Below, one piece after another: positions 1 to 64,000 of a stretch of DNA of 64,000 nucleotides (position 1 is its first letter; every line of letters begins with the position of its first letter). Below the pieces are notes generated by a model that worked only from the letters and a program-made list of their open reading frames with translations, did no database searches and had not been told where the DNA came from. The DNA comes from Mesorhizobium sp. B2-8-5. Its GTDB lineage: Bacteria; Pseudomonadota; Alphaproteobacteria; Rhizobiales; Rhizobiaceae. The stretch lies in contig NZ_CP083951.1 in the NCBI RefSeq assembly GCF_006440675.2, positions 2,017,501-2,081,500 of the forward strand, given 5' to 3'. The translations under genes and the position numbers were made by a program.

Positions 1-72
1 ACACCGCCACCGATCGTTGGCGACAAGGCGGATATTTCGTTCTCGTCGGGCGATATGCTGGTCCTGCACTGA
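1..72 (+). CDS. C-terminal end of an ABC transporter ATP-binding protein (partial)
   Basis: The first 23 codons of the window are open in frame 1 and end at TGA (70-72). They read TPPPIVGDKADISFSSGDML followed by VLH. The spacing of 'GDKADISFSSGDMLVL' resembles the last strand of a TOBE domain that closes PotA/MalK-type ATPases. The rest of the gene lies outside the window, so family and substrate cannot be judged. The call rests on a short tail only; another protein ending in a similar beta-strand is possible. Confidence 0.4.
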   Translation, partial: TPPPIVGDKADISFSSGDMLVLH

Positions 73-246
73 CGGCCTGGCCGTCTTGACGCCGATAAGG
101 CAGGCGAAGCCTTTGCGCCGGCCGAGGGGTAATCCATCGATCGGCCGGGGACGCGGCCTGCCGGGCACACAAGCCTTGTCGGATAAATCAACAGTATCCT
201 GCTTCAGGGTACTGCCAAGCTTCGTGCTTCGCCGTTACGATAAGCC

Positions 247-1800
247 ATGGCGCTGTTCGAACTTACTCTGATCCTGCTTCTCATCGCCGTCGCGCTGACG
301 GCGGTATCGCGATGGCTGGAGGTACCTTACCCGTCGCTGCTGGCGCTTGCCGGGGTCGGGCTTGCCTTCGTGCCGGGCGCGCCGGTGATCGAGATCGATC
401 CGGAACTGGCGCTTGCACTGTTCATCGCGCCGGTGCTTCTCGATGCCGCCTATGACACCTCGCTGCGCGACCTGAAGCGCTATCGCCTGTCGCTGGTGCT
501 TTTGGCGCTCGGCGCCGTCGTCTTCACCACCGTGGTGGTTGCCTTCGTCGGCTGGAAAATGGCTGGGCTGCCGATCGCGGCGGCGATCGCGCTCGGCGCC
601 ATCGTCGCGCCACCGGACGCTGTGGCGGCAAGCGCGGTGCTCAATCAGTTCAAGGTGCCGCACCGTCTCACCGCTATCCTGCAGGGCGAGAGCCTGCTCA
701 ACGACGCCACGGCGCTGTTGATCTACCGGATTTCGGTCGCGGCAGCCATCGGCACGCTCATGCTGAAAGACGCAGTGCCCGTCATCCTGCTTGCAACGGT
801 CGGCAGCGTTGTCGCCGGCTATCTGTTCGGCCGCTTCTCCCTGCTCACGCTGACGCGTATCGAGGATGCGGCAAGCAGCACCGTGGTGCAGTTCGCCGGA
901 ACCTTCGCGGTCTGGATCATTGCCGACAGACTTGGCCTTTCCGCCATCATCACCATCGTCGTTTATGCCATCACCATCGCGCGCACCGCGCCACGCCGCA
1001 TGTCGGCCCGACGCCGCGTCAGCACCTATTCGGTCTGGGAATCGGCCGTGTTCGTGCTCAATGTGCTGGCTTTCGTGCTGATGGGCTTGCAGGCCCGTTC
1101 GATTGTCGGCCGGCTTTCCGGCGACGGGCAAGGCGAAGCCTTTCTCTTCGCCGCAACGGTGCTTGCGGTCGTCATCGTGGCGCGTCTCGTCTGGGTGGCG
1201 GGCTATGTCGCGGTCATACGCTGGTTTGCCCGCCATGACAGCGAGGAAGAAAGGCGCGATGCACCGACATTTCGCGGCGCCGTGCTTGTGGGTTGGTGCG
1301 GCATGCGCGGGCTGGTGACGCTGGTAGTGGCAATTGCCTTGCCGGCCGACTTCCCCGGTCGCGATCCGATCGTGCTGGCCGCCTTCGCGGTCGTCCTCGG
1401 AACGCTCGTGCTGCAGGGCATGAGCCTCAAGCCGCTGCTGCGCCGGCTCAACTTCGAGCGGGATACCTCGATCGACCGCGAGGTGGCCGAGGCACGGGTG
1501 GCCATCATGCAGGTTGCGCTCGATGTGCTGAGCCGCAAGACGTCGGCCGCTGCCGCCGTCGTGCGCGAGCAGTACGAGGCGCAGCGGCGGGTTGCCGAAA
1601 ATCCCGAGGACGCACAAGCCGCGACGGAATACGACCGGTTGCGTCTTTACGCCATCAAGCGGCAGCGCGACAGGTTGGAGGAACTGCGCAGCAATGGCAC
1701 GATCGGCGACGAGGCCTATCACCGGCTGGAAGAGGAGATCGACTGGTCGGAACTGGCGGCGTCGCCCGCCGGAAGCTTCCAGCCACTGACGACCTATTAG
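247..1800 (+). CDS. Na+/H+ antiporter, CPA1 family
   Basis: Predicted inner-membrane monovalent cation/proton antiporter of 517 residues. Hydrophobic segments fill residues 1-395. The CPA1 hallmarks are visible: APPDAV at 121-126 and GESLLNDATALL at 148-159, with the paired N152-D153 expected at the ion site, plus GWCGMRG in a late membrane segment. About 115 hydrophilic residues follow as a cytoplasmic tail rich in Arg and Glu. The ATG is preceded by no strong Shine-Dalgarno sequence. Probable role is pH or sodium homeostasis. The ion (Na+ or K+) cannot be told from sequence. It stands alone; the next gene begins after 200 bases containing a palindromic repeat. Confidence 0.85.
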   Translation: MALFELTLILLLIAVALTAVSRWLEVPYPSLLALAGVGLAFVPGAPVIEIDPELALALFIAPVLLDAAYDTSLRDLKRYRLSLVLLALGAVVFTTVVVAFVGWKMAGLPIAAAIALGAIVAPPDAVAASAVLNQFKVPHRLTAILQGESLLNDATALLIYRISVAAAIGTLMLKDAVPVILLATVGSVVAGYLFGRFSLLTLTRIEDAASSTVVQFAGTFAVWIIADRLGLSAIITIVVYAITIARTAPRRMSARRRVSTYSVWESAVFVLNVLAFVLMGLQARSIVGRLSGDGQGEAFLFAATVLAVVIVARLVWVAGYVAVIRWFARHDSEEERRDAPTFRGAVLVGWCGMRGLVTLVVAIALPADFPGRDPIVLAAFAVVLGTLVLQGMSLKPLLRRLNFERDTSIDREVAEARVAIMQVALDVLSRKTSAAAAVVREQYEAQRRVAENPEDAQAATEYDRLRLYAIKRQRDRLEELRSNGTIGDEAYHRLEEEIDWSELAASPAGSFQPLTTY

Positions 1801-1875
1801 GCGCAGCGGTTCGCTGGTCTCCGTTGGACTATTCCGCTTGGCCTCGCGGCACATTGCAACGCAAGAGGCGGGGCG

Positions 1876-1969
1876 ATAGAGCGGTTCACCGAAGACGGCG
1901 AACCACTCTATCCCTTTGTTTTGACGCAATTCCGAACGGAAAACCGCTCACACTTTTCCTGGAATTGCG
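1876..1969. repeat. Two adjacent palindromes, the second of the GCAATTCC REP-like family
   Basis: The first palindrome pairs 1876-1890 with 1897-1911 (13 of 15 positions match). The second has perfect arms CGCAATTCC (1925-1933) and GGAATTGCG (1961-1969) around a core containing GGAAAACCGCTCACACTTTTCC. Near-identical copies occur at 25384-25428 and 27724-27768, and a half copy at 3853-3876. The layout is that of a rhizobial intergenic REP-like element. Confidence 0.8.
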
Positions 1970-2003
1970 CTACTGCGATCACGAGAAGTGAGCCGGTTAA
2001 TCA

Positions 2004-2924
2004 ATGAAGCTGATCAGCTACAACATCCAGTACGGCTATGGCAGCGACGGGCGCTACGATCTCAGCCGCTGCGCCAGGCTGGTGAACGGCGCCGACATCA
2101 TCGCGCTGCAGGAGGTCGAGCGGCACTGGCAGCGCAGCAATGAGGACGACCAGCCCGAGATCCTGTCCAGCCTGCTGCCCGACTATTACTGGGCTTACGG
2201 CCCGGCCTTCGATATGGACGCCAGCGAGAGACGCGACGGCCGCGTCGTCAACCGCAGGCGGCAGTTCGGCACGATGGTGCTGTCGAAGCTGCCGATCGTC
2301 TGGTCGCGGCTGCACACGCTGCCGCTACGGCGCACGCTGAGGCCGCTCAACACCCGCAACGCGGCGCTGGAATGCATGATCCGCACGCCGGCGGGACCGG
2401 TGCGGGTGCTTTCCTTGCATCTGGCGCATATCGCGGCGGAGGAGCGGCTGGAGCAGATCGACTATCTCAATGTCGAGCATCGCCGCGCGCCATCCGACGG
2501 AGGCCCTTGGAGCGGCGTCGACGACGAGCCGCAGCGCAACTGGACGAACGGCCAGACGGAACCGGAAAATCCGTTGGCGGCGATCTGGCTGGGCGACTTC
2601 AACATGGAGCCGGGCAGCGCCGAATACCGGCGTATCGTCGGTAGCACGCCCTACCATCGGGGCGCCGCTTACATCGACGGATTCGTCGATGCCGTAGCGG
2701 TCGCCGGCGAGTCCGGGCCGGACTTCCATACGCACGAAAAGATCATCGATGGCAGGCTGGCGAAACGACGGCTCGACCATTGTTTCGTCGGCGGCGGGTT
2801 GGCCGATCGCGTGCGTTCGGTAACCGCCGATATCGGCGAGGTGGCTTCCGACCATTTTCCGCTCAGGGTCGATATCGATCTCGAAACGCCTTTCGGCTCG
2901 ACAAGGTCGATGAAACCGACATGA
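2004..2924 (+). CDS. Endonuclease/exonuclease/phosphatase (EEP) family hydrolase
   Basis: A 306-residue metal-dependent hydrolase of the EEP fold (DNase I, exonuclease III, sphingomyelinase group). Signature positions are visible in order: SYNIQYG with Asn7, ALQEVE with metal-binding Glu37, WLGDFNMEP near 196-204 and the closing SDHFPL with catalytic His near 285. There is no signal peptide, so it is probably cytoplasmic. The substrate (nucleic acid, phosphoinositide or other phosphodiester) cannot be assigned. The ATG of the next gene overlaps its stop in an ATGA junction, which suggests co-translation with the EamA exporter. Confidence 0.8.
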   Translation: MKLISYNIQYGYGSDGRYDLSRCARLVNGADIIALQEVERHWQRSNEDDQPEILSSLLPDYYWAYGPAFDMDASERRDGRVVNRRRQFGTMVLSKLPIVWSRLHTLPLRRTLRPLNTRNAALECMIRTPAGPVRVLSLHLAHIAAEERLEQIDYLNVEHRRAPSDGGPWSGVDDEPQRNWTNGQTEPENPLAAIWLGDFNMEPGSAEYRRIVGSTPYHRGAAYIDGFVDAVAVAGESGPDFHTHEKIIDGRLAKRRLDHCFVGGGLADRVRSVTADIGEVASDHFPLRVDIDLETPFGSTRSMKPT

Positions 2925-3766
2925 CGCTGTTCGTCTTCCTGGCGGTGCTCTCGGCGGCGGCCATGCACGCGATCTGGAACGCGCTGGTCAAGGTGCATCT
3001 CGACCGCTTCCTGTCGATCACGCTGATGACGCTCGGGATGGGATTTGCGGCGCTGTTCGCACTTCCCTTTGTCGAGGTGCCAAAGGCTGAAGTGTGGCCC
3101 TACATTATCGCCTCGGTGATCTTCCACATGGGCTATCGCACCTTTCTGGTCGGCGCCTACAAGGCGGGCGATTTCGCCCAGACCTATCCGCTGGCGCGCG
3201 GCACCGCGCCGCTGCTCTCGGCGCTCGGCGGCATCGTCATGGTCGGCGAGGTCCCGGCGCCTTTCGCCATCGTCGGCATCGTGCTTCTGTCGGCAGGCAC
3301 GCTGGTCATGTCGTTCCGGGGCGGGGCGCATCTGGAGAAGCTCAATCTGCGCGCGGTCGGCTTCGCGCTCGGCACATCGATCTTCATCGCCAGCTACACG
3401 CTCTCCGACGGCAGCGGCGCGCGGCTCGCGGCAACCGCGCAAAGCTATGCGGCCTGGCTGTTCGTCTGCGATGCGGCGTGGGCGCTCGTGCTGTGCATTG
3501 CCGTCCGCGGACCGCAGTCGCTTCCGGTGCTGGCACGCGACTGGAAAGCCGGCCTGTTCACCGGCGTGCTCAGCGGCGCGGCCTACTGGATCGTGATGTG
3601 GGCAATGACCAAGGCGCCGATCGCCTCGGTCGCGTCGCTGCGCGAGACCTCGATCCTGTTCGCCATGCTGATCTCGGTGCTGGCGCTGGGTGAAAAGATG
3701 ACGGCCTGGCGCGCAACCGCGGCGCTCGGCATCGTCGCCGGCGTCGCGGCGCTCAGGCTCGGATAG
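2921..3766 (+). CDS. EamA/DMT-family transporter
   Basis: A 281-residue integral membrane protein with about ten hydrophobic helices arranged as two EamA repeats of roughly 140 residues, the drug/metabolite transporter architecture. I chose the ATG at 2921 because it overlaps the upstream stop (ATGA) and begins directly with a transmembrane helix (MTLFVFLAVLSAAAMHAIWN). The reading frame stays open further upstream, but that part lies inside the EEP gene. Conserved EamA features include the first-helix 'H-A-I-W-N-A' and 'R-E-T-S-I-L-F-A' in the second repeat. Substrate unknown. A strong terminator follows. Confidence 0.85.
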   Translation: MTLFVFLAVLSAAAMHAIWNALVKVHLDRFLSITLMTLGMGFAALFALPFVEVPKAEVWPYIIASVIFHMGYRTFLVGAYKAGDFAQTYPLARGTAPLLSALGGIVMVGEVPAPFAIVGIVLLSAGTLVMSFRGGAHLEKLNLRAVGFALGTSIFIASYTLSDGSGARLAATAQSYAAWLFVCDAAWALVLCIAVRGPQSLPVLARDWKAGLFTGVLSGAAYWIVMWAMTKAPIASVASLRETSILFAMLISVLALGEKMTAWRATAALGIVAGVAALRLG

Positions 3767-3810
3767 AGGGCGCCGTCTCCCGGAAACGGCGCCCTCTATC
3801 TCTTCGTTTT
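3763..3810. terminator. Bidirectional rho-independent terminator
   Basis: A perfect 14-bp inverted repeat, ATAGAGGGCGCCGT (3763-3776) and ACGGCGCCCTCTAT (3786-3799), with a 9-nt loop, followed by CTCTTCGTTTT. The left arm overlaps the stop codon of the EamA gene. It lies between that gene and the convergent MFS gene. Confidence 0.85.
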
Positions 3811-3852
3811 AGTAATTGCGGACGGGCTGCGGCGAAGTCACCGAGCCTGACC

Positions 3853-3876
3853 GTTTCACACTTTTTCCGGAATTGC
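3853..3876. repeat. Half copy of the GCAATTCC palindromic element, read as coding
   Basis: The sequence TTTCACACTTTTTCCGGAATTGC matches the right half of the palindromes at 1925, 25384 and 27724. On the minus strand it encodes the last residues (AIPEKV) and the stop codon of the MFS gene. Confidence 0.7.
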
Positions 3877-5103
3877 TCCAACCTCATGGTCCAACACGGT
3901 CATCACCTGGCCGCGCTTCTCAGGGCTGAAGCGGATGACGATGATGATGCAGACCGCGACCACACCGGCGAAGAGCGCCAGCGCGTAGCCATAGCTGCTG
4001 CCGGGCGCCTCGGCGATGCCCGCCTGGTACGGGCCGCCATAGGATGCCGCCAGATTGCCGGCCTGGTAGATGAAGCCGGGCAAGGTCGCGCGCACGGCGC
4101 CTGGCGAGAGCTCGTTGAGATGCACCGGGATGACTCCCCAGGCGCCCTGAACCGCCACCTGCATGACGAGGGCGCCGACGGCCAGCATGAAGGGTGTCGT
4201 CGAATAGGCCCATAGAGGCAGTGCCGGCAACGCGATCAGGCAAGCGAGCGTAATGGCATTGACGCGGCCGATCTTCTCGGAGAGCGCGCCGAAGGCCAGT
4301 CCGCCGACGATGGCGCCGATGTTGGCGACGATGGTGATCCAACTCACCGTATGCGGATCGAAGCTATGCTGCTTCTTGAGGAAGGTCGGATAGAGATCCT
4401 GCGTGCCGTGGCTGAAGAAGTTGAAGAACATCATCAGCACCACGGCATAGAGCGCGATGCCCCAGTGCTTCCGCAGCGTTTCGAGCAATCCTGGCTTCAC
4501 GCGCTGGCGGGCTTCGACGAAGGCTGGCGATTCCGGCACATGCGAGCGGATGAAAAGCACGATCAGCGCCGGTATGAAGCTCAGGAGGAACATGGCGCGC
4601 CAGCCGAAGGTGAAGTCGCCGATCTTCTGCCCGTAGAGCAGCCCGTAGACCACCGCGGCCAGCAGGTAGCCGGCCGGATAACCGCATTGCAGGATGCCCG
4701 AGACCATGCCGCGCGCGCTTGGCGGAATGGACTCCATGGCAAGCGAGCTGCCGAGGCCCCATTCGCCGCCCATGGCGATGCCGAACAGGGCGCGCAGCGC
4801 CAGGAATATGCCGAGATTGGGCGAGAAGGCGGCTAAAGCGCCGATCACCGAATAGCTGACGATGTTCAGCATCAGAATGGGCTTGCGGCCGTATCTGTCG
4901 GCAAGCATGCCGAAGAAGAACGCGCCGATGAAGCGCGTGGCCAAGGTCAGGAACAGCGCTTTGGAGACCGCCGGCACGTCGGTCTGGAATTCCGTTGCAA
5001 TATCGGTGAGCAGGAAAGTCAGAAGGAAGAAATCAAAAGCGTCGAGCGTCCAGCCGAGGAACGACGCGAGTACGGTTTTCTTCTGCTCGGTGGTGAGGTT
5101 CAA
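3856..5103 (-). CDS. MFS transporter, NanT/metabolite-proton symporter type
   Basis: A 415-residue major facilitator with about 12 membrane helices. The opening LGWTLDAFDFFLLTFLL, the loop motif ADRYGRKP after helix 2 and the matching SEKIGRVN after helix 8 place it with sialate/shikimate-type proton symporters; the substrate is not readable. The start is TTG at 5103, supported by a strong AAGGAGG six bases upstream, and no ATG alternative fits. It is the last gene of the long minus-strand locus, 94 bases after the Dabb gene, so it may carry the same or a related compound as the ABC importer. Its last residues come from a palindromic repeat. Confidence 0.85.
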   Translation of the reverse strand: MNLTTEQKKTVLASFLGWTLDAFDFFLLTFLLTDIATEFQTDVPAVSKALFLTLATRFIGAFFFGMLADRYGRKPILMLNIVSYSVIGALAAFSPNLGIFLALRALFGIAMGGEWGLGSSLAMESIPPSARGMVSGILQCGYPAGYLLAAVVYGLLYGQKIGDFTFGWRAMFLLSFIPALIVLFIRSHVPESPAFVEARQRVKPGLLETLRKHWGIALYAVVLMMFFNFFSHGTQDLYPTFLKKQHSFDPHTVSWITIVANIGAIVGGLAFGALSEKIGRVNAITLACLIALPALPLWAYSTTPFMLAVGALVMQVAVQGAWGVIPVHLNELSPGAVRATLPGFIYQAGNLAASYGGPYQAGIAEAPGSSYGYALALFAGVVAVCIIIVIRFSPEKRGQVMTVLDHEVGAIPEKV

Positions 5104-5197
5104 GGCGGTCCTCCTTTTGCATCCCCCAAAAGCAACGATATGTTCCAGGGCGGGTAAAAGAGAACCGGACAGCTGCCGGTTTTAAGCCGGCGAGCGG

Positions 5198-5515
5198 TCA
5201 CATTTGCGTCACCTCGAGATCGATGACCATCAGCCCCTCGGTGCCGCCTTCGAGGGCGGCAACCAGACGGGCGCCGGCGCGCTGATGCGCTTCGTGCACC
5301 AGATAGGCGTCGCGCGCGGCGGCATTTTTAAAGTCGATGGTGAAGCCGTGGCTGAAGCCGCGCGCGAACGGCTCCGGGCTGACATTGGCGCTGAATTCCA
5401 CCTTGCCCATGCCGTCGACGACGGCGCGCAGCGCTTCGAGATCGGCGTGGATCGCCGCCCGCTCGGTTTCAGGAACGTCGTCGCGAAAGCGGACAAAGAC
5501 GCAGTGACGGATCAT
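5198..5515 (-). CDS. Dabb (stress-responsive alpha/beta barrel) domain protein
   Basis: A 105-residue single-domain protein. MIRHCVFVRFRDDV at the start, the central FSHGFTIDFKNAAARDAYLVHEAHQ and the closing VIDLEV are typical of the Dabb dimeric ferredoxin-like fold. The ATG at 5515 was chosen because the family begins with a strand of this form; the open frame upstream lies inside the GMC gene. The start is 10 bases after the GMC stop. Members are small enzymes or binding proteins of unknown role often found in sugar and aromatic catabolic clusters, which fits this context. Confidence 0.8.
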   Translation of the reverse strand: MIRHCVFVRFRDDVPETERAAIHADLEALRAVVDGMGKVEFSANVSPEPFARGFSHGFTIDFKNAAARDAYLVHEAHQRAGARLVAALEGGTEGLMVIDLEVTQM

Positions 5516-5525
5516 TATCGGTGCC

Positions 5526-7154
5526 TCACGCCGCCTGGTTGCCCTTGAACACGGCCGGCGGCAGCGGCTCGCGGCCGAGAATGAGGTCGGCACCTTTTTC
5601 ACCGACCATGATCGTCGGCGCATTGGTGTTGGAGGACGGGACGCGCGGCATCACCGATGCATCGCAGATCCGGAGACCTTCGATGCCGCGCAGCCTCAAG
5701 TCCGGCGTCACCACGGCCATCGCATCATGGCCCATGCGGCAGGTGCCGACGGGGTGATGATCGGTCTTGGAGGTGCGATAGGCATAGTCGGTGAGGTCGG
5801 CATCGCTCTCTAGGTTTGGCCCGGGCAGCACCTCGCGAAGTACGTAGGGGGCAAGCGCCTTCTGCCGCATGATCTCGCGCGCCAATCTAAGGCCCTTGAT
5901 CGACATGTCGCGATCATAGGGATCGGACCAGTAGTTCGGATCGATGAGCGGATGATCGGCCGGGTCGGCGCTCTTCAGCCGCACCGTGCCGCGCGAGCGC
6001 GGACGCAGGAAGGCCGAGTTCAGCGTCACGCCAGGGTTCTTCAGTTTTTCCACGCCGGCCTCGATGCCGGAGCCGAGGCCCAAATGGAACTGGATGTCGG
6101 GGGAGGCGGCCGTCGGGTCGGCGTACCAGAAGCCGCCGGTCTCGAACAGGCTCGAGGCGACCGGCCCCTTCTTGAGCAGCAGGTACTGCAGACCGGCCCA
6201 TAGGGTGCGGTGCAGCTTGGCGTAATTGTCGTAGGTGTGGTCGCCGGTGCATTCGGCGATCACGAACAGGTCGAGATGGTCCTGCATGTTGGAGCCGACG
6301 CCGGGCAGGTCGTGAACGGGCGTGACGCCGACCGATTTCAAATGGTCGGCCGGGCCGATGCCCGACTGCATGAGGAGCTTGGGCGAACCGATGGCGCCGG
6401 AGGAAACGATCACCTCGCGTTCGGCGCGCAGGATCGTCTTTTCGCCGCCAGGTCTGTCGACCACCTCGACACCGATGGCGCGGCCCTTCTCGACGACGAC
6501 GCGGGTGACCAGCACATCGGTCCTGACCGTCAGGTTCTTGCGGGCGCCGATCGGCTTCAGATAGGCGACGGAGGCGGATGAGCGCCGCGCATTCTTTTGG
6601 GTCAGCTGATAGTAGCCGACGCCCTCCTGGCTGGCGCCGTTGAAATCCGGGTTGAAGGGTATGCCCATTTCCTGGCCCGCGCGGAAATAGGCCTCGCAGA
6701 TCGGCAGCGGCGAGATCGGGTTGGAGACGCCGAGCGGTCCTTGGTCGCCGTGAAAATCGTTGGCAAAACGTTGGTTGTTTTCGGCGCGCTTGAAATAGGG
6801 CAGCACGTCGCGATAGCCCCAGCCGGCGAGGCCGTCCTCCTTCTCCCAGGCGTCGTAGTCGCGGGCATTGCCGCGCGTGTAGATCTGCGCGTTGATCGAC
6901 GAGCCGCCGCCGACGACCTTGGCTTGCGTGTACCAGAAGACGCGGTCCTTCATGTGCTTCTGCGGTACGGTCGACCAGCCCCAGGAGGCGATGCCCTTGG
7001 TCATCTTGGCGAAGCCCGCCGGCATGTGGATATAGGGATGCCAATCCTTGCCGCCGGCCTCGAGCAGCAGGACGGAATTCGACGGATCCTCGCTCAGCCG
7101 GTTGGCGAGAACGCAGCCGGCCGGACCGGCGCCAACAATGATGTAATCAGCCAT
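5526..7154 (-). CDS. GMC family FAD-dependent oxidoreductase (choline dehydrogenase-like)
   Basis: A 542-residue glucose-methanol-choline flavoenzyme. The N-terminal dinucleotide fold has GAGPAG at 8-13 with Glu32 for the ribose. The GMC signature VVGGGSSINAQIYTRGN follows near residues 75-92, and the C-terminal active site shows DHHPVGTCRMG, then SNTNAPTIMVGEKGADLI with the His/Asn pair. It should oxidise a primary or secondary alcohol; choline is only the nearest familiar substrate. AGGAAC precedes the ATG. It starts six bases after the SDR stop, so the two are translationally linked and probably act on successive intermediates. Confidence 0.88.
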   Translation of the reverse strand: MADYIIVGAGPAGCVLANRLSEDPSNSVLLLEAGGKDWHPYIHMPAGFAKMTKGIASWGWSTVPQKHMKDRVFWYTQAKVVGGGSSINAQIYTRGNARDYDAWEKEDGLAGWGYRDVLPYFKRAENNQRFANDFHGDQGPLGVSNPISPLPICEAYFRAGQEMGIPFNPDFNGASQEGVGYYQLTQKNARRSSASVAYLKPIGARKNLTVRTDVLVTRVVVEKGRAIGVEVVDRPGGEKTILRAEREVIVSSGAIGSPKLLMQSGIGPADHLKSVGVTPVHDLPGVGSNMQDHLDLFVIAECTGDHTYDNYAKLHRTLWAGLQYLLLKKGPVASSLFETGGFWYADPTAASPDIQFHLGLGSGIEAGVEKLKNPGVTLNSAFLRPRSRGTVRLKSADPADHPLIDPNYWSDPYDRDMSIKGLRLAREIMRQKALAPYVLREVLPGPNLESDADLTDYAYRTSKTDHHPVGTCRMGHDAMAVVTPDLRLRGIEGLRICDASVMPRVPSSNTNAPTIMVGEKGADLILGREPLPPAVFKGNQAA

Positions 7155-7160
7155 TGTTCC

Positions 7161-7922
7161 TCACAAGCGTGGCACGGAGAGCGCGCCGTCGACATCGATG
7201 ACCGATCCGGTCGAAAAGCCGAACTTTCCGGAGGCAAGCGCGGCCACGACGGCCCCGATATCGGCGCCTTCGCCCCAGCGTTTTGCCGGCACCAGGCCGC
7301 TTTCGATCAGCGCGTCATATTTGGCGGAAACGCCCGCCGTCATATCGGTTCGGATGATGCCCGGCCGTACCTCGAACACGCCGATTTTTTCAGCCGCGAG
7401 TCGCAGCGCCAGGTTCTTCACCCACATGGATAGGCCGGCTTTCGAGACGCAGTAGTCGGCGCGCTCCGGCGAGGCCATGGCGGCGCTCACCGAAGTGATG
7501 GTGATGATCGACCTGGCTGAAACGGCAGGCGTCGCCAGCATGGCCTTGGCGACGGCTTGGCTGAGGAACACCGTGCCGCGCAGGTTGATGCCTAATGCGC
7601 GGTCGAAATTCTCCGGCTTCAGGTCCAGCAAGTCGCCGCGCATGACGGCTCCGACGCCGGCATTGTTGACCAGGCAGCCGATGTGGCCGAAGGCTTTGGT
7701 CGCAGCATCAACGAGTGCAGCATGGCCTGCGAGATCAGCGATGTCGCAGCGATGGTAGGCAAACTTCGCGCCGCGCTTGGTGATGTTGGAGGCCAGATTG
7801 ACATCGGGCTTCTCGGCAAGGTCGGCGATCAGAATGTCGAAGCCGGCGTCGGCCAATGCCTCGGCACAAGCGAGCCCAATTCCGCGCGCGCCGCCGGTGA
7901 TAATGGCCGCCGGGCGGGTCAT
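7161..7922 (-). CDS. SDR family NAD(P)-dependent oxidoreductase
   Basis: A 253-residue classical short-chain dehydrogenase. TGGARGIG at 9-16 is the nucleotide-binding motif, NNAG is at 86-89, and the catalytic Tyr157-x3-Lys161 (YCVSK) is present with the expected upstream Ser. Asp34 ends the second strand, which usually indicates NAD(H). The C-terminal FSTGSVIDVDGAL is typical of 3-oxoacyl-reductase-like members annotated FabG, but the catabolic setting makes a sugar or polyol dehydrogenase more likely. It is separated from the upstream GMC gene by a 250-bp gap with a RIME-like repeat. Confidence 0.85.
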   Translation of the reverse strand: MTRPAAIITGGARGIGLACAEALADAGFDILIADLAEKPDVNLASNITKRGAKFAYHRCDIADLAGHAALVDAATKAFGHIGCLVNNAGVGAVMRGDLLDLKPENFDRALGINLRGTVFLSQAVAKAMLATPAVSARSIITITSVSAAMASPERADYCVSKAGLSMWVKNLALRLAAEKIGVFEVRPGIIRTDMTAGVSAKYDALIESGLVPAKRWGEGADIGAVVAALASGKFGFSTGSVIDVDGALSVPRL

Positions 7923-7952
7923 TGGAGACTAGCCTTGCGAATGTCAGCGCTG

Positions 7953-8159
7953 CCCCTCATCGCCCTGCCCGTCCTCCGCAGCAGCTGCGCTGCAGCTGCG
8001 GAGGGTGGACCGGGCACTTCTCCCCGTATAGTGACGGCGAGAAGGATGCTGTCGCCGGCGCTTTCTCCAATCGCCAGCGCTGCAGAATGAGTGCCAGCGT
8101 TGCGGCTAGCCCTCTTCTTCCCGTTTACGGGGAGAAGGTGCCGGCAGGCGGATGAGGGG
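7953..8159. repeat. RIME-like element bounded by inverted ends
   Basis: A 207-bp block between two minus-strand genes. Its ends are inverted copies: CCCCTCATCGCCCTGCCCG on the left against the complement of CGGCAGGCGGATGAGGGG on the right. Inside are a hairpin at about 7973-8006 built on CCTCCGCAGC and CTGCGGAGG, and two CTTCTCCCCGT / ACGGGGAGAAGG stems. The arrangement matches rhizobial intergenic mosaic elements. No coding potential is seen. It may form mRNA structure inside the locus. Confidence 0.7.
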
Positions 8160-8172
8160 CGGCGCCGGCCTA

Positions 8173-9675
8173 TCATGAGGAAAGCTCCGTCCTGCGGATG
8201 TGGTCGGCGACGCGCAGCGCCTGCGCCCCGATCGACAGCGCCGGATTGACGGCGGCCGATGTCGGCAGGAAGCCGCCGTCGACGACGTAGAGGTTCTGGT
8301 GGTCCCAGGCGCGGCAGAGCGGATCGAGCGGCGAGGTGGCTGGCTCGTTGCCCATCTTCACCGTGCCGCACTGATGCGAGGGCGTGCGCTTGTCGAAGGG
8401 GCGCGACAGCACGATCGGATAGCCGCAGGCGCGAAGGTTCTCGCGCATCACCTTGGACAGGCCTTCCAGCGACTGCATGTTGGAGCGCCGCCACTGCATG
8501 ACGATCTCCTTGCCGTCGACCATGATGCGGCTTTCCGGATCGGGAAGGTCCTCGCACATCAGGTACCAGTCGACGGCGTGGCCGGCCATGTAGTCGAGCG
8601 CGAATTTCGGCATCGTCTTCACATTGGCCTTGAGCATGTTGCCGTCGATCTTGCCGAGCAGTTGCACATTGCCGAGCGGCTTGCCGCCCTTGCCGTCGGA
8701 CAGATAGTAGTCGTTGAGCATCAGCGTCTTCTGGTAGACGCTATCGTTGCGGCGGCGCGGATCGATCGCCAGCATCGCGCTCGAATTGTGGTTCATGAAA
8801 TTGCGCCCGACCTGATCGGAGCTGTTGGCGAGGCCTTTACCGTTGGCCGAAGGCGAGCGCAGCAGGATGGCGGCCGAGTTGATCGCGCCGGCGGAGAGGA
8901 TCGCCAGCTTCGGCGACAGCGTCTTTTGCGCACCGTTCTGGGTATAGTGGATGGCGGCGATCGACTTGCCGTCCGGCGCGGTTTCGAGCCAGTCGACATA
9001 GGCGCCGGTTTCGAGCCGGATGTTCGGATCCTTCAGCGCTTCGGTCAGCGGACCGGTCTGCGCGTCGATCTTGCCCTGGCCGGTGTTGGGAAATGCGTCC
9101 CAGCCCGTCTTGCCGTCTTTCAGCCAGGTCTCGATGTCGACGCCGAGCGGCAGCGATGCCGGATGCAGTCCGAGGCTCTTCAACTCGGCGCGGGCGCGCG
9201 CGATCGGCGGCTCGTCCGGCACCGGCTGGAAGGCGTAGGGGATCGAATGGAACGGCTCGGTCGGATCCTCGCCGAGCGTGCCGCGCACGCGAAAAAGCTG
9301 CTCGGCTTTCGAATACCAGGGCTCGAACTCGTCATAGGAAAACGGCCAGGCCGGCGAGACGCCGCCGAAATGCTCGAGCTCGGCAAAATCCTCCTTGCGG
9401 TAGCGGATCAGGACCGCGCCGAAGAACTTCGAATTGCCGCCGACATAGTAGTAGTTGCCGGGGTTGAAGGCAGCACCGCCGGCCTCGCGCCACATCTCCT
9501 TCGGCCGGTAGTGCTCGTCGACGAAGATGGAACGCGTCGAGCGCGCATGTGGTGTCGCGGGCAGCGGTTCGCCACGCTCCAGGATCAGGATCGAGGCGCC
9601 GCTGCCGGCCAAGCCGGAGGCGATCGTGGCGCCGCCGATGCCGGAGCCGATGATGACGATATCCGGATTTTTCAT
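8173..9675 (-). CDS. GMC family oxidoreductase (second, divergent copy)
   Basis: A 500-residue flavoenzyme unlike the first GMC gene. GSGIGGATIASG near residues 9-20 begins the FAD fold and Glu follows in LILERGE. GGNSKFFGAVLIRYR replaces the usual GMC signature. The C-terminus has SHQCGTVKMG, then VDGGFLPTSAAVNPALSIGAQALRVADHI, giving the His/Asn catalytic pair. The form recalls the sugar-oxidising GMC branch (gluconate dehydrogenase or pyranose-oxidase-like) rather than choline dehydrogenase. The ATG at 9675 starts the Rossmann strand. Neither signal peptide nor cytochrome partner is seen. It follows the ABC ATPase by 61 bases containing a palindrome. Confidence 0.85.
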   Translation of the reverse strand: MKNPDIVIIGSGIGGATIASGLAGSGASILILERGEPLPATPHARSTRSIFVDEHYRPKEMWREAGGAAFNPGNYYYVGGNSKFFGAVLIRYRKEDFAELEHFGGVSPAWPFSYDEFEPWYSKAEQLFRVRGTLGEDPTEPFHSIPYAFQPVPDEPPIARARAELKSLGLHPASLPLGVDIETWLKDGKTGWDAFPNTGQGKIDAQTGPLTEALKDPNIRLETGAYVDWLETAPDGKSIAAIHYTQNGAQKTLSPKLAILSAGAINSAAILLRSPSANGKGLANSSDQVGRNFMNHNSSAMLAIDPRRRNDSVYQKTLMLNDYYLSDGKGGKPLGNVQLLGKIDGNMLKANVKTMPKFALDYMAGHAVDWYLMCEDLPDPESRIMVDGKEIVMQWRRSNMQSLEGLSKVMRENLRACGYPIVLSRPFDKRTPSHQCGTVKMGNEPATSPLDPLCRAWDHQNLYVVDGGFLPTSAAVNPALSIGAQALRVADHIRRTELSS

Positions 9676-9690
9676 AGATCTTTGTTTTGC

Positions 9691-9736
9691 TGCATGTCGT
9701 TGCCCCAAAACCGGACCCACTTTTGGGCGACAGGCA
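9691..9736. repeat. REP-like palindrome, TGCATGTCG arm type
   Basis: Nested inverted repeat with outer arms TGCATGTCG / CGACAGGCA and inner arms CCCCAAAA / TTTTGGG. Its core (AAAACCGGACCCACTTTT) is shared with the elements at 36622 and 47181. It sits directly downstream of the ABC ATPase stop codon. Confidence 0.75.
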
Positions 9737-10852
9737 TCAGAGGATGCGCTTCTCGGTCGCGGGGTCGAAGAACACCGCCTTGCTGAGGTTGAAGGCTAAA
9801 GGCGTGCTGGTGCCGGGCTGGATCCTGGCATCGGCCCGCAGCCGCGCCACGACGCCCTTGCCGCCCAGATTGGTGACGGCGAAAGTATCCGATCCCGCCG
9901 GCTCCACCACTTCGATGTGGCAGTCGGCGGTGGCGATGTTCGAACCGTTGCGCTCGGCGCCTTCCGGGTCGGTCAGCGCCTCGGGGCGCACGCCGAAGAT
10001 CACCTGCTTGTCCTTGAACGCCGACAGGCCCGCAGGCGCGGCGGGCATGGGCAGCACGATCGGCTGGCGCGCGTCGCGGTCCAGCACCACCGACAGCCCG
10101 CTGCCATTGCCGTCGATCTTGGCCGGGATCAGGTTCATCGCCGGCGAGCCCATGAAGTCGGCGACGAAGATGTTGGTCGGGTTGTTGTAGATTTCGGCCG
10201 GCGTGCCGAATTGCTGCACCTCGCCGTCGCGCATGACGGCGATCTTGGTCGCCAGCGTCATCGCCTCGATCTGGTCGTGCGTGACGTAGACGATGGTCGT
10301 GCCGGTCGTGGCGTGCAGGCGCTTGATCTCGATGCGCATGTCGACGCGCAGCTTGGCGTCCAGGTTGGAGAGCGGCTCGTCGAACAGGAAGAGTTTCGGG
10401 TCGCGCACCAGCGCCCGGCCCATGGCGACGCGCTGGCGCTGGCCACCGGAAAGCTGGCTGGGCTTGCGGTTGAGCAGGTGGCCGATCTGCAGAACCTTGG
10501 CCACCTTGTCGATCGCAGCCTGGCGCTCCGTCACCGGCACGCCGCGCATCTCCATGCCGAAAGCGATGTTGCCGGCCACCGTCATGTTCGGATAGAGCGC
10601 GTAGCTCTGGAACACCATGGCGATGTCGCGCTTCGAGGGATGCAGGTCGTTGATGGCGCGGCCGTCGACGCGGATCTCACCCTCGGTGATCTGCTCCAGG
10701 CCGGCGATGGTGTTGAGCAGCGTGGACTTGCCGCAGCCGGACGGGCCGACCAGCACGAGGAAGCCGCCCTTTTCGAGCTCGACATCGATGCCCTTCAGGA
10801 TCTCGACATTCCCGAAGCGCTTCTTCAGCCCATCAATTTCAAGAAAAGCCAT
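9737..10852 (-). CDS. ABC transporter ATP-binding protein, MalK/UgpC type
   Basis: A 371-residue ATPase for a carbohydrate importer. Walker A is GPSGCGKST near residue 36, the signature LSGGQRQRVAMGRALVRDP lies near 134, Walker B is LFLFDEPLSNLDAKLR near 154, and the switch His is in YVTHDQIEAMTLA. The C-terminal 130 residues form the MalK-type TOBE/regulatory domain, with GVRPEAL. The ATG at 10852 begins the canonical MAFLEIDGLKKRFG; the longer open frame upstream is inside the permease gene. It is the fourth gene of an SBP-permease-permease-ATPase set and should energise sugar uptake. Confidence 0.93.
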   Translation of the reverse strand: MAFLEIDGLKKRFGNVEILKGIDVELEKGGFLVLVGPSGCGKSTLLNTIAGLEQITEGEIRVDGRAINDLHPSKRDIAMVFQSYALYPNMTVAGNIAFGMEMRGVPVTERQAAIDKVAKVLQIGHLLNRKPSQLSGGQRQRVAMGRALVRDPKLFLFDEPLSNLDAKLRVDMRIEIKRLHATTGTTIVYVTHDQIEAMTLATKIAVMRDGEVQQFGTPAEIYNNPTNIFVADFMGSPAMNLIPAKIDGNGSGLSVVLDRDARQPIVLPMPAAPAGLSAFKDKQVIFGVRPEALTDPEGAERNGSNIATADCHIEVVEPAGSDTFAVTNLGGKGVVARLRADARIQPGTSTPLAFNLSKAVFFDPATEKRIL

Positions 10853-10875
10853 GATCGTTCCTTCAGAAAATAGGG

Positions 10876-11820
10876 TCAGCCCTTGACCGCGCCCGCCATC
10901 AGCCCGCGCACGAAATAGCGGCCGGCGACGACATAGACGATCAGTGTGGGGAGCGCCGCAATCATCGCCGCCGCCATGTTGACGTTGTATTCGACGACGC
11001 CGGTCGAAGTATTGACGACATTGTTCAGCGCCACCGTCATCGGCATCACGTCGCCGGAGCCGGCATAGGCGGAGGCGAACAAGAAGTCGTTCCAAATGTT
11101 GGTGAACTGGTAGATCACCGTCACAACGATGATCGGCAGCGAATTGGGCAGCATGATGCGCCGGAAGATCTGGAAGAAGGAGGCGCCGTCGACCTGTGCC
11201 GCCTTGACCAGTTCGGTCGGGAAGGCCTCGTAATAATTGCGGAAGAAAAGCGTGGTGAAGCCGAGGCCGTAGACCACGTGGACGAAGACGAGATTGACGG
11301 TCGAATTGCCGAGGCCGAAATTAAAGCCGGTGGCGTTCTGCAGGGTGACACCGAAGCGGCCAAGGCTGCCCAGAATCGTTGCCATCGGCAACAGCACCGA
11401 CTGGAATGGAATGAAGCAGGCGAACAGCATCATGGCGAAGACCAGCGTGTGGCCGCGGAAGCGCCATTTGGTCAGCACATAACCGTTGAGTGCGCCAAGC
11501 AGCGTCGAGATCAGCACCGCCGGCACGACCATCTTGATGGAGTTCCAGAAGTAGCCCTTCATGCCGACGCAAGTCAGGCCCGAGCAAACTTCGCTCCATG
11601 CCTTTATCCATGGTGCGAAGGTCGGCGCATGCGGCAGCGACAGCATGTTGCCGTTCTGGATCTCGTCCATGGTCTTGAACGAGGTGACGAGCATGACGAA
11701 GAGCGGCATCAAGTAGAAGATCGCGAACAGCGCGAGCAGCCCGTAGATGACGATGCGGTTGAGCGTCCTGGCGCGGACGCTGCTTGCGGCCTGGCGGGCG
11801 GGTGAAGTGACGGCGCTCAT
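10876..11820 (-). CDS. Carbohydrate ABC transporter permease, MalG type
   Basis: A 314-residue inner-membrane subunit with about six helices after a 25-residue cytoplasmic lead. The EAA loop AAQVDGASFFQIFRRIMLPNSLPII, which contacts the ATPase, is clear in the second half. The extended periplasmic region between helices 1 and 2 contains two Cys (SEVCSGLTCVG), as in glucose-type permeases (GtsC group). Its ATG overlaps the stop of the other permease by four bases, so the two subunits are translationally coupled. Confidence 0.92.
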   Translation of the reverse strand: MSAVTSPARQAASSVRARTLNRIVIYGLLALFAIFYLMPLFVMLVTSFKTMDEIQNGNMLSLPHAPTFAPWIKAWSEVCSGLTCVGMKGYFWNSIKMVVPAVLISTLLGALNGYVLTKWRFRGHTLVFAMMLFACFIPFQSVLLPMATILGSLGRFGVTLQNATGFNFGLGNSTVNLVFVHVVYGLGFTTLFFRNYYEAFPTELVKAAQVDGASFFQIFRRIMLPNSLPIIVVTVIYQFTNIWNDFLFASAYAGSGDVMPMTVALNNVVNTSTGVVEYNVNMAAAMIAALPTLIVYVVAGRYFVRGLMAGAVKG

Positions 11821-12776
11821 CGCGACTTCTCCCTGAGCTCGGAGTAGAGATACGGAACGATGATGGCCGTGATGGTCATCAGCATGATCACCGCGCTTGC
11901 CGAGCCGACCGCCATTTCGTTGCGCTTGAAGGTGAACTCATACATGAAGTTGGAGGGCAGCCAGGCCGAGCCGCCGGGGCCGCCGCTGGTCAGCGCCACC
12001 ACCAAGTCATAGGACTTGATTGCGAGGTGCGCGAGCACGATGAAGGCCGACAGGAAGACGGGCCGCAGCAGCGGGATGACGATGCGGCGGTAGAGCTGGA
12101 AGGTGGATGCGCCGTCGATCTGCGCCGCCTTCATGATCTCGCCGTCGATGCCGCGAAGCCCGGCCAGGAACATCGCCATGACGAAGCCGGAAGCCTGCCA
12201 GACGCCGGCGATCACCACCGTGTAGATGACGAAATCCTTGTTCTTGATCCAGTCGAAGTGGAAGCCCGTCCAGCCCCATTGATGCAGCGTCTGTTCCAGC
12301 CCGAGGCCGGGGTCGAGGAACCACTTCCAGGCGACGCCGGTGACGATGAAGGAGAGCGCCATCGGGTAGAGGTAGATCGGCCTCAAGACACCTTCGCCGC
12401 GGATCTTCTGGTCGAGCAGAATGGCCAGGAACAGGCCGAGCGTCAGGCAGATTCCGATATAAAGGAAGCCGAAGATGCCCATATTGGTGATCGAGGTGTA
12501 CCAGCTCGACGGCGGGTCGCTCTCGAAGGTCCAGCGCCATAGCCGCTGATAGGCGCGGGGACCGGTGATGGCATAGGACGGGAAGGTCTTGGAATTGGTG
12601 AAGGACAGATAGATCGTCCACAGGATGAAGCCGTAGACGAAGACGATCGTCGCCGCGAAGCTTGGCGCCAACACGATCTTCGGCAGCAGGTCCTGCAGCC
12701 GCGAACGGACCGACGCGCCAGGCCGGGCGTCGTGCTCCGGTGTCAGCTTGATCTGGGTTTCGGCAACTGTGCTCAT
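11817..12776 (-). CDS. Carbohydrate ABC transporter permease, MalF type
   Basis: A 319-residue inner-membrane subunit with about six helices. The EAA loop AAQIDGASTFQLYRRIVIPL is followed by the last two helices. The region WRWTFESDPPSSWYTSITNMGIFG between helices 1 and 2 is characteristic of the glucose/mannose importer group. It overlaps the MalG-type gene by four bases. It is separated from the binding-protein gene by 128 bases with a GC-rich hairpin, an arrangement that commonly lets the binding protein be made in excess. Confidence 0.92.
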   Translation of the reverse strand: MSTVAETQIKLTPEHDARPGASVRSRLQDLLPKIVLAPSFAATIVFVYGFILWTIYLSFTNSKTFPSYAITGPRAYQRLWRWTFESDPPSSWYTSITNMGIFGFLYIGICLTLGLFLAILLDQKIRGEGVLRPIYLYPMALSFIVTGVAWKWFLDPGLGLEQTLHQWGWTGFHFDWIKNKDFVIYTVVIAGVWQASGFVMAMFLAGLRGIDGEIMKAAQIDGASTFQLYRRIVIPLLRPVFLSAFIVLAHLAIKSYDLVVALTSGGPGGSAWLPSNFMYEFTFKRNEMAVGSASAVIMLMTITAIIVPYLYSELREKSR

Positions 12777-12859
12777 CGGCTTGTCCAGTACCGGTTTGTC
12801 ACGGGACCGACCGGCGCGAACCGCGCCAGCCCGAGCAATCCCGGACCTTGCTTCGGTAG

Positions 12860-12890
12860 GAGACCTCCCCCGCCAGGGCAGGGGAGGCTC
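12860..12890 (-). promoter_or_regulatory. Intra-operon hairpin after the binding-protein gene
   Basis: GAGACCTCCCC (12860-12870) pairs with GGGGAGGCTC (12881-12890) with one bulged A. There is no T-run, so it more likely stabilises the upstream mRNA or partly stops transcription than acts as a full terminator. It lies just after the SBP stop codon. Confidence 0.55.
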
Positions 12891-12904
12891 AGTTCAAGGC
12901 ACGC

Positions 12905-14158
12905 TTACTTTGCGTCGTCGATCGCTTTGACCAGCTCGGTCACGGCTTCGTCGGAGGTCTTGATCTGACCATGGACGAACTTCGACACGACATCCTTGTA
13001 GGCGTTGGCGACGGCCGGCGGGGCGCCGTAGCCCTGCGCCAGTGAGCCGAACAACGTGCCGCCTTCATTGGCCTTCTTCAGGTCGGCGATGCCCTTCTTG
13101 CCGCAAGCGTCGAAGTCGGTGTCCGGCACGTCGGTGCGGGCCGGGACAGAACCCTTCACCACGTTGAAGGCCGACTGGAAGCTCTTCGACAGGGTGGCAG
13201 TGGCCAGAGCGACCTGGGCGGCCTTGCGGTCGTCCGGAACGTTGAACATGCCGAACATGTCGGAGTTGTAGATCACCGAGCCGTCGGTGCCCGGGAAGCG
13301 ATAGCAGAGGAAGTCGGTGCCCGGGGTCTTGTTGGCGGCGTGGAACTCGCCCTTGGCCCAGTCGCCCATGACCTGAACCAGCGCGTCGCCCTTGATGACC
13401 ATGGCGGTGGCGAGGTTCCAGTCGCGGCCCGAGAAGTTCGGGTCGACATAGGTGACCAGCTTGGCGAGGTTGTCGAACGACTTCTTCATCGTGTCGGACT
13501 TGAGCGACTCTTCATCGAGGTCGTTCATCGCCTTCTTGTAAAACTCCGGACCGCCGGTCGACAGCACGACGGAGTCGAACATGGTGGCTTCCTGCCAGTT
13601 CTGGCCGCCGAGTGCCAGCGGGGTGACGCCGGCCGCCTTGGCCTTGTCGAGCAGGGCCACGAAGTCGTCGAAGGTCTTCGGCTCGGTGCCGCCGATCTTG
13701 TCCATCACCGCCTTGTTGATCCACAGCCAGTTGACCGAGTGGACGTTGACCGGAGCCGCGACCCACTTGCCGTCATAGACGGAGAACTTCTGCAGGGCGG
13801 CCGGAACCGACTTGTCCCAGCCTTCCTTCTTGGCGGTCTCGGTCAGGTCGCCCATGACGCCGGCGGCGGCGTAGTCGAGCACGGTGTAGCCGAGCATCTG
13901 CGATGCGGTCGGATAGTTGCCGGCCGCGACCATCGCCTTCAGCGCGGTCATGGCGGCGTCGCCGCCGCCGCCGGCCACCGGCACGTCCTTCCAGGCATAG
14001 CCTTCCTTGGCCAGATCCTGCTTCAGCACGTTCAGAGCAGCCGCTTCGCCGCCCGACGTCCACCAATGCAGCATCTGCACTTCCTTGACGTCCGCGGCAT
14101 GCGCCGAGAACGCAAAGCTCGTCGCAAGAGCCGTTCCGATAAGCAGTTTGCGCAACAT
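12905..14158 (-). CDS. Sugar ABC transporter substrate-binding protein (glucose-type)
   Basis: A 417-residue periplasmic binding protein. Residues 1-21 form a signal peptide ending SAHA before the mature [12 protein letters not shown]. The motif [19 protein letters not shown] and later [19 protein letters not shown] are those of family-1 extracellular binding proteins of the GtsA/glucose-mannose group. A GGGAGG six bases before the ATG fixes the start. The four Trp/Gly-rich loops expected for stacking on a sugar ring are present. The ligand is therefore probably a hexose-like sugar or derivative, but the genes beside it argue for an unusual one. The gene follows the aldehyde dehydrogenase by 58 bases. 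Confidence 0.9.
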
Positions 14159-14216
14159 GTACTACCTCCCTTGTTGCATACACATAACCGGCGGGTGTCC
14201 GCCGGGGTCTCCCAAC

Positions 14217-15728
14217 TCAGCCGACCCACCACCCGGTGCGCTGGCCGCGATGAAACTGGATGGTCTTTTCCTCGGTATAGTCCTCGACTGCGCGCTTGCC
14301 GAGTTCGCGTCCCAGACCGGACTGCTTGTAGCCGCCGAAGGGCAGTTCGGGATAACCTTCCATGAACGTATTCACCCAAACCGTCCCCGAACGCACACCG
14401 CGCGCCACCGACATGCACGTGTCGACGCCGGCGCTCCACACCCCTGCAGACAAACCATAGGGCGTGTTGTTGGCAATGTGCAATGCCTTTTCAATCGTTT
14501 CAAAAGTGAGCACGGACAGCACCGGCCCGAACACTTCCTCGCGCGCGATCGCCATATCCTCTGTAACGTTACGGATGATGGTCGGATCGAGATATTGGCC
14601 GGCATTGGATGCAAGCCGGGCGCCGCCGGTGAAAACGTTGCCGCCGTCGGTTTTCGCCGCCGTTACATAGCCGGCTACCTTTTCCACATGATCGGCCGAG
14701 ATCATCGCGCCGACCTTGGTGCGGTCGTCGAGCGGATCGCCGACGCGGACCTTCCCGGCCAGCGCCTTGACCGCGTTGAGGAAGTCGTCGGCAATCGCCT
14801 CATGCACGATCAGGCGGCTGCCGGCATTGCAGCATTCGCCGGCGTTGAAGAAGCCGCCGAACACTGCGGCATCCGCCGCGGCTTCGAGGTCGGCGTCGGG
14901 GAAGACTATCTGGCCGTTCTTGCCGCCGAGCTCCATCGAGACCTTCTTCAAGGAATCGGAAGCGGCCGCCATGGTCATCTTGCCGACACGGGTCGAGCCG
15001 GTGAAGGACACCATCTCGACCAGCGGATGGCTGACCATCGGCGCGCCGACATCGGCGCCGAAGCCGGCAAGGATGTTGACGACGCCTGCAGGAAGCCCTG
15101 CCTCGAGCAGGATGTCGCCGAGCACGAAGGTCGAGGCCGACGTCATCTCGCTCGGCTTCACCACCGCCGTGCAGCCGGCGGCGAGCGCGAAGGGCAGCTT
15201 CTGGCTGACGATCAGGAAGGGGAAATTCCACGGCGTGATGATCGAGACGACGCCGATCGGCTCGCGCAGCACGACGCCCAGCATATCGTCGCCGAGATTG
15301 GCGTAGCTTTCGCCATGCAGCGTGCGGGCGAGCGAGGCGGCATAGCGCCAGATGTCGATCGCGCCGCCGATCTCGCCGCGCGCCTGGGCGATCGGCTTGC
15401 CGGATTCCAGCGCATCGAGGCGGGCGATCTCTTCCAGCCGAGTCTCGATCAGGTCGGCCGTCTTCAGCAGGACCGCCGCGCGTTCCGATGCTTTCATGCG
15501 CGGCCACGGGCCGGTCTCGAAAGCCTTGTGCGCCGCCTGAACCGCAGCGTCGACGTCCGCTGCGCCTGCTCGCGCATAGCGGGACACGACAAAGCCATGG
15601 CCGGGGCTGGCGCGCTCGATCGCGCGGCCATCGCGCGCTTCGATATGCTTGCCGTCGATCAGGAGCTTGTAGGTCTTGGGCGCCTGGGACGCCTCGGCCG
15701 GCATGGCAATGTTGAGGGGTGCGTTCAT
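14217..15728 (-). CDS. NAD(P)-dependent aldehyde dehydrogenase
   Basis: A 503-residue aldehyde dehydrogenase. TPWNFPFLI and KPSEMTSAS mark the nucleotide-binding domain, FTGSTRVGK the glycine motif, and MELGGKN carries the general-base Glu. The catalytic Cys is in FNAGECCNAGSR, about residue 305. This form (GECCNAGSR rather than GQVCSAGTR) occurs in betaine/aminobutyraldehyde-like members. It converts an aldehyde to an acid and starts 10 bases after the crotonase gene, so it likely works in the same pathway. The specific aldehyde is not readable. Confidence 0.9.
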   Translation of the reverse strand: MNAPLNIAMPAEASQAPKTYKLLIDGKHIEARDGRAIERASPGHGFVVSRYARAGAADVDAAVQAAHKAFETGPWPRMKASERAAVLLKTADLIETRLEEIARLDALESGKPIAQARGEIGGAIDIWRYAASLARTLHGESYANLGDDMLGVVLREPIGVVSIITPWNFPFLIVSQKLPFALAAGCTAVVKPSEMTSASTFVLGDILLEAGLPAGVVNILAGFGADVGAPMVSHPLVEMVSFTGSTRVGKMTMAAASDSLKKVSMELGGKNGQIVFPDADLEAAADAAVFGGFFNAGECCNAGSRLIVHEAIADDFLNAVKALAGKVRVGDPLDDRTKVGAMISADHVEKVAGYVTAAKTDGGNVFTGGARLASNAGQYLDPTIIRNVTEDMAIAREEVFGPVLSVLTFETIEKALHIANNTPYGLSAGVWSAGVDTCMSVARGVRSGTVWVNTFMEGYPELPFGGYKQSGLGRELGKRAVEDYTEEKTIQFHRGQRTGWWVG

Positions 15729-15738
15729 CGTCTCTTCT

Positions 15739-16507
15739 CTAGGATCTCGAAAAGGCCGGTTTCTGCTTGGCCTTGAAGGCGCTAACGCCGGTTTTCAGGT
15801 CGGCGGTGAGCGCTATGAAACCACTGGCCAGCGCCTCGGTCGCGGCGGCGTTTTCCTCGCCCTCGGCAATGCCGATCATCAGCTTGGCGGCCTCGGTTGC
15901 CAGCGGCCCGCGCTCGGCGATTTTTTCTGCCCAAGCTTTCGCTTCGTCGAACGCCTTGCCGGTTTCTACGACACGGTCTACGACGCCGATCGCAAGCGCG
16001 TCAGGGGCCAGCAAAATCTCGCCACCCAGCGCCATGCGCCGCACCACTTGCGCGCCAAAGCGGCGCACGGCGCGCTGCGTGCCGGACCAGCCGGGCACGA
16101 CGCCGATAGAGGTTTCCGGGAAGCCCAGCTTCACCTGGGTTTCGGCGACGCGGAAATCGCAGGCCGCCGCCAGTTCCAGCCCGCCGCCCAGCGCATGGCC
16201 GGACAGCACCGCGATGGTCGGCTGCCGCAGGCGCGCCAGCCGGTCGAAGACGCGGTGGCCGTAGCGGACCCATTGCACCTGGAAATCGGCCGCGCTCATC
16301 GTCCCCCAGGCCTCGACGTCGCCGCCGGCGCAAAAGCCCTTGCCTTCGCCACCGATGAGCACGGCGCGAACGCCCTCGGCCAGTTCCGCTTCGTCAAGTG
16401 CTGCTTCGAGCGCACGCAGCATCGGAATGTCGAGCGCGTTGAATTTATCCGGCCGCCGCAGCGTGATGTTGCCGACGGCGCCGTCCTGTTCGAAGGTGAC
16501 GAGATGC

Positions 16508-16515
<8 letters not shown>
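15739..16515 (-). CDS. Enoyl-CoA hydratase/isomerase family protein
   Basis: A 258-residue crotonase. The oxyanion-hole segments GEGKGFCAGGDVEAW and SGHALGGGLELAAACD are present, and both glutamates used in hydration (in GGGLELA and in GFPETSIGVVPG) are conserved, so a true hydratase is plausible. It overlaps the CoA-transferase gene by 8 bases, which implies that the acid activated by that enzyme is the substrate here. A related activity such as isomerase or C-C hydrolase cannot be excluded. Confidence 0.88.
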
Positions 16516-20162
<3,647 letters not shown>

Positions 20163-20199
20163 CCTCGTCCCGTCCTCCGTGTTTTTTGAACGAATTTAT

Positions 20200-20211
20200 T
20201 GGAACGTTCTA
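20200..20211. promoter_or_regulatory. Operator O1 for the LacI-family regulator
   Basis: TGGAACGTTCTA, an 11/12 palindrome with central CG as LacI-family proteins prefer. It lies 38 bp upstream of the regulator start codon and covers the candidate -10 (TAGAAC on the minus strand, 20206-20211). Its partner O2 differs by one base. Confidence 0.75.
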
Positions 20212-20235
20212 ATCATCGTTCGAAATCAGAGTCAA
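20206..20235 (-). promoter_or_regulatory. Candidate sigma-70 promoter of the lacI-type gene
   Basis: On the minus strand TTGACT (20235-20230), an 18-bp spacer and TAGAAC (20211-20206). The -10 is inside O1, so binding there should block transcription. Confidence 0.5.
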
Positions 20236-20265
20236 TTGCGATTCCGATAAGATTCAAAAAATTGA

Positions 20266-20279
20266 TTGGAGCGGTTCAA
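20266..20279. promoter_or_regulatory. Degenerate operator-like site O3
   Basis: TTGGAGCGGTTCAA keeps the outer half-site bases of O1/O2 but is asymmetric in the centre. It lies between them and could be an auxiliary site; weak evidence. Confidence 0.3.
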
Positions 20280-20356
20280 AATCTCAATGAATGCAAGGAC
20301 TATCCTCTAGAGACACGATGCTTCACCGGCTGGGGCGCCTTGAATCATAAAGGTTC

Positions 20357-20385
20357 TTGATTTATTGGAACGTTCCATTTATAGC
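20357..20385 (+). promoter_or_regulatory. Sigma-70 promoter of the DUF993 gene with operator O2 in the spacer
   Basis: TTGATT (20357-20362), a 17-bp spacer and TATAGC (20380-20385). The perfect palindrome TGGAACGTTCCA (20367-20378) fills the spacer. The distance between O1 and O2 centres is 167 bp, close to 16 helical turns, so one tetramer could bridge them. Confidence 0.7.
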
Positions 20386-20405
20386 GGCCGCAACGGGAGA
20401 GTTCC

Positions 20406-21560
20406 ATGGACATCATCTTGCCTGCGGCAAACCGCGGCCGGGTCAGCTACCGGCTCGTCGGCAAACCGATCGAACCGAGCATGGGCGCGCGATTTTCACG
20501 CATCGCCTATGCCGCCGCCCATGTCGTTGCCGATCCCATCGCCATGACCAATCCCTGGTCTCGGCCAGCGGTCGACTGGGACAGGACGATGGCGTTTCGC
20601 CATCATCTGTGGCGGCTCGGCTTCCGCATCGCCGAGGCCATGGACACGTCCCAGCGCGGCATGGGTTTCGACTGGGCGAGCGCGAAGGAACTGATCCGAC
20701 GCTCGATCGCGGAGGCTAAAACGGTGCCGGGCGCCGACCTCGCATCGGGGGCGGGGACAGATCATCTGGCGCCGGCTGCGGCCAAGACGGTCGACGACGT
20801 CATCCGCGCCTATGAAGACCAGTTCGCCTTCATTGAAGGCGAGGGCGGCAAGGCGATCATGATGGCGAGCCGCGCTCTGGCGGCGGTGGCCAAGGGGCCT
20901 GACGATTATGCCCGCGTCTACGACCGCATGCTCTCCCAGGCGTCCGGCAAGGTCATCCTGCATTGGCTGGGCGACATGTTCGATCCAGCGCTTAAGGGCT
21001 ACTGGGGCAGCAACGATTTCGACTCGGCGCTCGACACGGTCGTCGCCATCATCGAGCGGCATGCGGGCAAGGTCGAGGGCATCAAGATATCGCTGCTCGA
21101 TGCCGAGAAGGAAGTGCTGCTGCGCGACCGGCTGCCCGAGGGCGTCGTGATGTTCACGGGCGACGATTTCAATTATCCGGAGCTGATCACGGGGGACGGC
21201 AAGAGGCATTCGCACGCACTGCTCGGCATCTTCGACGCCATCGCACCCGTGGCAAATGCCGCACTGGCGAAGCTGGCAGAAGGCGATAAGACCGGTTACG
21301 ACGCGTTGATGGCGCCGACCGTGCCGCTGTCGCGCAAGATCTTCGAAGCGCCGACCGAATACTACAAGGCCGGCATCGTCTTCATGGCATGGCTGAACGG
21401 GCATCAGGATCATTTCACGATGGTCGGAGGCATGCAGTCGGCGCGCGGCATATGCCATTACGCGGACGTCTTCCGGCTCTCCGACCAGGCCGGCCTGCTG
21501 GCAGACCCCGATCTTGCTACCGCCAGGATGAAGGCACTGCTGGCGACGGCGGGCGTCTGA
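20406..21560 (+). CDS. DUF993 family, dihydrodipicolinate-synthase-like aldolase
   Basis: A 384-residue protein of the DUF993 group, a TIM-barrel family related to class I pyruvate aldolases of the DapA type. EGIKISLLD with Lys227 is positioned like the Schiff-base lysine of DapA, and TGDDFNYPELITG (251-263) corresponds to the following 'GDD' strand-loop. No member function is known to me. It is transcribed away from the catabolic operon under a shared operator pair, so an aldol cleavage or dehydration in the same pathway is a reasonable inference. The ATG at 20406 follows GGGAGAG by a few bases. A short hairpin (21565-21581) follows the stop. Confidence 0.85.
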   Translation: MDIILPAANRGRVSYRLVGKPIEPSMGARFSRIAYAAAHVVADPIAMTNPWSRPAVDWDRTMAFRHHLWRLGFRIAEAMDTSQRGMGFDWASAKELIRRSIAEAKTVPGADLASGAGTDHLAPAAAKTVDDVIRAYEDQFAFIEGEGGKAIMMASRALAAVAKGPDDYARVYDRMLSQASGKVILHWLGDMFDPALKGYWGSNDFDSALDTVVAIIERHAGKVEGIKISLLDAEKEVLLRDRLPEGVVMFTGDDFNYPELITGDGKRHSHALLGIFDAIAPVANAALAKLAEGDKTGYDALMAPTVPLSRKIFEAPTEYYKAGIVFMAWLNGHQDHFTMVGGMQSARGICHYADVFRLSDQAGLLADPDLATARMKALLATAGV

Positions 21561-21564
21561 GCCG

Positions 21565-21583
21565 ATCCCCCGTGAGGGGATTT
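21565..21583 (+). terminator. Weak terminator-like hairpin
   Basis: ATCCCC (21565-21570) pairs with GGGGAT (21576-21581), followed by only TT. Low strength. Confidence 0.35.
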
Positions 21584-21743
21584 GCGTTCCGCCGGCAAAT
21601 CGTATTCGCTTCCCAAATTCAGGATGAGCGCGGCAATGCGGCGATCGCGGCGGCTGCCAAGATCGGCGATCGGTCCGAACGAGACGCGTTCAATCGGCGA
21701 GTTCATGGTGTAGGCCGGCAATCATCAGGGAGAGCGCTTCAGC

Positions 21744-22037
21744 GTGAAGGGATACTGGCTCATCGTCGGAACCGAGATTTCGGACCAGGAGGCGCAGGCC
21801 GAGTACAGCCGCCTCTGGATGCCGATCGGCGAAAAATACCAGGCACGGACGAACACGACAAAGCAGCCGCCGCTGCTCGTCGAGGCGCGCGATGCCAAGC
21901 GCATGGTCCTTGTGGAATTTCCGTCGCTGGAGATCGCCAAGGCCTGTTACGCGGACCCGGATTATGAGGAAGCCATGCGCTTCGCGCTCAAGGCGTCGAA
22001 CCGCGTGCTCGTGATGTTCGAAGGGGATCTCGAGTAG
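21744..22037 (+). CDS. DUF1330 domain protein
   Basis: A 97-residue ferredoxin-like-fold protein. KGYWLIVGTEISDQEAQAEYSRL at the start and VLVEFPSLEIAKACYADPDYEEAMRFALKAS later match DUF1330 (the usual 'F.S...A..w..sp.Y......R...a' pattern). The start is GTG at 21744 with AGGGAG about 12 bases upstream; no ATG fits. Members are of unknown function and resemble small dimeric monooxygenase-like proteins. It could be an accessory of the DUF993 locus, though 183 bases and a weak hairpin separate them. Confidence 0.75.
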   Translation: MKGYWLIVGTEISDQEAQAEYSRLWMPIGEKYQARTNTTKQPPLLVEARDAKRMVLVEFPSLEIAKACYADPDYEEAMRFALKASNRVLVMFEGDLE

Positions 22038-22414
22038 TTGTGCCGCCGGAGTGTTCTCCGCCAGATGGCTTGACTAAGTTATTCGGAAGGCGTGACAAGG
22101 ATTGAACTTGTGACCCCTGCAATGTCAATGCAGTTCGTTCTCTGATTTCATTGCGAAATTGGCCCCAAATGAACGTGAACAGAGCAAAAACATTCGAAAT
22201 ATCTGTGCCGTTCCTGTGCCAGAGAGTGCGATCTTCCCTGTGTGTCAGCCAAAGGAAAAGGTGCCGTTTCGGCGGGCCGGCAAAATACGATACTCAATCG
22301 AGCGGTTATCGAATTCTTCGCCAATAACGGTCATTTGATAGCACGACACATGGTGTTTTGCCGGGGCGCCTCTAGAACACTCGGGATATCTACTTCAACG
22401 AAGGGGCGACAAAG
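22038..22414. other. Intergenic: left edge of the tRNA-bounded segment
   Basis: Contains the partial tRNA-Val copy (22089-22134), then AT-richer DNA with a repeated 'CTGTGCC' (two copies near 22203-22220) and no credible gene. The end of this stretch carries the Shine-Dalgarno sequence of the small secreted protein. Confidence 0.5.
22089..22134 (-). repeat. Partial tRNA-Val 3' copy, att-like direct repeat
   Basis: 46 bases identical to 23687-23732, covering the anticodon 3' half, variable loop, T-arm and most of the acceptor 3' strand of tRNA-Val(GAC). The flanking AAGTTATT..GGAAGG is also shared, but the seven bases ATGGTGG (CCA tail and neighbours) are missing here. The orientation is that of an attachment site left at the far end of an element integrated in a tRNA 3' end. 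Confidence 0.8.
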
Positions 22415-22828
22415 ATGGGCTACCGCGTTACTGCTGTTGGGATCGCGCTTATTTTTTTGGGACTTGGCGGAGGCCAGGCCGCCGCATGGGGGAACTCGAA
22501 AACCCTCGAAAGGACAGCGCTTTCGGGGAAGGAAATCAAAGTCTACGACGGAGCTAGCGTTAACCCCGACTGCTCGAACGCGGGCCCGGTCGATCTGAAG
22601 GCGGTTTCCGGACCGAGTCACGGGAAAATCTCCATCGTCAACGCGAAGACGTTTCCTCACTTCACCAAAAGCAACATTCGATGGAAATGCAATTTCCGTA
22701 AGGTGGACGGCATAAAGGTGCTGTACCGGTCCATGTCAGGGTTCAAAGGCCATGACCAGATCGCCCTGTCGGTACACACATACGATGGCGCATCCTACAG
22801 CATCACGATCAACGTGAAGGTTGAGTAG
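22415..22828 (+). CDS. Small secreted protein of unknown function
   Basis: A 137-residue protein. Residues 1-24 form a signal peptide (hydrophobic LIFLGLGGG ending QAAA before WGNSK). The mature part has two Cys (NPDCSNAG and RWKCNFRK) that could form a disulfide, SHGKISIVNAK, VLYRSMSGFKGHDQIALSV and a final beta-like SYSITINVKVE, suggesting a small all-beta domain of the Ig/cadherin-like sort. A purine-rich GAAGGGGCGAC precedes the ATG. It is the only clear gene inside the segment bounded by tRNA-Val repeats, so it is probably acquired cargo. I do not recognise a named family. Confidence 0.7.
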   Translation: MGYRVTAVGIALIFLGLGGGQAAAWGNSKTLERTALSGKEIKVYDGASVNPDCSNAGPVDLKAVSGPSHGKISIVNAKTFPHFTKSNIRWKCNFRKVDGIKVLYRSMSGFKGHDQIALSVHTYDGASYSITINVKVE

Positions 22829-23681
22829 CGCAATTCGCGTTCCCTCGGAGGGCACCACGGCCACCACCCGCCCGTTCACCATCGCCGCGGACGCACCTTG
22901 AACGCTATCGATCCCGTCTCAACCTACATCGCCGCCATCGGCGCCGTGATGCTCGCCATCGCAGTTTGGCGCTACCGGCAGCGCGATTATGATCGGGATG
23001 GCAGCAAACGCTCTCATGGCCGTGCTGCTCTTGCCGCCTTAGTTCAGACGAGCCCTGTCATATGATTGAGCAACATTGCGCAAGCCGCGTATCCGGCCAA
23101 CGAAACCAGTGGAAAGGCATAGAAATCTATATCAATGCATGGATGCTAATTTAGCCTTCTCTTTGGCCGACTCACCCTTACCGAGTCGGTTGGGCCCGGC
23201 GGTTCAACCCAACGCAAACCCCAACGCGGAACTGTCGGGCCGCTCTATGGGGAAGGCGTCCAGCTCTTGCGCTGCTCCGACGCGCTGGCGCCCTTCGTTG
23301 CCGACAAGGCGCCCAGGCTGAATTAGCTGGCCAGACATACGAACCCGGCCTGCGGGAAGTCGGGGGACTAGGGCAGACAGGCCGGGCCCTTACCCCGGAT
23401 TGCTGCGCGGGGCAGGCGAATATTATGCGCCAATTGGCAGGTTTCTGCATCAATGATTTTAGTGACAACTAATGAAATTAGGCCGCGCAACAAAAATCCC
23501 GCCGACAGAGGCCTACGGGCTGTTCAGCGAGGGGAATCCATCGCAGCACGGCTGCGTGCACTTTCACAAATATTAAGACGCCGCCTGCTCACGTCGCCAC
23601 CGGGCGCGACCAGTGGCTGCAATGCTCCTAGCCGGTGTGCTCGGGGTCTAGTGGCGGAGATCGGCGAAGTTATTGGAAGGA
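22829..23681. other. Intergenic, mostly non-coding remnant DNA
   Basis: 853 bases between the secreted protein and tRNA-Val. I see no gene with convincing codon use. One TTG-initiated frame at 22898-23065 encodes 55 residues beginning LNAIDPVSTYIAAIGAVMLA, a possible single membrane helix, without a good ribosome site. The rest looks like degraded DNA and contains no recognisable integrase. Confidence 0.45.
22898..23065 (+). CDS. Possible 55-residue single-helix membrane peptide (doubtful)
   Basis: TTG start, a hydrophobic stretch (STYIAAIGAVMLAIAVW) followed by a basic tail (RYRQRDYDRDGSKR), which fits a small inner-membrane peptide. No Shine-Dalgarno sequence is evident, and the C-terminal half looks random. 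It may be a gene remnant. Confidence 0.2.
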   Translation: MNAIDPVSTYIAAIGAVMLAIAVWRYRQRDYDRDGSKRSHGRAALAALVQTSPVI

Positions 23682-23756
23682 TGGTGGGCGTGACAAGGAT
23701 TGAACTTGTGACCCCTGCAATGTCAATGCAGTGCTCTCCCGCTGAGCTACACGCCC
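23682..23756 (-). tRNA. tRNA-Val(GAC)
   Basis: On the minus strand: acceptor GGGCGTG/CACGCCC, D-arm GCTCAGCGGGAGAGC, anticodon stem CTGCA/TGCAG with loop TTGACAT (anticodon GAC), T-arm ACAAG-TTCAATC-CTTGT, discriminator A and an encoded CCA. All stems pair fully. It is the intact target whose 3' portion is repeated at 22089-22134. Confidence 0.97.
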
Positions 23757-23883
23757 ATCCGAAGCCGCGCATACACCACTTTTGATCCGGCGCGTCAATA
23801 GCGGGAATGTGGAAAGACGGCTTCCGTTTGTCGCATCGGCGAAGCGCCCGCCGATGGGGCCTCAATGCGAACCAGAAGACGGC

Positions 23884-24249
23884 TCAGGCCGCCTGCAGCA
23901 TCTTCTCGACCTCGTTGACGAGATCGCGCAGATGGAAGGGCTTCGACAGCACCTTGGCGTCCTTGGGTGCCTTGGAATCGGGATTGAGCGCGACCGCGGC
24001 AAAGCCGGTGATGAACATCACCTTGAGGTCCGGATCGATCTCGGTGGCGCGGCGGGCGAGCTCGATGCCATCCATCTCCGGCATGACGATGTCGGTCAGG
24101 AGCAGCGAAAAAGGTTCCTCGCGCAGCCGCTCATAGGCGCTGGCGCCATTGTCGAAATCGCTTACCTGGTAGCCGGCGCGCTCCAGCGCCTTGACGAGGA
24201 AGCGGCGCATATCGTCATCGTCTTCCGCCAGCAGAATGCGTGCCATCAT
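23884..24249 (-). CDS. cpdR: Single-domain response regulator CpdR
   Basis: A 121-residue receiver domain without output module. RILLAEDDDDMRRFLVKALERAGY contains the acidic pocket, LLLTDIVMPEMDG the phospho-accepting Asp53, and VLSKPFHLRDLVNEVEKML the conserved Lys. Length and sequence match CpdR, which in Caulobacter, Sinorhizobium and Brucella delivers CtrA and other proteins to ClpXP depending on phosphorylation by the CckA-ChpT relay. Two adjacent ATG codons are possible starts. A TTAACCAT octamer, a CtrA half-site form, lies 47 bases upstream. Confidence 0.9.
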   Translation of the reverse strand: MMARILLAEDDDDMRRFLVKALERAGYQVSDFDNGASAYERLREEPFSLLLTDIVMPEMDGIELARRATEIDPDLKVMFITGFAAVALNPDSKAPKDAKVLSKPFHLRDLVNEVEKMLQAA

Positions 24250-24295
24250 ATCCCGTCCGAATCACCCGCCCCAAGCCTGCCGCCGGGCAAGACCG

Positions 24296-24303
24296 TTAAC
24301 CAT
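24296..24303. promoter_or_regulatory. CtrA-type half-site TTAACCAT upstream of cpdR
   Basis: Exact octamer 47 bp upstream of the cpdR start codon. Same octamer at 44454-44461 and 60527-60534, each also in a promoter region. Confidence 0.45.
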
Positions 24304-24410
24304 CCTGTATATGCGGTCGCGCCGGTAAACATCAAGTGAATGAAGGGCATCCGACATCCGGCTCGAGGCGCGGTTTCACCGCCTGAAATGCTGGACATGC
24401 CGGGCGCAAG

Positions 24411-25352
24411 ATGGCAATTTCATGCCATGATGCAGTGCTGTTTCCTGGTTCATACAAATTGAAGACGGCAGCCGAGGATTTTTCGGTCGTTCCACCCTTC
24501 GAAATCCGATCGGGCGCCGAACAGCGCGTGCCTTTCCTGTTCAACTCACCGCATAGCGGCCGCCACTATCCGGAGCGCTTCCTGGCCATGGCGCGGCTCG
24601 ACCGCAACGCCATTCGCCGGTCGGAGGACTGCTATGTCGAGGAGCTCTTCGGCGGCGCCGTGGCGCTCGGCGCGCCGTTGCTGGCCGCCAATTTTCCGCG
24701 TGCCTATCTCGACGTCAACCGCGAGCCCTGGGAACTCGATCCGCGCATGTTCGCGGAGCCAATGCCGTCCTTCTGCAACATCCGCTCGGCGCGTGTCGCC
24801 GGCGGGCTCGGCACGGTGCCGAAACTGGTCGGCGAGGGGCTCGATATCTATCCCGGCCGGCTGCCGCTGGCCGAGGCGGTGGGACGCGTCGAAGCGGTGT
24901 ACAAGCCCTATCACGAGACGCTTAAGCGGCTCCTGACCAGGACGCATGCCAGGTTCGGCTATGCCGTGCTGATCGATTGCCATTCGATGCCGGCCAGCAT
25001 CCGCGTCGGCGACAATGGTGTGCGGCCCGACTTCATCATCGGCGACCGGTTCGGCATTTCAGCATCGCCGGCGCTCACCGAGATGGCCATCAGCCTGCTT
25101 GTCGACATGGGCTACACGGTCGCGCACAACAAGCCTTATGCCGGAGGCTTCATCACCGAGCATTATGGCAGGCCGGCAAGGCATCTGCATGCGCTGCAGA
25201 TCGAGGTCAATCGCGGGCTTTACATGGACGAGCGGACGTTCCAGAAATCGGCCAGCTTCGACGCTTTGGCCTGCAACCTGACCCGCTTCTCGGCCGATTT
25301 GATGTCGATGCCCGACCATCATTTCGTCGATTTGCCGCTCGCGGCGGAATGA
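24411..25352 (+). CDS. N-formylglutamate amidohydrolase family protein
   Basis: A 313-residue zinc-dependent amidohydrolase family member. FLFNSPHSGRHYP with metal-binding His, RRSEDCYVEELF, FPRAYLDVNREPWELDP and LIDCHSMP (Asp/His) are the conserved blocks, followed by FITEHYGRPARHLHALQIEVNRGLYMD. It would release formate from N-formyl-L-glutamate, the last step of one histidine degradation route, but no other hut genes are nearby. The first 25 residues (MAISCHDAVLFPGSYKLK) look non-conserved, so a later start is possible. It diverges from cpdR, an arrangement I recall from other Rhizobiales. Confidence 0.85.
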   Translation: MAISCHDAVLFPGSYKLKTAAEDFSVVPPFEIRSGAEQRVPFLFNSPHSGRHYPERFLAMARLDRNAIRRSEDCYVEELFGGAVALGAPLLAANFPRAYLDVNREPWELDPRMFAEPMPSFCNIRSARVAGGLGTVPKLVGEGLDIYPGRLPLAEAVGRVEAVYKPYHETLKRLLTRTHARFGYAVLIDCHSMPASIRVGDNGVRPDFIIGDRFGISASPALTEMAISLLVDMGYTVAHNKPYAGGFITEHYGRPARHLHALQIEVNRGLYMDERTFQKSASFDALACNLTRFSADLMSMPDHHFVDLPLAAE

Positions 25353-25708
25353 CGGCGCGGTCGGCGCGCCGGGTTCTTATAAACGCAATTCCGGACGGAA
25401 AACCGCTTCACACTTTTCCTGGAATTGCTCGAAAAAAAGACCGCATCGTTTTCACGACACGGTCGAAGTCTAGGGAGGAAACGCCCAAGGAGGGCATGGA
25501 CAGGAAAACCTGTCCGATGACAAAATTATTGTGCGCCGCACAAATGTCAATCGACAGCAGGCTTTTTTAATTCAATATGATGTGGAAATTCCGCTTCGGC
25601 GGCTCAGATGTGACATTCGGGCAACAGAAAACGGGCATCTGGCCGGTCTTCAGCGCGGCTGTTCCGTGAGAAAGAGCGGCTGGCAAAGGCCGCGATGGGG
25701 AGAGCGAC
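25353..25708. other. Intergenic with REP-like palindrome and a short hairpin
   Basis: Holds the palindrome 25384-25428, a perfect hairpin GGACAGG-AAAA-CCTGTCC (25498-25515), and an AT-rich patch with TTATTGTGCGCCGCACAAATGT that may contain the hisN promoter. No gene seen. Confidence 0.5.
25384..25428. repeat. REP-like palindrome, GCAATTCC arm type
   Basis: GCAATTCC (25385-25392) and GGAATTGC (25421-25428) around GGACGGAAAACCGCTTCACA and CTTTTCCT. Nearly identical to 27724-27768. Confidence 0.85.
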
Positions 25709-26482
25709 TTGGATATCAGCACCGATTTCATGCGGCGCATCGCGCATGCCGCCGCCGCCGAAACCTTGCCGCGCTTCCGCAGCCAGGGGGTGGTCACCAA
25801 CAAGCTTGCGGGAAGCTTCGATCCGGTGACGGAGGCCGATCGCGAGGCGGAGCGCGCGATCCGGGCGCTGATTTCCGCCGAATATCCCGAGCACGGCATT
25901 CTCGGCGAGGAACATGGCAGCCAGAACCTCACCAGCCGGCATGTCTGGGTGATCGACCCGATCGACGGCACCCGCGCCTTCATTTCCGGCGTCCCGGTGT
26001 GGGGAACGTTGGTCGGGTTCACCGTCGACGGCGACGCGGTCGCCGGCATGATGTCGCAACCTTTCACCGGCGAGCTGTTCTACGCCAACGCTTCCGGCTC
26101 GCACTACGAGGGACCGGGCGGCCCGCGCAGGCTCGCGACCCGCAAGACGACCGACCTTGCGCAAGCGACGCTGTTCACGACCACGCCGGCCCTGTTCAAG
26201 GGCGATGCGCGCAAGCGTTACGACCAGTTCGAGACAAAGGTGCAACTCGCCCGCTACGGCACCGACTGCTACGCCTTCGCCATGCTGGCCGCGGGCAGCG
26301 TCGACATCGTCGCCGACCCGGGCCTGAAGCCCTACGACATCGTGGCGCTGATCCCGATCATTGAGAAGGCCGGCGGCGTCATCACCACTTTCGAAGGCGG
26401 ACCGGCGGAAAAGGGCGGCGACGTATTGGCAGCGGCGACGCCCGAGCTTCACGCTGCGGCGATGGCGGCGCTGCGCGGCTGA
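25709..26482 (+). CDS. hisN: Histidinol-phosphatase, inositol monophosphatase family
   Basis: A 257-residue magnesium-dependent phosphatase. The IMPase motifs are all present: GEEHG (66-70) with the metal Glu, WVIDPIDGTRAF (80-91) with Asp83 and Asp86, and a C-terminal VADPGLKPYDIVALIPIIEKAGG with the third Asp. 'DPIDGTRAFISGVPVWGTLV' is the form seen in HisN, which removes phosphate from L-histidinol phosphate, rather than SuhB. The start is TTG at 25709, six bases after GGGGAGA; the protein begins cleanly there and no ATG fits. A general IMPase role cannot be excluded. Confidence 0.85.
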   Translation: MDISTDFMRRIAHAAAAETLPRFRSQGVVTNKLAGSFDPVTEADREAERAIRALISAEYPEHGILGEEHGSQNLTSRHVWVIDPIDGTRAFISGVPVWGTLVGFTVDGDAVAGMMSQPFTGELFYANASGSHYEGPGGPRRLATRKTTDLAQATLFTTTPALFKGDARKRYDQFETKVQLARYGTDCYAFAMLAAGSVDIVADPGLKPYDIVALIPIIEKAGGVITTFEGGPAEKGGDVLAAATPELHAAAMAALRG

Positions 26483-26527
26483 TGCGCCAAGCGGCAAGGG
26501 CTGGTCGCCGCAGGATTTCGATCGCGC

Positions 26528-27484
26528 TCAGGGAGCGTCGCCGGTGCCCGGAATGAAGGCGTCGAAAGCGGCCAGGAGCTGCTCGCGGTAGATGTCCTTC
26601 TCCTGCAGGATTTCGTGCTCGGCGCCGTCGATCATCAACAGCGAGCCGACGCGCAGTTTCCTGGCATAGGCTTCCACCGCCCTCGTCGAGACCACCCGGT
26701 CGGCGCCGGCGGCGACGATCAGCATCGGCACCTTCACCCTGGCCATGAAATCCGGATCGCTGACGGCTTCCGCGGCGGCAGCGGCGGCCTTCAGCCAGCG
26801 GATCGTCGGGCCGCCGAGCGCGAGCTGCGGCCAGGCCTCGTAGATCCCGACATTGCGTCGGTAGCGCCCGGGATCCGAGGTCACCTTGTTCATTTCGAAA
26901 GGCGGCGGCACTTTCGGCCGCGGACCGAGCGCGGCATAGAGCCAGCCGAGACCCAGCGCGCAGAAGACCGCGCAGACGCGCCGCACCGTGCTTATCGAAA
27001 CCGGCAGGTCGGGCACCGCGAGGAACGGCGTCAGCAGCACCATGCGGCGCACGCGGTTGACCATCGATGGCGAGGCAAGCAGCGCAATCACCGCGCCCGT
27101 GGAGTGGGCGAGGATGTAATAGGGACCACGGCAGTCAGGCAGCACGATCTCCTCGAAAAATTGCTCGAGGTCGCGCGTATAGTCGCGAAAGCTGCGGACA
27201 TAGCCGCGCTGGCGGTCGCGCAGCAGGCGGCTGGAATCGCCCTGGCCGCGCCAGTCGAGGACAGCGACGCTGAAGCCGCGATCGGCGAGATCGCGAATGG
27301 TCTCGAAATATTTCTCGATGCATTCGTTGCGCCCCGTCAGCAGAACCACCGTGCCCTGCAGCGGGCGGCTGACAGCGGCAAAGACGCCGTAGCGGATCTT
27401 CTTGCCGTCTCGCGTGGTGAAGAAGCCGCCTGCGGCATTCTGCGGCGCGGGATTGTCTTCGGTGCGATGGAAAAGATCCGTCAT
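26528..27484 (-). CDS. Alpha/beta hydrolase, lysophospholipase-like
   Basis: A 318-residue alpha/beta-hydrolase. The N-terminal FFTTRDGKKIRYGVF, VLLTGRNECIEKYFETIRDLADRGFSV and LDWRGQGDSSR match the PldB/monoglyceride-lipase branch. The nucleophile is Ser128 in ILAHSTGA, a slightly unusual elbow (AHSTG in place of GHSMG). Near the C-terminus VAAGADRVVSTRAVE supplies the Asp region and DGAEHEILQE the His. No signal peptide. Probably hydrolyses lysolipids or small esters. It is convergent with hisN (45 bases) and not obviously in an operon. Confidence 0.82.
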   Translation of the reverse strand: MTDLFHRTEDNPAPQNAAGGFFTTRDGKKIRYGVFAAVSRPLQGTVVLLTGRNECIEKYFETIRDLADRGFSVAVLDWRGQGDSSRLLRDRQRGYVRSFRDYTRDLEQFFEEIVLPDCRGPYYILAHSTGAVIALLASPSMVNRVRRMVLLTPFLAVPDLPVSISTVRRVCAVFCALGLGWLYAALGPRPKVPPPFEMNKVTSDPGRYRRNVGIYEAWPQLALGGPTIRWLKAAAAAAEAVSDPDFMARVKVPMLIVAAGADRVVSTRAVEAYARKLRVGSLLMIDGAEHEILQEKDIYREQLLAAFDAFIPGTGDAP

Positions 27485-27869
27485 TCGGCGCGTCGATGGT
27501 TGCTCTTTTGCCCGGACGGGCGAGGCGTCGGCATGGTGATAGACGGCCAGGCGGCAAAAGCAAAGGCGTTGCGAGGATTTACGCGGCTGCCAGCGCAGGG
27601 GGAAGGCCGGAAGTGCCTGCGGCGCACTTCCGGCCTCTGTCGATCCGGGAGGAAGGGACGTTGCACCCGGTTCGGCCTCGTCGCGGCGCAGGGAAAGAGG
27701 CGCCGCTTGTCTCTGTGTCTTGACGCAATTCCGGACGGAAAACCGCTTCGCACTTCTCCTGGAATTGCTCGAACGTGACCAAGCCTAGCGCTGCATGACT
27801 GAACGGATGCCGAAGCGGTGGTTCATCCACCGTTCATGAACGTGGCCGCATTGCGACCGCGAAGAAAAC
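27485..27869. other. Intergenic upstream of hsp20
   Basis: Contains the palindrome 27724-27768 and a loose inverted pair at 27600-27640 (GGAAGTGCC / GGCGCACTTCC) near its start. No gene seen; the right end leads into the heat-shock promoter. Confidence 0.45.
27724..27768. repeat. REP-like palindrome, GCAATTCC arm type
   Basis: GCAATTCC (27725-27732) and GGAATTGC (27761-27768). Differs from the copy at 25384 by two substitutions in the core. Confidence 0.85.
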
Positions 27870-27898
27870 CTTGAAATGGCTTTTTGAGCTTCCCAAAT
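27870..27898 (+). promoter_or_regulatory. RpoH (sigma-32) heat-shock promoter
   Basis: CTTGAAA (27870-27876), a 15-bp spacer and CCCAAAT (27892-27898) match the sigma-32 consensus CTTGAAA / CCCCATNT closely. Predicted start of transcription is near 27905, giving a leader of about 100 nt. Confidence 0.75.
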
Positions 27899-27904
27899 GA
27901 AGGT

Positions 27905-28003
27905 TGTGGCCGCCGATGTCGGGGCCGCTGGCCCATCCGGAACGCCTTTCGAGGGTTTCGCACCGGTCACACGCAAACCATGTTGCTCAAAAGGAGAACA
28001 CCT
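27905..28003 (+). promoter_or_regulatory. ROSE-like RNA thermometer in the hsp20 leader
   Basis: The ribosome site is sequestered by a hairpin: UGUU (27981-27984) with AACA (27997-28000), a single bulged G at 27985, then CUC (27986-27988) with GAG (27994-27996), loop AAAAG. The G opposite the AGGAG site and the UUGCU block are hallmarks of ROSE elements of rhizobial small heat-shock genes. Upstream GGCCGC / GCGGCC-type stems fill the rest of the leader. Confidence 0.75.
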
Positions 28004-28471
28004 ATGCGTCACGTTGATTTTTCCCCGCTTTATCGTTCGACTGTCGGCTTCGACCGGCTGTTCACCATGCTCGACTCGCTCGGCCAGCCCGAGACCGCGC
28101 AGACCTACCCGCCCTATAATATCGAGCGCACCGGCGAGAACGCCTATCGCATCTCGATGGCCGTTGCCGGCTTCTCCGAAGACGAGATCTCGATCGAGGC
28201 GCACCGCAACGTGCTGACCGTCAAGGGCGAGCGCAAGGAAGAGAACAACGGCGAGGGTTCGGAGCTGCTCTATCGCGGCATCGCCTCCCGCTCCTTCGAG
28301 CGCCGCTTCCAGCTGGCCGATCACGTCGAAGTGGAAGGCGCCACGCTGAAGAACGGCCTGCTCTTCGTCGACCTCAAGCGTAACATTCCCGAGGAGCTGA
28401 AGCCGCGCAAGATCGCGATTACCCAGTCTTCGGACAAGGCCAAGCAGATCGAGGCCAAGGCCGCCGCGTAA
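28004..28471 (+). CDS. Hsp20/alpha-crystallin small heat-shock protein
   Basis: A 155-residue IbpA-type holdase that binds unfolding proteins in the cytoplasm without ATP. The N-terminal FSPLYRSTVGFDRLFTMLDSL is typical of class A rhizobial sHsps; the alpha-crystallin domain runs from about 38 to 135 (YNIERTGENAYRISMAVAGFSEDEI through VEVEGATLKNGLLFVDLKRNIPEE), and the IAI C-terminal anchor is present in RKIAITQ. The ATG at 28004 follows AAGGAG by seven bases; the frame stays open upstream but that part is the leader RNA. Heat control is predicted at both transcription (RpoH) and translation (ROSE). A strong terminator follows. Confidence 0.95.
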   Translation: MRHVDFSPLYRSTVGFDRLFTMLDSLGQPETAQTYPPYNIERTGENAYRISMAVAGFSEDEISIEAHRNVLTVKGERKEENNGEGSELLYRGIASRSFERRFQLADHVEVEGATLKNGLLFVDLKRNIPEELKPRKIAITQSSDKAKQIEAKAAA

Positions 28472-28513
28472 TCCGCGGGCTCCATCGCAGACGACGTCTC
28501 CCTCCCGAGACGG

Positions 28514-28541
28514 AAGCGGCGCCGAGAGGCGCCGCTTTTTT
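28514..28541 (+). terminator. Rho-independent terminator of hsp20
   Basis: AAGCGGCGCC (28514-28523), GAGA loop, GGCGCCGCTT (28528-28537), then T-run to 28541. Confidence 0.9.
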
Positions 28542-28603
28542 GTGCCACCCGCAACGAGCCTTTCTGGCTCTTTGAAGCATGCGGCGGCGGATCATGAAGG
28601 GCG

Positions 28604-29356
28604 ATGTCCGATTTTTCCCTGCTGCTGACGCTCATCGTCGCAATCACTTTCCTGCTCGCCGGAATCGTCAAAGGCGTGACCGGCATGGGCCTGCCGACGC
28701 TAGCGATGGGCCTGTTGGGCACGATCATGCCGCCGGTGACCGCGGCATCGCTGCTCATCGTGCCCTCCTTCGTCACCAATGTCTGGCAGCTTTTCGCCGG
28801 CCCGAGTTTTTCCGCGATCCTGCGCCGGCTGTGGCTGATGATGGCGGGCATCCTGATCGGCACCATCGCCGGTTCGCGGCTGCTCGCCAGCGACAACGTC
28901 AAATGGACGACCGCCGGCCTCGGCGCGGCATTGATCGTCTATGCCGCCTACAGCCTGCTCGCGCGGCAGCCGACGGTGTCGGCACTCGCCGAACGCTGGT
29001 CGTCGCCGTTTGTGGGTTTCCTCACCGGCCTGGTCACGGGCGGCACCGGCGTCTTCGTCGTGCCTGCCGTCCCCTACATCCAGGCGCTGGGCTTGAGCCG
29101 CGATGATCTCATCCAGGCACTCGGCCTCTCCTTCACGGTGTCGACGATCGCCCTGGCGCTAGGCCTTGCCTCGCATGGCGCCTTCGAGGCCGGGCATCTG
29201 GCGATGTCCTCACTCGCCGTGCTGCCGGCCTTGCTCGGCATGTGGCTGGGGCAGGTGCTGCGCCAGAAAATCAGCCCAGCGACTTTCCGTCGATGGTTCC
29301 TGATCTTTCTGGTCCTGCTCGGCGTCGAGCTGTTGCTGCGGCCCTTCCTCGCCTAG
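28604..29356 (+). CDS. TauE/SafE family membrane permease
   Basis: A 250-residue inner-membrane protein with about eight helices in two related halves. The first half starts FLLAGIVKGVTGMGLPTLAMGLLGTIMPP and the second PFVGFLTGLVTGGTGVFVVPAVPYIQALGL, each carrying the conserved Gly-rich kinked helix of the TauE/SafE family. Members export sulfite, sulfonates or small organic anions; the substrate here is unknown. The ATG at 28604 begins directly in helix 1. Convergent with the MBL gene with only six bases between them. Confidence 0.88.
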   Translation: MSDFSLLLTLIVAITFLLAGIVKGVTGMGLPTLAMGLLGTIMPPVTAASLLIVPSFVTNVWQLFAGPSFSAILRRLWLMMAGILIGTIAGSRLLASDNVKWTTAGLGAALIVYAAYSLLARQPTVSALAERWSSPFVGFLTGLVTGGTGVFVVPAVPYIQALGLSRDDLIQALGLSFTVSTIALALGLASHGAFEAGHLAMSSLAVLPALLGMWLGQVLRQKISPATFRRWFLIFLVLLGVELLLRPFLA

Positions 29357-29362
29357 CGCACA

Positions 29363-30256
29363 TTACCGGCGCTTCGCCGCGATAGCGGCCTCCACGTTCT
29401 GCCGGTGAACGGGTTCATAAGGCGCAAAATACTCAACCGCCGTTGTCGCAAAAATGTCGGCGCCGAAGGTCCTCAAATCCTGCTTCGCCAGGTCGGGGTC
29501 TTGCCGGCAGGCAAGCAGCTTTCGGACATAGGCTTCGGTCGCCGCGATGAAGCTTCTGTCATAGCCGCCGGCTTCGATTGCCTCGAAGGAACCGTGGTTG
29601 GGCAGGATTCGATCGAACCGCCAGCCAGACATGCGCTCGAGGTCGATCAAGTGTTCCGCCAGACGCTCCGGTTCCGAGACATAGGTGACGGAATCTTCCA
29701 GCGTATCGCCCGCAAGCAGCAGGCCAGCTTGGGGCATCAGCAGCACCGTGCCGTCATGGCTGTGGATTTCGACCTGGCGCAGTTCGATCGAGATCGCCCC
29801 CACCGTCAGGCTGAGGCTGTTGTCGAACGTCCTGTTGGGCATAACGAGCGGCTTGATCGGCGGGTTGCCGCTTTCGATCTCGGCGCGGCCGCGTTCGAGT
29901 GCCGAGGCGGTCAGGGTGTTGGCGATGATCTCGCAGTCCTGGAACACCTCGTTGCCGGCGATATGGTCGTCATGCCAGTGGCTGAGAACGACGCGTATCG
30001 AGGTCACGCCCAGCTCTTCGAGGGTTTTCCGGATGAAGCGGGCATGGGGCAGGGATATGTGCGTGTCGTAGACGAGCGCCTGCGATCCATCGACGATCGC
30101 ATAGGTGCAGATGCCGAGCGTGTAAGCGCCGTCGTCGAGCCAATTCGACTCGTCCGACCAGATGCGTACGCCATCGACACGGCCATCATAGAAGCCGAGC
30201 ACGTTCGGCGCCGGACGGATCAGCCGCATCGTCGAGCCGAGAGGCGGTCTGGTCAT
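29363..30256 (-). CDS. MBL-fold metallo-hydrolase
   Basis: A 297-residue metallo-beta-lactamase-fold enzyme. The zinc motif HxHxDH is SHWHDDHIAGNEVF (His93, His95, Asp97, His98), the third metal ligand His is in EIHSHDGTVLL, and the bridging Asp is in LLLAGDTLEDS. ILPNHGSFEAIEAGGYD supplies the last His. Arrangement and length fit the glyoxalase-II-like/quorum-lactonase-like broad group; a substrate cannot be given. The ATG at 30256 was chosen because the longer frame upstream lies in the next gene. It follows that gene by 25 bases and is probably co-transcribed with it. Confidence 0.82.
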   Translation of the reverse strand: MTRPPLGSTMRLIRPAPNVLGFYDGRVDGVRIWSDESNWLDDGAYTLGICTYAIVDGSQALVYDTHISLPHARFIRKTLEELGVTSIRVVLSHWHDDHIAGNEVFQDCEIIANTLTASALERGRAEIESGNPPIKPLVMPNRTFDNSLSLTVGAISIELRQVEIHSHDGTVLLMPQAGLLLAGDTLEDSVTYVSEPERLAEHLIDLERMSGWRFDRILPNHGSFEAIEAGGYDRSFIAATEAYVRKLLACRQDPDLAKQDLRTFGADIFATTAVEYFAPYEPVHRQNVEAAIAAKRR

Positions 30257-30281
30257 TAGCTTGCCCTCGACTATTACAAGC

Positions 30282-31343
30282 TCAAGCCAGCAGTTGGCCG
30301 AGACGGTCGATCTCTGCCGTCGTGGTGGCGAAGCTGGCGACGAAGCGGTAGATCGCTTCATTGTCGCCGAGGTGGCCATCGAAACCCTGCGGCACGCCCC
30401 ATTCATAGAATTTGGCGCCGGCCGCCTGCAGCTTTTCCGCCGTGGCCCGACCGAGTATGGCGAAGACCTCATTGGCCTGCGGCAGCCAGGCGAGCTTGCC
30501 GACCGGCGCATCCTCGATCGTCTCGGCCAGGTGTGCAGCCATCTGATTGGCATGCCCGGCCATCCTCAACCACAGATCGTCGGTGAAATAGGCCTCGAAC
30601 TGGGCCGAGATGAAGCGGGCCTTGGAGAAGGTCTGTCCGGCGCGCTGGCGCAGCAGACGCAAATCCTTGCCGACGTCCGGATTGAGGACCACCACCGCGT
30701 CCGCCATCCAGCAGCCGTTCTTGGTGCCGCCGAAGGAGATGAGGTCGACGCCGCTCTTCCAAGTCATTTCGGCCGGGCTGACGCCCGTCGCGGCAATCGC
30801 ATTGGCGAAGCGCGCGCCGTCCATATGCAGCGGCAGCTTGTGGCGGCGGCTGACCTCTGCGATCGCCTTGACGTCGTCGACGCCGTAGACCGTGCCGACC
30901 TCGGTCGCCTGGGTTACGGTGACCGCCATCGGCTGACCGGCGGGCGCCAGATCCTGAGAATAACGCCTTATCGCGCGGTCGAGAGCCTCCGGGTTCATGC
31001 GCCCCAGCGGTCCCGGCACCGGCGCCATGCGCGCGCCGCCGGTGTAGAAACCCATCGCCCCGAACTCGTCGACATTCATGTGCGCTTCGGAATGGCAGAG
31101 CGCGATGCCGCCGACGCGGTTCAATGCAGCCATCGAAAGCGCGTTGGCCGCCGTGCCGGTCCCGACGAAGAAGACCTGCACCTCGCGTTCGAAGATATCG
31201 TTGAAGCGGCGATAGACGGCGCGGTCCAGGTCGCCGTCACCGTAAGCGACAGCGGTGCCGGCGGCATGACGCGACAGGTTGGCCGAAATGTCGGGGTGGA
31301 CGCCCGCCCAGTTGTCGGATGCAAAGAACATCGAAAGGTCCAT
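30282..31343 (-). CDS. Threonine aldolase/beta-eliminating lyase family (PLP enzyme)
   Basis: A 353-residue fold-type I PLP enzyme. FFASDNWAGVHPDI opens the protein as in low-specificity threonine aldolases. FFVGTGTAANALSMAAL binds the cofactor phosphate, LPLHMDGARFANAIAATG holds the Asp that contacts the pyridine, and SFGGTKNGCWMADAVV holds the Schiff-base Lys. It would split L-threonine or allo-threonine to glycine and acetaldehyde, or a related beta-hydroxy amino acid. ATG at 31343 was preferred; ATG at 31331 (MFFASDN) is also possible. Confidence 0.83.
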   Translation of the reverse strand: MDLSMFFASDNWAGVHPDISANLSRHAAGTAVAYGDGDLDRAVYRRFNDIFEREVQVFFVGTGTAANALSMAALNRVGGIALCHSEAHMNVDEFGAMGFYTGGARMAPVPGPLGRMNPEALDRAIRRYSQDLAPAGQPMAVTVTQATEVGTVYGVDDVKAIAEVSRRHKLPLHMDGARFANAIAATGVSPAEMTWKSGVDLISFGGTKNGCWMADAVVVLNPDVGKDLRLLRQRAGQTFSKARFISAQFEAYFTDDLWLRMAGHANQMAAHLAETIEDAPVGKLAWLPQANEVFAILGRATAEKLQAAGAKFYEWGVPQGFDGHLGDNEAIYRFVASFATTTAEIDRLGQLLA

Positions 31344-31821
31344 ATCGTGATTGGCAAAAGCGGCGGGACTTGACCGCTTCGGCAGTCGAAGCGCAAGGGC
31401 CAATCATCGGCAAAGCGGTGAAGCCAGCAATCGAGGCCAGAGGGCCCGGACCAAAGCTTGCGTTTCCTGCGCTTGCCACGAAATTTTGTGTCGCGGCGCC
31501 GCCAAGTTTTTTGTGAATCGGTCTTGTGTAGCCACCTGATTTCTGGCATAAAAAATTTAGGACAGTAGTGCTGTCTTATTTTGTCGCACAAAACAGGCTG
31601 GACTGGCGTATGATCGCTGCCATTCCGGCCATTGTCGCGAGCGGCGGGTAGACGGCCCGGCTCTGGCCTGTACGATACCGGATGCGAACCGGGCGTATAG
31701 CCGTATGGTTCGATTGATTTCGCGAGACGTGCCGCAGGATGAAGGGGAAGCATCATGCTTCCCAAGGCAAACCAGCGCCCTGAAACGGTCGGGGCCAAGG
31801 TGGAGAACGGAGGATAGGACG
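31344..31821. other. Intergenic control region upstream of gltB
   Basis: 478 bases between divergent genes. Two inverted repeats stand out: GACAG-TAGTG-CTGTC (31561-31575) and TTTTGT-CGC-ACAAAA (31579-31593). AT-rich blocks around 31480-31570 are the likeliest promoter position. A long leader to gltB is implied. No gene seen. Confidence 0.5.
31561..31593. promoter_or_regulatory. Tandem inverted repeats, candidate gltB regulator sites
   Basis: GACAG/CTGTC with 5-nt loop followed three bases later by the perfect TTTTGT/ACAAAA palindrome. They could be operators or leader RNA hairpins. Confidence 0.4.
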
Positions 31822-36558
<4,737 letters not shown>

Positions 36559-36568
36559 GCATCGGGCA

Positions 36569-36592
36569 GGCCGGAGAGATGGCTCTCCGGCC
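36569..36592 (+). terminator. Hairpin after gltB
   Basis: GGCCGGAGAG (36569-36578) and CTCTCCGGCC (36583-36592), perfect, loop ATGG, no T-run. Probably an mRNA end/stabiliser or partial terminator between gltB and gltD. Confidence 0.55.
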
Positions 36593-36621
36593 GGCATCCT
36601 CGCCAACAATCCTGACCCCGA

Positions 36622-36671
36622 GAGCATGACCCCGACAAGTGGGAACCGGTTTTCGGGCGAAGGTCATGCTC
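36622..36671. repeat. REP-like palindrome, GAGCATGACC arm type
   Basis: GAGCATGACC (36622-36631) and GGTCATGCTC (36662-36671), with the core AAGTGGGAACCGGTTTT shared (inverted) with 9691 and 47181. Confidence 0.8.
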
Positions 36672-36756
36672 CAACAAGGTGCGGTTGCCAGGGCAGCCTT
36701 AAGGGGTTAACGGGTGCGCCGACAAAAAGCGTGCCTTCGGACAGCAGGGACTGACT

Positions 36757-38211
36757 ATGGGCAAGGTAACAGGCTTTCTCGAGATCGACCGGCAGGTGCA
36801 CAAGTACCAGCCTGCCTCGGACCGCATCCGGCATTTCCGCGAATTCACACTGCCGATGTCGGACAAGGAGGTCGAGAAACAGGCCGCGCGCTGCATGGAT
36901 TGCGGCATTCCGTTCTGCCACGGGCCGACGGGCTGTCCGATCCACAACCAGATCCCCGACTGGAACGACCTCGTCTACAATGGCGACTGGGACAATGCGA
37001 TCCGCAACCTGCACTCGACCAACAATTTCCCGGAGTTCACCGGCCGGATCTGCCCGGCGCCTTGCGAGGAAGCCTGCACCCTGAACCTCGAGGACATTCC
37101 GGTCGCCATCAAGACGGTGGAGCAGGCGATCGCCGACAAGGCCTATGAGACCGGCCACATTCGGCCTTATCCGCCGGAAAGGAAGACCGGCAAGCGGGTT
37201 GCCGTCATCGGTTCCGGCCCGGCCGGCATGGCGGCGGCGCAGCAGCTGGGCCGCGCCGGCCACGACGTGCATGTCTATGAGCGCGAAAGCCGCCCCGGCG
37301 GGCTGATGCGTTACGGCATACCGGACTTCAAGATCGAGAAGCACTATATCGACCGTCGCATCGAGCAGATGCAGGGCGAGGGGGTGACCTTCCATTGCGG
37401 CGTCAATGTCGGCGTCGACATGAAAGTGGCTGATCTGCTCGGGGAATTCGACGCCGTGCTTTATTGCGGCGGCTCCGAAACGCCGCGTCCGGCCGGTATT
37501 CCGGGCGCCGATCTCAGCGGCGTCTACGACGCCATGCCCTATCTGGTGCAGCAGAACCGTCGTGTCGGCGGCGAGCCGATCCAGTCGGTGGCGTGGCCCT
37601 CGCACCCGATCATCGCCGGCGGCCAGCATGTCGTCGTCGTCGGTGGCGGGGACACCGCGTCCGACTGCATCGGCACCGCCTTCCGCCAGGGCGCGGTGCG
37701 CGTGACCCAGCTCGACATCCGTCCGCAGCCGCCGGAGAAGGAAGACAAGCTTGCGGTCTGGCCTTACTGGGCGACCAAGATGCGCACCTCGTCCTCGCAG
37801 GCCGAGGGCGCCGAGCGCGAATTCCAGGTGGCGACGCTGGAGTTCATCGGTGAGGAAGGCCAGTTGACCGGTGTGCGCTGCTGCGAGGTCGACGACAAGC
37901 GCAAGCCGGTCGCCGGCACCGAGTTCGTCATCCGCGCCGATCTCGCTTTCATCGCCATCGGCTTCGCCGGACCGGCGGGCGACAGCCTGATGAAGGAGCT
38001 CGACGGCGAGATCAAAGTCGTCACCGACAGCCGCCGCTCGAACAATGTCGAGGCCAACGATCGCGACTACAGGACCAGTGTCGACAAGCTCTATGCGGCG
38101 GGCGACGTGCGCCGCGGCCAGTCGCTGGTGGTGTGGGCGATCCGCGAGGGCCGCCAGGCGGCGCGCTCGATCGACGAGACGCTGATGGGATCCACGGTTC
38201 TGCCGCGTTAA
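36757..38211 (+). CDS. gltD: Glutamate synthase (NADPH), small subunit
   Basis: A 484-residue FAD protein that passes electrons from NADPH to GltB. The N-terminal 4Fe-4S cysteines are in [19 protein letters not shown] and [14 protein letters not shown]. The FAD fold begins at [18 protein letters not shown], with [12 protein letters not shown] following, and the NADPH site is [17 protein letters not shown]. The final FAD-contact motif [24 protein letters not shown] is intact. Length and order agree with the E. coli beta subunit. It is the second gene of the gltBD unit. Confidence 0.97.
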
Positions 38212-38249
38212 ATTGGGCCAGCGAGCCGCAGCCTTTTGCGAAGCTCAGC

Positions 38250-38657
38250 CTAGCTAAGCAACAGCTTTATCGCCCAATAGAGGCCGATGGCCATCTGGAC
38301 CAAGAACGCCGAAAATCGAGCCTTGACAGCGGTCGGACTTGTCGACGTCAAATGAATGGCCGACTGCACCAGCCTCGCGCCTAGAAACCAATATGCGAGC
38401 GGATCGGTAATCGAGGCGCGCGCGCTCATTATGGCCAGGGCCATGAGACCTCCGAATATGGGAAGGCCTTCGATGCAATTGGCATGGGCGCGCGCCAGCC
38501 GCTGCAAGAAGGGCGAAAGACCGGCGTTGTCCGGTGCGAAGCCATTCGCGGGGACGCGGCCGCTCACCACAAGATGGGTGCGCAGGATTTCCATCCATAT
38601 GAGCAATAAGAGGGTCCAAGTCACGAACCCAAGCAAGGCATAGCCTGTTGCCGACAT
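38250..38657 (-). CDS. MAPEG family membrane protein
   Basis: A 135-residue protein with four hydrophobic helices. Features of MAPEG proteins are seen: a first helix TLLLLIWMEILRTH, the central RLARAHANCIEGLPIF (the 'R.R.NxxE' type glutathione-binding stretch) and RLVQSAIH before helix 4. The start at 38657 was chosen over an ATG 45 bases upstream because it begins just before the first helix. Bacterial members include glutathione S-transferase-like proteins and others of unknown role. It is convergent with gltD and appears to be a single gene. Confidence 0.75.
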   Translation of the reverse strand: MSATGYALLGFVTWTLLLLIWMEILRTHLVVSGRVPANGFAPDNAGLSPFLQRLARAHANCIEGLPIFGGLMALAIMSARASITDPLAYWFLGARLVQSAIHLTSTSPTAVKARFSAFLVQMAIGLYWAIKLLLS

Positions 38658-38744
38658 ATTCGCCCCCCGACTTTGACTTCGGTCAAAATCCAACAATGTC
38701 ATTGTTCGGCTTGGCGCGAAATTGCCGCTACGCAGGAATGTCGG

Positions 38745-39986
38745 TCACGGAGTCGCCGGCGCCGGGTCGGACTCTACAGCCGTGGTCGCCGGCTGCGGCT
38801 TCGGCGGCCAGGAAAAATCGTCGGCGCGGCCGGGAGAGGCGGCCGGCGCCTTGCCTTCCAGGATCAGCTTTCCGCCGGGCAGGTTCGGATCGGCCTTGGC
38901 CGGCTGCGCGGCGCCCAGCAGTTCGGTGCCGCCGTCGAGCGACGGGTCGCCGAGCAGCATCGGCGCGGTGCGGTCGACGATGACGGGCGCCGCGGCCGGC
39001 TTCGGCGCCTCGACCGGAGCGCCGGCCGGCGCCGACATGGTCGTGACGCTTCCCGGCGCCGCCAGGCCCAGGATCTTGGCCAACGGCTTTTCCGTGTAGA
39101 AAGCGAGCTTGCGCTTGCCGGCCTTGGTGACGTTGATGCCGTCGTCGGAACGCAAGCGAACCGGCTGGCCGTTGATGTCCGGGCCGGAGGTGACGAAAGC
39201 GCCGTTCTCGTCGACGAAGCCGTCCCAGACATCGACGAATTCGCCGCCATGCTTTTCGGCGGCCGAGTGATAGATGTCGTTGAAGGCAAGCATGTCCGAG
39301 TTCATCTTCGACACGCGGAAAGCCGGCATGCCGACCCATAGGAACGGCACTTTGGTGTCCTGGATGGCCTTGCCGAACGCATCGGTGCGGCGCTCGTATT
39401 CCTTGGTCCAGTTCTCCGAGCGGGGCTGCTCGCGCACCTCGCCGACCCGCATCTGCTGGCGGTCGTTGGAGCCCAGCATGACGATCACGGCCGACGGCTT
39501 CTCGGTCTCGATCAACGACTTGATCTCGACCGGCCAGTTATAGAAATCGTCGCGCACGAAGCCCGACGACCCGTTGCTGCGGGCAACGATCCTGATGGCG
39601 GGATTGTCGGCGAAGGCGGTGTCCAGGCCTTCGGCCAACCCGCCCGCCAGAAAATCGCCAACCACCAGCACGACACGGGCGTCGTTCGTCTTCTCAACGA
39701 TCGGCGTTTCCGGCTCGGCCGGCGGGCGAGGCTTGGATTTCTTCTTCGGTTTCGGCCTTGATTTCTGGATCTCGACCGGTGGCTCGACGCGTTCGCTGCG
39801 GCGCGGGAACAGGAGGTCACGCAGCGACCAGCCGCGGCTTTCCTCCTGCGCGAATGCCGGTGCGTGGAAAGCGCCGGCGGCGGTGACGACAAGCACGGCC
39901 AGGGCGAGAATCAGGATCGGCGCCCGGCGAATGCCCTGCCTGATACGCGCGACCGACACCAAACACCTCTCCATCCCTTGGCGCAT
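38745..39986 (-). CDS. DUF459/SGNH-like periplasmic protein, catalytic residues altered
   Basis: A 413-residue exported protein. A basic N-terminus and hydrophobic segment 22-46 form a signal anchor (ending PAFAQ), then a Pro/Lys-rich linker (70-98). The SGNH-like domain runs from about 104 to 305. Block I reads VVGDFLAGGL (110-112 GDF, where active hydrolases have GDS), block III is intact (LGSNDRQQ, 172-175), and the terminal block reads SDDGINVTKAG with Asn285 where His is usual. The tail is a 100-residue Pro/Ala-rich region. It may bind rather than cleave envelope polysaccharide. It lies 90 bases after the transglycosylase gene on the same strand. Confidence 0.75.
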   Translation of the reverse strand: MRQGMERCLVSVARIRQGIRRAPILILALAVLVVTAAGAFHAPAFAQEESRGWSLRDLLFPRRSERVEPPVEIQKSRPKPKKKSKPRPPAEPETPIVEKTNDARVVLVVGDFLAGGLAEGLDTAFADNPAIRIVARSNGSSGFVRDDFYNWPVEIKSLIETEKPSAVIVMLGSNDRQQMRVGEVREQPRSENWTKEYERRTDAFGKAIQDTKVPFLWVGMPAFRVSKMNSDMLAFNDIYHSAAEKHGGEFVDVWDGFVDENGAFVTSGPDINGQPVRLRSDDGINVTKAGKRKLAFYTEKPLAKILGLAAPGSVTTMSAPAGAPVEAPKPAAAPVIVDRTAPMLLGDPSLDGGTELLGAAQPAKADPNLPGGKLILEGKAPAASPGRADDFSWPPKPQPATTAVESDPAPATP

Positions 39987-40031
39987 GACCAGGCAGACGC
40001 TGGAAAGTCATGCGCAAGCCGAAGCGCTACA

Positions 40032-40058
40032 GCATCCTTGCCGCCTTTGAAAGGATGC
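40032..40058. terminator. Hairpin between the transglycosylase and DUF459 genes
   Basis: GCATCCTT (40032-40039) and AAGGATGC (40051-40058), perfect, 11-nt loop, no clear T-run. Possibly a partial terminator. Confidence 0.45.
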
Positions 40059-40076
40059 CTGCAGCCATGGGTGGCT

Positions 40077-41297
40077 CTATTGCTTGCGGAGCCATTTGAG
40101 CACTTCCATGCTCGGATAGCCATCCTGGTTCAAGCCGACCTTGGCCTGATAGGCCATGATGGCGGCCTTCGAGCCATCGCCGATCTTGCCGTCGAACTTG
40201 CCATCATAATAGCCGTGATCGGAAAGCCGCTTCTGCAGCTCCTGCCGCTCCTCGAAGCTGAGCTTGGTGAAAGGCCGCTGCCAGTCCTGCACCAGGCCGG
40301 TGCCGCCGGCGATCTCGTCGGCCAGGAGACCGACGGCCAAAGCGTATTTGTCGGCGTTGTTGTAGGCCTTGATGACCGAGAAATTCCTGATCATCAGGAA
40401 GGCGGGGCCGCCGCGGCCGTCCGGCACTTTCAGCGTCGCCTTGTCGGTCAGGTTCTTGAACGGCTTGCCGCTGGCCCTAACGACGCCGAGCGCCTGCCAT
40501 TGAGCGATCGTCTTTGCGCCGCCGGGCAGCTTGCCGGCTGGTATGGTCACTTCATAGCCCCAGGTCTTGCCGGCCTGCCAGCCGTTCTTCTTCAAAAGGT
40601 TGGCGGAGGTCGCCAGCGCGTCGGGAATCGAATTCCAGATGTCACGCTTGCCGTTGCCGTCCATGTCGACCGCATAGCGCTGATAGCTGGTCGGGATGAA
40701 CTGGGTCTGGCCCATCGCGCCGGCCCAGGAGCCCATCAGATGGCTCTCATCGATGTCGCCGGTCTGCAGGATCTTCAGGGCGGCGATCAGCTGGGTACGG
40801 GCATATTTCGAGCGCTTCGGGTCGCCATAGGCGAGCGTCGCCAGCGAACGGATGACGTTGCGCATGATGTCGTCGCGCTTGAGGATCTCGCCATAGTTCG
40901 ATTCCATCGACCAGATGGCGAGAAGAACATTGCGGTCGACGCCGAATCGCGCCTCGATCCGGTCGAGCCACGGTTTCCATTTCCTCGCCATCGACTGGCC
41001 GTTGGCCACCGACTGGTCATGCACGCGGTTGTCGAAATAGTCCCAGGCGGGCGCGGTGAATTCCGGCTGGGTGCGGGCTTTTTCCAACACGACCGGGTCG
41101 GGCTCGATGCCTCTCATGGACTGATCGTAAACAGCGCCCGAAACGCCGCCCGCCACCGCGGTGGCGCGGAAACCCGAGACCCACTGGCGGAACCCGGCAT
41201 CGGCGAAAGCGGGTCCGGCGGGCAGCAGCAAGGCCAGCGTGAGGCCGGCTGCCGTCACCAGTGCCGTCAGGCGCCTCGCAGTGTTGCGAACGGACAT
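40077..41297 (-). CDS. Lytic murein transglycosylase, MltB/Slt35 type, with peptidoglycan-binding domain
   Basis: A 406-residue periplasmic enzyme that cleaves glycan strands of murein to 1,6-anhydro ends. Residues 1-32 form a signal peptide. The transglycosylase domain (35-335) has catalytic Glu132 in LLAIWSMESNYG, and GAMGQTQFIPTSYQRYAVDMDGNGKRDIW is the classic MltB block. A PG_binding_1 domain closes the protein (LQKRLSDHGYYDGKFDGKIGDGSKAAIMAYQ). The second of two adjacent ATGs (41297) was preferred because AAGGAGG stands five bases upstream. Diverges from galU. Confidence 0.92.
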   Translation of the reverse strand: MSVRNTARRLTALVTAAGLTLALLLPAGPAFADAGFRQWVSGFRATAVAGGVSGAVYDQSMRGIEPDPVVLEKARTQPEFTAPAWDYFDNRVHDQSVANGQSMARKWKPWLDRIEARFGVDRNVLLAIWSMESNYGEILKRDDIMRNVIRSLATLAYGDPKRSKYARTQLIAALKILQTGDIDESHLMGSWAGAMGQTQFIPTSYQRYAVDMDGNGKRDIWNSIPDALATSANLLKKNGWQAGKTWGYEVTIPAGKLPGGAKTIAQWQALGVVRASGKPFKNLTDKATLKVPDGRGGPAFLMIRNFSVIKAYNNADKYALAVGLLADEIAGGTGLVQDWQRPFTKLSFEERQELQKRLSDHGYYDGKFDGKIGDGSKAAIMAYQAKVGLNQDGYPSMEVLKWLRKQ

Positions 41298-41536
41298 CAT
41301 TTCCTCCTTCGTCAAATCAGGAAGGATCATTCAACGCCGAACCGGGTTAGTATTTAGTTTACCATAGGTGCCGCCGGGAACGAAAAGAGGTGTCGCGGCT
41401 TTTAGCTCTCATATTCAACTTGGCCGTTCGGTAGTCCAACATTCCGGCGTGAAAATGATTTCCGCGTGAAAATCTCTGGGGGGATTGCGGAGCATGCAGC
41501 CGAGCGGATAATTGGCTGAAACGCAGGGGTGTCAGC

Positions 41537-42442
41537 ATGAAGCGCGTTCGCAAGGCAGTTTTCCCGGTCGCGGGCCTCGGCACGCGGTTTCTTCCAGCCA
41601 CCAAGGCCATCCCGAAGGAAATGCTGACCGTCGTCGACCGGCCGGTCATCCAATATGTGGTCGATGAGGCGCGCGAGGCCGGCATCGAGCATTTCATCTT
41701 CGTGACCGGGCGCAACAAGGCGGTCATCGAAGACCATTTCGACGTCCAGTTCGAGCTGTATGACACGCTCGCCCAGCGTGGCAAGGACGAGCAGCTCGCC
41801 CGCCTGCAGCGGCTCCAGCCGGCGCCGGGACAGACGAGCTTCACGCGCCAGCAGGTGCCGATGGGCCTCGGCCACGCCGTCTGGTGCGCCCGCGAACTGG
41901 TCGGCGACGAACCGTTCGCGCTGCTTTTGCCGGACATGATCATGCAGTCGGAAAAGAGCTGCATGAAGGACATGGTCGAGCTCTATGCCGAGACCGGCAA
42001 CAACATCATCGCCGTGCAGGAATGCGATCCGGCCGAGGCGCATAAATACGGCATTGTCGGCCGCGGCGAGGCTACGCATCACGGCTTCCGCATCACCGGT
42101 ATGGTGGAGAAGCCGAAGCAGGGCACAGCGCCCTCCAACCTCTTCATCAACGGCCGCTACATCCTGCAGCCGGAAATCTTCGGCATCCTGGAAAGCCAGG
42201 AACGCGGCGCCGGCAACGAGATCCAGCTGACCGACGCGATGCTGAAGCTGGAGAAGAAGCAGCCCTTCTACGGCTATCACTACAAGGGGCGCACCTTCGA
42301 CTGCGGCTCGCCGGAAGGTTTCGTCGAGGCCAATGTCGCCTTTGCTCTGTGGCGCAGCGACATGAACGAAAGCATGGCCGGCGTCATCCGCACGCTGCTC
42401 GACGAGGTGCGGCCGGCAGAGCGCCGCGGGGCGGCGTTCTAG
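41537..42442 (+). CDS. galU: UTP-glucose-1-phosphate uridylyltransferase
   Basis: A 301-residue cytoplasmic enzyme that makes UDP-glucose for exopolysaccharide, LPS core, cyclic glucan and trehalose synthesis. [30 protein letters not shown] is the nucleotide-binding signature with the catalytic Lys, followed by [36 protein letters not shown] and the sugar-binding [18 protein letters not shown]. It is equivalent to ExoN of Sinorhizobium by type. Full length, single gene, divergent from the transglycosylase. Confidence 0.95.
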
Positions 42443-42582
42443 CCTATGCCGATATTCAGGTGAGGCCGGTCTGCGAACGGCCGGTTCCTGCGCTTCCGGT
42501 GCTCACATACTTTGAGTACGCTCCGCTCCGGTTCTCGGAACCCACCGCTCTCGACTCGGCCTGACCTGAATCTCGACATAGG
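42443..42582. repeat. Large imperfect inverted repeat between galU and the outer-membrane gene
   Basis: Arms 42443-42467 and 42558-42582 match at 22 of 25 positions when inverted (CCTATG..GATTCAGGT..GGCC). The 90-bp middle includes CCGGTTCCTGCGCTTCCGG and CTCCGGTTCTCGG segments that can pair further. It lies between convergent genes and starts right after the galU stop. It may act as a bidirectional terminator or be a mobile intergenic repeat. Confidence 0.7.
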
Positions 42583-42600
42583 CTTGGTCGTCCACTGCGT

Positions 42601-44406
42601 TCAGCGCTGGACCTTCAATCCGAGATAGACGCTGTTGGTCGTGTAGTCGCGTCCTGGCAGGTTGCTGGTCAGCTTCTCCGTCCTCACCCTGGTGGTGACC
42701 CCGGCATAGCGGTTCAGCCACCAGGTCAGCCCGGCCTCGGCGCTCAGGATCATGTCGTGGCCGTCGGAGCCGGTGTAATCGCGCCAGTCGAGGCCCAGCG
42801 CCGAGTTCGCCGTCAGATTGGCGCGGATCTGGCGCTCGCCGGTCAAACGGCCGGAGTAGAGGATATCGCCGCTCTGGCCTGCCGTCGTGGTGGTCTCTAC
42901 TTCGGTCTTTCCGGTGAGCCCGATGGTTGTGCCGCGCTCGGGCGACCATTTGAGGTCGGCGTTGACGCTGGGACCGGCGATCGCCGGGAGGCGGCTGTCG
43001 TCGAGCGCCTCGCGCAGCCAGCCAACGGAGAATTCGCCCGAAAGCTTGTCACCCATATCGAGCTCGAGGCCGGCGCGGGCTCCGAACCTCTTGGAGGAGC
43101 GAGCGAAATCGTCGGCATCGAGACGCTGATCATAGACCCTACGGCCGAGCTCGACTTCCGTGAAGGGCGTCAGCGCTGGCGAGATCTCATAACCGGTGCG
43201 CAAGGTGGCGGTGTAGAGCGTGTTGTTGCGATCTTTCTGCGAGATGCTGGTGCCGTCGGTGAGCTCGGCGTCGCCGTAGAAGTCGTGCGAGACCGCGCCG
43301 GTCAGCGCGTAATGCATCTTGCCGATACTTTTTTCGAGACCAAGGCTGCCGTCGACGGTCTGGCGCAGCGGCTGCGAGGTGACGCCGGCGATCGCATCCG
43401 GCGAGGAGGCCGATTCGGGCGCGGCTTCATAGCCCAGCTTGGCAATGGCGCGCAGCTCGTTGTCGAGATCGACATTAAGCTGACCTTCAATGCGGCCTTG
43501 CGCATCGTTGATCTTTTCGCCCGAGACGCTGTTGCGGAACTGACCGTAGCCGGTGACCAAGGCTGAATTCTCGCGCCAGTCGGAGGTCGCGGTGAAACGC
43601 AGCGCCGTCTCGGACAGAACCGCCGATTTGCCGGTGCTGCTGGAATCGGCGTTGGAGGTCGCGGTGAAGCCCTGCTCGAGTGTCGGCCGGAAGACAAAGG
43701 TGCCGACCTTGACTCCGGGAGCGGCGAAAGGATCGTCCTCCGGCTTGACCTTCTGGCCTTCGATGGATGCCGTGCGCTCCTGGCCTGGGTCGAGCTTCTG
43801 CTTGTCGACGCTATCGATGGTGACGGCACGCCGGTTGCTGCCGTCATCGTCGGTCGCCGCAGCATCAGCCTGGTCGCCGGTGGCGGTGGTCGCGGCGGTG
43901 GTCGTGCCGTCGGTAGCCTCGCCCGCCTTCTTCTTGGCCTTGTTCCTGTTGGCGGTCTTGGTATCCGCCTTGGCGGCGGACTTGGCGTCCCGGGCACGCT
44001 GAGCAGCCGTCGAGGGCCGGCGGGGTTTTGCCGGCGCCTTCGTGTCGACCAATGGATCGTCTGTTGCCTGCGGCTGGTCGAAGATGCTGTCCGTCGCGCC
44101 CGCCGTCTGATCGTCATCGGGAACGGCGCCGGGGCTCGACGGCTGGTAGGTCGTCGGTGCCGTGTCCTGAGCGGCCGCGGGCGGGGTCTGATCCAGCGAC
44201 CCTTGCGCCCTCAACTGCCTGGCCTTGCGCTGCTGGTCGGCGAGTATGGCCGATTCGGAGACCTCGCCGCGCAGCTCTGTTTCCTGGGAAAATGCCGGAG
44301 CGGGACGCAGCAAGGCAAGCGCGCTTGCCGTCAGCAGCAGTGCCGCGACAGCAATGCCCCTTCGACCGATTTTCGTTTCAGACTGGCCCCCGGACATCGT
44401 CACCAC
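42601..44406 (-). CDS. Outer-membrane beta-barrel protein with low-complexity N-terminal region
   Basis: A 601-residue protein. A signal peptide covers about residues 1-41 (ALLLTASALALL...APAFSQ). Residues 45-230 are Ala/Thr/Asp/Lys-rich and probably disordered (QRARDAKSAAKADTKTANRN). From about 235 to 601 the sequence alternates polar and hydrophobic residues in amphipathic strands of 8-12 residues, such as GTFVFRPTLEQGFTATSN, SALVTGYGQFRNSV and AGVTTRVRTEKLTS, as in BBP2-like barrels. The last strand ends SVYLGLKVQR. Possible roles are porin or polysaccharide export; none can be chosen. A CtrA-type octamer lies 48 bases upstream. Confidence 0.75.
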   Translation of the reverse strand: MVTMSGGQSETKIGRRGIAVAALLLTASALALLRPAPAFSQETELRGEVSESAILADQQRKARQLRAQGSLDQTPPAAAQDTAPTTYQPSSPGAVPDDDQTAGATDSIFDQPQATDDPLVDTKAPAKPRRPSTAAQRARDAKSAAKADTKTANRNKAKKKAGEATDGTTTAATTATGDQADAAATDDDGSNRRAVTIDSVDKQKLDPGQERTASIEGQKVKPEDDPFAAPGVKVGTFVFRPTLEQGFTATSNADSSSTGKSAVLSETALRFTATSDWRENSALVTGYGQFRNSVSGEKINDAQGRIEGQLNVDLDNELRAIAKLGYEAAPESASSPDAIAGVTSQPLRQTVDGSLGLEKSIGKMHYALTGAVSHDFYGDAELTDGTSISQKDRNNTLYTATLRTGYEISPALTPFTEVELGRRVYDQRLDADDFARSSKRFGARAGLELDMGDKLSGEFSVGWLREALDDSRLPAIAGPSVNADLKWSPERGTTIGLTGKTEVETTTTAGQSGDILYSGRLTGERQIRANLTANSALGLDWRDYTGSDGHDMILSAEAGLTWWLNRYAGVTTRVRTEKLTSNLPGRDYTTNSVYLGLKVQR

Positions 44407-44453
44407 TGCTTGCGCGGCGCGGTTGCGCCATACTTACCGAACCGTAAATGCGG

Positions 44454-44461
44454 ATGGTTAA
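44454..44461. promoter_or_regulatory. CtrA-type half-site (ATGGTTAA) between the barrel gene and kdsD
   Basis: Inverse complement of TTAACCAT in the divergent promoter region, 48 bp upstream of the outer-membrane gene and 97 bp upstream of kdsD. Confidence 0.4.
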
Positions 44462-44557
44462 CGGAGGGTTGAGACAGCCGCCTTGGAGCCGCCCGGATCG
44501 GCAGGCCGCGGCAATTCTGTTGGACAGGGGCGCGGCAAAGCGCTAATCGCTTGCGCC

Positions 44558-45559
44558 ATGCATGCGGGGTCCCCAGAAAGAAAGCAGCCGGACAGGCAGG
44601 CTGCGATCGAATCGGCGCTGAGAACGGTGGCGACCGAGCAGACGGGTGTGGCTGCCCTGGCCGCCGCGCTCGCAGACGGGCTGGCCGAGCCTTTTGCCGC
44701 CGCGATCGACCTGATCTCGCGGATCGAGGGCCGCGTCATTGTCACCGGTGTCGGCAAGAGCGGCCATATCGGCGCCAAGATCGCCGCGACGCTTGCCTCG
44801 ACCGGCACTCCCGCCTTTTTCGTCCATCCGGCCGAGGCCAATCACGGCGATCTCGGCATGATCGCCCGGGATGACGCCATCATCGCCATGTCCTGGTCGG
44901 GTGAGAGCAAGGAATTGATGGGCATCGTCGCCTACTCCAGGCGTTTTTCCATTCCGTTGATCGCCATCACCTCTGGCGAGAGCTCGGCGCTGGCGCGGGC
45001 CGCCGATGTCGTGCTGCTCCTGCCGGCGGTGCCGGAGGCCTGTCCGCACGGGCTGGCGCCGACAACGTCGGCCTTGCTGCAACTCGTAATGGGCGATGCG
45101 CTGGCGATCGCGCTGCTCGAGGCGCGGGGCTTCACGCCGGACCATTTCCGCACCTTCCACCCGGGCGGGCAGCTTGGAGCCAATCTGACCCAGCTGCGCG
45201 AAATCATGCATGTCGGTGAAAGGCTGCCGCTGGTGCCGTCGGGCACCGCAATGCGTGAGGCAATCCTGGAGCTGTCGCGTAAGGGCTTCGGCTGCGTGGC
45301 GATCACCGCCGCCGACGGCGCGCTGGTCGGCATCATCACCGACGGCGATATTCGCCGCCATATCGGCAACGATATTCTGACGATGAGCGTCGATCAGGTG
45401 ATGACCAAGAAGCCGAAGACGGCGAGTCCGGACACGCTGGTGGCGACGGCGCTGCAGACGATCAATACATCCGCCATCACCAGCCTGATGGTTGTCGAGG
45501 GCGGACGGCCGGTCGGGCTCGTCCATCTCCACGATCTGTTGCGCATCGGCGCCGCTTAG
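44558..45559 (+). CDS. kdsD: Arabinose-5-phosphate isomerase, KpsF/GutQ family
   Basis: A 333-residue enzyme converting ribulose 5-phosphate to arabinose 5-phosphate, the first committed step to KDO for lipopolysaccharide. The SIS domain holds VIVTGVGKSGHIGAKIAATLASTGTPAFFVHPAEANHGDLGM and AMSWSGESKELM; two CBS domains follow from about 215 (REIMHVGERLPLV and SVDQVMTKKPKTASPDTLV). The ATG at 44558 was preferred to an in-frame TTG at 44483, which would add 25 non-conserved residues. It is convergent with the NfeD gene (8 bases). Confidence 0.92.
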   Translation: MHAGSPERKQPDRQAAIESALRTVATEQTGVAALAAALADGLAEPFAAAIDLISRIEGRVIVTGVGKSGHIGAKIAATLASTGTPAFFVHPAEANHGDLGMIARDDAIIAMSWSGESKELMGIVAYSRRFSIPLIAITSGESSALARAADVVLLLPAVPEACPHGLAPTTSALLQLVMGDALAIALLEARGFTPDHFRTFHPGGQLGANLTQLREIMHVGERLPLVPSGTAMREAILELSRKGFGCVAITAADGALVGIITDGDIRRHIGNDILTMSVDQVMTKKPKTASPDTLVATALQTINTSAITSLMVVEGGRPVGLVHLHDLLRIGAA

Positions 45560-45567
45560 GTCCGCGT

Positions 45568-46032
45568 TCAGATCGCTTCGACTGTAAGCTCCAGATCGGT
45601 GTCCGCAGCTCCCGTGACGCGCACCTGCGCGCCGACCGGCAGGTCGGGACCGGAGACGCGCCACAGCGTGTCGCCGAGCCGGATGCGGCCGCGGCCGTTC
45701 TTGATCGGCTCGGCCAGCGTCGCCGTGCGGCCGACCATCTGCGCGCCGCGGCGGTTGAGCAGCGGCTGGTCGCCGCTGCCCTGCCGGCTGAAGGCGATCT
45801 GCCTGCCGACATAGGCCGACACAACGGCCAGCACGAGGAAGGCGAGGACCTGGACCTGCCAGGTCCAGAAGGCGGCGTCCCAAATCGCCAGCGACACAGC
45901 GCCGATGATCAGCGCCGCGATGCCGATCCACAGCATGAAGACGCCTGGCGCAACGATCTCCATCACCAGGAGCACGAAGCCCAGAACCATCCAGTTCCAC
46001 GGGCCGAGTTCGGAAACGATACGGTCTATCAT
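45568..46032 (-). CDS. NfeD family membrane protein
   Basis: A 154-residue protein with three hydrophobic segments (MVLGFVLLVMEIVAPGVFMLWIGIAALIIGAVS and WTWQVQVLAFLVLAVVSAYVG) and a C-terminal OB-fold domain (LVGRTATLAEPIKNGRGRIRLGDTLWRVSGPDLPVGAQVRV). Short NfeD proteins of this kind pair with stomatin-like partners in membrane quality control. The ATG at 46032 has AGGTGGG five bases upstream; an in-frame GTG three codons earlier is the less likely start. It follows the paraslipin gene by 23 bases in the same operon. Confidence 0.9.
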   Translation of the reverse strand: MIDRIVSELGPWNWMVLGFVLLVMEIVAPGVFMLWIGIAALIIGAVSLAIWDAAFWTWQVQVLAFLVLAVVSAYVGRQIAFSRQGSGDQPLLNRRGAQMVGRTATLAEPIKNGRGRIRLGDTLWRVSGPDLPVGAQVRVTGAADTDLELTVEAI

Positions 46033-46055
46033 AATGCCCACCTATACCGCAGACA

Positions 46056-47006
46056 TCAGTTGTCGTTCGGGCGAACCACCGGCGGGCGCGCCGTCTGCCG
46101 TTGCGTGCCGGCGCTACCGTCGTTCTTGAACACTTCCCTGGCGATCTCGCCGATGCCACCCAGCGTGCCGATGAGCGACGAGGCCTCCAGCGGCATCAGC
46201 ACGATCTTGCTGTTCGTAGCCGAGCCGATCTTGGTCAGCGCCTCGGTGTATTTCTGGGCGATGAAGTAGTTGAGCGCCTGGACGTCGCCCTTGGCGATAG
46301 CTTCCGACACGACCTGCGTCGCCTTGGCCTCCGCTTCAGCCGAGCGCTCGCGCGCCTCGGCGTCGCGGAAGGCTGCTTCCCTGCGGCCCTCGGCCTCGAG
46401 GATCTGCGACTGCTTGAGGCCTTCGGCGGCCAGGATCTGGGCGCGCTTGTTGCGCTCGGCCGTCATCTGGCGGCCCATCGATTCGATGAGATTGGCCGGC
46501 GGATTGATGTCCTTGATCTCGACGCGAGTGATCTTGATGCCCCACGGATGCGCCGCCTCGTCGACGACACGCAACAGGCGCTCGTTGATGGCGTCGCGGT
46601 TGGACAGCAATTCGTCGAGGTCCATCGAACCCATGACGGTGCGGATGTTGGTCATGGTCAGGTTGAGGATGGCGTTCTGCAGTCCGGAGACCTGATAGGC
46701 TGCCTGAGGGGCGTTGAGTATCTGGTAGAAGGCGATGCCGTCGACACCGACGATGGCGTTGTCGCGGGTGATGATCTCCTGCGTCGGCACATCGAGCACC
46801 TGCTCCATCATGTTCATCTTGGCGCCGACGCGCTCGAAGATGGGGTTGATGATGTTCAGGCCAGGCGTCAGCGTCTTGGTGTACCGGCCGAAGCGTTCCA
46901 CCGTGTAATTGTAACCTTGCGGCACCGTCTTGATGCCTTTGAAAAGAAGGATGATAACCAGGAAAACAAGAACGACGATGGCAATATCGAAACCGCTGAA
47001 GCCCAT
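46056..47006 (-). CDS. SPFH/Band 7 paraslipin (QmcA-like)
   Basis: A 316-residue membrane-bound scaffold of the stomatin/prohibitin group. One N-terminal helix (residues 8-25) anchors it; the SPFH domain follows ([57 protein letters not shown]), then a heptad-rich Ala/Glu coiled coil ([29 protein letters not shown]). The order matches QmcA/paraslipin. With the NfeD partner it should form an oligomeric membrane microdomain complex. Upstream there are two palindromic repeats. Confidence 0.92.
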
Positions 47007-47125
47007 TTCGTATCTCCCTCAATAGGCACCGACTTCACGGAATCACTTAAGTGTGTTTCCGCAACGTTACAATCAGGTGATCGCTAATATTGGTTAGCGG
47101 AGGCTTTTGCGCACCGGTTTCAAGC

Positions 47126-47229
47126 TAAAGCGCGTCGCGCTGAAACGGATTCAGTCGACACGCTTTAAGTCTTTGCCTTGATGCATGTCGTTGTCCCAGA
47201 ACCGCTGCACACTTCTGGGCGACATGCAT
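47126..47229. repeat. Two REP-like palindromes upstream of the paraslipin gene
   Basis: First: TAAAGCG (47126-47132) with CGCTTTA (47161-47167). Second: ATGCATGTCG (47181-47190) with CGACATGCAT (47220-47229), and inner arms CCCAGA (47195-47200) and TCTGGG (47214-47219). The second belongs to the family at 9691. Confidence 0.8.
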
Positions 47230-47245
47230 TAGTCGGTGCAGCCGG

Positions 47246-48310
47246 TCACACCCAGCCGGAAAGCTCGCGCCGCGCCAGCGCTTCGATGACCGCCATGCCC
47301 TCGGCGCTGTCGTTGAGGCAGGGGATATGGTCGAAGTTCTTGCCGCCGGCGTGATGGAAGGTTTCGGCCGCCTCGCGGCCGATCTCGTCCAGCGTCTCGA
47401 TGCAATCGACGGAAAAGCCGGGATTGACGATGGCGATCGATTTCACGCCGTCCTTGGCCAGTTTCTCGACGGTGACATCGGTATAGGGCTGCAGCCATTC
47501 CTGCGCGCCGAAACGCGACTGGAAGGTGGTGATGAGCTTGTTCTCGTCCCAGCCGAGGCGCGCGCGCAGCAGCCGCGTGGTCTCCAGGCAATGCGCCCCG
47601 TACGGATCGCCCTTGTCGGAATAGGGTTTGGGGATGCCGTGATAGGAGGTGATCACCACCTCAGGTTCGAAATCGAGCGTTGCGATGTGCTTCTCAATCG
47701 AGCGGGCCAGCGCCTCGATATAGACGGGCTCGTCGTAATAGGGCGGTACGCTGCGGATTGCCGGCGCATGCCGGATCTTCATCAGCGCGCGAAACAGCTG
47801 GTCGTTCGCGGTCGCCGTCGTCGTCGCCGAATATTGCGGGTAGAGGGGGAAGGAAAGGATGCGCTCGCAGCCTTGCGCGACCAGCTTTTGCGCGACGCTG
47901 GCCGTCGAGGGGTTGCCGTAGCGCATCGCCCAGTCGACCGTCACGTTGGGCAAGTCGGCCAGCGCAGCGGCCAGCTTCTGACCTTGAGCGCGGGTGAAAG
48001 TGCGCAGCGGCGACTCGTTCATCTCCCGGTTCCAGATACGCGCGTAGTTGGCGCCGGATTTTTTCGGCCTTGTGGTCAGCACGAGGCCGTAGAGGATCGG
48101 ATACCAGATCGCCCTGTTGAGCTCGATGACGCGCGGATCGGAGAGGAACTCGCGCAGGTAGCGCCACATCGGCTTGAAATCGGTGCCGTCCGGCGTGCCG
48201 AGATTGACCAGCATGATGCCGATCTTGCCCGTCCTGGCTGGCGGAGTGCCCGCCGGCGGTGGGCCGGCGGCTTTTGCAGCTTTGGCATCGGTGGGGCTGG
48301 CAAGCGTCAT
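47246..48310 (-). CDS. hemH: Ferrochelatase
   Basis: A 354-residue enzyme that inserts ferrous iron into protoporphyrin IX at the inner face of the membrane. GIMLVNLGTPDGTDFKPMWRYLREFLSDPRVIEL, AMRYGNPSTASV, LFPLYPQYSATTTATANDQ and TSYHGIPKPYSDKGDPYGAHC (with the metal-binding His) are the family blocks; PGFSVDCIETLDEIGREAAETF near the end carries the second ligand Glu. No C-terminal 2Fe-2S cysteines. The first 25 residues are a variable Ala/Pro-rich extension. The ATG at 48310 fits; the open frame upstream lacks a start signal. Confidence 0.95.
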   Translation of the reverse strand: MTLASPTDAKAAKAAGPPPAGTPPARTGKIGIMLVNLGTPDGTDFKPMWRYLREFLSDPRVIELNRAIWYPILYGLVLTTRPKKSGANYARIWNREMNESPLRTFTRAQGQKLAAALADLPNVTVDWAMRYGNPSTASVAQKLVAQGCERILSFPLYPQYSATTTATANDQLFRALMKIRHAPAIRSVPPYYDEPVYIEALARSIEKHIATLDFEPEVVITSYHGIPKPYSDKGDPYGAHCLETTRLLRARLGWDENKLITTFQSRFGAQEWLQPYTDVTVEKLAKDGVKSIAIVNPGFSVDCIETLDEIGREAAETFHHAGGKNFDHIPCLNDSAEGMAVIEALARRELSGWV

Positions 48311-48403
48311 GAACAGTCTCCGGTAGCGCCGCGAAACTAGCGATGCCCTGCCGGTTTTCAATGCTGCGTCTGGCCGCACTTTATCGCGTTTGGCACCGGA
48401 AAA

Positions 48404-48431
48404 GGAACACCCGCCCGTTTCCGGGCGGGTG
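48404..48431 (-). terminator. Terminator of the 5'-nucleotidase gene
   Basis: CACCCGCCCG (48408-48417) and CGGGCGGGTG (48422-48431), perfect 10-bp stem, 4-nt loop, followed on the minus strand by TTCCTTTTCC. Confidence 0.85.
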
Positions 48432-48453
48432 CTATGAATTCCGGGGTGGCCGC

Positions 48454-50577
48454 TTACTTCGCGGCCGGCGGAATGGTCAGCGTCGCGCCGAGCGGCAGGC
48501 GGCGCGGCTTATAATCCTTGTTGGCTTCGGAGATAAGCTTCCAGCGGGTGGCGTCGCCATAGGCTTTCTTGGCCAGGTCCCAATAGGTATCGCCGGCGGC
48601 GACGGTGTGGCTGATCTTAGCCGGCTTGGTTTCAGCGGGCGCCGCGGCCGCCGGCTTGGCCGTCTCGGCGGCTGGGGCGGGAGCAGGCGTCGCCGGAGCG
48701 GTTTCAGCCGGCTTCGTCCCTTCCGGTGCCGGAGGGGCCTCGGTCGAGACACTCGGCGGCGTGCCGGCGATGTCACTGGAACTGGAAGGCAAAGCCGGCA
48801 TTGCCGGTTCGCTCGCGGCCGGCGCGGTCTCGGCCGATTTTGCTGCTTCGGCTGCCGGCGGCTGGGTCGTGGCTGCAGGAGCGGCCTCAGCCGGCTTTGC
48901 CGGTTCTGCCGCCGGTGCGGCAGGCGCCGTCTCGGCTGGTTTTGCCGGCTCGGCCGCCGCGGTCGCCCCCGCAATTTCGGTGATGCGGCCGTCAAGCTTC
49001 GGCGTGTAGGGCTGATGCGCGCTGAGATAGTCGGCCACTACCTGCTCCAGGCCGGGGCCGTAGTCATAGGCATCCGTGGCCTTGTCGGCGAAAACCTTGT
49101 AACCGTCGCCGCCCTGGCGGACGTAGTTGTTGGTGGCCACGAGGTACTGCTTGTCGGGATTGATCGGCGTCCAGGCACCGTTCTCCATCACCTCGACCGA
49201 TTTGACGCGGCCGGCATTGGGCGCGACCGATCTGTCGAAGGAATATTTGATGCCGGCAACCTGCGGGAAGCGGCCGGCACCGTCCTCGATCTGGCTGAGG
49301 CCGCTTTCGAGGCCCGCGACCAGGTCTTTGCCCGAGATCTTGAACGTCGCCAGCGTGTTCTGGAACGGCAGCACGGTCAGCACCTCGCCCATGGTCACCG
49401 TGCCCTGGTCGATCGAGGCGCGCAGGCCGCCGCCGTTCGAGATGACGATTTCGACGCCCTGGCCCTTGGTGCGGTCGAGAATGGCGTCGGAGACGAGATT
49501 GCCCATCTCGCATTCGCGCGCGCGGCAATTCTCGCGGCTGCCGTCGATCGCCTTGGTGGTCTCGGCCACCTCCTTGTTCTTCAGCGCCTCGATCGGCGCC
49601 CCGAGTTCCTTGATGCGGGCCAGCACGGCCGGATCGGGGGTGATCGACTTGTCGAGATAGATCGGGTCGCCGCTGGCCTCCTTGACGACGCCGTTGTCGT
49701 CGAACACGACCTTGAACTCGCCGAGATATTTTGAATAGGACGCCGCCTGCACCACCGGCACCTTGTAGCCGTCGGGGTTGTCGACCATCGTCGGATAGGG
49801 GCCCGCCGCCTTCGGATCGGTGTTCGACAGGAGCGTGTGGCTGTGGCCGCCGACCACCACGTCGATACCGGGGATTTTCGCTATGACGTCGCGCTCGCGC
49901 CTATAGCCGATATGGGTGACGGCGATGATCTTGTTGACACCCTCTCCCTTCAGTTTCTCGACTTCGGCGGTGATCGCCTTGACGTCGTCCGTTATGGCGA
50001 TGTTCGGCCCGGGCGAGGCGAGTTCCGGCGTGTCGTTGGTGACGGCGCCGACGATGCCGATCTTCTGGCCGCCGACCTCGACGACGATCGACGGCTTGAT
50101 CTTGCCCGCGGCGCCGGACTTGTCGTTGGGCACGACATTGGCGCTGACGATCGGGAATTTCGCCTTGTCGAGGAACGGCACCAGCGCGGTCTCGCCGTCG
50201 TCGAACTCATGGTTGCCGAGCGTTACCGCGTCGGGCTTGATCTGATCGAGGAACTCCTCTTCCACCGCACCCTTGTAGGTGGTGTAGAACAGCGATCCCT
50301 GGAAGTTGTCGCCGGCGTTGAGCAGCAGCACGTTCTGGCCTTCGAGCTTCTTGCGCTCCTCAGCAATCGCGGTGATCAGCCGGCCGGCGCCGCCGATGCA
50401 TTCGCCCTTGGTCTCCTCGTCGGCGGAACAGGTCGACTCGTATTTGTTGTTGCCTTCGATGCGGCTGTGCCAATCGTTGAAATGCAGGATGTTCAGCGTG
50501 TAGTCGGCAAAAGATACGCCAGCCGACAGGCCGAGCGTCGAAGCGGACAGGGCTAGGATGGCGGCAATCTTCTTCAT
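48454..50577 (-). CDS. Periplasmic 5'-nucleotidase with C-terminal LysM domain
   Basis: A 707-residue exported protein. Signal peptide 1-24 (ends VSFA). The metallophosphatase domain (25 to about 330) has ILHFNDWHS, NAGDNFQGSLF, LGNHEFDDG and VVGGHSHTLLS. The 5'-nucleotidase C-terminal substrate domain runs to about 530 (NGGGLRASIDQGTVTMGEV, NNYVRQGGDGYKVF). A 110-residue linker of repeated AAEPAKPAETAPA follows, then a LysM module (TVAAGDTYWDLAKKAYGDATRWKLISEANKD). It should release phosphate from nucleotides while attached to peptidoglycan. The ATG at 50577 starts the signal peptide; upstream frame is leader. Confidence 0.9.
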   Translation of the reverse strand: MKKIAAILALSASTLGLSAGVSFADYTLNILHFNDWHSRIEGNNKYESTCSADEETKGECIGGAGRLITAIAEERKKLEGQNVLLLNAGDNFQGSLFYTTYKGAVEEEFLDQIKPDAVTLGNHEFDDGETALVPFLDKAKFPIVSANVVPNDKSGAAGKIKPSIVVEVGGQKIGIVGAVTNDTPELASPGPNIAITDDVKAITAEVEKLKGEGVNKIIAVTHIGYRRERDVIAKIPGIDVVVGGHSHTLLSNTDPKAAGPYPTMVDNPDGYKVPVVQAASYSKYLGEFKVVFDDNGVVKEASGDPIYLDKSITPDPAVLARIKELGAPIEALKNKEVAETTKAIDGSRENCRARECEMGNLVSDAILDRTKGQGVEIVISNGGGLRASIDQGTVTMGEVLTVLPFQNTLATFKISGKDLVAGLESGLSQIEDGAGRFPQVAGIKYSFDRSVAPNAGRVKSVEVMENGAWTPINPDKQYLVATNNYVRQGGDGYKVFADKATDAYDYGPGLEQVVADYLSAHQPYTPKLDGRITEIAGATAAAEPAKPAETAPAAPAAEPAKPAEAAPAATTQPPAAEAAKSAETAPAASEPAMPALPSSSSDIAGTPPSVSTEAPPAPEGTKPAETAPATPAPAPAAETAKPAAAAPAETKPAKISHTVAAGDTYWDLAKKAYGDATRWKLISEANKDYKPRRLPLGATLTIPPAAK

Positions 50578-50713
50578 CTTCGTCTCCCGGATGAGCTGAC
50601 TTCGAAGGTGCTTGATGACCCCGCTTGACCGGACAATAACAGTCAGCCTCGGGGTATGTTCACATCGGGTTCCGGTCGATGCAAGTGGAAATCCGGAAGT
50701 GTTTTGCCGGCAC

Positions 50714-50745
50714 AAAAAAGGACGGCGGCTTGCGCCGCCGGTCCC
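50714..50745 (-). terminator. Terminator of the omp10-like gene
   Basis: On the minus strand GGACCGGCGGC-GCAA-GCCGCCGTCC (one bulge) followed by TTTTTTGTG. Confidence 0.85.
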
Positions 50746-50769
50746 TGTCAGCCGAAGATTTGCGAACCC

Positions 50770-51147
50770 TCAAGCCCGGCGCGTCAGCACAAAATTCTGG
50801 CCGCTGGCGCTGGTGCAGTTGAGCTGGCTGGTGGAGATCATCAGGCAGTTGAAGCTGACCGGGGTCTGGCGGATCAACGAGGTGCCGTGGATCTCGACCG
50901 AGGTCGCGCCGGTCATGGTGTAGCTGCCTTCCGACAGCTTCTGGCCAGTGTCGGTGGCGACGGTGGTGAAGCTGCCAGCCATGAAGGTCGACAGGCCGGT
51001 GCCCTTGGCGTCGATCCAGTTGCCCTCGACACCCTTCGGCGCCGCCGCCATCGAAGGCTGGTCCGAGGGACCGGTGGTGGTGCAGGCGGCCGCAGCCAGA
51101 AGGCTTGCCGCGGCGCCTGCCGAAAGCAGTTTGCGCGCAATGGTCAT
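50770..51147 (-). CDS. omp10: Omp10-like outer-membrane lipoprotein
   Basis: A 125-residue lipoprotein. The signal sequence ends in a lipobox LAAAAC with Cys22 as the lipidation site. The mature part GVEGNWIDAKGTGLSTFMAGSFTTVATDTGQKLSEGSYTM, then SFNCLMISTSQLNCTSASGQNFVLTRR, aligns by eye with Brucella Omp10 (same W-D-G, G-x-F, N-C-x3-S-x-x-Q-L-N-C-T-S pattern). The two Cys likely form a disulfide. Its role is in outer-membrane integrity; the biochemical function is unknown. It has its own terminator. Confidence 0.88.
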   Translation of the reverse strand: MTIARKLLSAGAAASLLAAAACTTTGPSDQPSMAAAPKGVEGNWIDAKGTGLSTFMAGSFTTVATDTGQKLSEGSYTMTGATSVEIHGTSLIRQTPVSFNCLMISTSQLNCTSASGQNFVLTRRA

Positions 51148-51179
51148 TTTTGAAAATCCTCTCCTCAGTCCGCATCCTT

Positions 51180-51204
51180 CAATCGCCCGATTTCCGGGCG
51201 ATTG
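51180..51204. terminator. Hairpin downstream of homospermidine synthase
   Basis: CAATCGCCCG (51180-51189) and CGGGCGATTG (51195-51204), perfect 10-bp stem and 5-nt loop, 30 bases after the hss stop; weak T content afterwards. Confidence 0.6.
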
Positions 51205-51233
51205 CAAGGCGGTGGCTCCGGTCAGTCCCGGCG

Positions 51234-52679
51234 CTATCGGACCAGAATGTTGCGGAACTGCCACGGATCGTCCTTGTCCAGGTCCTCCGGGAAGAGTCCC
51301 GGCCGATTGTCCAGCGGCGTCCAGTCGGTGTAGTAGCCCCTGACCGGCCCGAGATAAGGCGTCTGCACTTCGAGGCAACGCCGGTAGTTCATCTCGTCGG
51401 CCTCCACGATACCAGCGGTCGGATTCTCCAGCGCCCAGACCATGCCGGCGAGCACCGCCGAGGTGACCTGCAGGCCGGTGGCGTTCTGGTAGGGGGCGAG
51501 CTTGCGCGCCTCGGCCAGCGACAGCTGCGAGCCGTACCAGTAGGCGTTCTTGTCATGGCCGTAGAGCAGCACGCCGAGCTCGTCGACGCCGTCGACCAGC
51601 TCGTTCTCGTCGAGCACGTGGTGAACCGGCTGCGGCTTGCCGGCGGCGCCGAACATCTCGTCCAGCGACAGCAAGGCGTCGTTGCAGGGATGGTAGGCGT
51701 AGTGGCAAGTCGGGCGGTATTGAAGCTTGCCCTTCTTCGAGCGCACGGTGAAGAAATCGGCGATCGAGATCGCCTCGTTGTGCGTCACCAGGAGGCCGTA
51801 TTGCGCGCCCGTCGTCGGGCACCAGGAGCGCACGCGCGTGTTGGCGCCTGGCTGTTCCAGATAGATCGCCGCCTTGGAGCCGTGCTTGTGCTTCTTGCCA
51901 TTCTTTGGCATCCAGTTTTCATGCGTGCCCCAGCCAAGCTCGGCCGGCTGCAGGCCCTCCGAGATGAAGCCTTCGACCGACCATGTGTTCCAGAACACGT
52001 TCATCGGCTTCGGCTTCTTGGTGCGCTGGGTGTCGCGCTCGGCGATATGGATGCCCTTGACGCCAGCCTTCTTCATCAGCCTGGCCCAAGCCTCGCGATC
52101 TTCCTGCGCGGGCTCCGAAAACTCGAGACCGAGATCGGTGGCGAGGTTGACCAGCGCCTTCTTGACCAACCACGAGACCATGCCGGGATTGGCGCCGCAG
52201 GTAGAGACCGCCGTCGGGCCGCCGGGCTTGTCCTGCTTTTCCTGGATCATCGCCTCGCGCAGCGCATAGTTGGTGCGGCTGGCATTGTCGGCCTCGGCGT
52301 CGAAATAGAAGCCGAGCCACGGCTCGACGACGGTGTCGATGTAGAGCACGCCGAGCTTGCGGCACAATTTCATCAGGTCCACCGAGCCGGTGTCGACCGA
52401 CAGGTTGACGCAAAAGCCCTGGCCGCCACCATTGGTCAGAAGCGGCGTCAGCAGCTTCTTGTAATTCTTCTCGGTCACCGCATCTTGGACGAAGGCGATG
52501 CCACGCTCGTCGAGCAGCTTGCGGTCGGTGTCGCGCGGATCGACGACCGTCATGCGCGACTTGTCGAACTTGAAATGGCGTTCGATCAGCGGCAGCGTTC
52601 CCCGCCCGATCGAACCGAAGCCGATCATCACGACGGGACCGGTGATTTCACCGTAAACGGGCCAGTTTTCATTCGCCAT
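51234..52679 (-). CDS. hss: Homospermidine synthase
   Basis: A 481-residue NAD-dependent enzyme that makes sym-homospermidine from putrescine (two molecules, or putrescine and spermidine), the main long polyamine of rhizobia. VVMIGFGSIGRGTLPLIERH is the Rossmann motif near residue 17, with DPRDTDRKLLDERG after it; TVVEPWLGFYFD, STCGANPGMVSWLVKKAL and TTGAQYGLLVTHNEAISIADFF are conserved stretches. Length matches the bacterial enzyme (about 477). ATG at 52679 starts MANENWPVYGE; the frame upstream is a random extension. The DUF3445 gene lies upstream on the same strand. Confidence 0.94.
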   Translation of the reverse strand: MANENWPVYGEITGPVVMIGFGSIGRGTLPLIERHFKFDKSRMTVVDPRDTDRKLLDERGIAFVQDAVTEKNYKKLLTPLLTNGGGQGFCVNLSVDTGSVDLMKLCRKLGVLYIDTVVEPWLGFYFDAEADNASRTNYALREAMIQEKQDKPGGPTAVSTCGANPGMVSWLVKKALVNLATDLGLEFSEPAQEDREAWARLMKKAGVKGIHIAERDTQRTKKPKPMNVFWNTWSVEGFISEGLQPAELGWGTHENWMPKNGKKHKHGSKAAIYLEQPGANTRVRSWCPTTGAQYGLLVTHNEAISIADFFTVRSKKGKLQYRPTCHYAYHPCNDALLSLDEMFGAAGKPQPVHHVLDENELVDGVDELGVLLYGHDKNAYWYGSQLSLAEARKLAPYQNATGLQVTSAVLAGMVWALENPTAGIVEADEMNYRRCLEVQTPYLGPVRGYYTDWTPLDNRPGLFPEDLDKDDPWQFRNILVR

Positions 52680-52810
52680 TTTTTCGCACACTCCTTCAAA
52701 CACGCGCAAAACCGGGCATTTTTCGCCCGACGGCCAAGCCGTACACCACAGATCATTGTCATAAACCAGCGAAAAGCGCCAATCGCGGGTAAGCCGGTTT
52801 GGCGGCGTGG

Positions 52811-53746
52811 TTAAGCCGATCCGGCGATACCGTTGAGGAATGCAACCAGCCGGTCGCGGTCGGCGGTCAGGCCCTTGTAGTCGAGTTGTTGCTGGTCGAG
52901 GGCCAGGAGCTGCTCCACGAAGGATGCAGCCAGCGTTGCCCGGTCCGGATGGGCATCGAGCACCTTGAGCGGATCGAGATGGATGCGGATGGTGAACAGG
53001 ATGTCGCTTGAGACAGGCAACTTGCGCAGCGTCTGACGCTCGACGCGCATGAAGGCATGAGCGTTGATGTCGCCGTCCGCGAACCGCGTCGGGCGGTTGG
53101 TGGCACGGTCGATGCGCTGGATATTCGAGAGCGGATGGTAGAGCGCGTCGCCGGCCTGGATCGACCAGTTGAAGCGTTCGACCGTTTGGCCCTGCAGGCC
53201 GTCGAACATCCGGTTGATGAGCTCGGCCGGCCGCGTGCCGGGTCCGAATCCAGGCACCGGCGCATGGATTTCCTGCAACGGCTTGCCGAATTTTTCCTGC
53301 AGCGACCAGGACGAGGGAAAACAAAGCGAGCCGGCGGCGAGCCGCCAGCCGCGTTCGTCGCGGCGCATCAGGATCAGGTCTTCCTGGACGAGCAGGGATG
53401 CTCTTGCAAGCGGCGCGTTGCGTAGGGTAGGCGGCAGCCGGTCGGTCGCGGTTGCGAGGCCGATGACCTCGACATCCGAGCCGGTGCCGCAATGGCTGCG
53501 CGGGTGTTTAGCGATGAGATGCGGGCTGAGCAGGGCCAGCACTTCGCTTTGCGCATCGCGGGTGTCGGCCTCTTCGACAAAGACCTTTTCGGGGATATCG
53601 GCATAGAGCCGCTGCTTTTCGGCGAGGTGCGGGAGAAGGAATTCGTCGACCTCGATCCAGCGCTCGATTTCGAGCGGCTTCAGCCCGATCGTGAAGAGTT
53701 TCGAAGACCCATCATAGGGCGTATGGGTCGGCTGGCGAATTGTCAT
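52811..53746 (-). CDS. DUF3445 domain protein (heme-dependent N-demethylase family)
   Basis: A 311-residue protein of the DUF3445 family, some members of which (HODM, heme-dependent oxidative N-demethylase) are PAS-like heme enzymes that demethylate dimethylamine-type substrates. Recognisable parts are LEIERWIEVDEFLLPHLAEKQRL, LVQEDLILMRRDERGWRLAAGSLCFPSSWSLQEKFGKPLQEIHAPVPGF (the core block, with a candidate heme-ligand His) and FNWSIQAGDALYHP. It lies 131 bases before hss on the same strand. Whether this member works on methylated amines is untested; polyamine-linked chemistry is a guess from location. Confidence 0.8.
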   Translation of the reverse strand: MTIRQPTHTPYDGSSKLFTIGLKPLEIERWIEVDEFLLPHLAEKQRLYADIPEKVFVEEADTRDAQSEVLALLSPHLIAKHPRSHCGTGSDVEVIGLATATDRLPPTLRNAPLARASLLVQEDLILMRRDERGWRLAAGSLCFPSSWSLQEKFGKPLQEIHAPVPGFGPGTRPAELINRMFDGLQGQTVERFNWSIQAGDALYHPLSNIQRIDRATNRPTRFADGDINAHAFMRVERQTLRKLPVSSDILFTIRIHLDPLKVLDAHPDRATLAASFVEQLLALDQQQLDYKGLTADRDRLVAFLNGIAGSA

Positions 53747-53786
53747 GTCCGCTTGGCTTCTATCCAGTTCCTGTCTCCTGGCTCAA

Positions 53787-54449
53787 TCAGCCCAGTTGCG
53801 CCGGGATCAGCCCGCGCAGCGAATTGCCGACGAGGATCGCCTTCGCCGCCTTCAGGTCGTCGAAGCTGTATATCGCTTCCACGGCGCGGCCTTCGTCCAG
53901 AAGCTGGCCGCGCAATATTCCAGGCAAAAGGCCGCAGTCGAGGCGGGGCGTGGCGAGCGGGCCGCTGCCGAAATCGGCGAAGAGATTGGTGATCGTGCCC
54001 TCGCAGAGTTCGCCGCGCTCGTTGGCCAAAAGCACCTCGTCGGCGCGGGTCGCGAGATATTCGGCGCGTGCCTGCGTGTAAATCTGGCGCCGGCTCGTCT
54101 TGTGGCGCAGCAGCGTGTCGCCGGAATCGAGACGGATACGCGCCAACTGCAGCCGCCAGACCTTGTCCGCCGGCAGCGGTTCGTAGGCTTGAGCCGCGGC
54201 CGTCGCTTCGCCATTTCGCTGCAAAGCAAGGCGCACGCGTAAGGCAGTTCCGTGCCCGCCAACGGTGTTCGACAGCACTTCGCCGATCCGTTCGGGATCG
54301 CAGGCGAAGCCGAGTTCGGCGGCGGATGCATAAAGCCTAGCAAGATGGCGCTCGAAGCGCAGGAAGCCGGAACCAGGCTCCCAGCGCATGGTCTCGATCA
54401 GTTCGAAGCCGGCACCGTTCCCGTCGCGAAGCGCGCTTTCAACAGACAC
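53787..54449 (-). CDS. pabC: Aminodeoxychorismate lyase-like class IV aminotransferase
   Basis: A 220-residue fold-type IV PLP protein, shorter than typical PabC (about 270). FELIETMRWEPGSGFLRFERHLARLYASAAELGF, KTSRRQIYTQARAEY with the cofactor Lys, EVLLANERGELCEGTITNLFADF and TPRLDCGLLPGILRGQLL are the family blocks. It should release pyruvate from 4-amino-4-deoxychorismate to give p-aminobenzoate. The start is GTG at 54449, nine bases after GGAGGA and 52 bases inside the end of pabB, so translation is coupled. Confidence 0.85.
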   Translation of the reverse strand: MSVESALRDGNGAGFELIETMRWEPGSGFLRFERHLARLYASAAELGFACDPERIGEVLSNTVGGHGTALRVRLALQRNGEATAAAQAYEPLPADKVWRLQLARIRLDSGDTLLRHKTSRRQIYTQARAEYLATRADEVLLANERGELCEGTITNLFADFGSGPLATPRLDCGLLPGILRGQLLDEGRAVEAIYSFDDLKAAKAILVGNSLRGLIPAQLG

Positions 54450-55543
54450 TCCCGATATTCCTCCTCGGCGGTCGAATCGAAGACGACGCCGCCGCCGACA
54501 TTGTAGACAGCCTCGCCATCGGCAAAGAGCGAGATGGTGCGGATCGCCACCGAAAACCGCATCCTGCCGCCGGGCGCGATCCAGCCGATGGCGCCGCAAT
54601 AGACCTCTCGCGGTGCGTCTTCCAGCTCGTGCAGGATTTCCATGGCGCGGATCTTCGGCGCGCCGGTGATCGAGCCGCAGGGGAAGAGCGCGGCGAAGAC
54701 CTGGCGGATGCCGATGCCAGGCAAAAGCCGCGCTCGCACGCGGCTTACCATCTGGTGCACAGTCGGATAGGTCTCGATGCGGAACAGTTCCGGTACGTCC
54801 AGCGTGCCGACTTCGCTGATCAGCGAGATGTCGTTGCGCAAAAGGTCGACGATCATCCGGTTCTCGGCCTGGTTCTTCTCGTCGTTGCGCAGGAAGGCCT
54901 TCAGCCGCGCGTCCTCGGCCTTGGTCGCGCCGCGTGGCGCGGTGCCCTTCATCGGGTGTGTCTCGATCATGCCGCCGGCATCGATCTCGAAGAACAATTC
55001 GGGCGAGCGCGACAGGACGATCGGATCGCCGAGCGAGACCAGCGCGCCATATTTGACCGGCTGGCGTTCCGTCAGCGCGTCGAAGGCCGCAAGCGGATCG
55101 CCGGACCATTGCGCATGAACCGGGAAGGTGAGGTTGCCCTGGTAGCAATCGCCCTTGCGGATGTGGTTGTGAAGGCGCGCGAAGCGGCCGGCATAGTCCT
55201 CGGCGGACCATGTTGCCCTGGCATCGAAGATCGGGCCGTTGCTGGCTGACGCCTGCATTTGCGGCACCGCCTGCTCGACAGGCGCATCGAAGACACCGAG
55301 GCAGACCAACGGCACGCGGCGGCCTTCGGGCAGCAGCGGCACCAGTTTCGGCTCGAGCAGGTAACCGGCTTCGTAGGAGAAATAGCCCGCCAGCCATTTG
55401 CCGGCGTCCGATGCGGCCTGCGCCCTTTCAAGCGCGGGCATGAACTCTTCCGCGTCCGGCGCAACGATGATCTCGCGCGGCCGGTCGAAGACCAGCTGAC
55501 GAGCGGTCGCGTCGTTGCGGAAAATGGCTGCGGGCAGGGACAT
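54398..55543 (-). CDS. pabB: Aminodeoxychorismate synthase component I
   Basis: A 381-residue chorismate-binding enzyme that aminates chorismate for folate synthesis. GDCYQGNLTFPVHA (131-144), ETHPMKGTAPRGATK with Lys199, DEKNQAENRMIVDLLRNDIS, ALFPCGSITGAPKIRAMEIL and GAIGWIAPGGRMRFSVAIRT are the catalytic blocks shared with TrpE/PabB. The ATG at 55543 starts MSLPAAIFRND; the long open frame upstream overlaps another gene antisense to nothing and is not used. The amidotransferase PabA is not in the window. Overlaps pabC by 52 bases. Confidence 0.93.
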   Translation of the reverse strand: MSLPAAIFRNDATARQLVFDRPREIIVAPDAEEFMPALERAQAASDAGKWLAGYFSYEAGYLLEPKLVPLLPEGRRVPLVCLGVFDAPVEQAVPQMQASASNGPIFDARATWSAEDYAGRFARLHNHIRKGDCYQGNLTFPVHAQWSGDPLAAFDALTERQPVKYGALVSLGDPIVLSRSPELFFEIDAGGMIETHPMKGTAPRGATKAEDARLKAFLRNDEKNQAENRMIVDLLRNDISLISEVGTLDVPELFRIETYPTVHQMVSRVRARLLPGIGIRQVFAALFPCGSITGAPKIRAMEILHELEDAPREVYCGAIGWIAPGGRMRFSVAIRTISLFADGEAVYNVGGGVVFDSTAEEEYRECLLKARFATGTVPASN

Positions 55544-55649
55544 GAGCCTCGAATGCGGACAAAAAGCGCCGTCGACCGCTCTATATGGGGGCTTGGCGTG
55601 GCGCAATCGAGGGAGCGGCGTCCGGCGGCGCAAAGGTGGCTGGCCCAAA

Positions 55650-55680
55650 ATAAAGACGGCGCCCGTAAGGACGCCGCCTT
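55650..55680 (-). terminator. Terminator of the helix-hairpin-helix protein gene
   Basis: Minus strand GGCGGCGTCC-TTAC-GGGCGCCGTC (55678-55655; ten pairs, two G-U), then TTTATTTT. Confidence 0.85.
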
Positions 55681-55701
55681 GCTGCCAACCAGGCAGGTTG
55701 C

Positions 55702-56379
55702 TCAGGTGTTGCTTGCGGTTCCGGCCGTCGGGAACTGGTGGGCGAATTCGGCCTCGTTGCCGGCGGCCAGCAATTTCGCCTGCTCGATCCATTTTTCGCG
55801 CGCGATGCGGCCGTCGAAATTGAGCACTTCCTCGATGCGTTTGACGTCGGCGGCGGTCCAGGCGGCGATCTCGGCATAGGTGGTGACGCCCAGGCCTTTG
55901 AGCAGCCTTTCGTTGACCGGGCCGATGCCGATGAGGCGGCGCAGATTGTCGGCCTTGCCGGTCGCGGCCTGCGGCGCTGCCGCTTTCTTTGCCGCGGGTG
56001 CTGCCGCCTTCTTTGGCGCGGCGGCTTTGGCCGCCGGCTTCTTTGCGGCGGCCGACTTCGCCGGGGCGGCCTTTGCCGATGTCGATGCGGCGGGCGTCGA
56101 CATCAGCGCCGCCGGCGCCGGCGCGGCGGCCTTGTCGGCGCCGGCCTTGGCGCCAGGCGCATCGCGCAGCCGGCTTTCGAGATCGGCGCGGGCACGGCCG
56201 CAGGCGTCGAGCTCGCCCTTCAACCGATCGCTGTCGGCGCGCAGCCTGTCGCGCTCGCCTCGCGTGCGGTCGAGATCTCCGCGCAGACTGTCGAACTGTC
56301 CGCGCAGGCGGCCCCAGATGAACCAGCCAACCAGGATACCCACAACGAACGCCAGGAGCATGTAGAAGAAAGTGCTCAT
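55702..56379 (-). CDS. Membrane-anchored coiled-coil protein with helix-hairpin-helix domain
   Basis: A 225-residue protein with three parts. Residues 4-23 form a membrane helix (FFYMLLAFVVGILVGWFIWG). Residues 25-72 are a charged coiled coil (SLRGDLDRTRGERDRLRADSDRLK). A 70-residue Ala/Lys/Pro linker resembling histone H1 tails follows. The C-terminal domain (145-210) has DNLRRLIGIGPVNERLLKGLGVTTY, then EIAAWTAADVKRIEEVL, a helix-hairpin-helix fold as in COG3743-type proteins, often annotated as predicted DNA-binding. Function is unknown; it may tie DNA to the membrane. It has its own terminator. Confidence 0.8.
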   Translation of the reverse strand: MSTFFYMLLAFVVGILVGWFIWGRLRGQFDSLRGDLDRTRGERDRLRADSDRLKGELDACGRARADLESRLRDAPGAKAGADKAAAPAPAALMSTPAASTSAKAAPAKSAAAKKPAAKAAAPKKAAAPAAKKAAAPQAATGKADNLRRLIGIGPVNERLLKGLGVTTYAEIAAWTAADVKRIEEVLNFDGRIAREKWIEQAKLLAAGNEAEFAHQFPTAGTASNT

Positions 56380-56733
56380 TTCCCTCTCCAGTCCGATCTG
56401 TCGGCCGAGGCCCGGAAAGGCGAGCGCACGCCAAGGATCGTCAAAGGTTCCGTGGTCGGCGGAACCGCCGGCTTCAATCGAGCCATCGGCGTTCGGCCTT
56501 GTCCGGGCCGACGGCCATCATCGCATTCGCCGTGGCGTAGCGGCAGGCCATCTTTGGGCCGCGCGATGCGTCCGGCTGAGCTTGAGGCCGGACGCTATCA
56601 TATGGCTTGTCGAAAGCCAGTTGAAAAATGCCCGGAGAGTTTATTCAAGAACAGCTATTTAGGGCAAGAATAGACCCTTGCTAATATGCATCCCGGCTAA
56701 ACTATTACGACCGATGCCGCGCCGTAGTTGTCG
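56380..56733. other. Intergenic between pepF and the helix-hairpin-helix gene
   Basis: 354 bases. AT-rich around 56620-56700, which could hold a promoter for the gene on its left. No repeat of the families listed and no credible gene found. Confidence 0.4.
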
Positions 56734-58572
56734 TCAACTGTCGAGCGCTTCCAATTCGTCGATCAGCGAACCGATCACGCCGAGGCCGATCTGCCAGAAT
56801 GCGGGATCGGTGGCGTCGAGGCCGAAGGGCGCAAGAAGCTCGGAGTGATGCTTCGTACCGCCAGCGCGCAGCATCTCGAAATACTTCTCCTGAAATCCGC
56901 GCTCGGCATTCTGGTAGACGGCATAGAGCGAATTCACCAGGCAATCGCCGAAAGCATAGGCATAGACGTAGAAGGGCGAGTGGATGAAATGCGGGATATA
57001 GGTCCAGAAGACCTCGTATCCCTCGCGCAGCTTGATCGCCGGCCCCAGGCTCTCGGCCTGCACTTCTAGCCAGAATTCGCCGAGCCTGTCCGAGGTCAGC
57101 TCGCCGTTCTTGCGTTCGGCATGCACCTTGCGCTCGAACTCGTAGAAGGCGATCTGGCGCACGACGGTGTTGATCATGTCCTCGACCTTCTGGGCGAGCA
57201 TGGCCTTGCGCTCGCGCTTGTCGCCGGTCTGCTCGAGCAGCGAGCGGAAGGTCAGCATCTCGCCGAAGACGGAGGCGGTTTCGGCCAGCGTCAGCGGCGT
57301 CGAGGCCATCAGCGCGCCCTGGCCGGCGGCCAGCACCTGGTGCACGCCATGGCCGAGCTCATGCGCCAGCGTCATCACATCGCGCGGCTTGCCCATGTAG
57401 TTGAGCAGCACGTAGGGATGCGCCGACGGCACCGTCGGGTGGGCGAAGGCGCCGGGGGACTTGCCGGGCCGCACCGGCGCGTCGATCCATCTGCGATCGA
57501 AAAAGCCGCGGGCGATTTCGGCCATGTCCGGCGAGAAGCGCTGGTACGCGGAGAGCACCGTGTCCCTGGCGTCGTCCCAGCTGATCACCGCCTGCGGCGT
57601 TTCCGGCAGCGGCGCGTTGCGGTCCCAATGGTTCATCACCTCCATGCCGAGCCAGCGCGCCTTCATCGCGTAATAGCGATGCGACAGCCGCGGATAGGCC
57701 TCGCGCACAGCCGCGGCCAGCGCATCGACCACATCGCGCTCGACACGGTTGGCGAGGTGGCGCGAGTCGGCGATATCCTGGAAGCCGCGCCAGCGGTCGG
57801 AGATTTCCTTGTCCTTGGCCAAAGTGTTGGTGATGAGCGTGAAGGTGCGCAGGTTCTTGCGGAACGTGGCGGCAAGCGCCTCGGAGGCACGGCGGCGCAC
57901 CTCGCCGTTCGAATCCTGCAGCCGGTTCAGCGCCGGCTCGAGCGTCAGTTCGTCGCCGTCGACGTCGAAGCGCAGGTCGGTCATCGTCTCGTCGAACAGG
58001 CGGTTCCAGGCGCCGCGCCCGGTGACCGACTTTTCGTGGAACAACTGCTCGACGCGAGCCTCGAGCTGGTAGGGTTTGTCCTTCCTGAGGTCGAGCACCC
58101 AGGGCCGGTAGTGGCCGAAGGCCTTGTCGGCGGCCAAAGCGCTTTCGATCGCCGCATCGTCGATCAGGTTGAGTTCGAGCGCGAAGAACAGGAGATGCGC
58201 GCTGGCGTCCGTCATCTTTTCCTGGACGTCGCCATAGAGCTTGGCGCGCTGCGGATCGGCCGTGTTGCCGGCATAGACGAGGCCGGCATACGAAACGATG
58301 CGGCCGATCAGTTCCTCGAGCGCCTCATAGGCCTTGAGTGCCTCGCCCAGCCGGCCGGCGGCGCCGCGCCCGGCTTCCGCGGCCAGCGTACCCTTCCAGC
58401 GGGTCTCGAAGGCGATGGCGTCGCTGGCCGCCTTGGCGATGTCGCGCTTCAACTCCGGCGCTTCCATGCCGGGATAGAGATCGGCGAGATTCCACTCCGG
58501 CAGGTCGCCGAGCTCCGCCGCGCCCTGTCCGGACGACGCCGCCGCAAGCCGCTGACCAAACATCATGCGCAT
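56734..58572 (-). CDS. pepF: M3 family oligoendopeptidase F
   Basis: A 612-residue zinc metallopeptidase of the thimet-oligopeptidase superfamily that trims oligopeptides in the cytoplasm. The zinc site is His404-Glu405-x-x-His408 (LAHELGHGVHQVL), with the third ligand Glu in the following TLAETASVFGEML. SAHPYVLLNYMGKPRDVMTLAHE is the strand and loop before it, and PHFIHSPFYVYAYAFGDCLVNSLY is the C-terminal substrate block typical of PepF. ATG 58572 is eight bases after AAGG; in-frame TTG codons precede it. It diverges from the sigma-54 activator gene. Confidence 0.93.
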   Translation of the reverse strand: MRMMFGQRLAAASSGQGAAELGDLPEWNLADLYPGMEAPELKRDIAKAASDAIAFETRWKGTLAAEAGRGAAGRLGEALKAYEALEELIGRIVSYAGLVYAGNTADPQRAKLYGDVQEKMTDASAHLLFFALELNLIDDAAIESALAADKAFGHYRPWVLDLRKDKPYQLEARVEQLFHEKSVTGRGAWNRLFDETMTDLRFDVDGDELTLEPALNRLQDSNGEVRRRASEALAATFRKNLRTFTLITNTLAKDKEISDRWRGFQDIADSRHLANRVERDVVDALAAAVREAYPRLSHRYYAMKARWLGMEVMNHWDRNAPLPETPQAVISWDDARDTVLSAYQRFSPDMAEIARGFFDRRWIDAPVRPGKSPGAFAHPTVPSAHPYVLLNYMGKPRDVMTLAHELGHGVHQVLAAGQGALMASTPLTLAETASVFGEMLTFRSLLEQTGDKRERKAMLAQKVEDMINTVVRQIAFYEFERKVHAERKNGELTSDRLGEFWLEVQAESLGPAIKLREGYEVFWTYIPHFIHSPFYVYAYAFGDCLVNSLYAVYQNAERGFQEKYFEMLRAGGTKHHSELLAPFGLDATDPAFWQIGLGVIGSLIDELEALDS

Positions 58573-58731
58573 CAACAATACCTTTTTTGAACCAAGGGGC
58601 CAGAATCAAAGGGAAAGGAGAAGCCGGTCAAATCCTAAGGAATTCGTTCACCGGGTTTTTTGAAACCTTATTTAGAACCCTGTGCCAAGATGATCCACGG
58701 GGATTTTCTCGGGCGGACAACTCAAACAGTC

Positions 58732-60279
58732 ATGACAGGTTCCATACTCATAGTCGATGACGATCCGGTGCAGCGCCGGCTGGTCGAGGCCGCGTTGACC
58801 AAGTTCGGCCACAGCGCGATCGTCACGGATAGCGGCGAGGCCGGCCTCGACGCGCTCGATGGCCCGAACGCGCGCGAGGTCTCCGTCGTCATTCTCGATC
58901 TCGTCATGCCCGGCCTCGACGGCATCGGCGTGCTGAAGGCGATGCGCGAGCGCGCCATCAACATTCCCGTCATTGTGCAGACGGCCCAAGGCGGCATCGA
59001 GACCGTCGTCTCGGCGATGCGGCACGGCGCCTTTGATTTCGTCGTCAAGCCGGCGTCGCCCGACAGGCTGCAGACCGCGATCTCCAACGCGCTCAAGGTG
59101 GAAGCCGCCGAGGACGAGATGAAGCGCGCGTCGCGGCGGCGCGGCGGCGGCCATCTCACCTTCAAGGACATGATCACGCGCAGCCCGGCAATGGACCGGG
59201 TGATACGCCTTGGGCAGAAAGCGGCGGCCTCCAACATCCCGATCCTGATCGAGGGCGAATCCGGCGTCGGCAAAGAACTGGTGGCGCGCGCCATCCAGGG
59301 CAGCGGCGACCGCCGCTCGAAACCGTTCGTCACCGTCAATTGCGGCGCCATCCCTGACAATCTCGTCGAATCGATCCTGTTCGGCCATGAGAAGGGTTCC
59401 TTCACCGGCGCCACCGACAAGCACACCGGCAAATTCGTCGAGGCGAACTCCGGCACGCTGTTCCTCGACGAGATCGGCGATCTGCCGCTCGACGTCCAGG
59501 TCAAACTGCTGCGCGCCGTGCAGGAAGGCGAGGTCGACCCGGTCGGCGGCCGCTCGACCGTCAAGGTCGATATAAGGCTGATCTCGGCCACGCACCGGAA
59601 CCTCCTGCAGCAGGTCAAGGACGGCAAGTTCCGCGAGGACCTGTTCTACCGGCTGAACGTCTACCCGATCTTCGTGCCGCCACTGCGCGACCGCCGCGAC
59701 GACATTCCCTACCTGGTCCGGCATTTCATGGAAAAGGTCGCGCCGACCGATCCGCGCCGCCGCCTTGCCGGCATATCGGCCACGGCGCTTGCCATGCTGC
59801 AGGCCTATGACTGGCCCGGCAATATCCGCCAGCTGGAAAATGCGGTCTTCCGCGCGTCGGTGCTTGCCGAGGGGGATGTGCTGACCGAGGAGGAGTTCCC
59901 GCAGATCCGGGCGCAGGTGGAAGGCACGGTCAATCTCGAAGCGGAACCGGCGTCCGCAGTCGCCGAAACGATTGCGGACGCGTCCCGGCAAGCGGATGAG
60001 ACTGTCGCCGATGCAATGGGAGCCGGCTTGCCTGATGGCCAGGCGCCAGCGAAGCCGCAGCCGCGTTTCGGAACGCTTCGCGCGCTCGATGAGCGCGGCA
60101 ATGTGCGGGCGTTGGCCGATGTCGAGCTCGAGATGATCAAGCTTGCGATCGACCATTACAACGGCCAGATGAGCGAAGTCGCCCGCCGATTGGGCATCGG
60201 CCGGTCGACGCTCTACCGCAAGTTGAAGGAATATGGCATTGATCCCGAAGCTGGTCGCGTCGACCGGCTTGCCTCATGA
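58732..60279 (+). CDS. Sigma-54-dependent response regulator (NtrC/DctD type)
   Basis: A 515-residue enhancer-binding activator. The receiver domain (1-125) has Asp9-11 and phospho-Asp56 in ILDLVMPGLDG. The AAA+ domain begins near 145: Walker A is GESGVGKE, Walker B is LFLDEIGDLP, and the sigma-54 contact loop reads GSFTGA rather than GAFTGA. A Fis-type helix-turn-helix ends the protein (MSEVARRLGIGRSTLYRKLKEYG). Residues 400-460 are a variable Ala/Glu-rich linker. No histidine kinase gene is next to it, so its partner is unknown. ATG 58732 begins MTGSILIVDDD. Confidence 0.92.
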   Translation: MTGSILIVDDDPVQRRLVEAALTKFGHSAIVTDSGEAGLDALDGPNAREVSVVILDLVMPGLDGIGVLKAMRERAINIPVIVQTAQGGIETVVSAMRHGAFDFVVKPASPDRLQTAISNALKVEAAEDEMKRASRRRGGGHLTFKDMITRSPAMDRVIRLGQKAAASNIPILIEGESGVGKELVARAIQGSGDRRSKPFVTVNCGAIPDNLVESILFGHEKGSFTGATDKHTGKFVEANSGTLFLDEIGDLPLDVQVKLLRAVQEGEVDPVGGRSTVKVDIRLISATHRNLLQQVKDGKFREDLFYRLNVYPIFVPPLRDRRDDIPYLVRHFMEKVAPTDPRRRLAGISATALAMLQAYDWPGNIRQLENAVFRASVLAEGDVLTEEEFPQIRAQVEGTVNLEAEPASAVAETIADASRQADETVADAMGAGLPDGQAPAKPQPRFGTLRALDERGNVRALADVELEMIKLAIDHYNGQMSEVARRLGIGRSTLYRKLKEYGIDPEAGRVDRLAS

Positions 60280-60291
60280 GGCGCAAGCCTC
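60278..60291 (+). terminator. Small hairpin at the end of the activator gene
   Basis: GAGGC-GCAA-GCCTC overlapping the stop codon; a second inverted pair CTGAAAA / TTTTCAG follows at 60339-60359. Either may end the transcript. Confidence 0.4.
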
Positions 60292-60658
60292 GAACCAGCT
60301 TGCCTGCCTAAAATCCGAGTCAAATTGTCGCTTTTGAACTGAAAAAGCTTGGTTTTCAGCGGTTGGCGTTGCCGAAGATCACGCATTAACGCTAACGGTA
60401 ACAGATCGTGTTCTGGGCGAGGCCGGATTCTTAATATAAACCAGCGGTTTACCACGAAATGCTGTGCATCATTTTTGACGGGATATCGCCACGGTCTTAC
60501 CGCATTTCGGCTTCAATAAACGATGATTAACCATTAGGATCGATATTCGGATGTGAAAACGACGCATCCGTTTGGTCAAATCCGGGGACAAACGGCAGCC
60601 TGCAAGGCCATTTGATTTGAACAAAGTCGAACGACACAAAAACGGGCGGCATTTTCAC
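60280..60658. other. Intergenic promoter region upstream of the DUF882 gene
   Basis: 379 bases, clearly AT-richer than the surroundings. Contains inverted pair 60339-60359, TTAACGCTAACGGTAAC near 60387, and TTAACCAT (60527-60534). No gene seen. Confidence 0.5.
60527..60534. promoter_or_regulatory. CtrA-type half-site TTAACCAT upstream of the DUF882 gene
   Basis: Exact octamer 125 bp before the chosen start codon. Confidence 0.45.
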
Positions 60659-62515
60659 ATGAGCGTCTGGCCGAGGTGGCTGACGTTCGTGATTTTGGCC
60701 GTCGGGTTCCTGTCTGTGGTGACGTCGGGCGCCAGGGCCGAAGTGCGTACGCTCAAGCTCTATCACCTGCACACGCATGAGAAGGCCGAGATCGTCTATA
60801 AGCGCAATGGCCGCTACGATCCGGAAGGCCTGCGCAAGATCAACATCATTCTGCGCGACTGGCGCCGCAACGAGCCGACCAAGATGGATCCGCGGCTGCT
60901 CGATCTCGTCTGGGAAGCCTATCGCGAAAGCGGCGCGACCGACTATATCCAAGTGGTCTGTGGCTATCGTTCGCCGTCAACCAACGCGCTGTTGCGTTCG
61001 CGCAGCCGCGGCGTCGCCGAGAAGAGCCAGCACATGCTGGGTAAGGCGATGGATTTCTACATTCCCGGCGTGCCGCTGAAGAAACTGCGCAACATCGGCC
61101 TCAAGATGCAGGGCGGCGGCGTCGGCTATTACCCGACTTCCGGCTCGCCATTCGTGCATATGGATGTCGGCAACGTGCGCCATTGGCCGGGCATCAGCCG
61201 CCAGGAACTGGTCAGCCTGTTCCCGAACGGCAAGACGCTGCATGTGCCGAGCGACGGACGCCCGTTGCCCGGATATGAGCAAGCAGTGGCAGCGTATCAG
61301 GCGCGTAAGGGCGCCGGCACCCCGAACATCGAACTGGCCAGCGCGGGCGGCTCGACCAAGCGCTCCGGCGGCCTTTTTGCCTGGTTCGGCGGCGGCGCCG
61401 ACGAGGCCGATGACGACGCCGACGAAAGTGCCCCGGCGCCTCAGCGGAAAGCCGTGAAGCAGGTCCAGGTCGCCGGCGCCGCCACGGCACGCGACAGCAA
61501 TCTTCCGGGCATCGCGATTGTCGCCCCGAAGGATGCCAAGCGCGCCAACATCCCGCAGATCGCGGATGACAGCGCCGACGATTCGCAGCAGCCGCAGCAG
61601 GATACGCCGGAGACGATCATCGCCGCCCTGCCGCCCAAGGAAATCCCGCTGCCCGACTTCGCGCCGCGTCCGAAGGTCGATGTCGGCCAGCAGACGCCGC
61701 AGAACGTGCCGTTCGCCACGGCGGATGCCTCGGCGACGACGGAGCAGGCGGTTGCGACGGCCCAGGCGCCCGTGCCGGACAAGGTTCCGTTCGGCACAGC
61801 CAGCGCCGCGGCGGCCGCGAGCACCGATCCGGCGCAGGTGGCGGTCAACAACATCCCGCTGCCGACCTGGCGTCCTGACCGCTCGACGCCGGCGGAACTC
61901 GCGCCGAAGGACAAGAATGTGCTTCTGGCGCTGGCCGAAACCGCTTCGCAGGACAAGAGCGCGACCGACGCGTTCTCGGTGCTGCCGACGGCACGGCCGC
62001 AGCCCGGCAAGCAGGATGAGGTGAAAGCCGTTCTCGAACAGGCCAATGCAACCGTCGGGGCCGATGGCGGCGGCGCCGAATACCAGCTCGCGTCGCTGAC
62101 CGAACCGGAACCGCGCTCCGCGTTCAACGATCCGTCGGGCGTCGATGCGGCCTCGCCGCGTCAGGCCATCGCCGCGCTCCCGGCCGGGACCGATCCGGCA
62201 AAGGCGATCGGCGCCGGCGTGAAGACGACGGCCAAGGAAGGCAGGGCGTCCGCCCACGATCTGAAGCCCGGGCCCAAGGCCATGGTGGTGGCGGCGCCGC
62301 CGCAAGCCGCGCGCTGGGCGCTGGGCAGCGGCGTCAACATCGCCTCGGTTTCCGACCCGACGACAGCGCCGCGCTATGCCTACAACATCGTGCATACGCC
62401 GCCGAGCGAAGTGTATACGGCCGGCTTCCAGGCGGATGGCGGGGTGCCGGACGCAAGCCGGTTCACCGGCAACGCGGTGAAGTTCCTCTCGGTCGCGCGC
62501 TTCCAAACGAAATAG
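60659..62515 (+). CDS. DUF882/M15-like murein peptidase-fold protein with long disordered tail
   Basis: A 618-residue exported protein. A hydrophobic signal segment covers about 6-27 (WLTFVILAVGFLSVVTSGARA). The folded domain (28 to about 200) is DUF882/YcbK-like: HTHEKAEIVYKRNGRYDPEGL, VCGYRSPSTNALLRS, then SQHMLGKAMDFYIPG and SPFVHMDVGNVRHW, giving the His/Asp/His set of M15-type zinc peptidases. The remaining 400 residues are Ala/Pro/Asp-rich with several copies of a short 'PLPxxRP / PLPDFAPRP' motif. ATG 60659 was chosen as the last start before the signal; in-frame TTG codons lie upstream. Confidence 0.85.
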   Translation: MSVWPRWLTFVILAVGFLSVVTSGARAEVRTLKLYHLHTHEKAEIVYKRNGRYDPEGLRKINIILRDWRRNEPTKMDPRLLDLVWEAYRESGATDYIQVVCGYRSPSTNALLRSRSRGVAEKSQHMLGKAMDFYIPGVPLKKLRNIGLKMQGGGVGYYPTSGSPFVHMDVGNVRHWPGISRQELVSLFPNGKTLHVPSDGRPLPGYEQAVAAYQARKGAGTPNIELASAGGSTKRSGGLFAWFGGGADEADDDADESAPAPQRKAVKQVQVAGAATARDSNLPGIAIVAPKDAKRANIPQIADDSADDSQQPQQDTPETIIAALPPKEIPLPDFAPRPKVDVGQQTPQNVPFATADASATTEQAVATAQAPVPDKVPFGTASAAAAASTDPAQVAVNNIPLPTWRPDRSTPAELAPKDKNVLLALAETASQDKSATDAFSVLPTARPQPGKQDEVKAVLEQANATVGADGGGAEYQLASLTEPEPRSAFNDPSGVDAASPRQAIAALPAGTDPAKAIGAGVKTTAKEGRASAHDLKPGPKAMVVAAPPQAARWALGSGVNIASVSDPTTAPRYAYNIVHTPPSEVYTAGFQADGGVPDASRFTGNAVKFLSVARFQTK

Positions 62516-62538
62516 CGACGAGTCAGCGTGACCACCGC

Positions 62539-62574
62539 AAAGCCGCGTTGGCCCGTCAGCGCGGCTTTTGTCTT
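62539..62574 (+). terminator. Terminator of the DUF882 gene
   Basis: AAAGCCGCG (62539-62547) and CGCGGCTTT (62560-62568), 12-nt loop, then TGTCTTT. Confidence 0.85.
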
Positions 62575-62612
62575 TCATGGCATGCGCCGCTGCCTGTTAG
62601 GCCAGAAGGTCT

Positions 62613-62686
62613 TCCCGCTTCGTCTAATGGTAGGACAGCGCCCTTTGAAGGCGTGTATCGTGGTTCGAATCCATGAGCGGGAACCA
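62613..62686 (+). tRNA. tRNA-Gln(UUG)
   Basis: Acceptor TCCCGCT/AGCGGGA, D-arm GTCTAATGGTAGGAC, anticodon arm GCGCC-CTTTGAA-GGCGT with anticodon TTG, T-arm CGTGG-TTCGAAT-CCATG, encoded ACCA. All stems pair. Confidence 0.97.
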
Positions 62687-62811
62687 GACATGGCAATGCC
62701 TCGGTCGGCGTTCGGTATGCGCATCTTCACGCCAGGCTAAACTTACCGTGAGGTTGGAGCGCCGCGCCCAATGATGGGTTAAAAGGGGTTCGTTCCAAAC
62801 TGGGGATATTC

Positions 62812-62988
62812 ATGAAGAAGATTGTATTGGCGTCAGTTCTGGCGCTGGCCGCGGCATCGGCTGTCGTCGCTCCCTCGCAAGCCGAAACCGTGATCGTCAA
62901 GACCGGACGACATCATTGCGTGACCAAGCTGGTGACGCATTGGCGCCACCACCACAAGGTGGTCGAGAAGGTCAGGGTCTGCAGATAG
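62812..62988 (+). CDS. Small secreted His-rich protein, 58 residues
   Basis: A 58-residue frame with a clear signal peptide MKKIVLASVLALAAASAVVA and cleavage near PSQA-ET. The mature 34 residues are very basic and His-rich: VKTGRHHCVTKL, then THWRHHHKVVEKVRVCR. Two Cys could pair. TGGGGATATTC precedes the ATG, and a perfect terminator follows 21 bases after the stop, so it is a complete transcription unit. Similar tiny secreted proteins occur widely in Rhizobiales without known function; metal or polyanion binding is conceivable from the composition. Confidence 0.75.
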   Translation: MKKIVLASVLALAAASAVVAPSQAETVIVKTGRHHCVTKLVTHWRHHHKVVEKVRVCR

Positions 62989-63008
62989 TTGCGTTTGCAA
63001 GACTAATC

Positions 63009-63035
63009 CCGGCCGGCGCAAGCCGGCCGGTTTTT
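63009..63035 (+). terminator. Terminator of the 58-residue protein gene
   Basis: CCGGCCGGC-GCAA-GCCGGCCGG (63009-63030), perfect 9-bp stem with GCAA tetraloop, then TTTTT. It may also end the convergent AraC gene. Confidence 0.92.
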
Positions 63036-63040
63036 AGTGC

Positions 63041-63934
63041 TCAGTCAATTTCCAGCGTGGCCGCTTCGCCCCTGGCCAGGAGCCGCGCGGCGTCGCGCGC
63101 GGGCGGCAATCCGAACTGGCGCGCATATTCGCGGCTGAACTGGGAGGCGCTTTCGTAGCCGACGGTGAAGGCGATATGCGCCGCGCTGCCCGGTTGCGCG
63201 ATCAGCAGATGGCGCGCTTCCAGAAGGCGGAGCTGCTTTTGATACTGGATCGGGCTCATCGCCGTCGCCGCCTTGAAGTGGCGATGAAAGGCGGCGTTGC
63301 TCATATGCGACAGCTCGGCCAGTTGCGTCACATCGATCGGTTCGTTGTAGTGCGCGCGGATCCAGGCGGTGGCGCGGCGGATTTGCGAAAGGCGGCCATC
63401 GGCACGGGCGAGCTGACGCAGCTTCTCGCCCTGCGGGCCTTGCAGGAGCCTGAACGCGATCTCCCGTTCGAGCATGGGCGCGAGAACAGGAATCTCGGCT
63501 GGTTTGTCGAGCAGCCGCAGCATTCGGCGCCATGCGTCGAGCAGCAAGTCATCGAGTTGATTGGTCACGAAGCTATCGCCGTCGATCGCCGGCTTGTGGT
63601 CGATGAGCAGGCCGGCAATCAGCTCGGTATCGAGCGAGAAGGCGATAGCCAGGTAAGGCTGCGCGACGCTCGCCTCGAGCAACTGGCTGGTCGCGGGTGT
63701 TTCAACCGCATAGACGAAATAGCTGCCGGCGCCGTAGGCAAGCGTGCGGTCGCCGATCAGGACCGTTTTGGTTCCCTGCAAGACAAACAGCGTGGTCGGC
63801 TGGCAAAGCTCGGGCAGCGGCGGCGTCGGCACCTCGCTGCGGCCGATCGTGACGCGCGGAATGGCCGTCTTCGTCCGCCGTCCGCGCGCATGTCGGCCGG
63901 CGATCGCGATCAATTCCTGAAGCTCTTCGTTCAT
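63041..63934 (-). CDS. AraC family transcriptional regulator
   Basis: A 297-residue regulator. The N-terminal cupin-like AraC_N domain (residues 15-170) has LFVLQGTKTVLIGDRTLAYGAGSYFVYAVETPATSQL, as in the type-6 group of AraC regulators. The C-terminal double helix-turn-helix (190-285) includes IRAHYNEPIDVTQLAELSHMSNAAFHRHFKAATAMSPIQYQKQLRLLEAR and IAFTVGYESASQFSREYARQFG. The target gene is probably divergent and outside the window on the right. Ligand unknown. Confidence 0.9.
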   Translation of the reverse strand: MNEELQELIAIAGRHARGRRTKTAIPRVTIGRSEVPTPPLPELCQPTTLFVLQGTKTVLIGDRTLAYGAGSYFVYAVETPATSQLLEASVAQPYLAIAFSLDTELIAGLLIDHKPAIDGDSFVTNQLDDLLLDAWRRMLRLLDKPAEIPVLAPMLEREIAFRLLQGPQGEKLRQLARADGRLSQIRRATAWIRAHYNEPIDVTQLAELSHMSNAAFHRHFKAATAMSPIQYQKQLRLLEARHLLIAQPGSAAHIAFTVGYESASQFSREYARQFGLPPARDAARLLARGEAATLEID

Positions 63935-64000
63935 CGTTTCAGCATTGCCGATCCATGCAAGCCGCGCAACCGAGTGACGCGGAGCCGCGCATCCAGTTGA

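What the first reader, a model, noticed from the sequence alone, without database searches (positions are those of the whole stretch)
3856..21560. LacI-controlled 15-gene catabolic locus of unknown substrate
Fourteen minus-strand genes from the LacI regulator to the MFS carrier run in one direction with overlaps or short gaps, and a DUF993 gene diverges from them. The set combines sugar-type uptake (glucose-group ABC), sugar-type oxidation (Gfo/Idh/MocA, SDR, two GMC flavoenzymes) and acid-CoA chemistry (CoA-transferase, crotonase, aldehyde dehydrogenase). This pairing of sugar oxidation with CoA-thioester hydration does not match any standard pathway I know, such as inositol, deoxyribonate or levoglucosan. 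The module may define a new route in which an oxidised sugar or cyclitol is opened, activated with CoA and hydrated.
Basis: partly seen in the sequence, partly recalled or inferred. Interest (0 to 1): 0.75.

Follow-up and report, generated by a model that had tools for sequence, protein, structure and literature searches.

The report
Likely operon for breaking down anhydro-sugars
A soil bacterium carries a conserved 15-gene set that probably imports 1,5-anhydro sugars (plant and starch-derived sugars lacking the usual reactive end) and dismantles them through an unusual coenzyme-A route, which would supply candidate genes for an aerobic pathway that has lacked them.

Summary
In detail: 14 minus-strand genes plus a diverging DUF993 gene at 3856-21560 of a Mesorhizobium genome. 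They form one unit, conserved in Mesorhizobium and, in recognisable order, in other families. The Gfo/Idh/MocA gene is a 1,5-anhydro-D-fructose reductase (AFR): 474 bits to the solved Sinorhizobium morelense AFR, next family 119 bits. In 151 same-family genomes all 32 AFR matches of 53% identity or more abut the CoA-transferase gene; outside the family 16 of 20 inspected do. I propose aerobic catabolism of 1,5-anhydro sugars. C6 is oxidised to an acid (GMC, ALDH) and made a CoA thioester; the crotonase then eliminates/hydrates, opening the ether ring. DUF993, a DHDPS-fold protein with an invariant lysine at the Schiff-base position, cleaves a late intermediate towards glycerate. AFR linkage is shown; substrate and steps are inferred. 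Against it: nine Mesorhizobium blocks lack AFR, and five core blocks lack AFR, SDR and DUF993.

The parts
19119..20162 (-). LacI-family regulator
   Evidence: Pfam LacI and Peripla_BP_3; first gene of the operon, diverges from DUF993
18106..19122 (-). 1,5-anhydro-D-fructose reductase (AFR), Gfo/Idh/MocA superfamily
   Evidence: 2glx AFR E 2.4e-141, 4koa AFR E 1.5e-138, next glucose-fructose oxidoreductase 119 bits; EKP and DITVHDADTLRF motifs kept
16508..18109 (-). Fused class-I CoA-transferase (YdiF/FadX type)
   Evidence: Pfam CoA_trans; YdiF 2ahu E 1.3e-110 with the Glu motif aligned
15739..16515 (-). Crotonase (enoyl-CoA hydratase/dehydratase type)
   Evidence: Pfam ECH_1; best solved relative 3-hydroxypropionyl-CoA dehydratase 5zai, both Glu positions aligned
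14217..15728 (-). Aldehyde dehydrogenase
   Evidence: Pfam Aldedh 561.6 bits
12905..14158 (-). Periplasmic sugar-binding protein
   Evidence: Pfam SBP_bac_1; 4r2b (Oant_3817, title 'with bound glucose') E 1.9e-165
11817..12776 (-). ABC permease 1
   Evidence: Pfam BPD_transp_1
10876..11820 (-). ABC permease 2
   Evidence: Pfam BPD_transp_1
9737..10852 (-). ABC ATPase (MalK/UgpC type)
   Evidence: Pfam ABC_tran, OB_MalK; NCBIfam UgpC over cut-off
8173..9675 (-). GMC flavoprotein 2, sugar-dehydrogenase-like; possible C2 oxidation of 1,5-anhydroglucitol (inference)
   Evidence: GMC_oxred_C and GMC_oxred_N; FAD glucose dehydrogenase 6a2u E 1.5e-29, fructose dehydrogenase, pyranose oxidase
7161..7922 (-). 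SDR dehydrogenase (PRK12745 '3-ketoacyl-ACP reductase' group)
   Evidence: NCBIfam NF009386 365.9 bits against cut-off 250
5526..7154 (-). GMC flavoprotein 1, choline-dehydrogenase-like; candidate C6 primary-alcohol dehydrogenase (inference)
   Evidence: Pfam GMC_oxred_N/C; NF002550 606 bits against cut-off 605; PDB hits
5198..5515 (-). Dabb-like small protein, follows GMC1 in several relatives too
   Evidence: 47% identical to an annotated Dabb family protein; seen next to GMC1
3856..5103 (-). MFS carrier
   Evidence: Pfam MFS_1; at this place in 6 of 6 same-genus genomes fetched
20406..21560 (+). DUF993 protein, DHDPS/NAL-fold, candidate Schiff-base lyase (Lys227)
20198..20213 (.). LacI-type operator candidate ATTGGAACGTTCTAAT
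   Evidence: near-palindrome in the divergent promoter; 75 of 75 diverging DUF993/LacI loci have two or more CG-centred near-palindromes
20364..20379 (.). LacI-type operator candidate ATTGGAACGTTCCATT
   Evidence: the core GGAACGTTC occurs only at these two places on the + strand of the 64 kb window

Best explanation
A LacI-controlled operon for aerobic use of 1,5-anhydro-hexoses (1,5-anhydro-D-fructose AF, 1,5-anhydro-D-mannitol AM, probably 1,5-anhydro-D-glucitol AG). SHOWN by sequence: AFR identity, its coupling to CoA-transferase and crotonase, block conservation, intact catalytic motifs, DUF993 fold. INFERRED: a glucose-type ABC system imports the pyranose. GMC2 oxidises AG at C2 to AF and AFR reduces AF to AM. 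GMC1 and ALDH oxidise the C6 CH2OH to an acid, and the CoA-transferase makes it a thioester. The thioester acidifies the alpha carbon (C5, which carries the ring oxygen), so the crotonase can expel the beta OH (C4); the resulting enol ether takes up water and the ring opens to a 2-keto-3-deoxy acyl chain. By stereochemistry drawn by hand, AM gives the 2-keto-3-deoxy-D-gluconate configuration (a D-glyceraldehyde end), whereas AG would give an L end, which would explain why a mannitol-forming reductase is in the operon. DUF993, with a ketone made by the SDR, cleaves the chain towards a C3 unit that ends as glycerate; glycerate kinase is linked in relatives. The order of SDR and DUF993 is not resolved.
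For: AFR: 474 and 465 bits to two solved AFRs, next family 119 bits; 69% identical to 2glx over 312 residues, and the gene in the Ensifer LC11 block is 86% identical to it. Linkage: in 151 same-family genomes 32 of 34 AFR matches (all 32 of 53% identity or more) adjoin the CoA-transferase gene (G051 and G107, G000). All 32 AFR genomes also have DUF993 (48 of 151 overall) and the CoA-transferase (42 of 151); Fisher P 4e-21 and 3e-24, not corrected for kinship. Outside the family 16 of 20 AFR loci inspected, of 24 found in 297 genomes of the order, adjoin CoAT-ECH. The SBP relative was solved with glucose bound. Crotonase nearest in PDB to a 3-hydroxyacyl-CoA dehydratase. Glycerate kinase lies in or next to L135, L136, L138, L148, L081, L234, L238, L240 and L242 and the pAO1 and Paracoccus loci. 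A review states that aerobic Rhizobiaceae reduce AF to AM (PMC12441222 section 5.1).
Against: No substrate was tested. Nine Mesorhizobium loci (eight long ones and L061) keep the other genes but lack AFR, and their genomes hold no close AFR elsewhere (best 44-46% in three, none at E 1e-40 in six). Core CoAT-ECH-ALDH-ABC-GMC2-GMC1 blocks without AFR, SDR or DUF993 occur in G396, G339, G407, G307 and G310; four of these genomes have no DUF993 at all. AFR homologues at 56-62% sit away from the CoA genes in four of 20 loci outside the family. The same review reports that AM is next hydroxylated at C1 by an unidentified P450-like enzyme to mannose, a different second step. DUF993 lacks the GTTGE carboxylate motif and the catalytic Tyr of DHDPS in a weak alignment (DTSQR and His186 stand there), so a simple KDG-aldolase role is doubtful.
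Confidence: 0.5

Rival explanations
1. The operon breaks down glucosides or other glucose-like pyranosides: the FAD enzymes and SDR oxidise the sugar ring, AFR acts on a 2-keto-sugar other than 1,5-anhydrofructose, and the CoA arm handles a uronic-type acid or an aglycone acid.
For: Binding protein relative has glucose bound; GMC2 resembles FAD glucose dehydrogenase; blocks without AFR exist.
Against: AFR-type reductase is adjacent to CoAT in 32 of 32 relatives of 53% identity or more in the family and the solved AFR is its near relative; no glycosidase among the Pfam matches of the block.
Confidence: 0.25
2. AFR feeds AM to a P450-type C1 hydroxylation giving mannose, as reported for S. morelense; the CoA genes serve a second substrate sharing the same regulator.
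For: Review text on Kuhn 2006 (PMC12441222); the original paper is not held.
Against: No P450 among the 15 genes and none in the window: the 6 PF00067 matches of the genome lie at 0.34, 4.27, 4.49, 4.74, 5.87 and 6.02 Mb, the window at 2.02-2.08 Mb; AFR overlaps the CoAT gene by 4 bases and is next to it in 48 of 52 AFR loci counted with the three (32 of 32 in the family, 16 of 20 outside).
Confidence: 0.15
3. Two or three functionally separate gene sets merely packed together.
For: Parts recombine: CoAT/ECH/ALDH/GMC1/SDR/DUF993 occur with a ribose-type ABC in the same genome; core blocks without AFR/SDR/DUF993; Gfo390-DUF993 pairs without a YdiF-type CoA-transferase beside them.
Against: Order and content conserved across genera and families; in Oryzibacter, where the block is split, AFR stays beside crotonase and LacI while CoAT-ALDH-GMC2-SDR-GMC1-DUF993 stay together.
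Confidence: 0.1

Closest known systems
1,5-anhydro-D-fructose reductase of Sinorhizobium morelense (PDB 2glx; species recalled for the entry) and the aerobic AF-to-AM step
   Same: Window Gfo gene is a close relative, 69% identical, motifs kept
   Different: Here it is the second gene of an uptake-plus-CoA operon; the published next step is a P450-like C1 hydroxylation (review PMC12441222), and no P450 is in the block
Anaerobic gut route for 1,5-anhydroglucitol and 1,5-anhydromannitol (PTS plus glycyl-radical YbiW/PflD), as described in PMC12441222 section 5.1
   Same: Same substrate class
   Different: No PFL-like gene in this genome and no PTS gene in the block; ABC uptake, flavin and CoA chemistry instead
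DHDPS/N-acetylneuraminate lyase superfamily (for DUF993)
   Same: TIM-barrel fold and Schiff-base Lys position
   Different: Tyr133 position is an invariant His186; GTTGE motif absent (weak alignment)
Oxidative deoxyribonate catabolism (PMC6365646, seen as search listing only; details recalled)
   Same: SDR oxidation, CoA chemistry and glycerate kinase, as I recall it
   Different: No BKACE (DUF849) gene in the block; CoA is put on by a YdiF-type transferase
pAO1 sugar cluster of Paenarthrobacter
   Same: ABC, GMC, ALDH, Gfo-type, DUF993, glycerate kinase
   Different: Gfo of another subfamily (about 23% identity), no CoA genes, no AFR

Membership tests
1,5-anhydro-D-fructose reductase | Closest to solved AFRs, far above other Gfo families | tested here: met
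   474/465 bits against 119 for the next
1,5-anhydro-D-fructose reductase | Gfo/Idh/MocA catalytic Lys (EKP) and His (DITVHDAD) kept | tested here: met
   the roles of the residues are recalled
1,5-anhydro-D-fructose reductase | Reduces AF to 1,5-anhydromannitol | not testable with these tools
   needs enzyme assay
Class-I CoA-transferase (YdiF type) | Both halves and active-site Glu motif | tested here: met
   2ahu aligned over 3-522 with VETGPIGG matched by IEQGAVGG; that this Glu is catalytic is recalled
Crotonase hydratase/dehydratase | Two catalytic Glu positions (GGGxE, PE) | tested here: met
   aligned with 5zai, positions; roles recalled
DHDPS/NAL class-I aldolase superfamily | TIM-barrel fold | tested here: met
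DHDPS/NAL class-I aldolase superfamily | Schiff-base lysine | tested here: met
   K227 invariant in 35 of 35 and aligned with K161 (hhalign probability only 44%, E 2e-4); chemistry not tested
DHDPS/NAL class-I aldolase superfamily | GTTGE carboxylate motif and catalytic Tyr133 (roles recalled) | tested here: not met
   alignment: DTSQR and His186 at these places; so filed as same fold, not as a known aldolase
P450 route from AM to mannose | P450 gene with AFR | tested here: not met
   no P450 in block or window; a distant P450 is not excluded
Anaerobic PTS/glycyl-radical 1,5-AG pathway | Glycyl-radical (PFL-like) gene | tested here: not met
   PF02901: no match in the whole genome, 3 of 14 control genomes ring; PTS genes were looked for only in the block
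Levoglucosan pathway | Levoglucosan dehydrogenase | tested here: not met
   the block's Gfo scores only 84 bits against cut-off 650 for NF052479

The most novel reading that the evidence does not exclude
Bacteria open the stable ether ring of 1,5-anhydro sugars by turning C6 into a CoA thioester and using a crotonase to eliminate across C4-C5, converting anhydroglucitol or anhydromannitol without oxygenase or radical chemistry into a 2-keto-3-deoxy-hexonyl chain. DUF993, a family with no assigned function, is the lyase that cleaves the product towards glycerate.
Probability: 0.3. Interest if true: 0.82.

Novelty: new variant of a known kind. Interest (0 to 1): 0.62.

Why it matters
1,5-Anhydroglucitol is present in most foods tested, and its 6-phosphate is the toxic metabolite behind neutropenia in GSDIb and G6PC3 deficiency (PMC12441222). 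The same review says that no aerobic oxidative pathway for it has been described and that lowering it by probiotics would need an enzyme that works under aerobic conditions. This block supplies concrete candidate genes. It would also give a first role to DUF993, present in 24 of 299 genomes sampled across the phylum, and a CoA-based way of opening a sugar ether ring.

Tried and rejected
Inositol, cyclitol and levoglucosan routes: the Gfo gene scores far below the cut-offs of those families (145 of 355 bits for inositol 2-dehydrogenase, 84 of 650 for levoglucosan dehydrogenase) and is AFR. IpdAB-like ring hydrolase (recalled) for the CoA-transferase: rejected because the YdiF-type Glu motif is kept. 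2-C-methylerythritol and the pAO1 'xylose' route as substrates: paper searches gave nothing usable among the rows listed. 'DUF993': no paper in the held library. S. meliloti tags: of the tags searched (SMc04132, 35, 38-42), SMc04132/35/38/39, with SMc04133 beside them, appear only in PMC12542648 (passages seen), as proteins lower in a phaR mutant background in TY medium; that these are the S. meliloti block is inferred from 4dnh = SMc04132. SMa1400-1416 search: one irrelevant hit. Searches for a published anhydro-sugar gene cluster in rhizobia showed only the review and AFR citations among the listed rows, which are part of the papers found; subscription papers are not held, so this is weak evidence of absence. 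The SBP structure job was wasted on a single sequence (pLDDT 38.7); only the entry title of its relative was used. hhalign of DUF993 against one DHDPS sequence failed and gave a weak match against five. Retro-aldol on a beta-keto-acyl-CoA by DUF993 was considered as an alternative and cannot be excluded. Near-palindromic sites alone are common (about 49% of 1,000 random 245-base draws have at least one); the operator claim rests on the repeated GGAACGTTC core.
Full report
OBSERVATION. The window lies in a 6.46 Mb single-contig genome. Of the 80 nearest loci 72 are titled Mesorhizobium, at up to 97% protein identity over the CoA-transferase, so I take it for a Mesorhizobium. LacI, AFR, CoA-transferase and crotonase overlap by 4, 4 and 8 bases.

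ONE UNIT. Of 74 loci of at least 21.5 kb from named genomes, 70 hold DUF993, 65 the Gfo gene, 72 ALDH, and 73-74 each of LacI, crotonase, SBP, permeases, ATPase, GMC2 and SDR. Of the four without DUF993, the three Chelativorans have one elsewhere in the genome; L059 was not followed. The far end (GMC1-Dabb-MFS) is the same in 6 of 6 same-genus genomes fetched. In genomes of other families the order Gfo-CoAT-ECH-ALDH-SBP-permeases-ATPase-GMC2-SDR-GMC1-DUF993-LacI recurs, in several with glycerate kinase after it. Two near-palindromic ATTGGAACGTTCCAAT-type sites lie in the divergent promoter; two or more CG-centred near-palindromes occur in all 75 loci with that arrangement, and the 24 loci printed all contain GGAACGTTC.

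SUBSTRATE CLUE. The Gfo/Idh/MocA protein matches the solved 1,5-anhydro-D-fructose reductases 2glx (474 bits) and 4koa (465 bits), and glucose-fructose oxidoreductase only at 119 bits, with its motifs kept. It is 69% identical to 2glx; the copy in the Ensifer LC11 block is 86% identical. Among 151 same-family genomes AFR relatives occur in 32; all 32 best copies (53% identity or more) stand next to the CoA-transferase gene, two distant paralogues in G051 (48% and 44%) do not (G000, G051 and G107). All 32 genomes also hold DUF993 and the CoA-transferase, against 16 and 10 of the 119 others (one of the 16, G413, is a short weak match; genomes are related, so the P values are only a guide). In 297 genomes of the order, 24 AFR matches lie outside the family; I inspected 20 of them: 16 have CoAT-ECH beside AFR and four (L295-L298) do not. 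Of the other four, G262 has CoAT-ECH beside it, G637 (by its coordinates the Oryzibacter genome) has crotonase and LacI but not CoAT, and G656 and G573 were not inspected. The binding protein's best relative was solved with glucose bound, which fits a 1-deoxyglucose ligand but does not prove it.

WHAT IS KNOWN. [quoted passage not shown] The block has no P450; the genome's six P450 matches are all more than 1.6 Mb away. The genome has no PFL-like gene.

MECHANISM (inference beyond the gene identities). A 1,5-anhydro sugar has no anomeric OH, so the ring ether must be broken otherwise. GMC1 and ALDH can oxidise C6 to the acid; the CoA-transferase makes the thioester; the crotonase, nearest in PDB to 3-hydroxypropionyl-CoA dehydratase, can then remove the beta OH (C4) with the alpha H (C5). 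The product is an enol ether at C5; adding water opens the ring. Because D-mannitol is two-fold symmetric, AM oxidised at C6 is 2,6-anhydro-D-mannonate and would give the 2-keto-3-deoxy-D-gluconate configuration; AG would give the epimer with an L-glyceraldehyde end. This would give the mannitol-forming AFR a purpose. GMC2 may make AF from AG. I worked this out by hand; no call tests it.

VARIANT BLOCKS. Seven AFR-less CoAT loci were fetched (L246-L252). In five (G396, G339, G407, G307, G310) SDR and DUF993 are missing from the block too; G396 has a DUF993 elsewhere, the other four genomes have none. G363 keeps SDR and has a DUF993 elsewhere; the G043 contig ends before the far genes. A 390-residue Gfo protein is in the G310 and G407 blocks and, by a 31% AFR-like match, in that of G339; FAD_binding_2 proteins of about 700 residues stand in or near the G310, G307 and G339 blocks.

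AGAINST. AFR is absent from the block in nine of the 74 long loci: eight Mesorhizobium and Oryzibacter; the shorter Mesorhizobium locus L061 lacks it too. The nine Mesorhizobium genomes have no close AFR elsewhere; Oryzibacter has one at another place, beside crotonase and LacI. AFR-less strains could use AM directly, but this could also mean that the true substrate is broader. No metabolite was tested.

VERDICT. A real, conserved operon. 1,5-anhydro-sugar catabolism is the best reading (about 0.5); the CoA ring-opening chemistry is a bolder and testable step (about 0.3).

Noticed in passing
L083 (G000:C1:6028000-6046000), same genome: A second, paralogous set: ribose-type ABC, ADH, ALDH (48% to the window's), GMC1 (51%), AKR, CoA-transferase (69%), crotonase (48%), diverging SPI-DUF993 (57%)-SDR (40%)-acyl-CoA dehydrogenase; a similar set is on S. 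meliloti pSymA with glycerate kinase and ETF (L095).
   Followed up: partly
L123-L128, L130 and several of L253-L265: Widespread three-gene core Gfo(390 aa)-DUF993-xylose-isomerase-like TIM barrel, often with TetR and an 'enolase'-annotated protein (the one scanned, in L086, has no Pfam match); no YdiF-type CoA-transferase beside it.
   Followed up: partly
L093 (Glaciihabitans plasmid): Gfo-DUF993-SPI-glycerate kinase beside a crotonase and a CaiB-type CoA-transferase: another family of CoA-transferase near DUF993.
   Followed up: no
L247, L267, L268, L270: AFR/SDR/DUF993-less versions of the block carry a different Gfo protein and/or a FAD_binding_2 protein of about 700 residues in or near the block, perhaps an alternative lower pathway.
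   Followed up: partly
L215 and L216 (G051:C27): A further cluster with two AFR paralogues (48% and 44%), glucose-type ABC, GMC and ALDH genes but no CoA-transferase found, perhaps for another anhydro or keto sugar.
   Followed up: no
window 7923-8172: The 250-base gap between SDR and GMC2 varies in length among Mesorhizobium loci and by eye looks as if it held small palindromic repeats.
   Followed up: no
L092 (pAO1 plasmid): The cluster whose aldehyde dehydrogenase carries the GO label D-xylose catabolism on pAO1 contains DUF993 and glycerate kinase; its assignment may deserve a second look.
   Followed up: no
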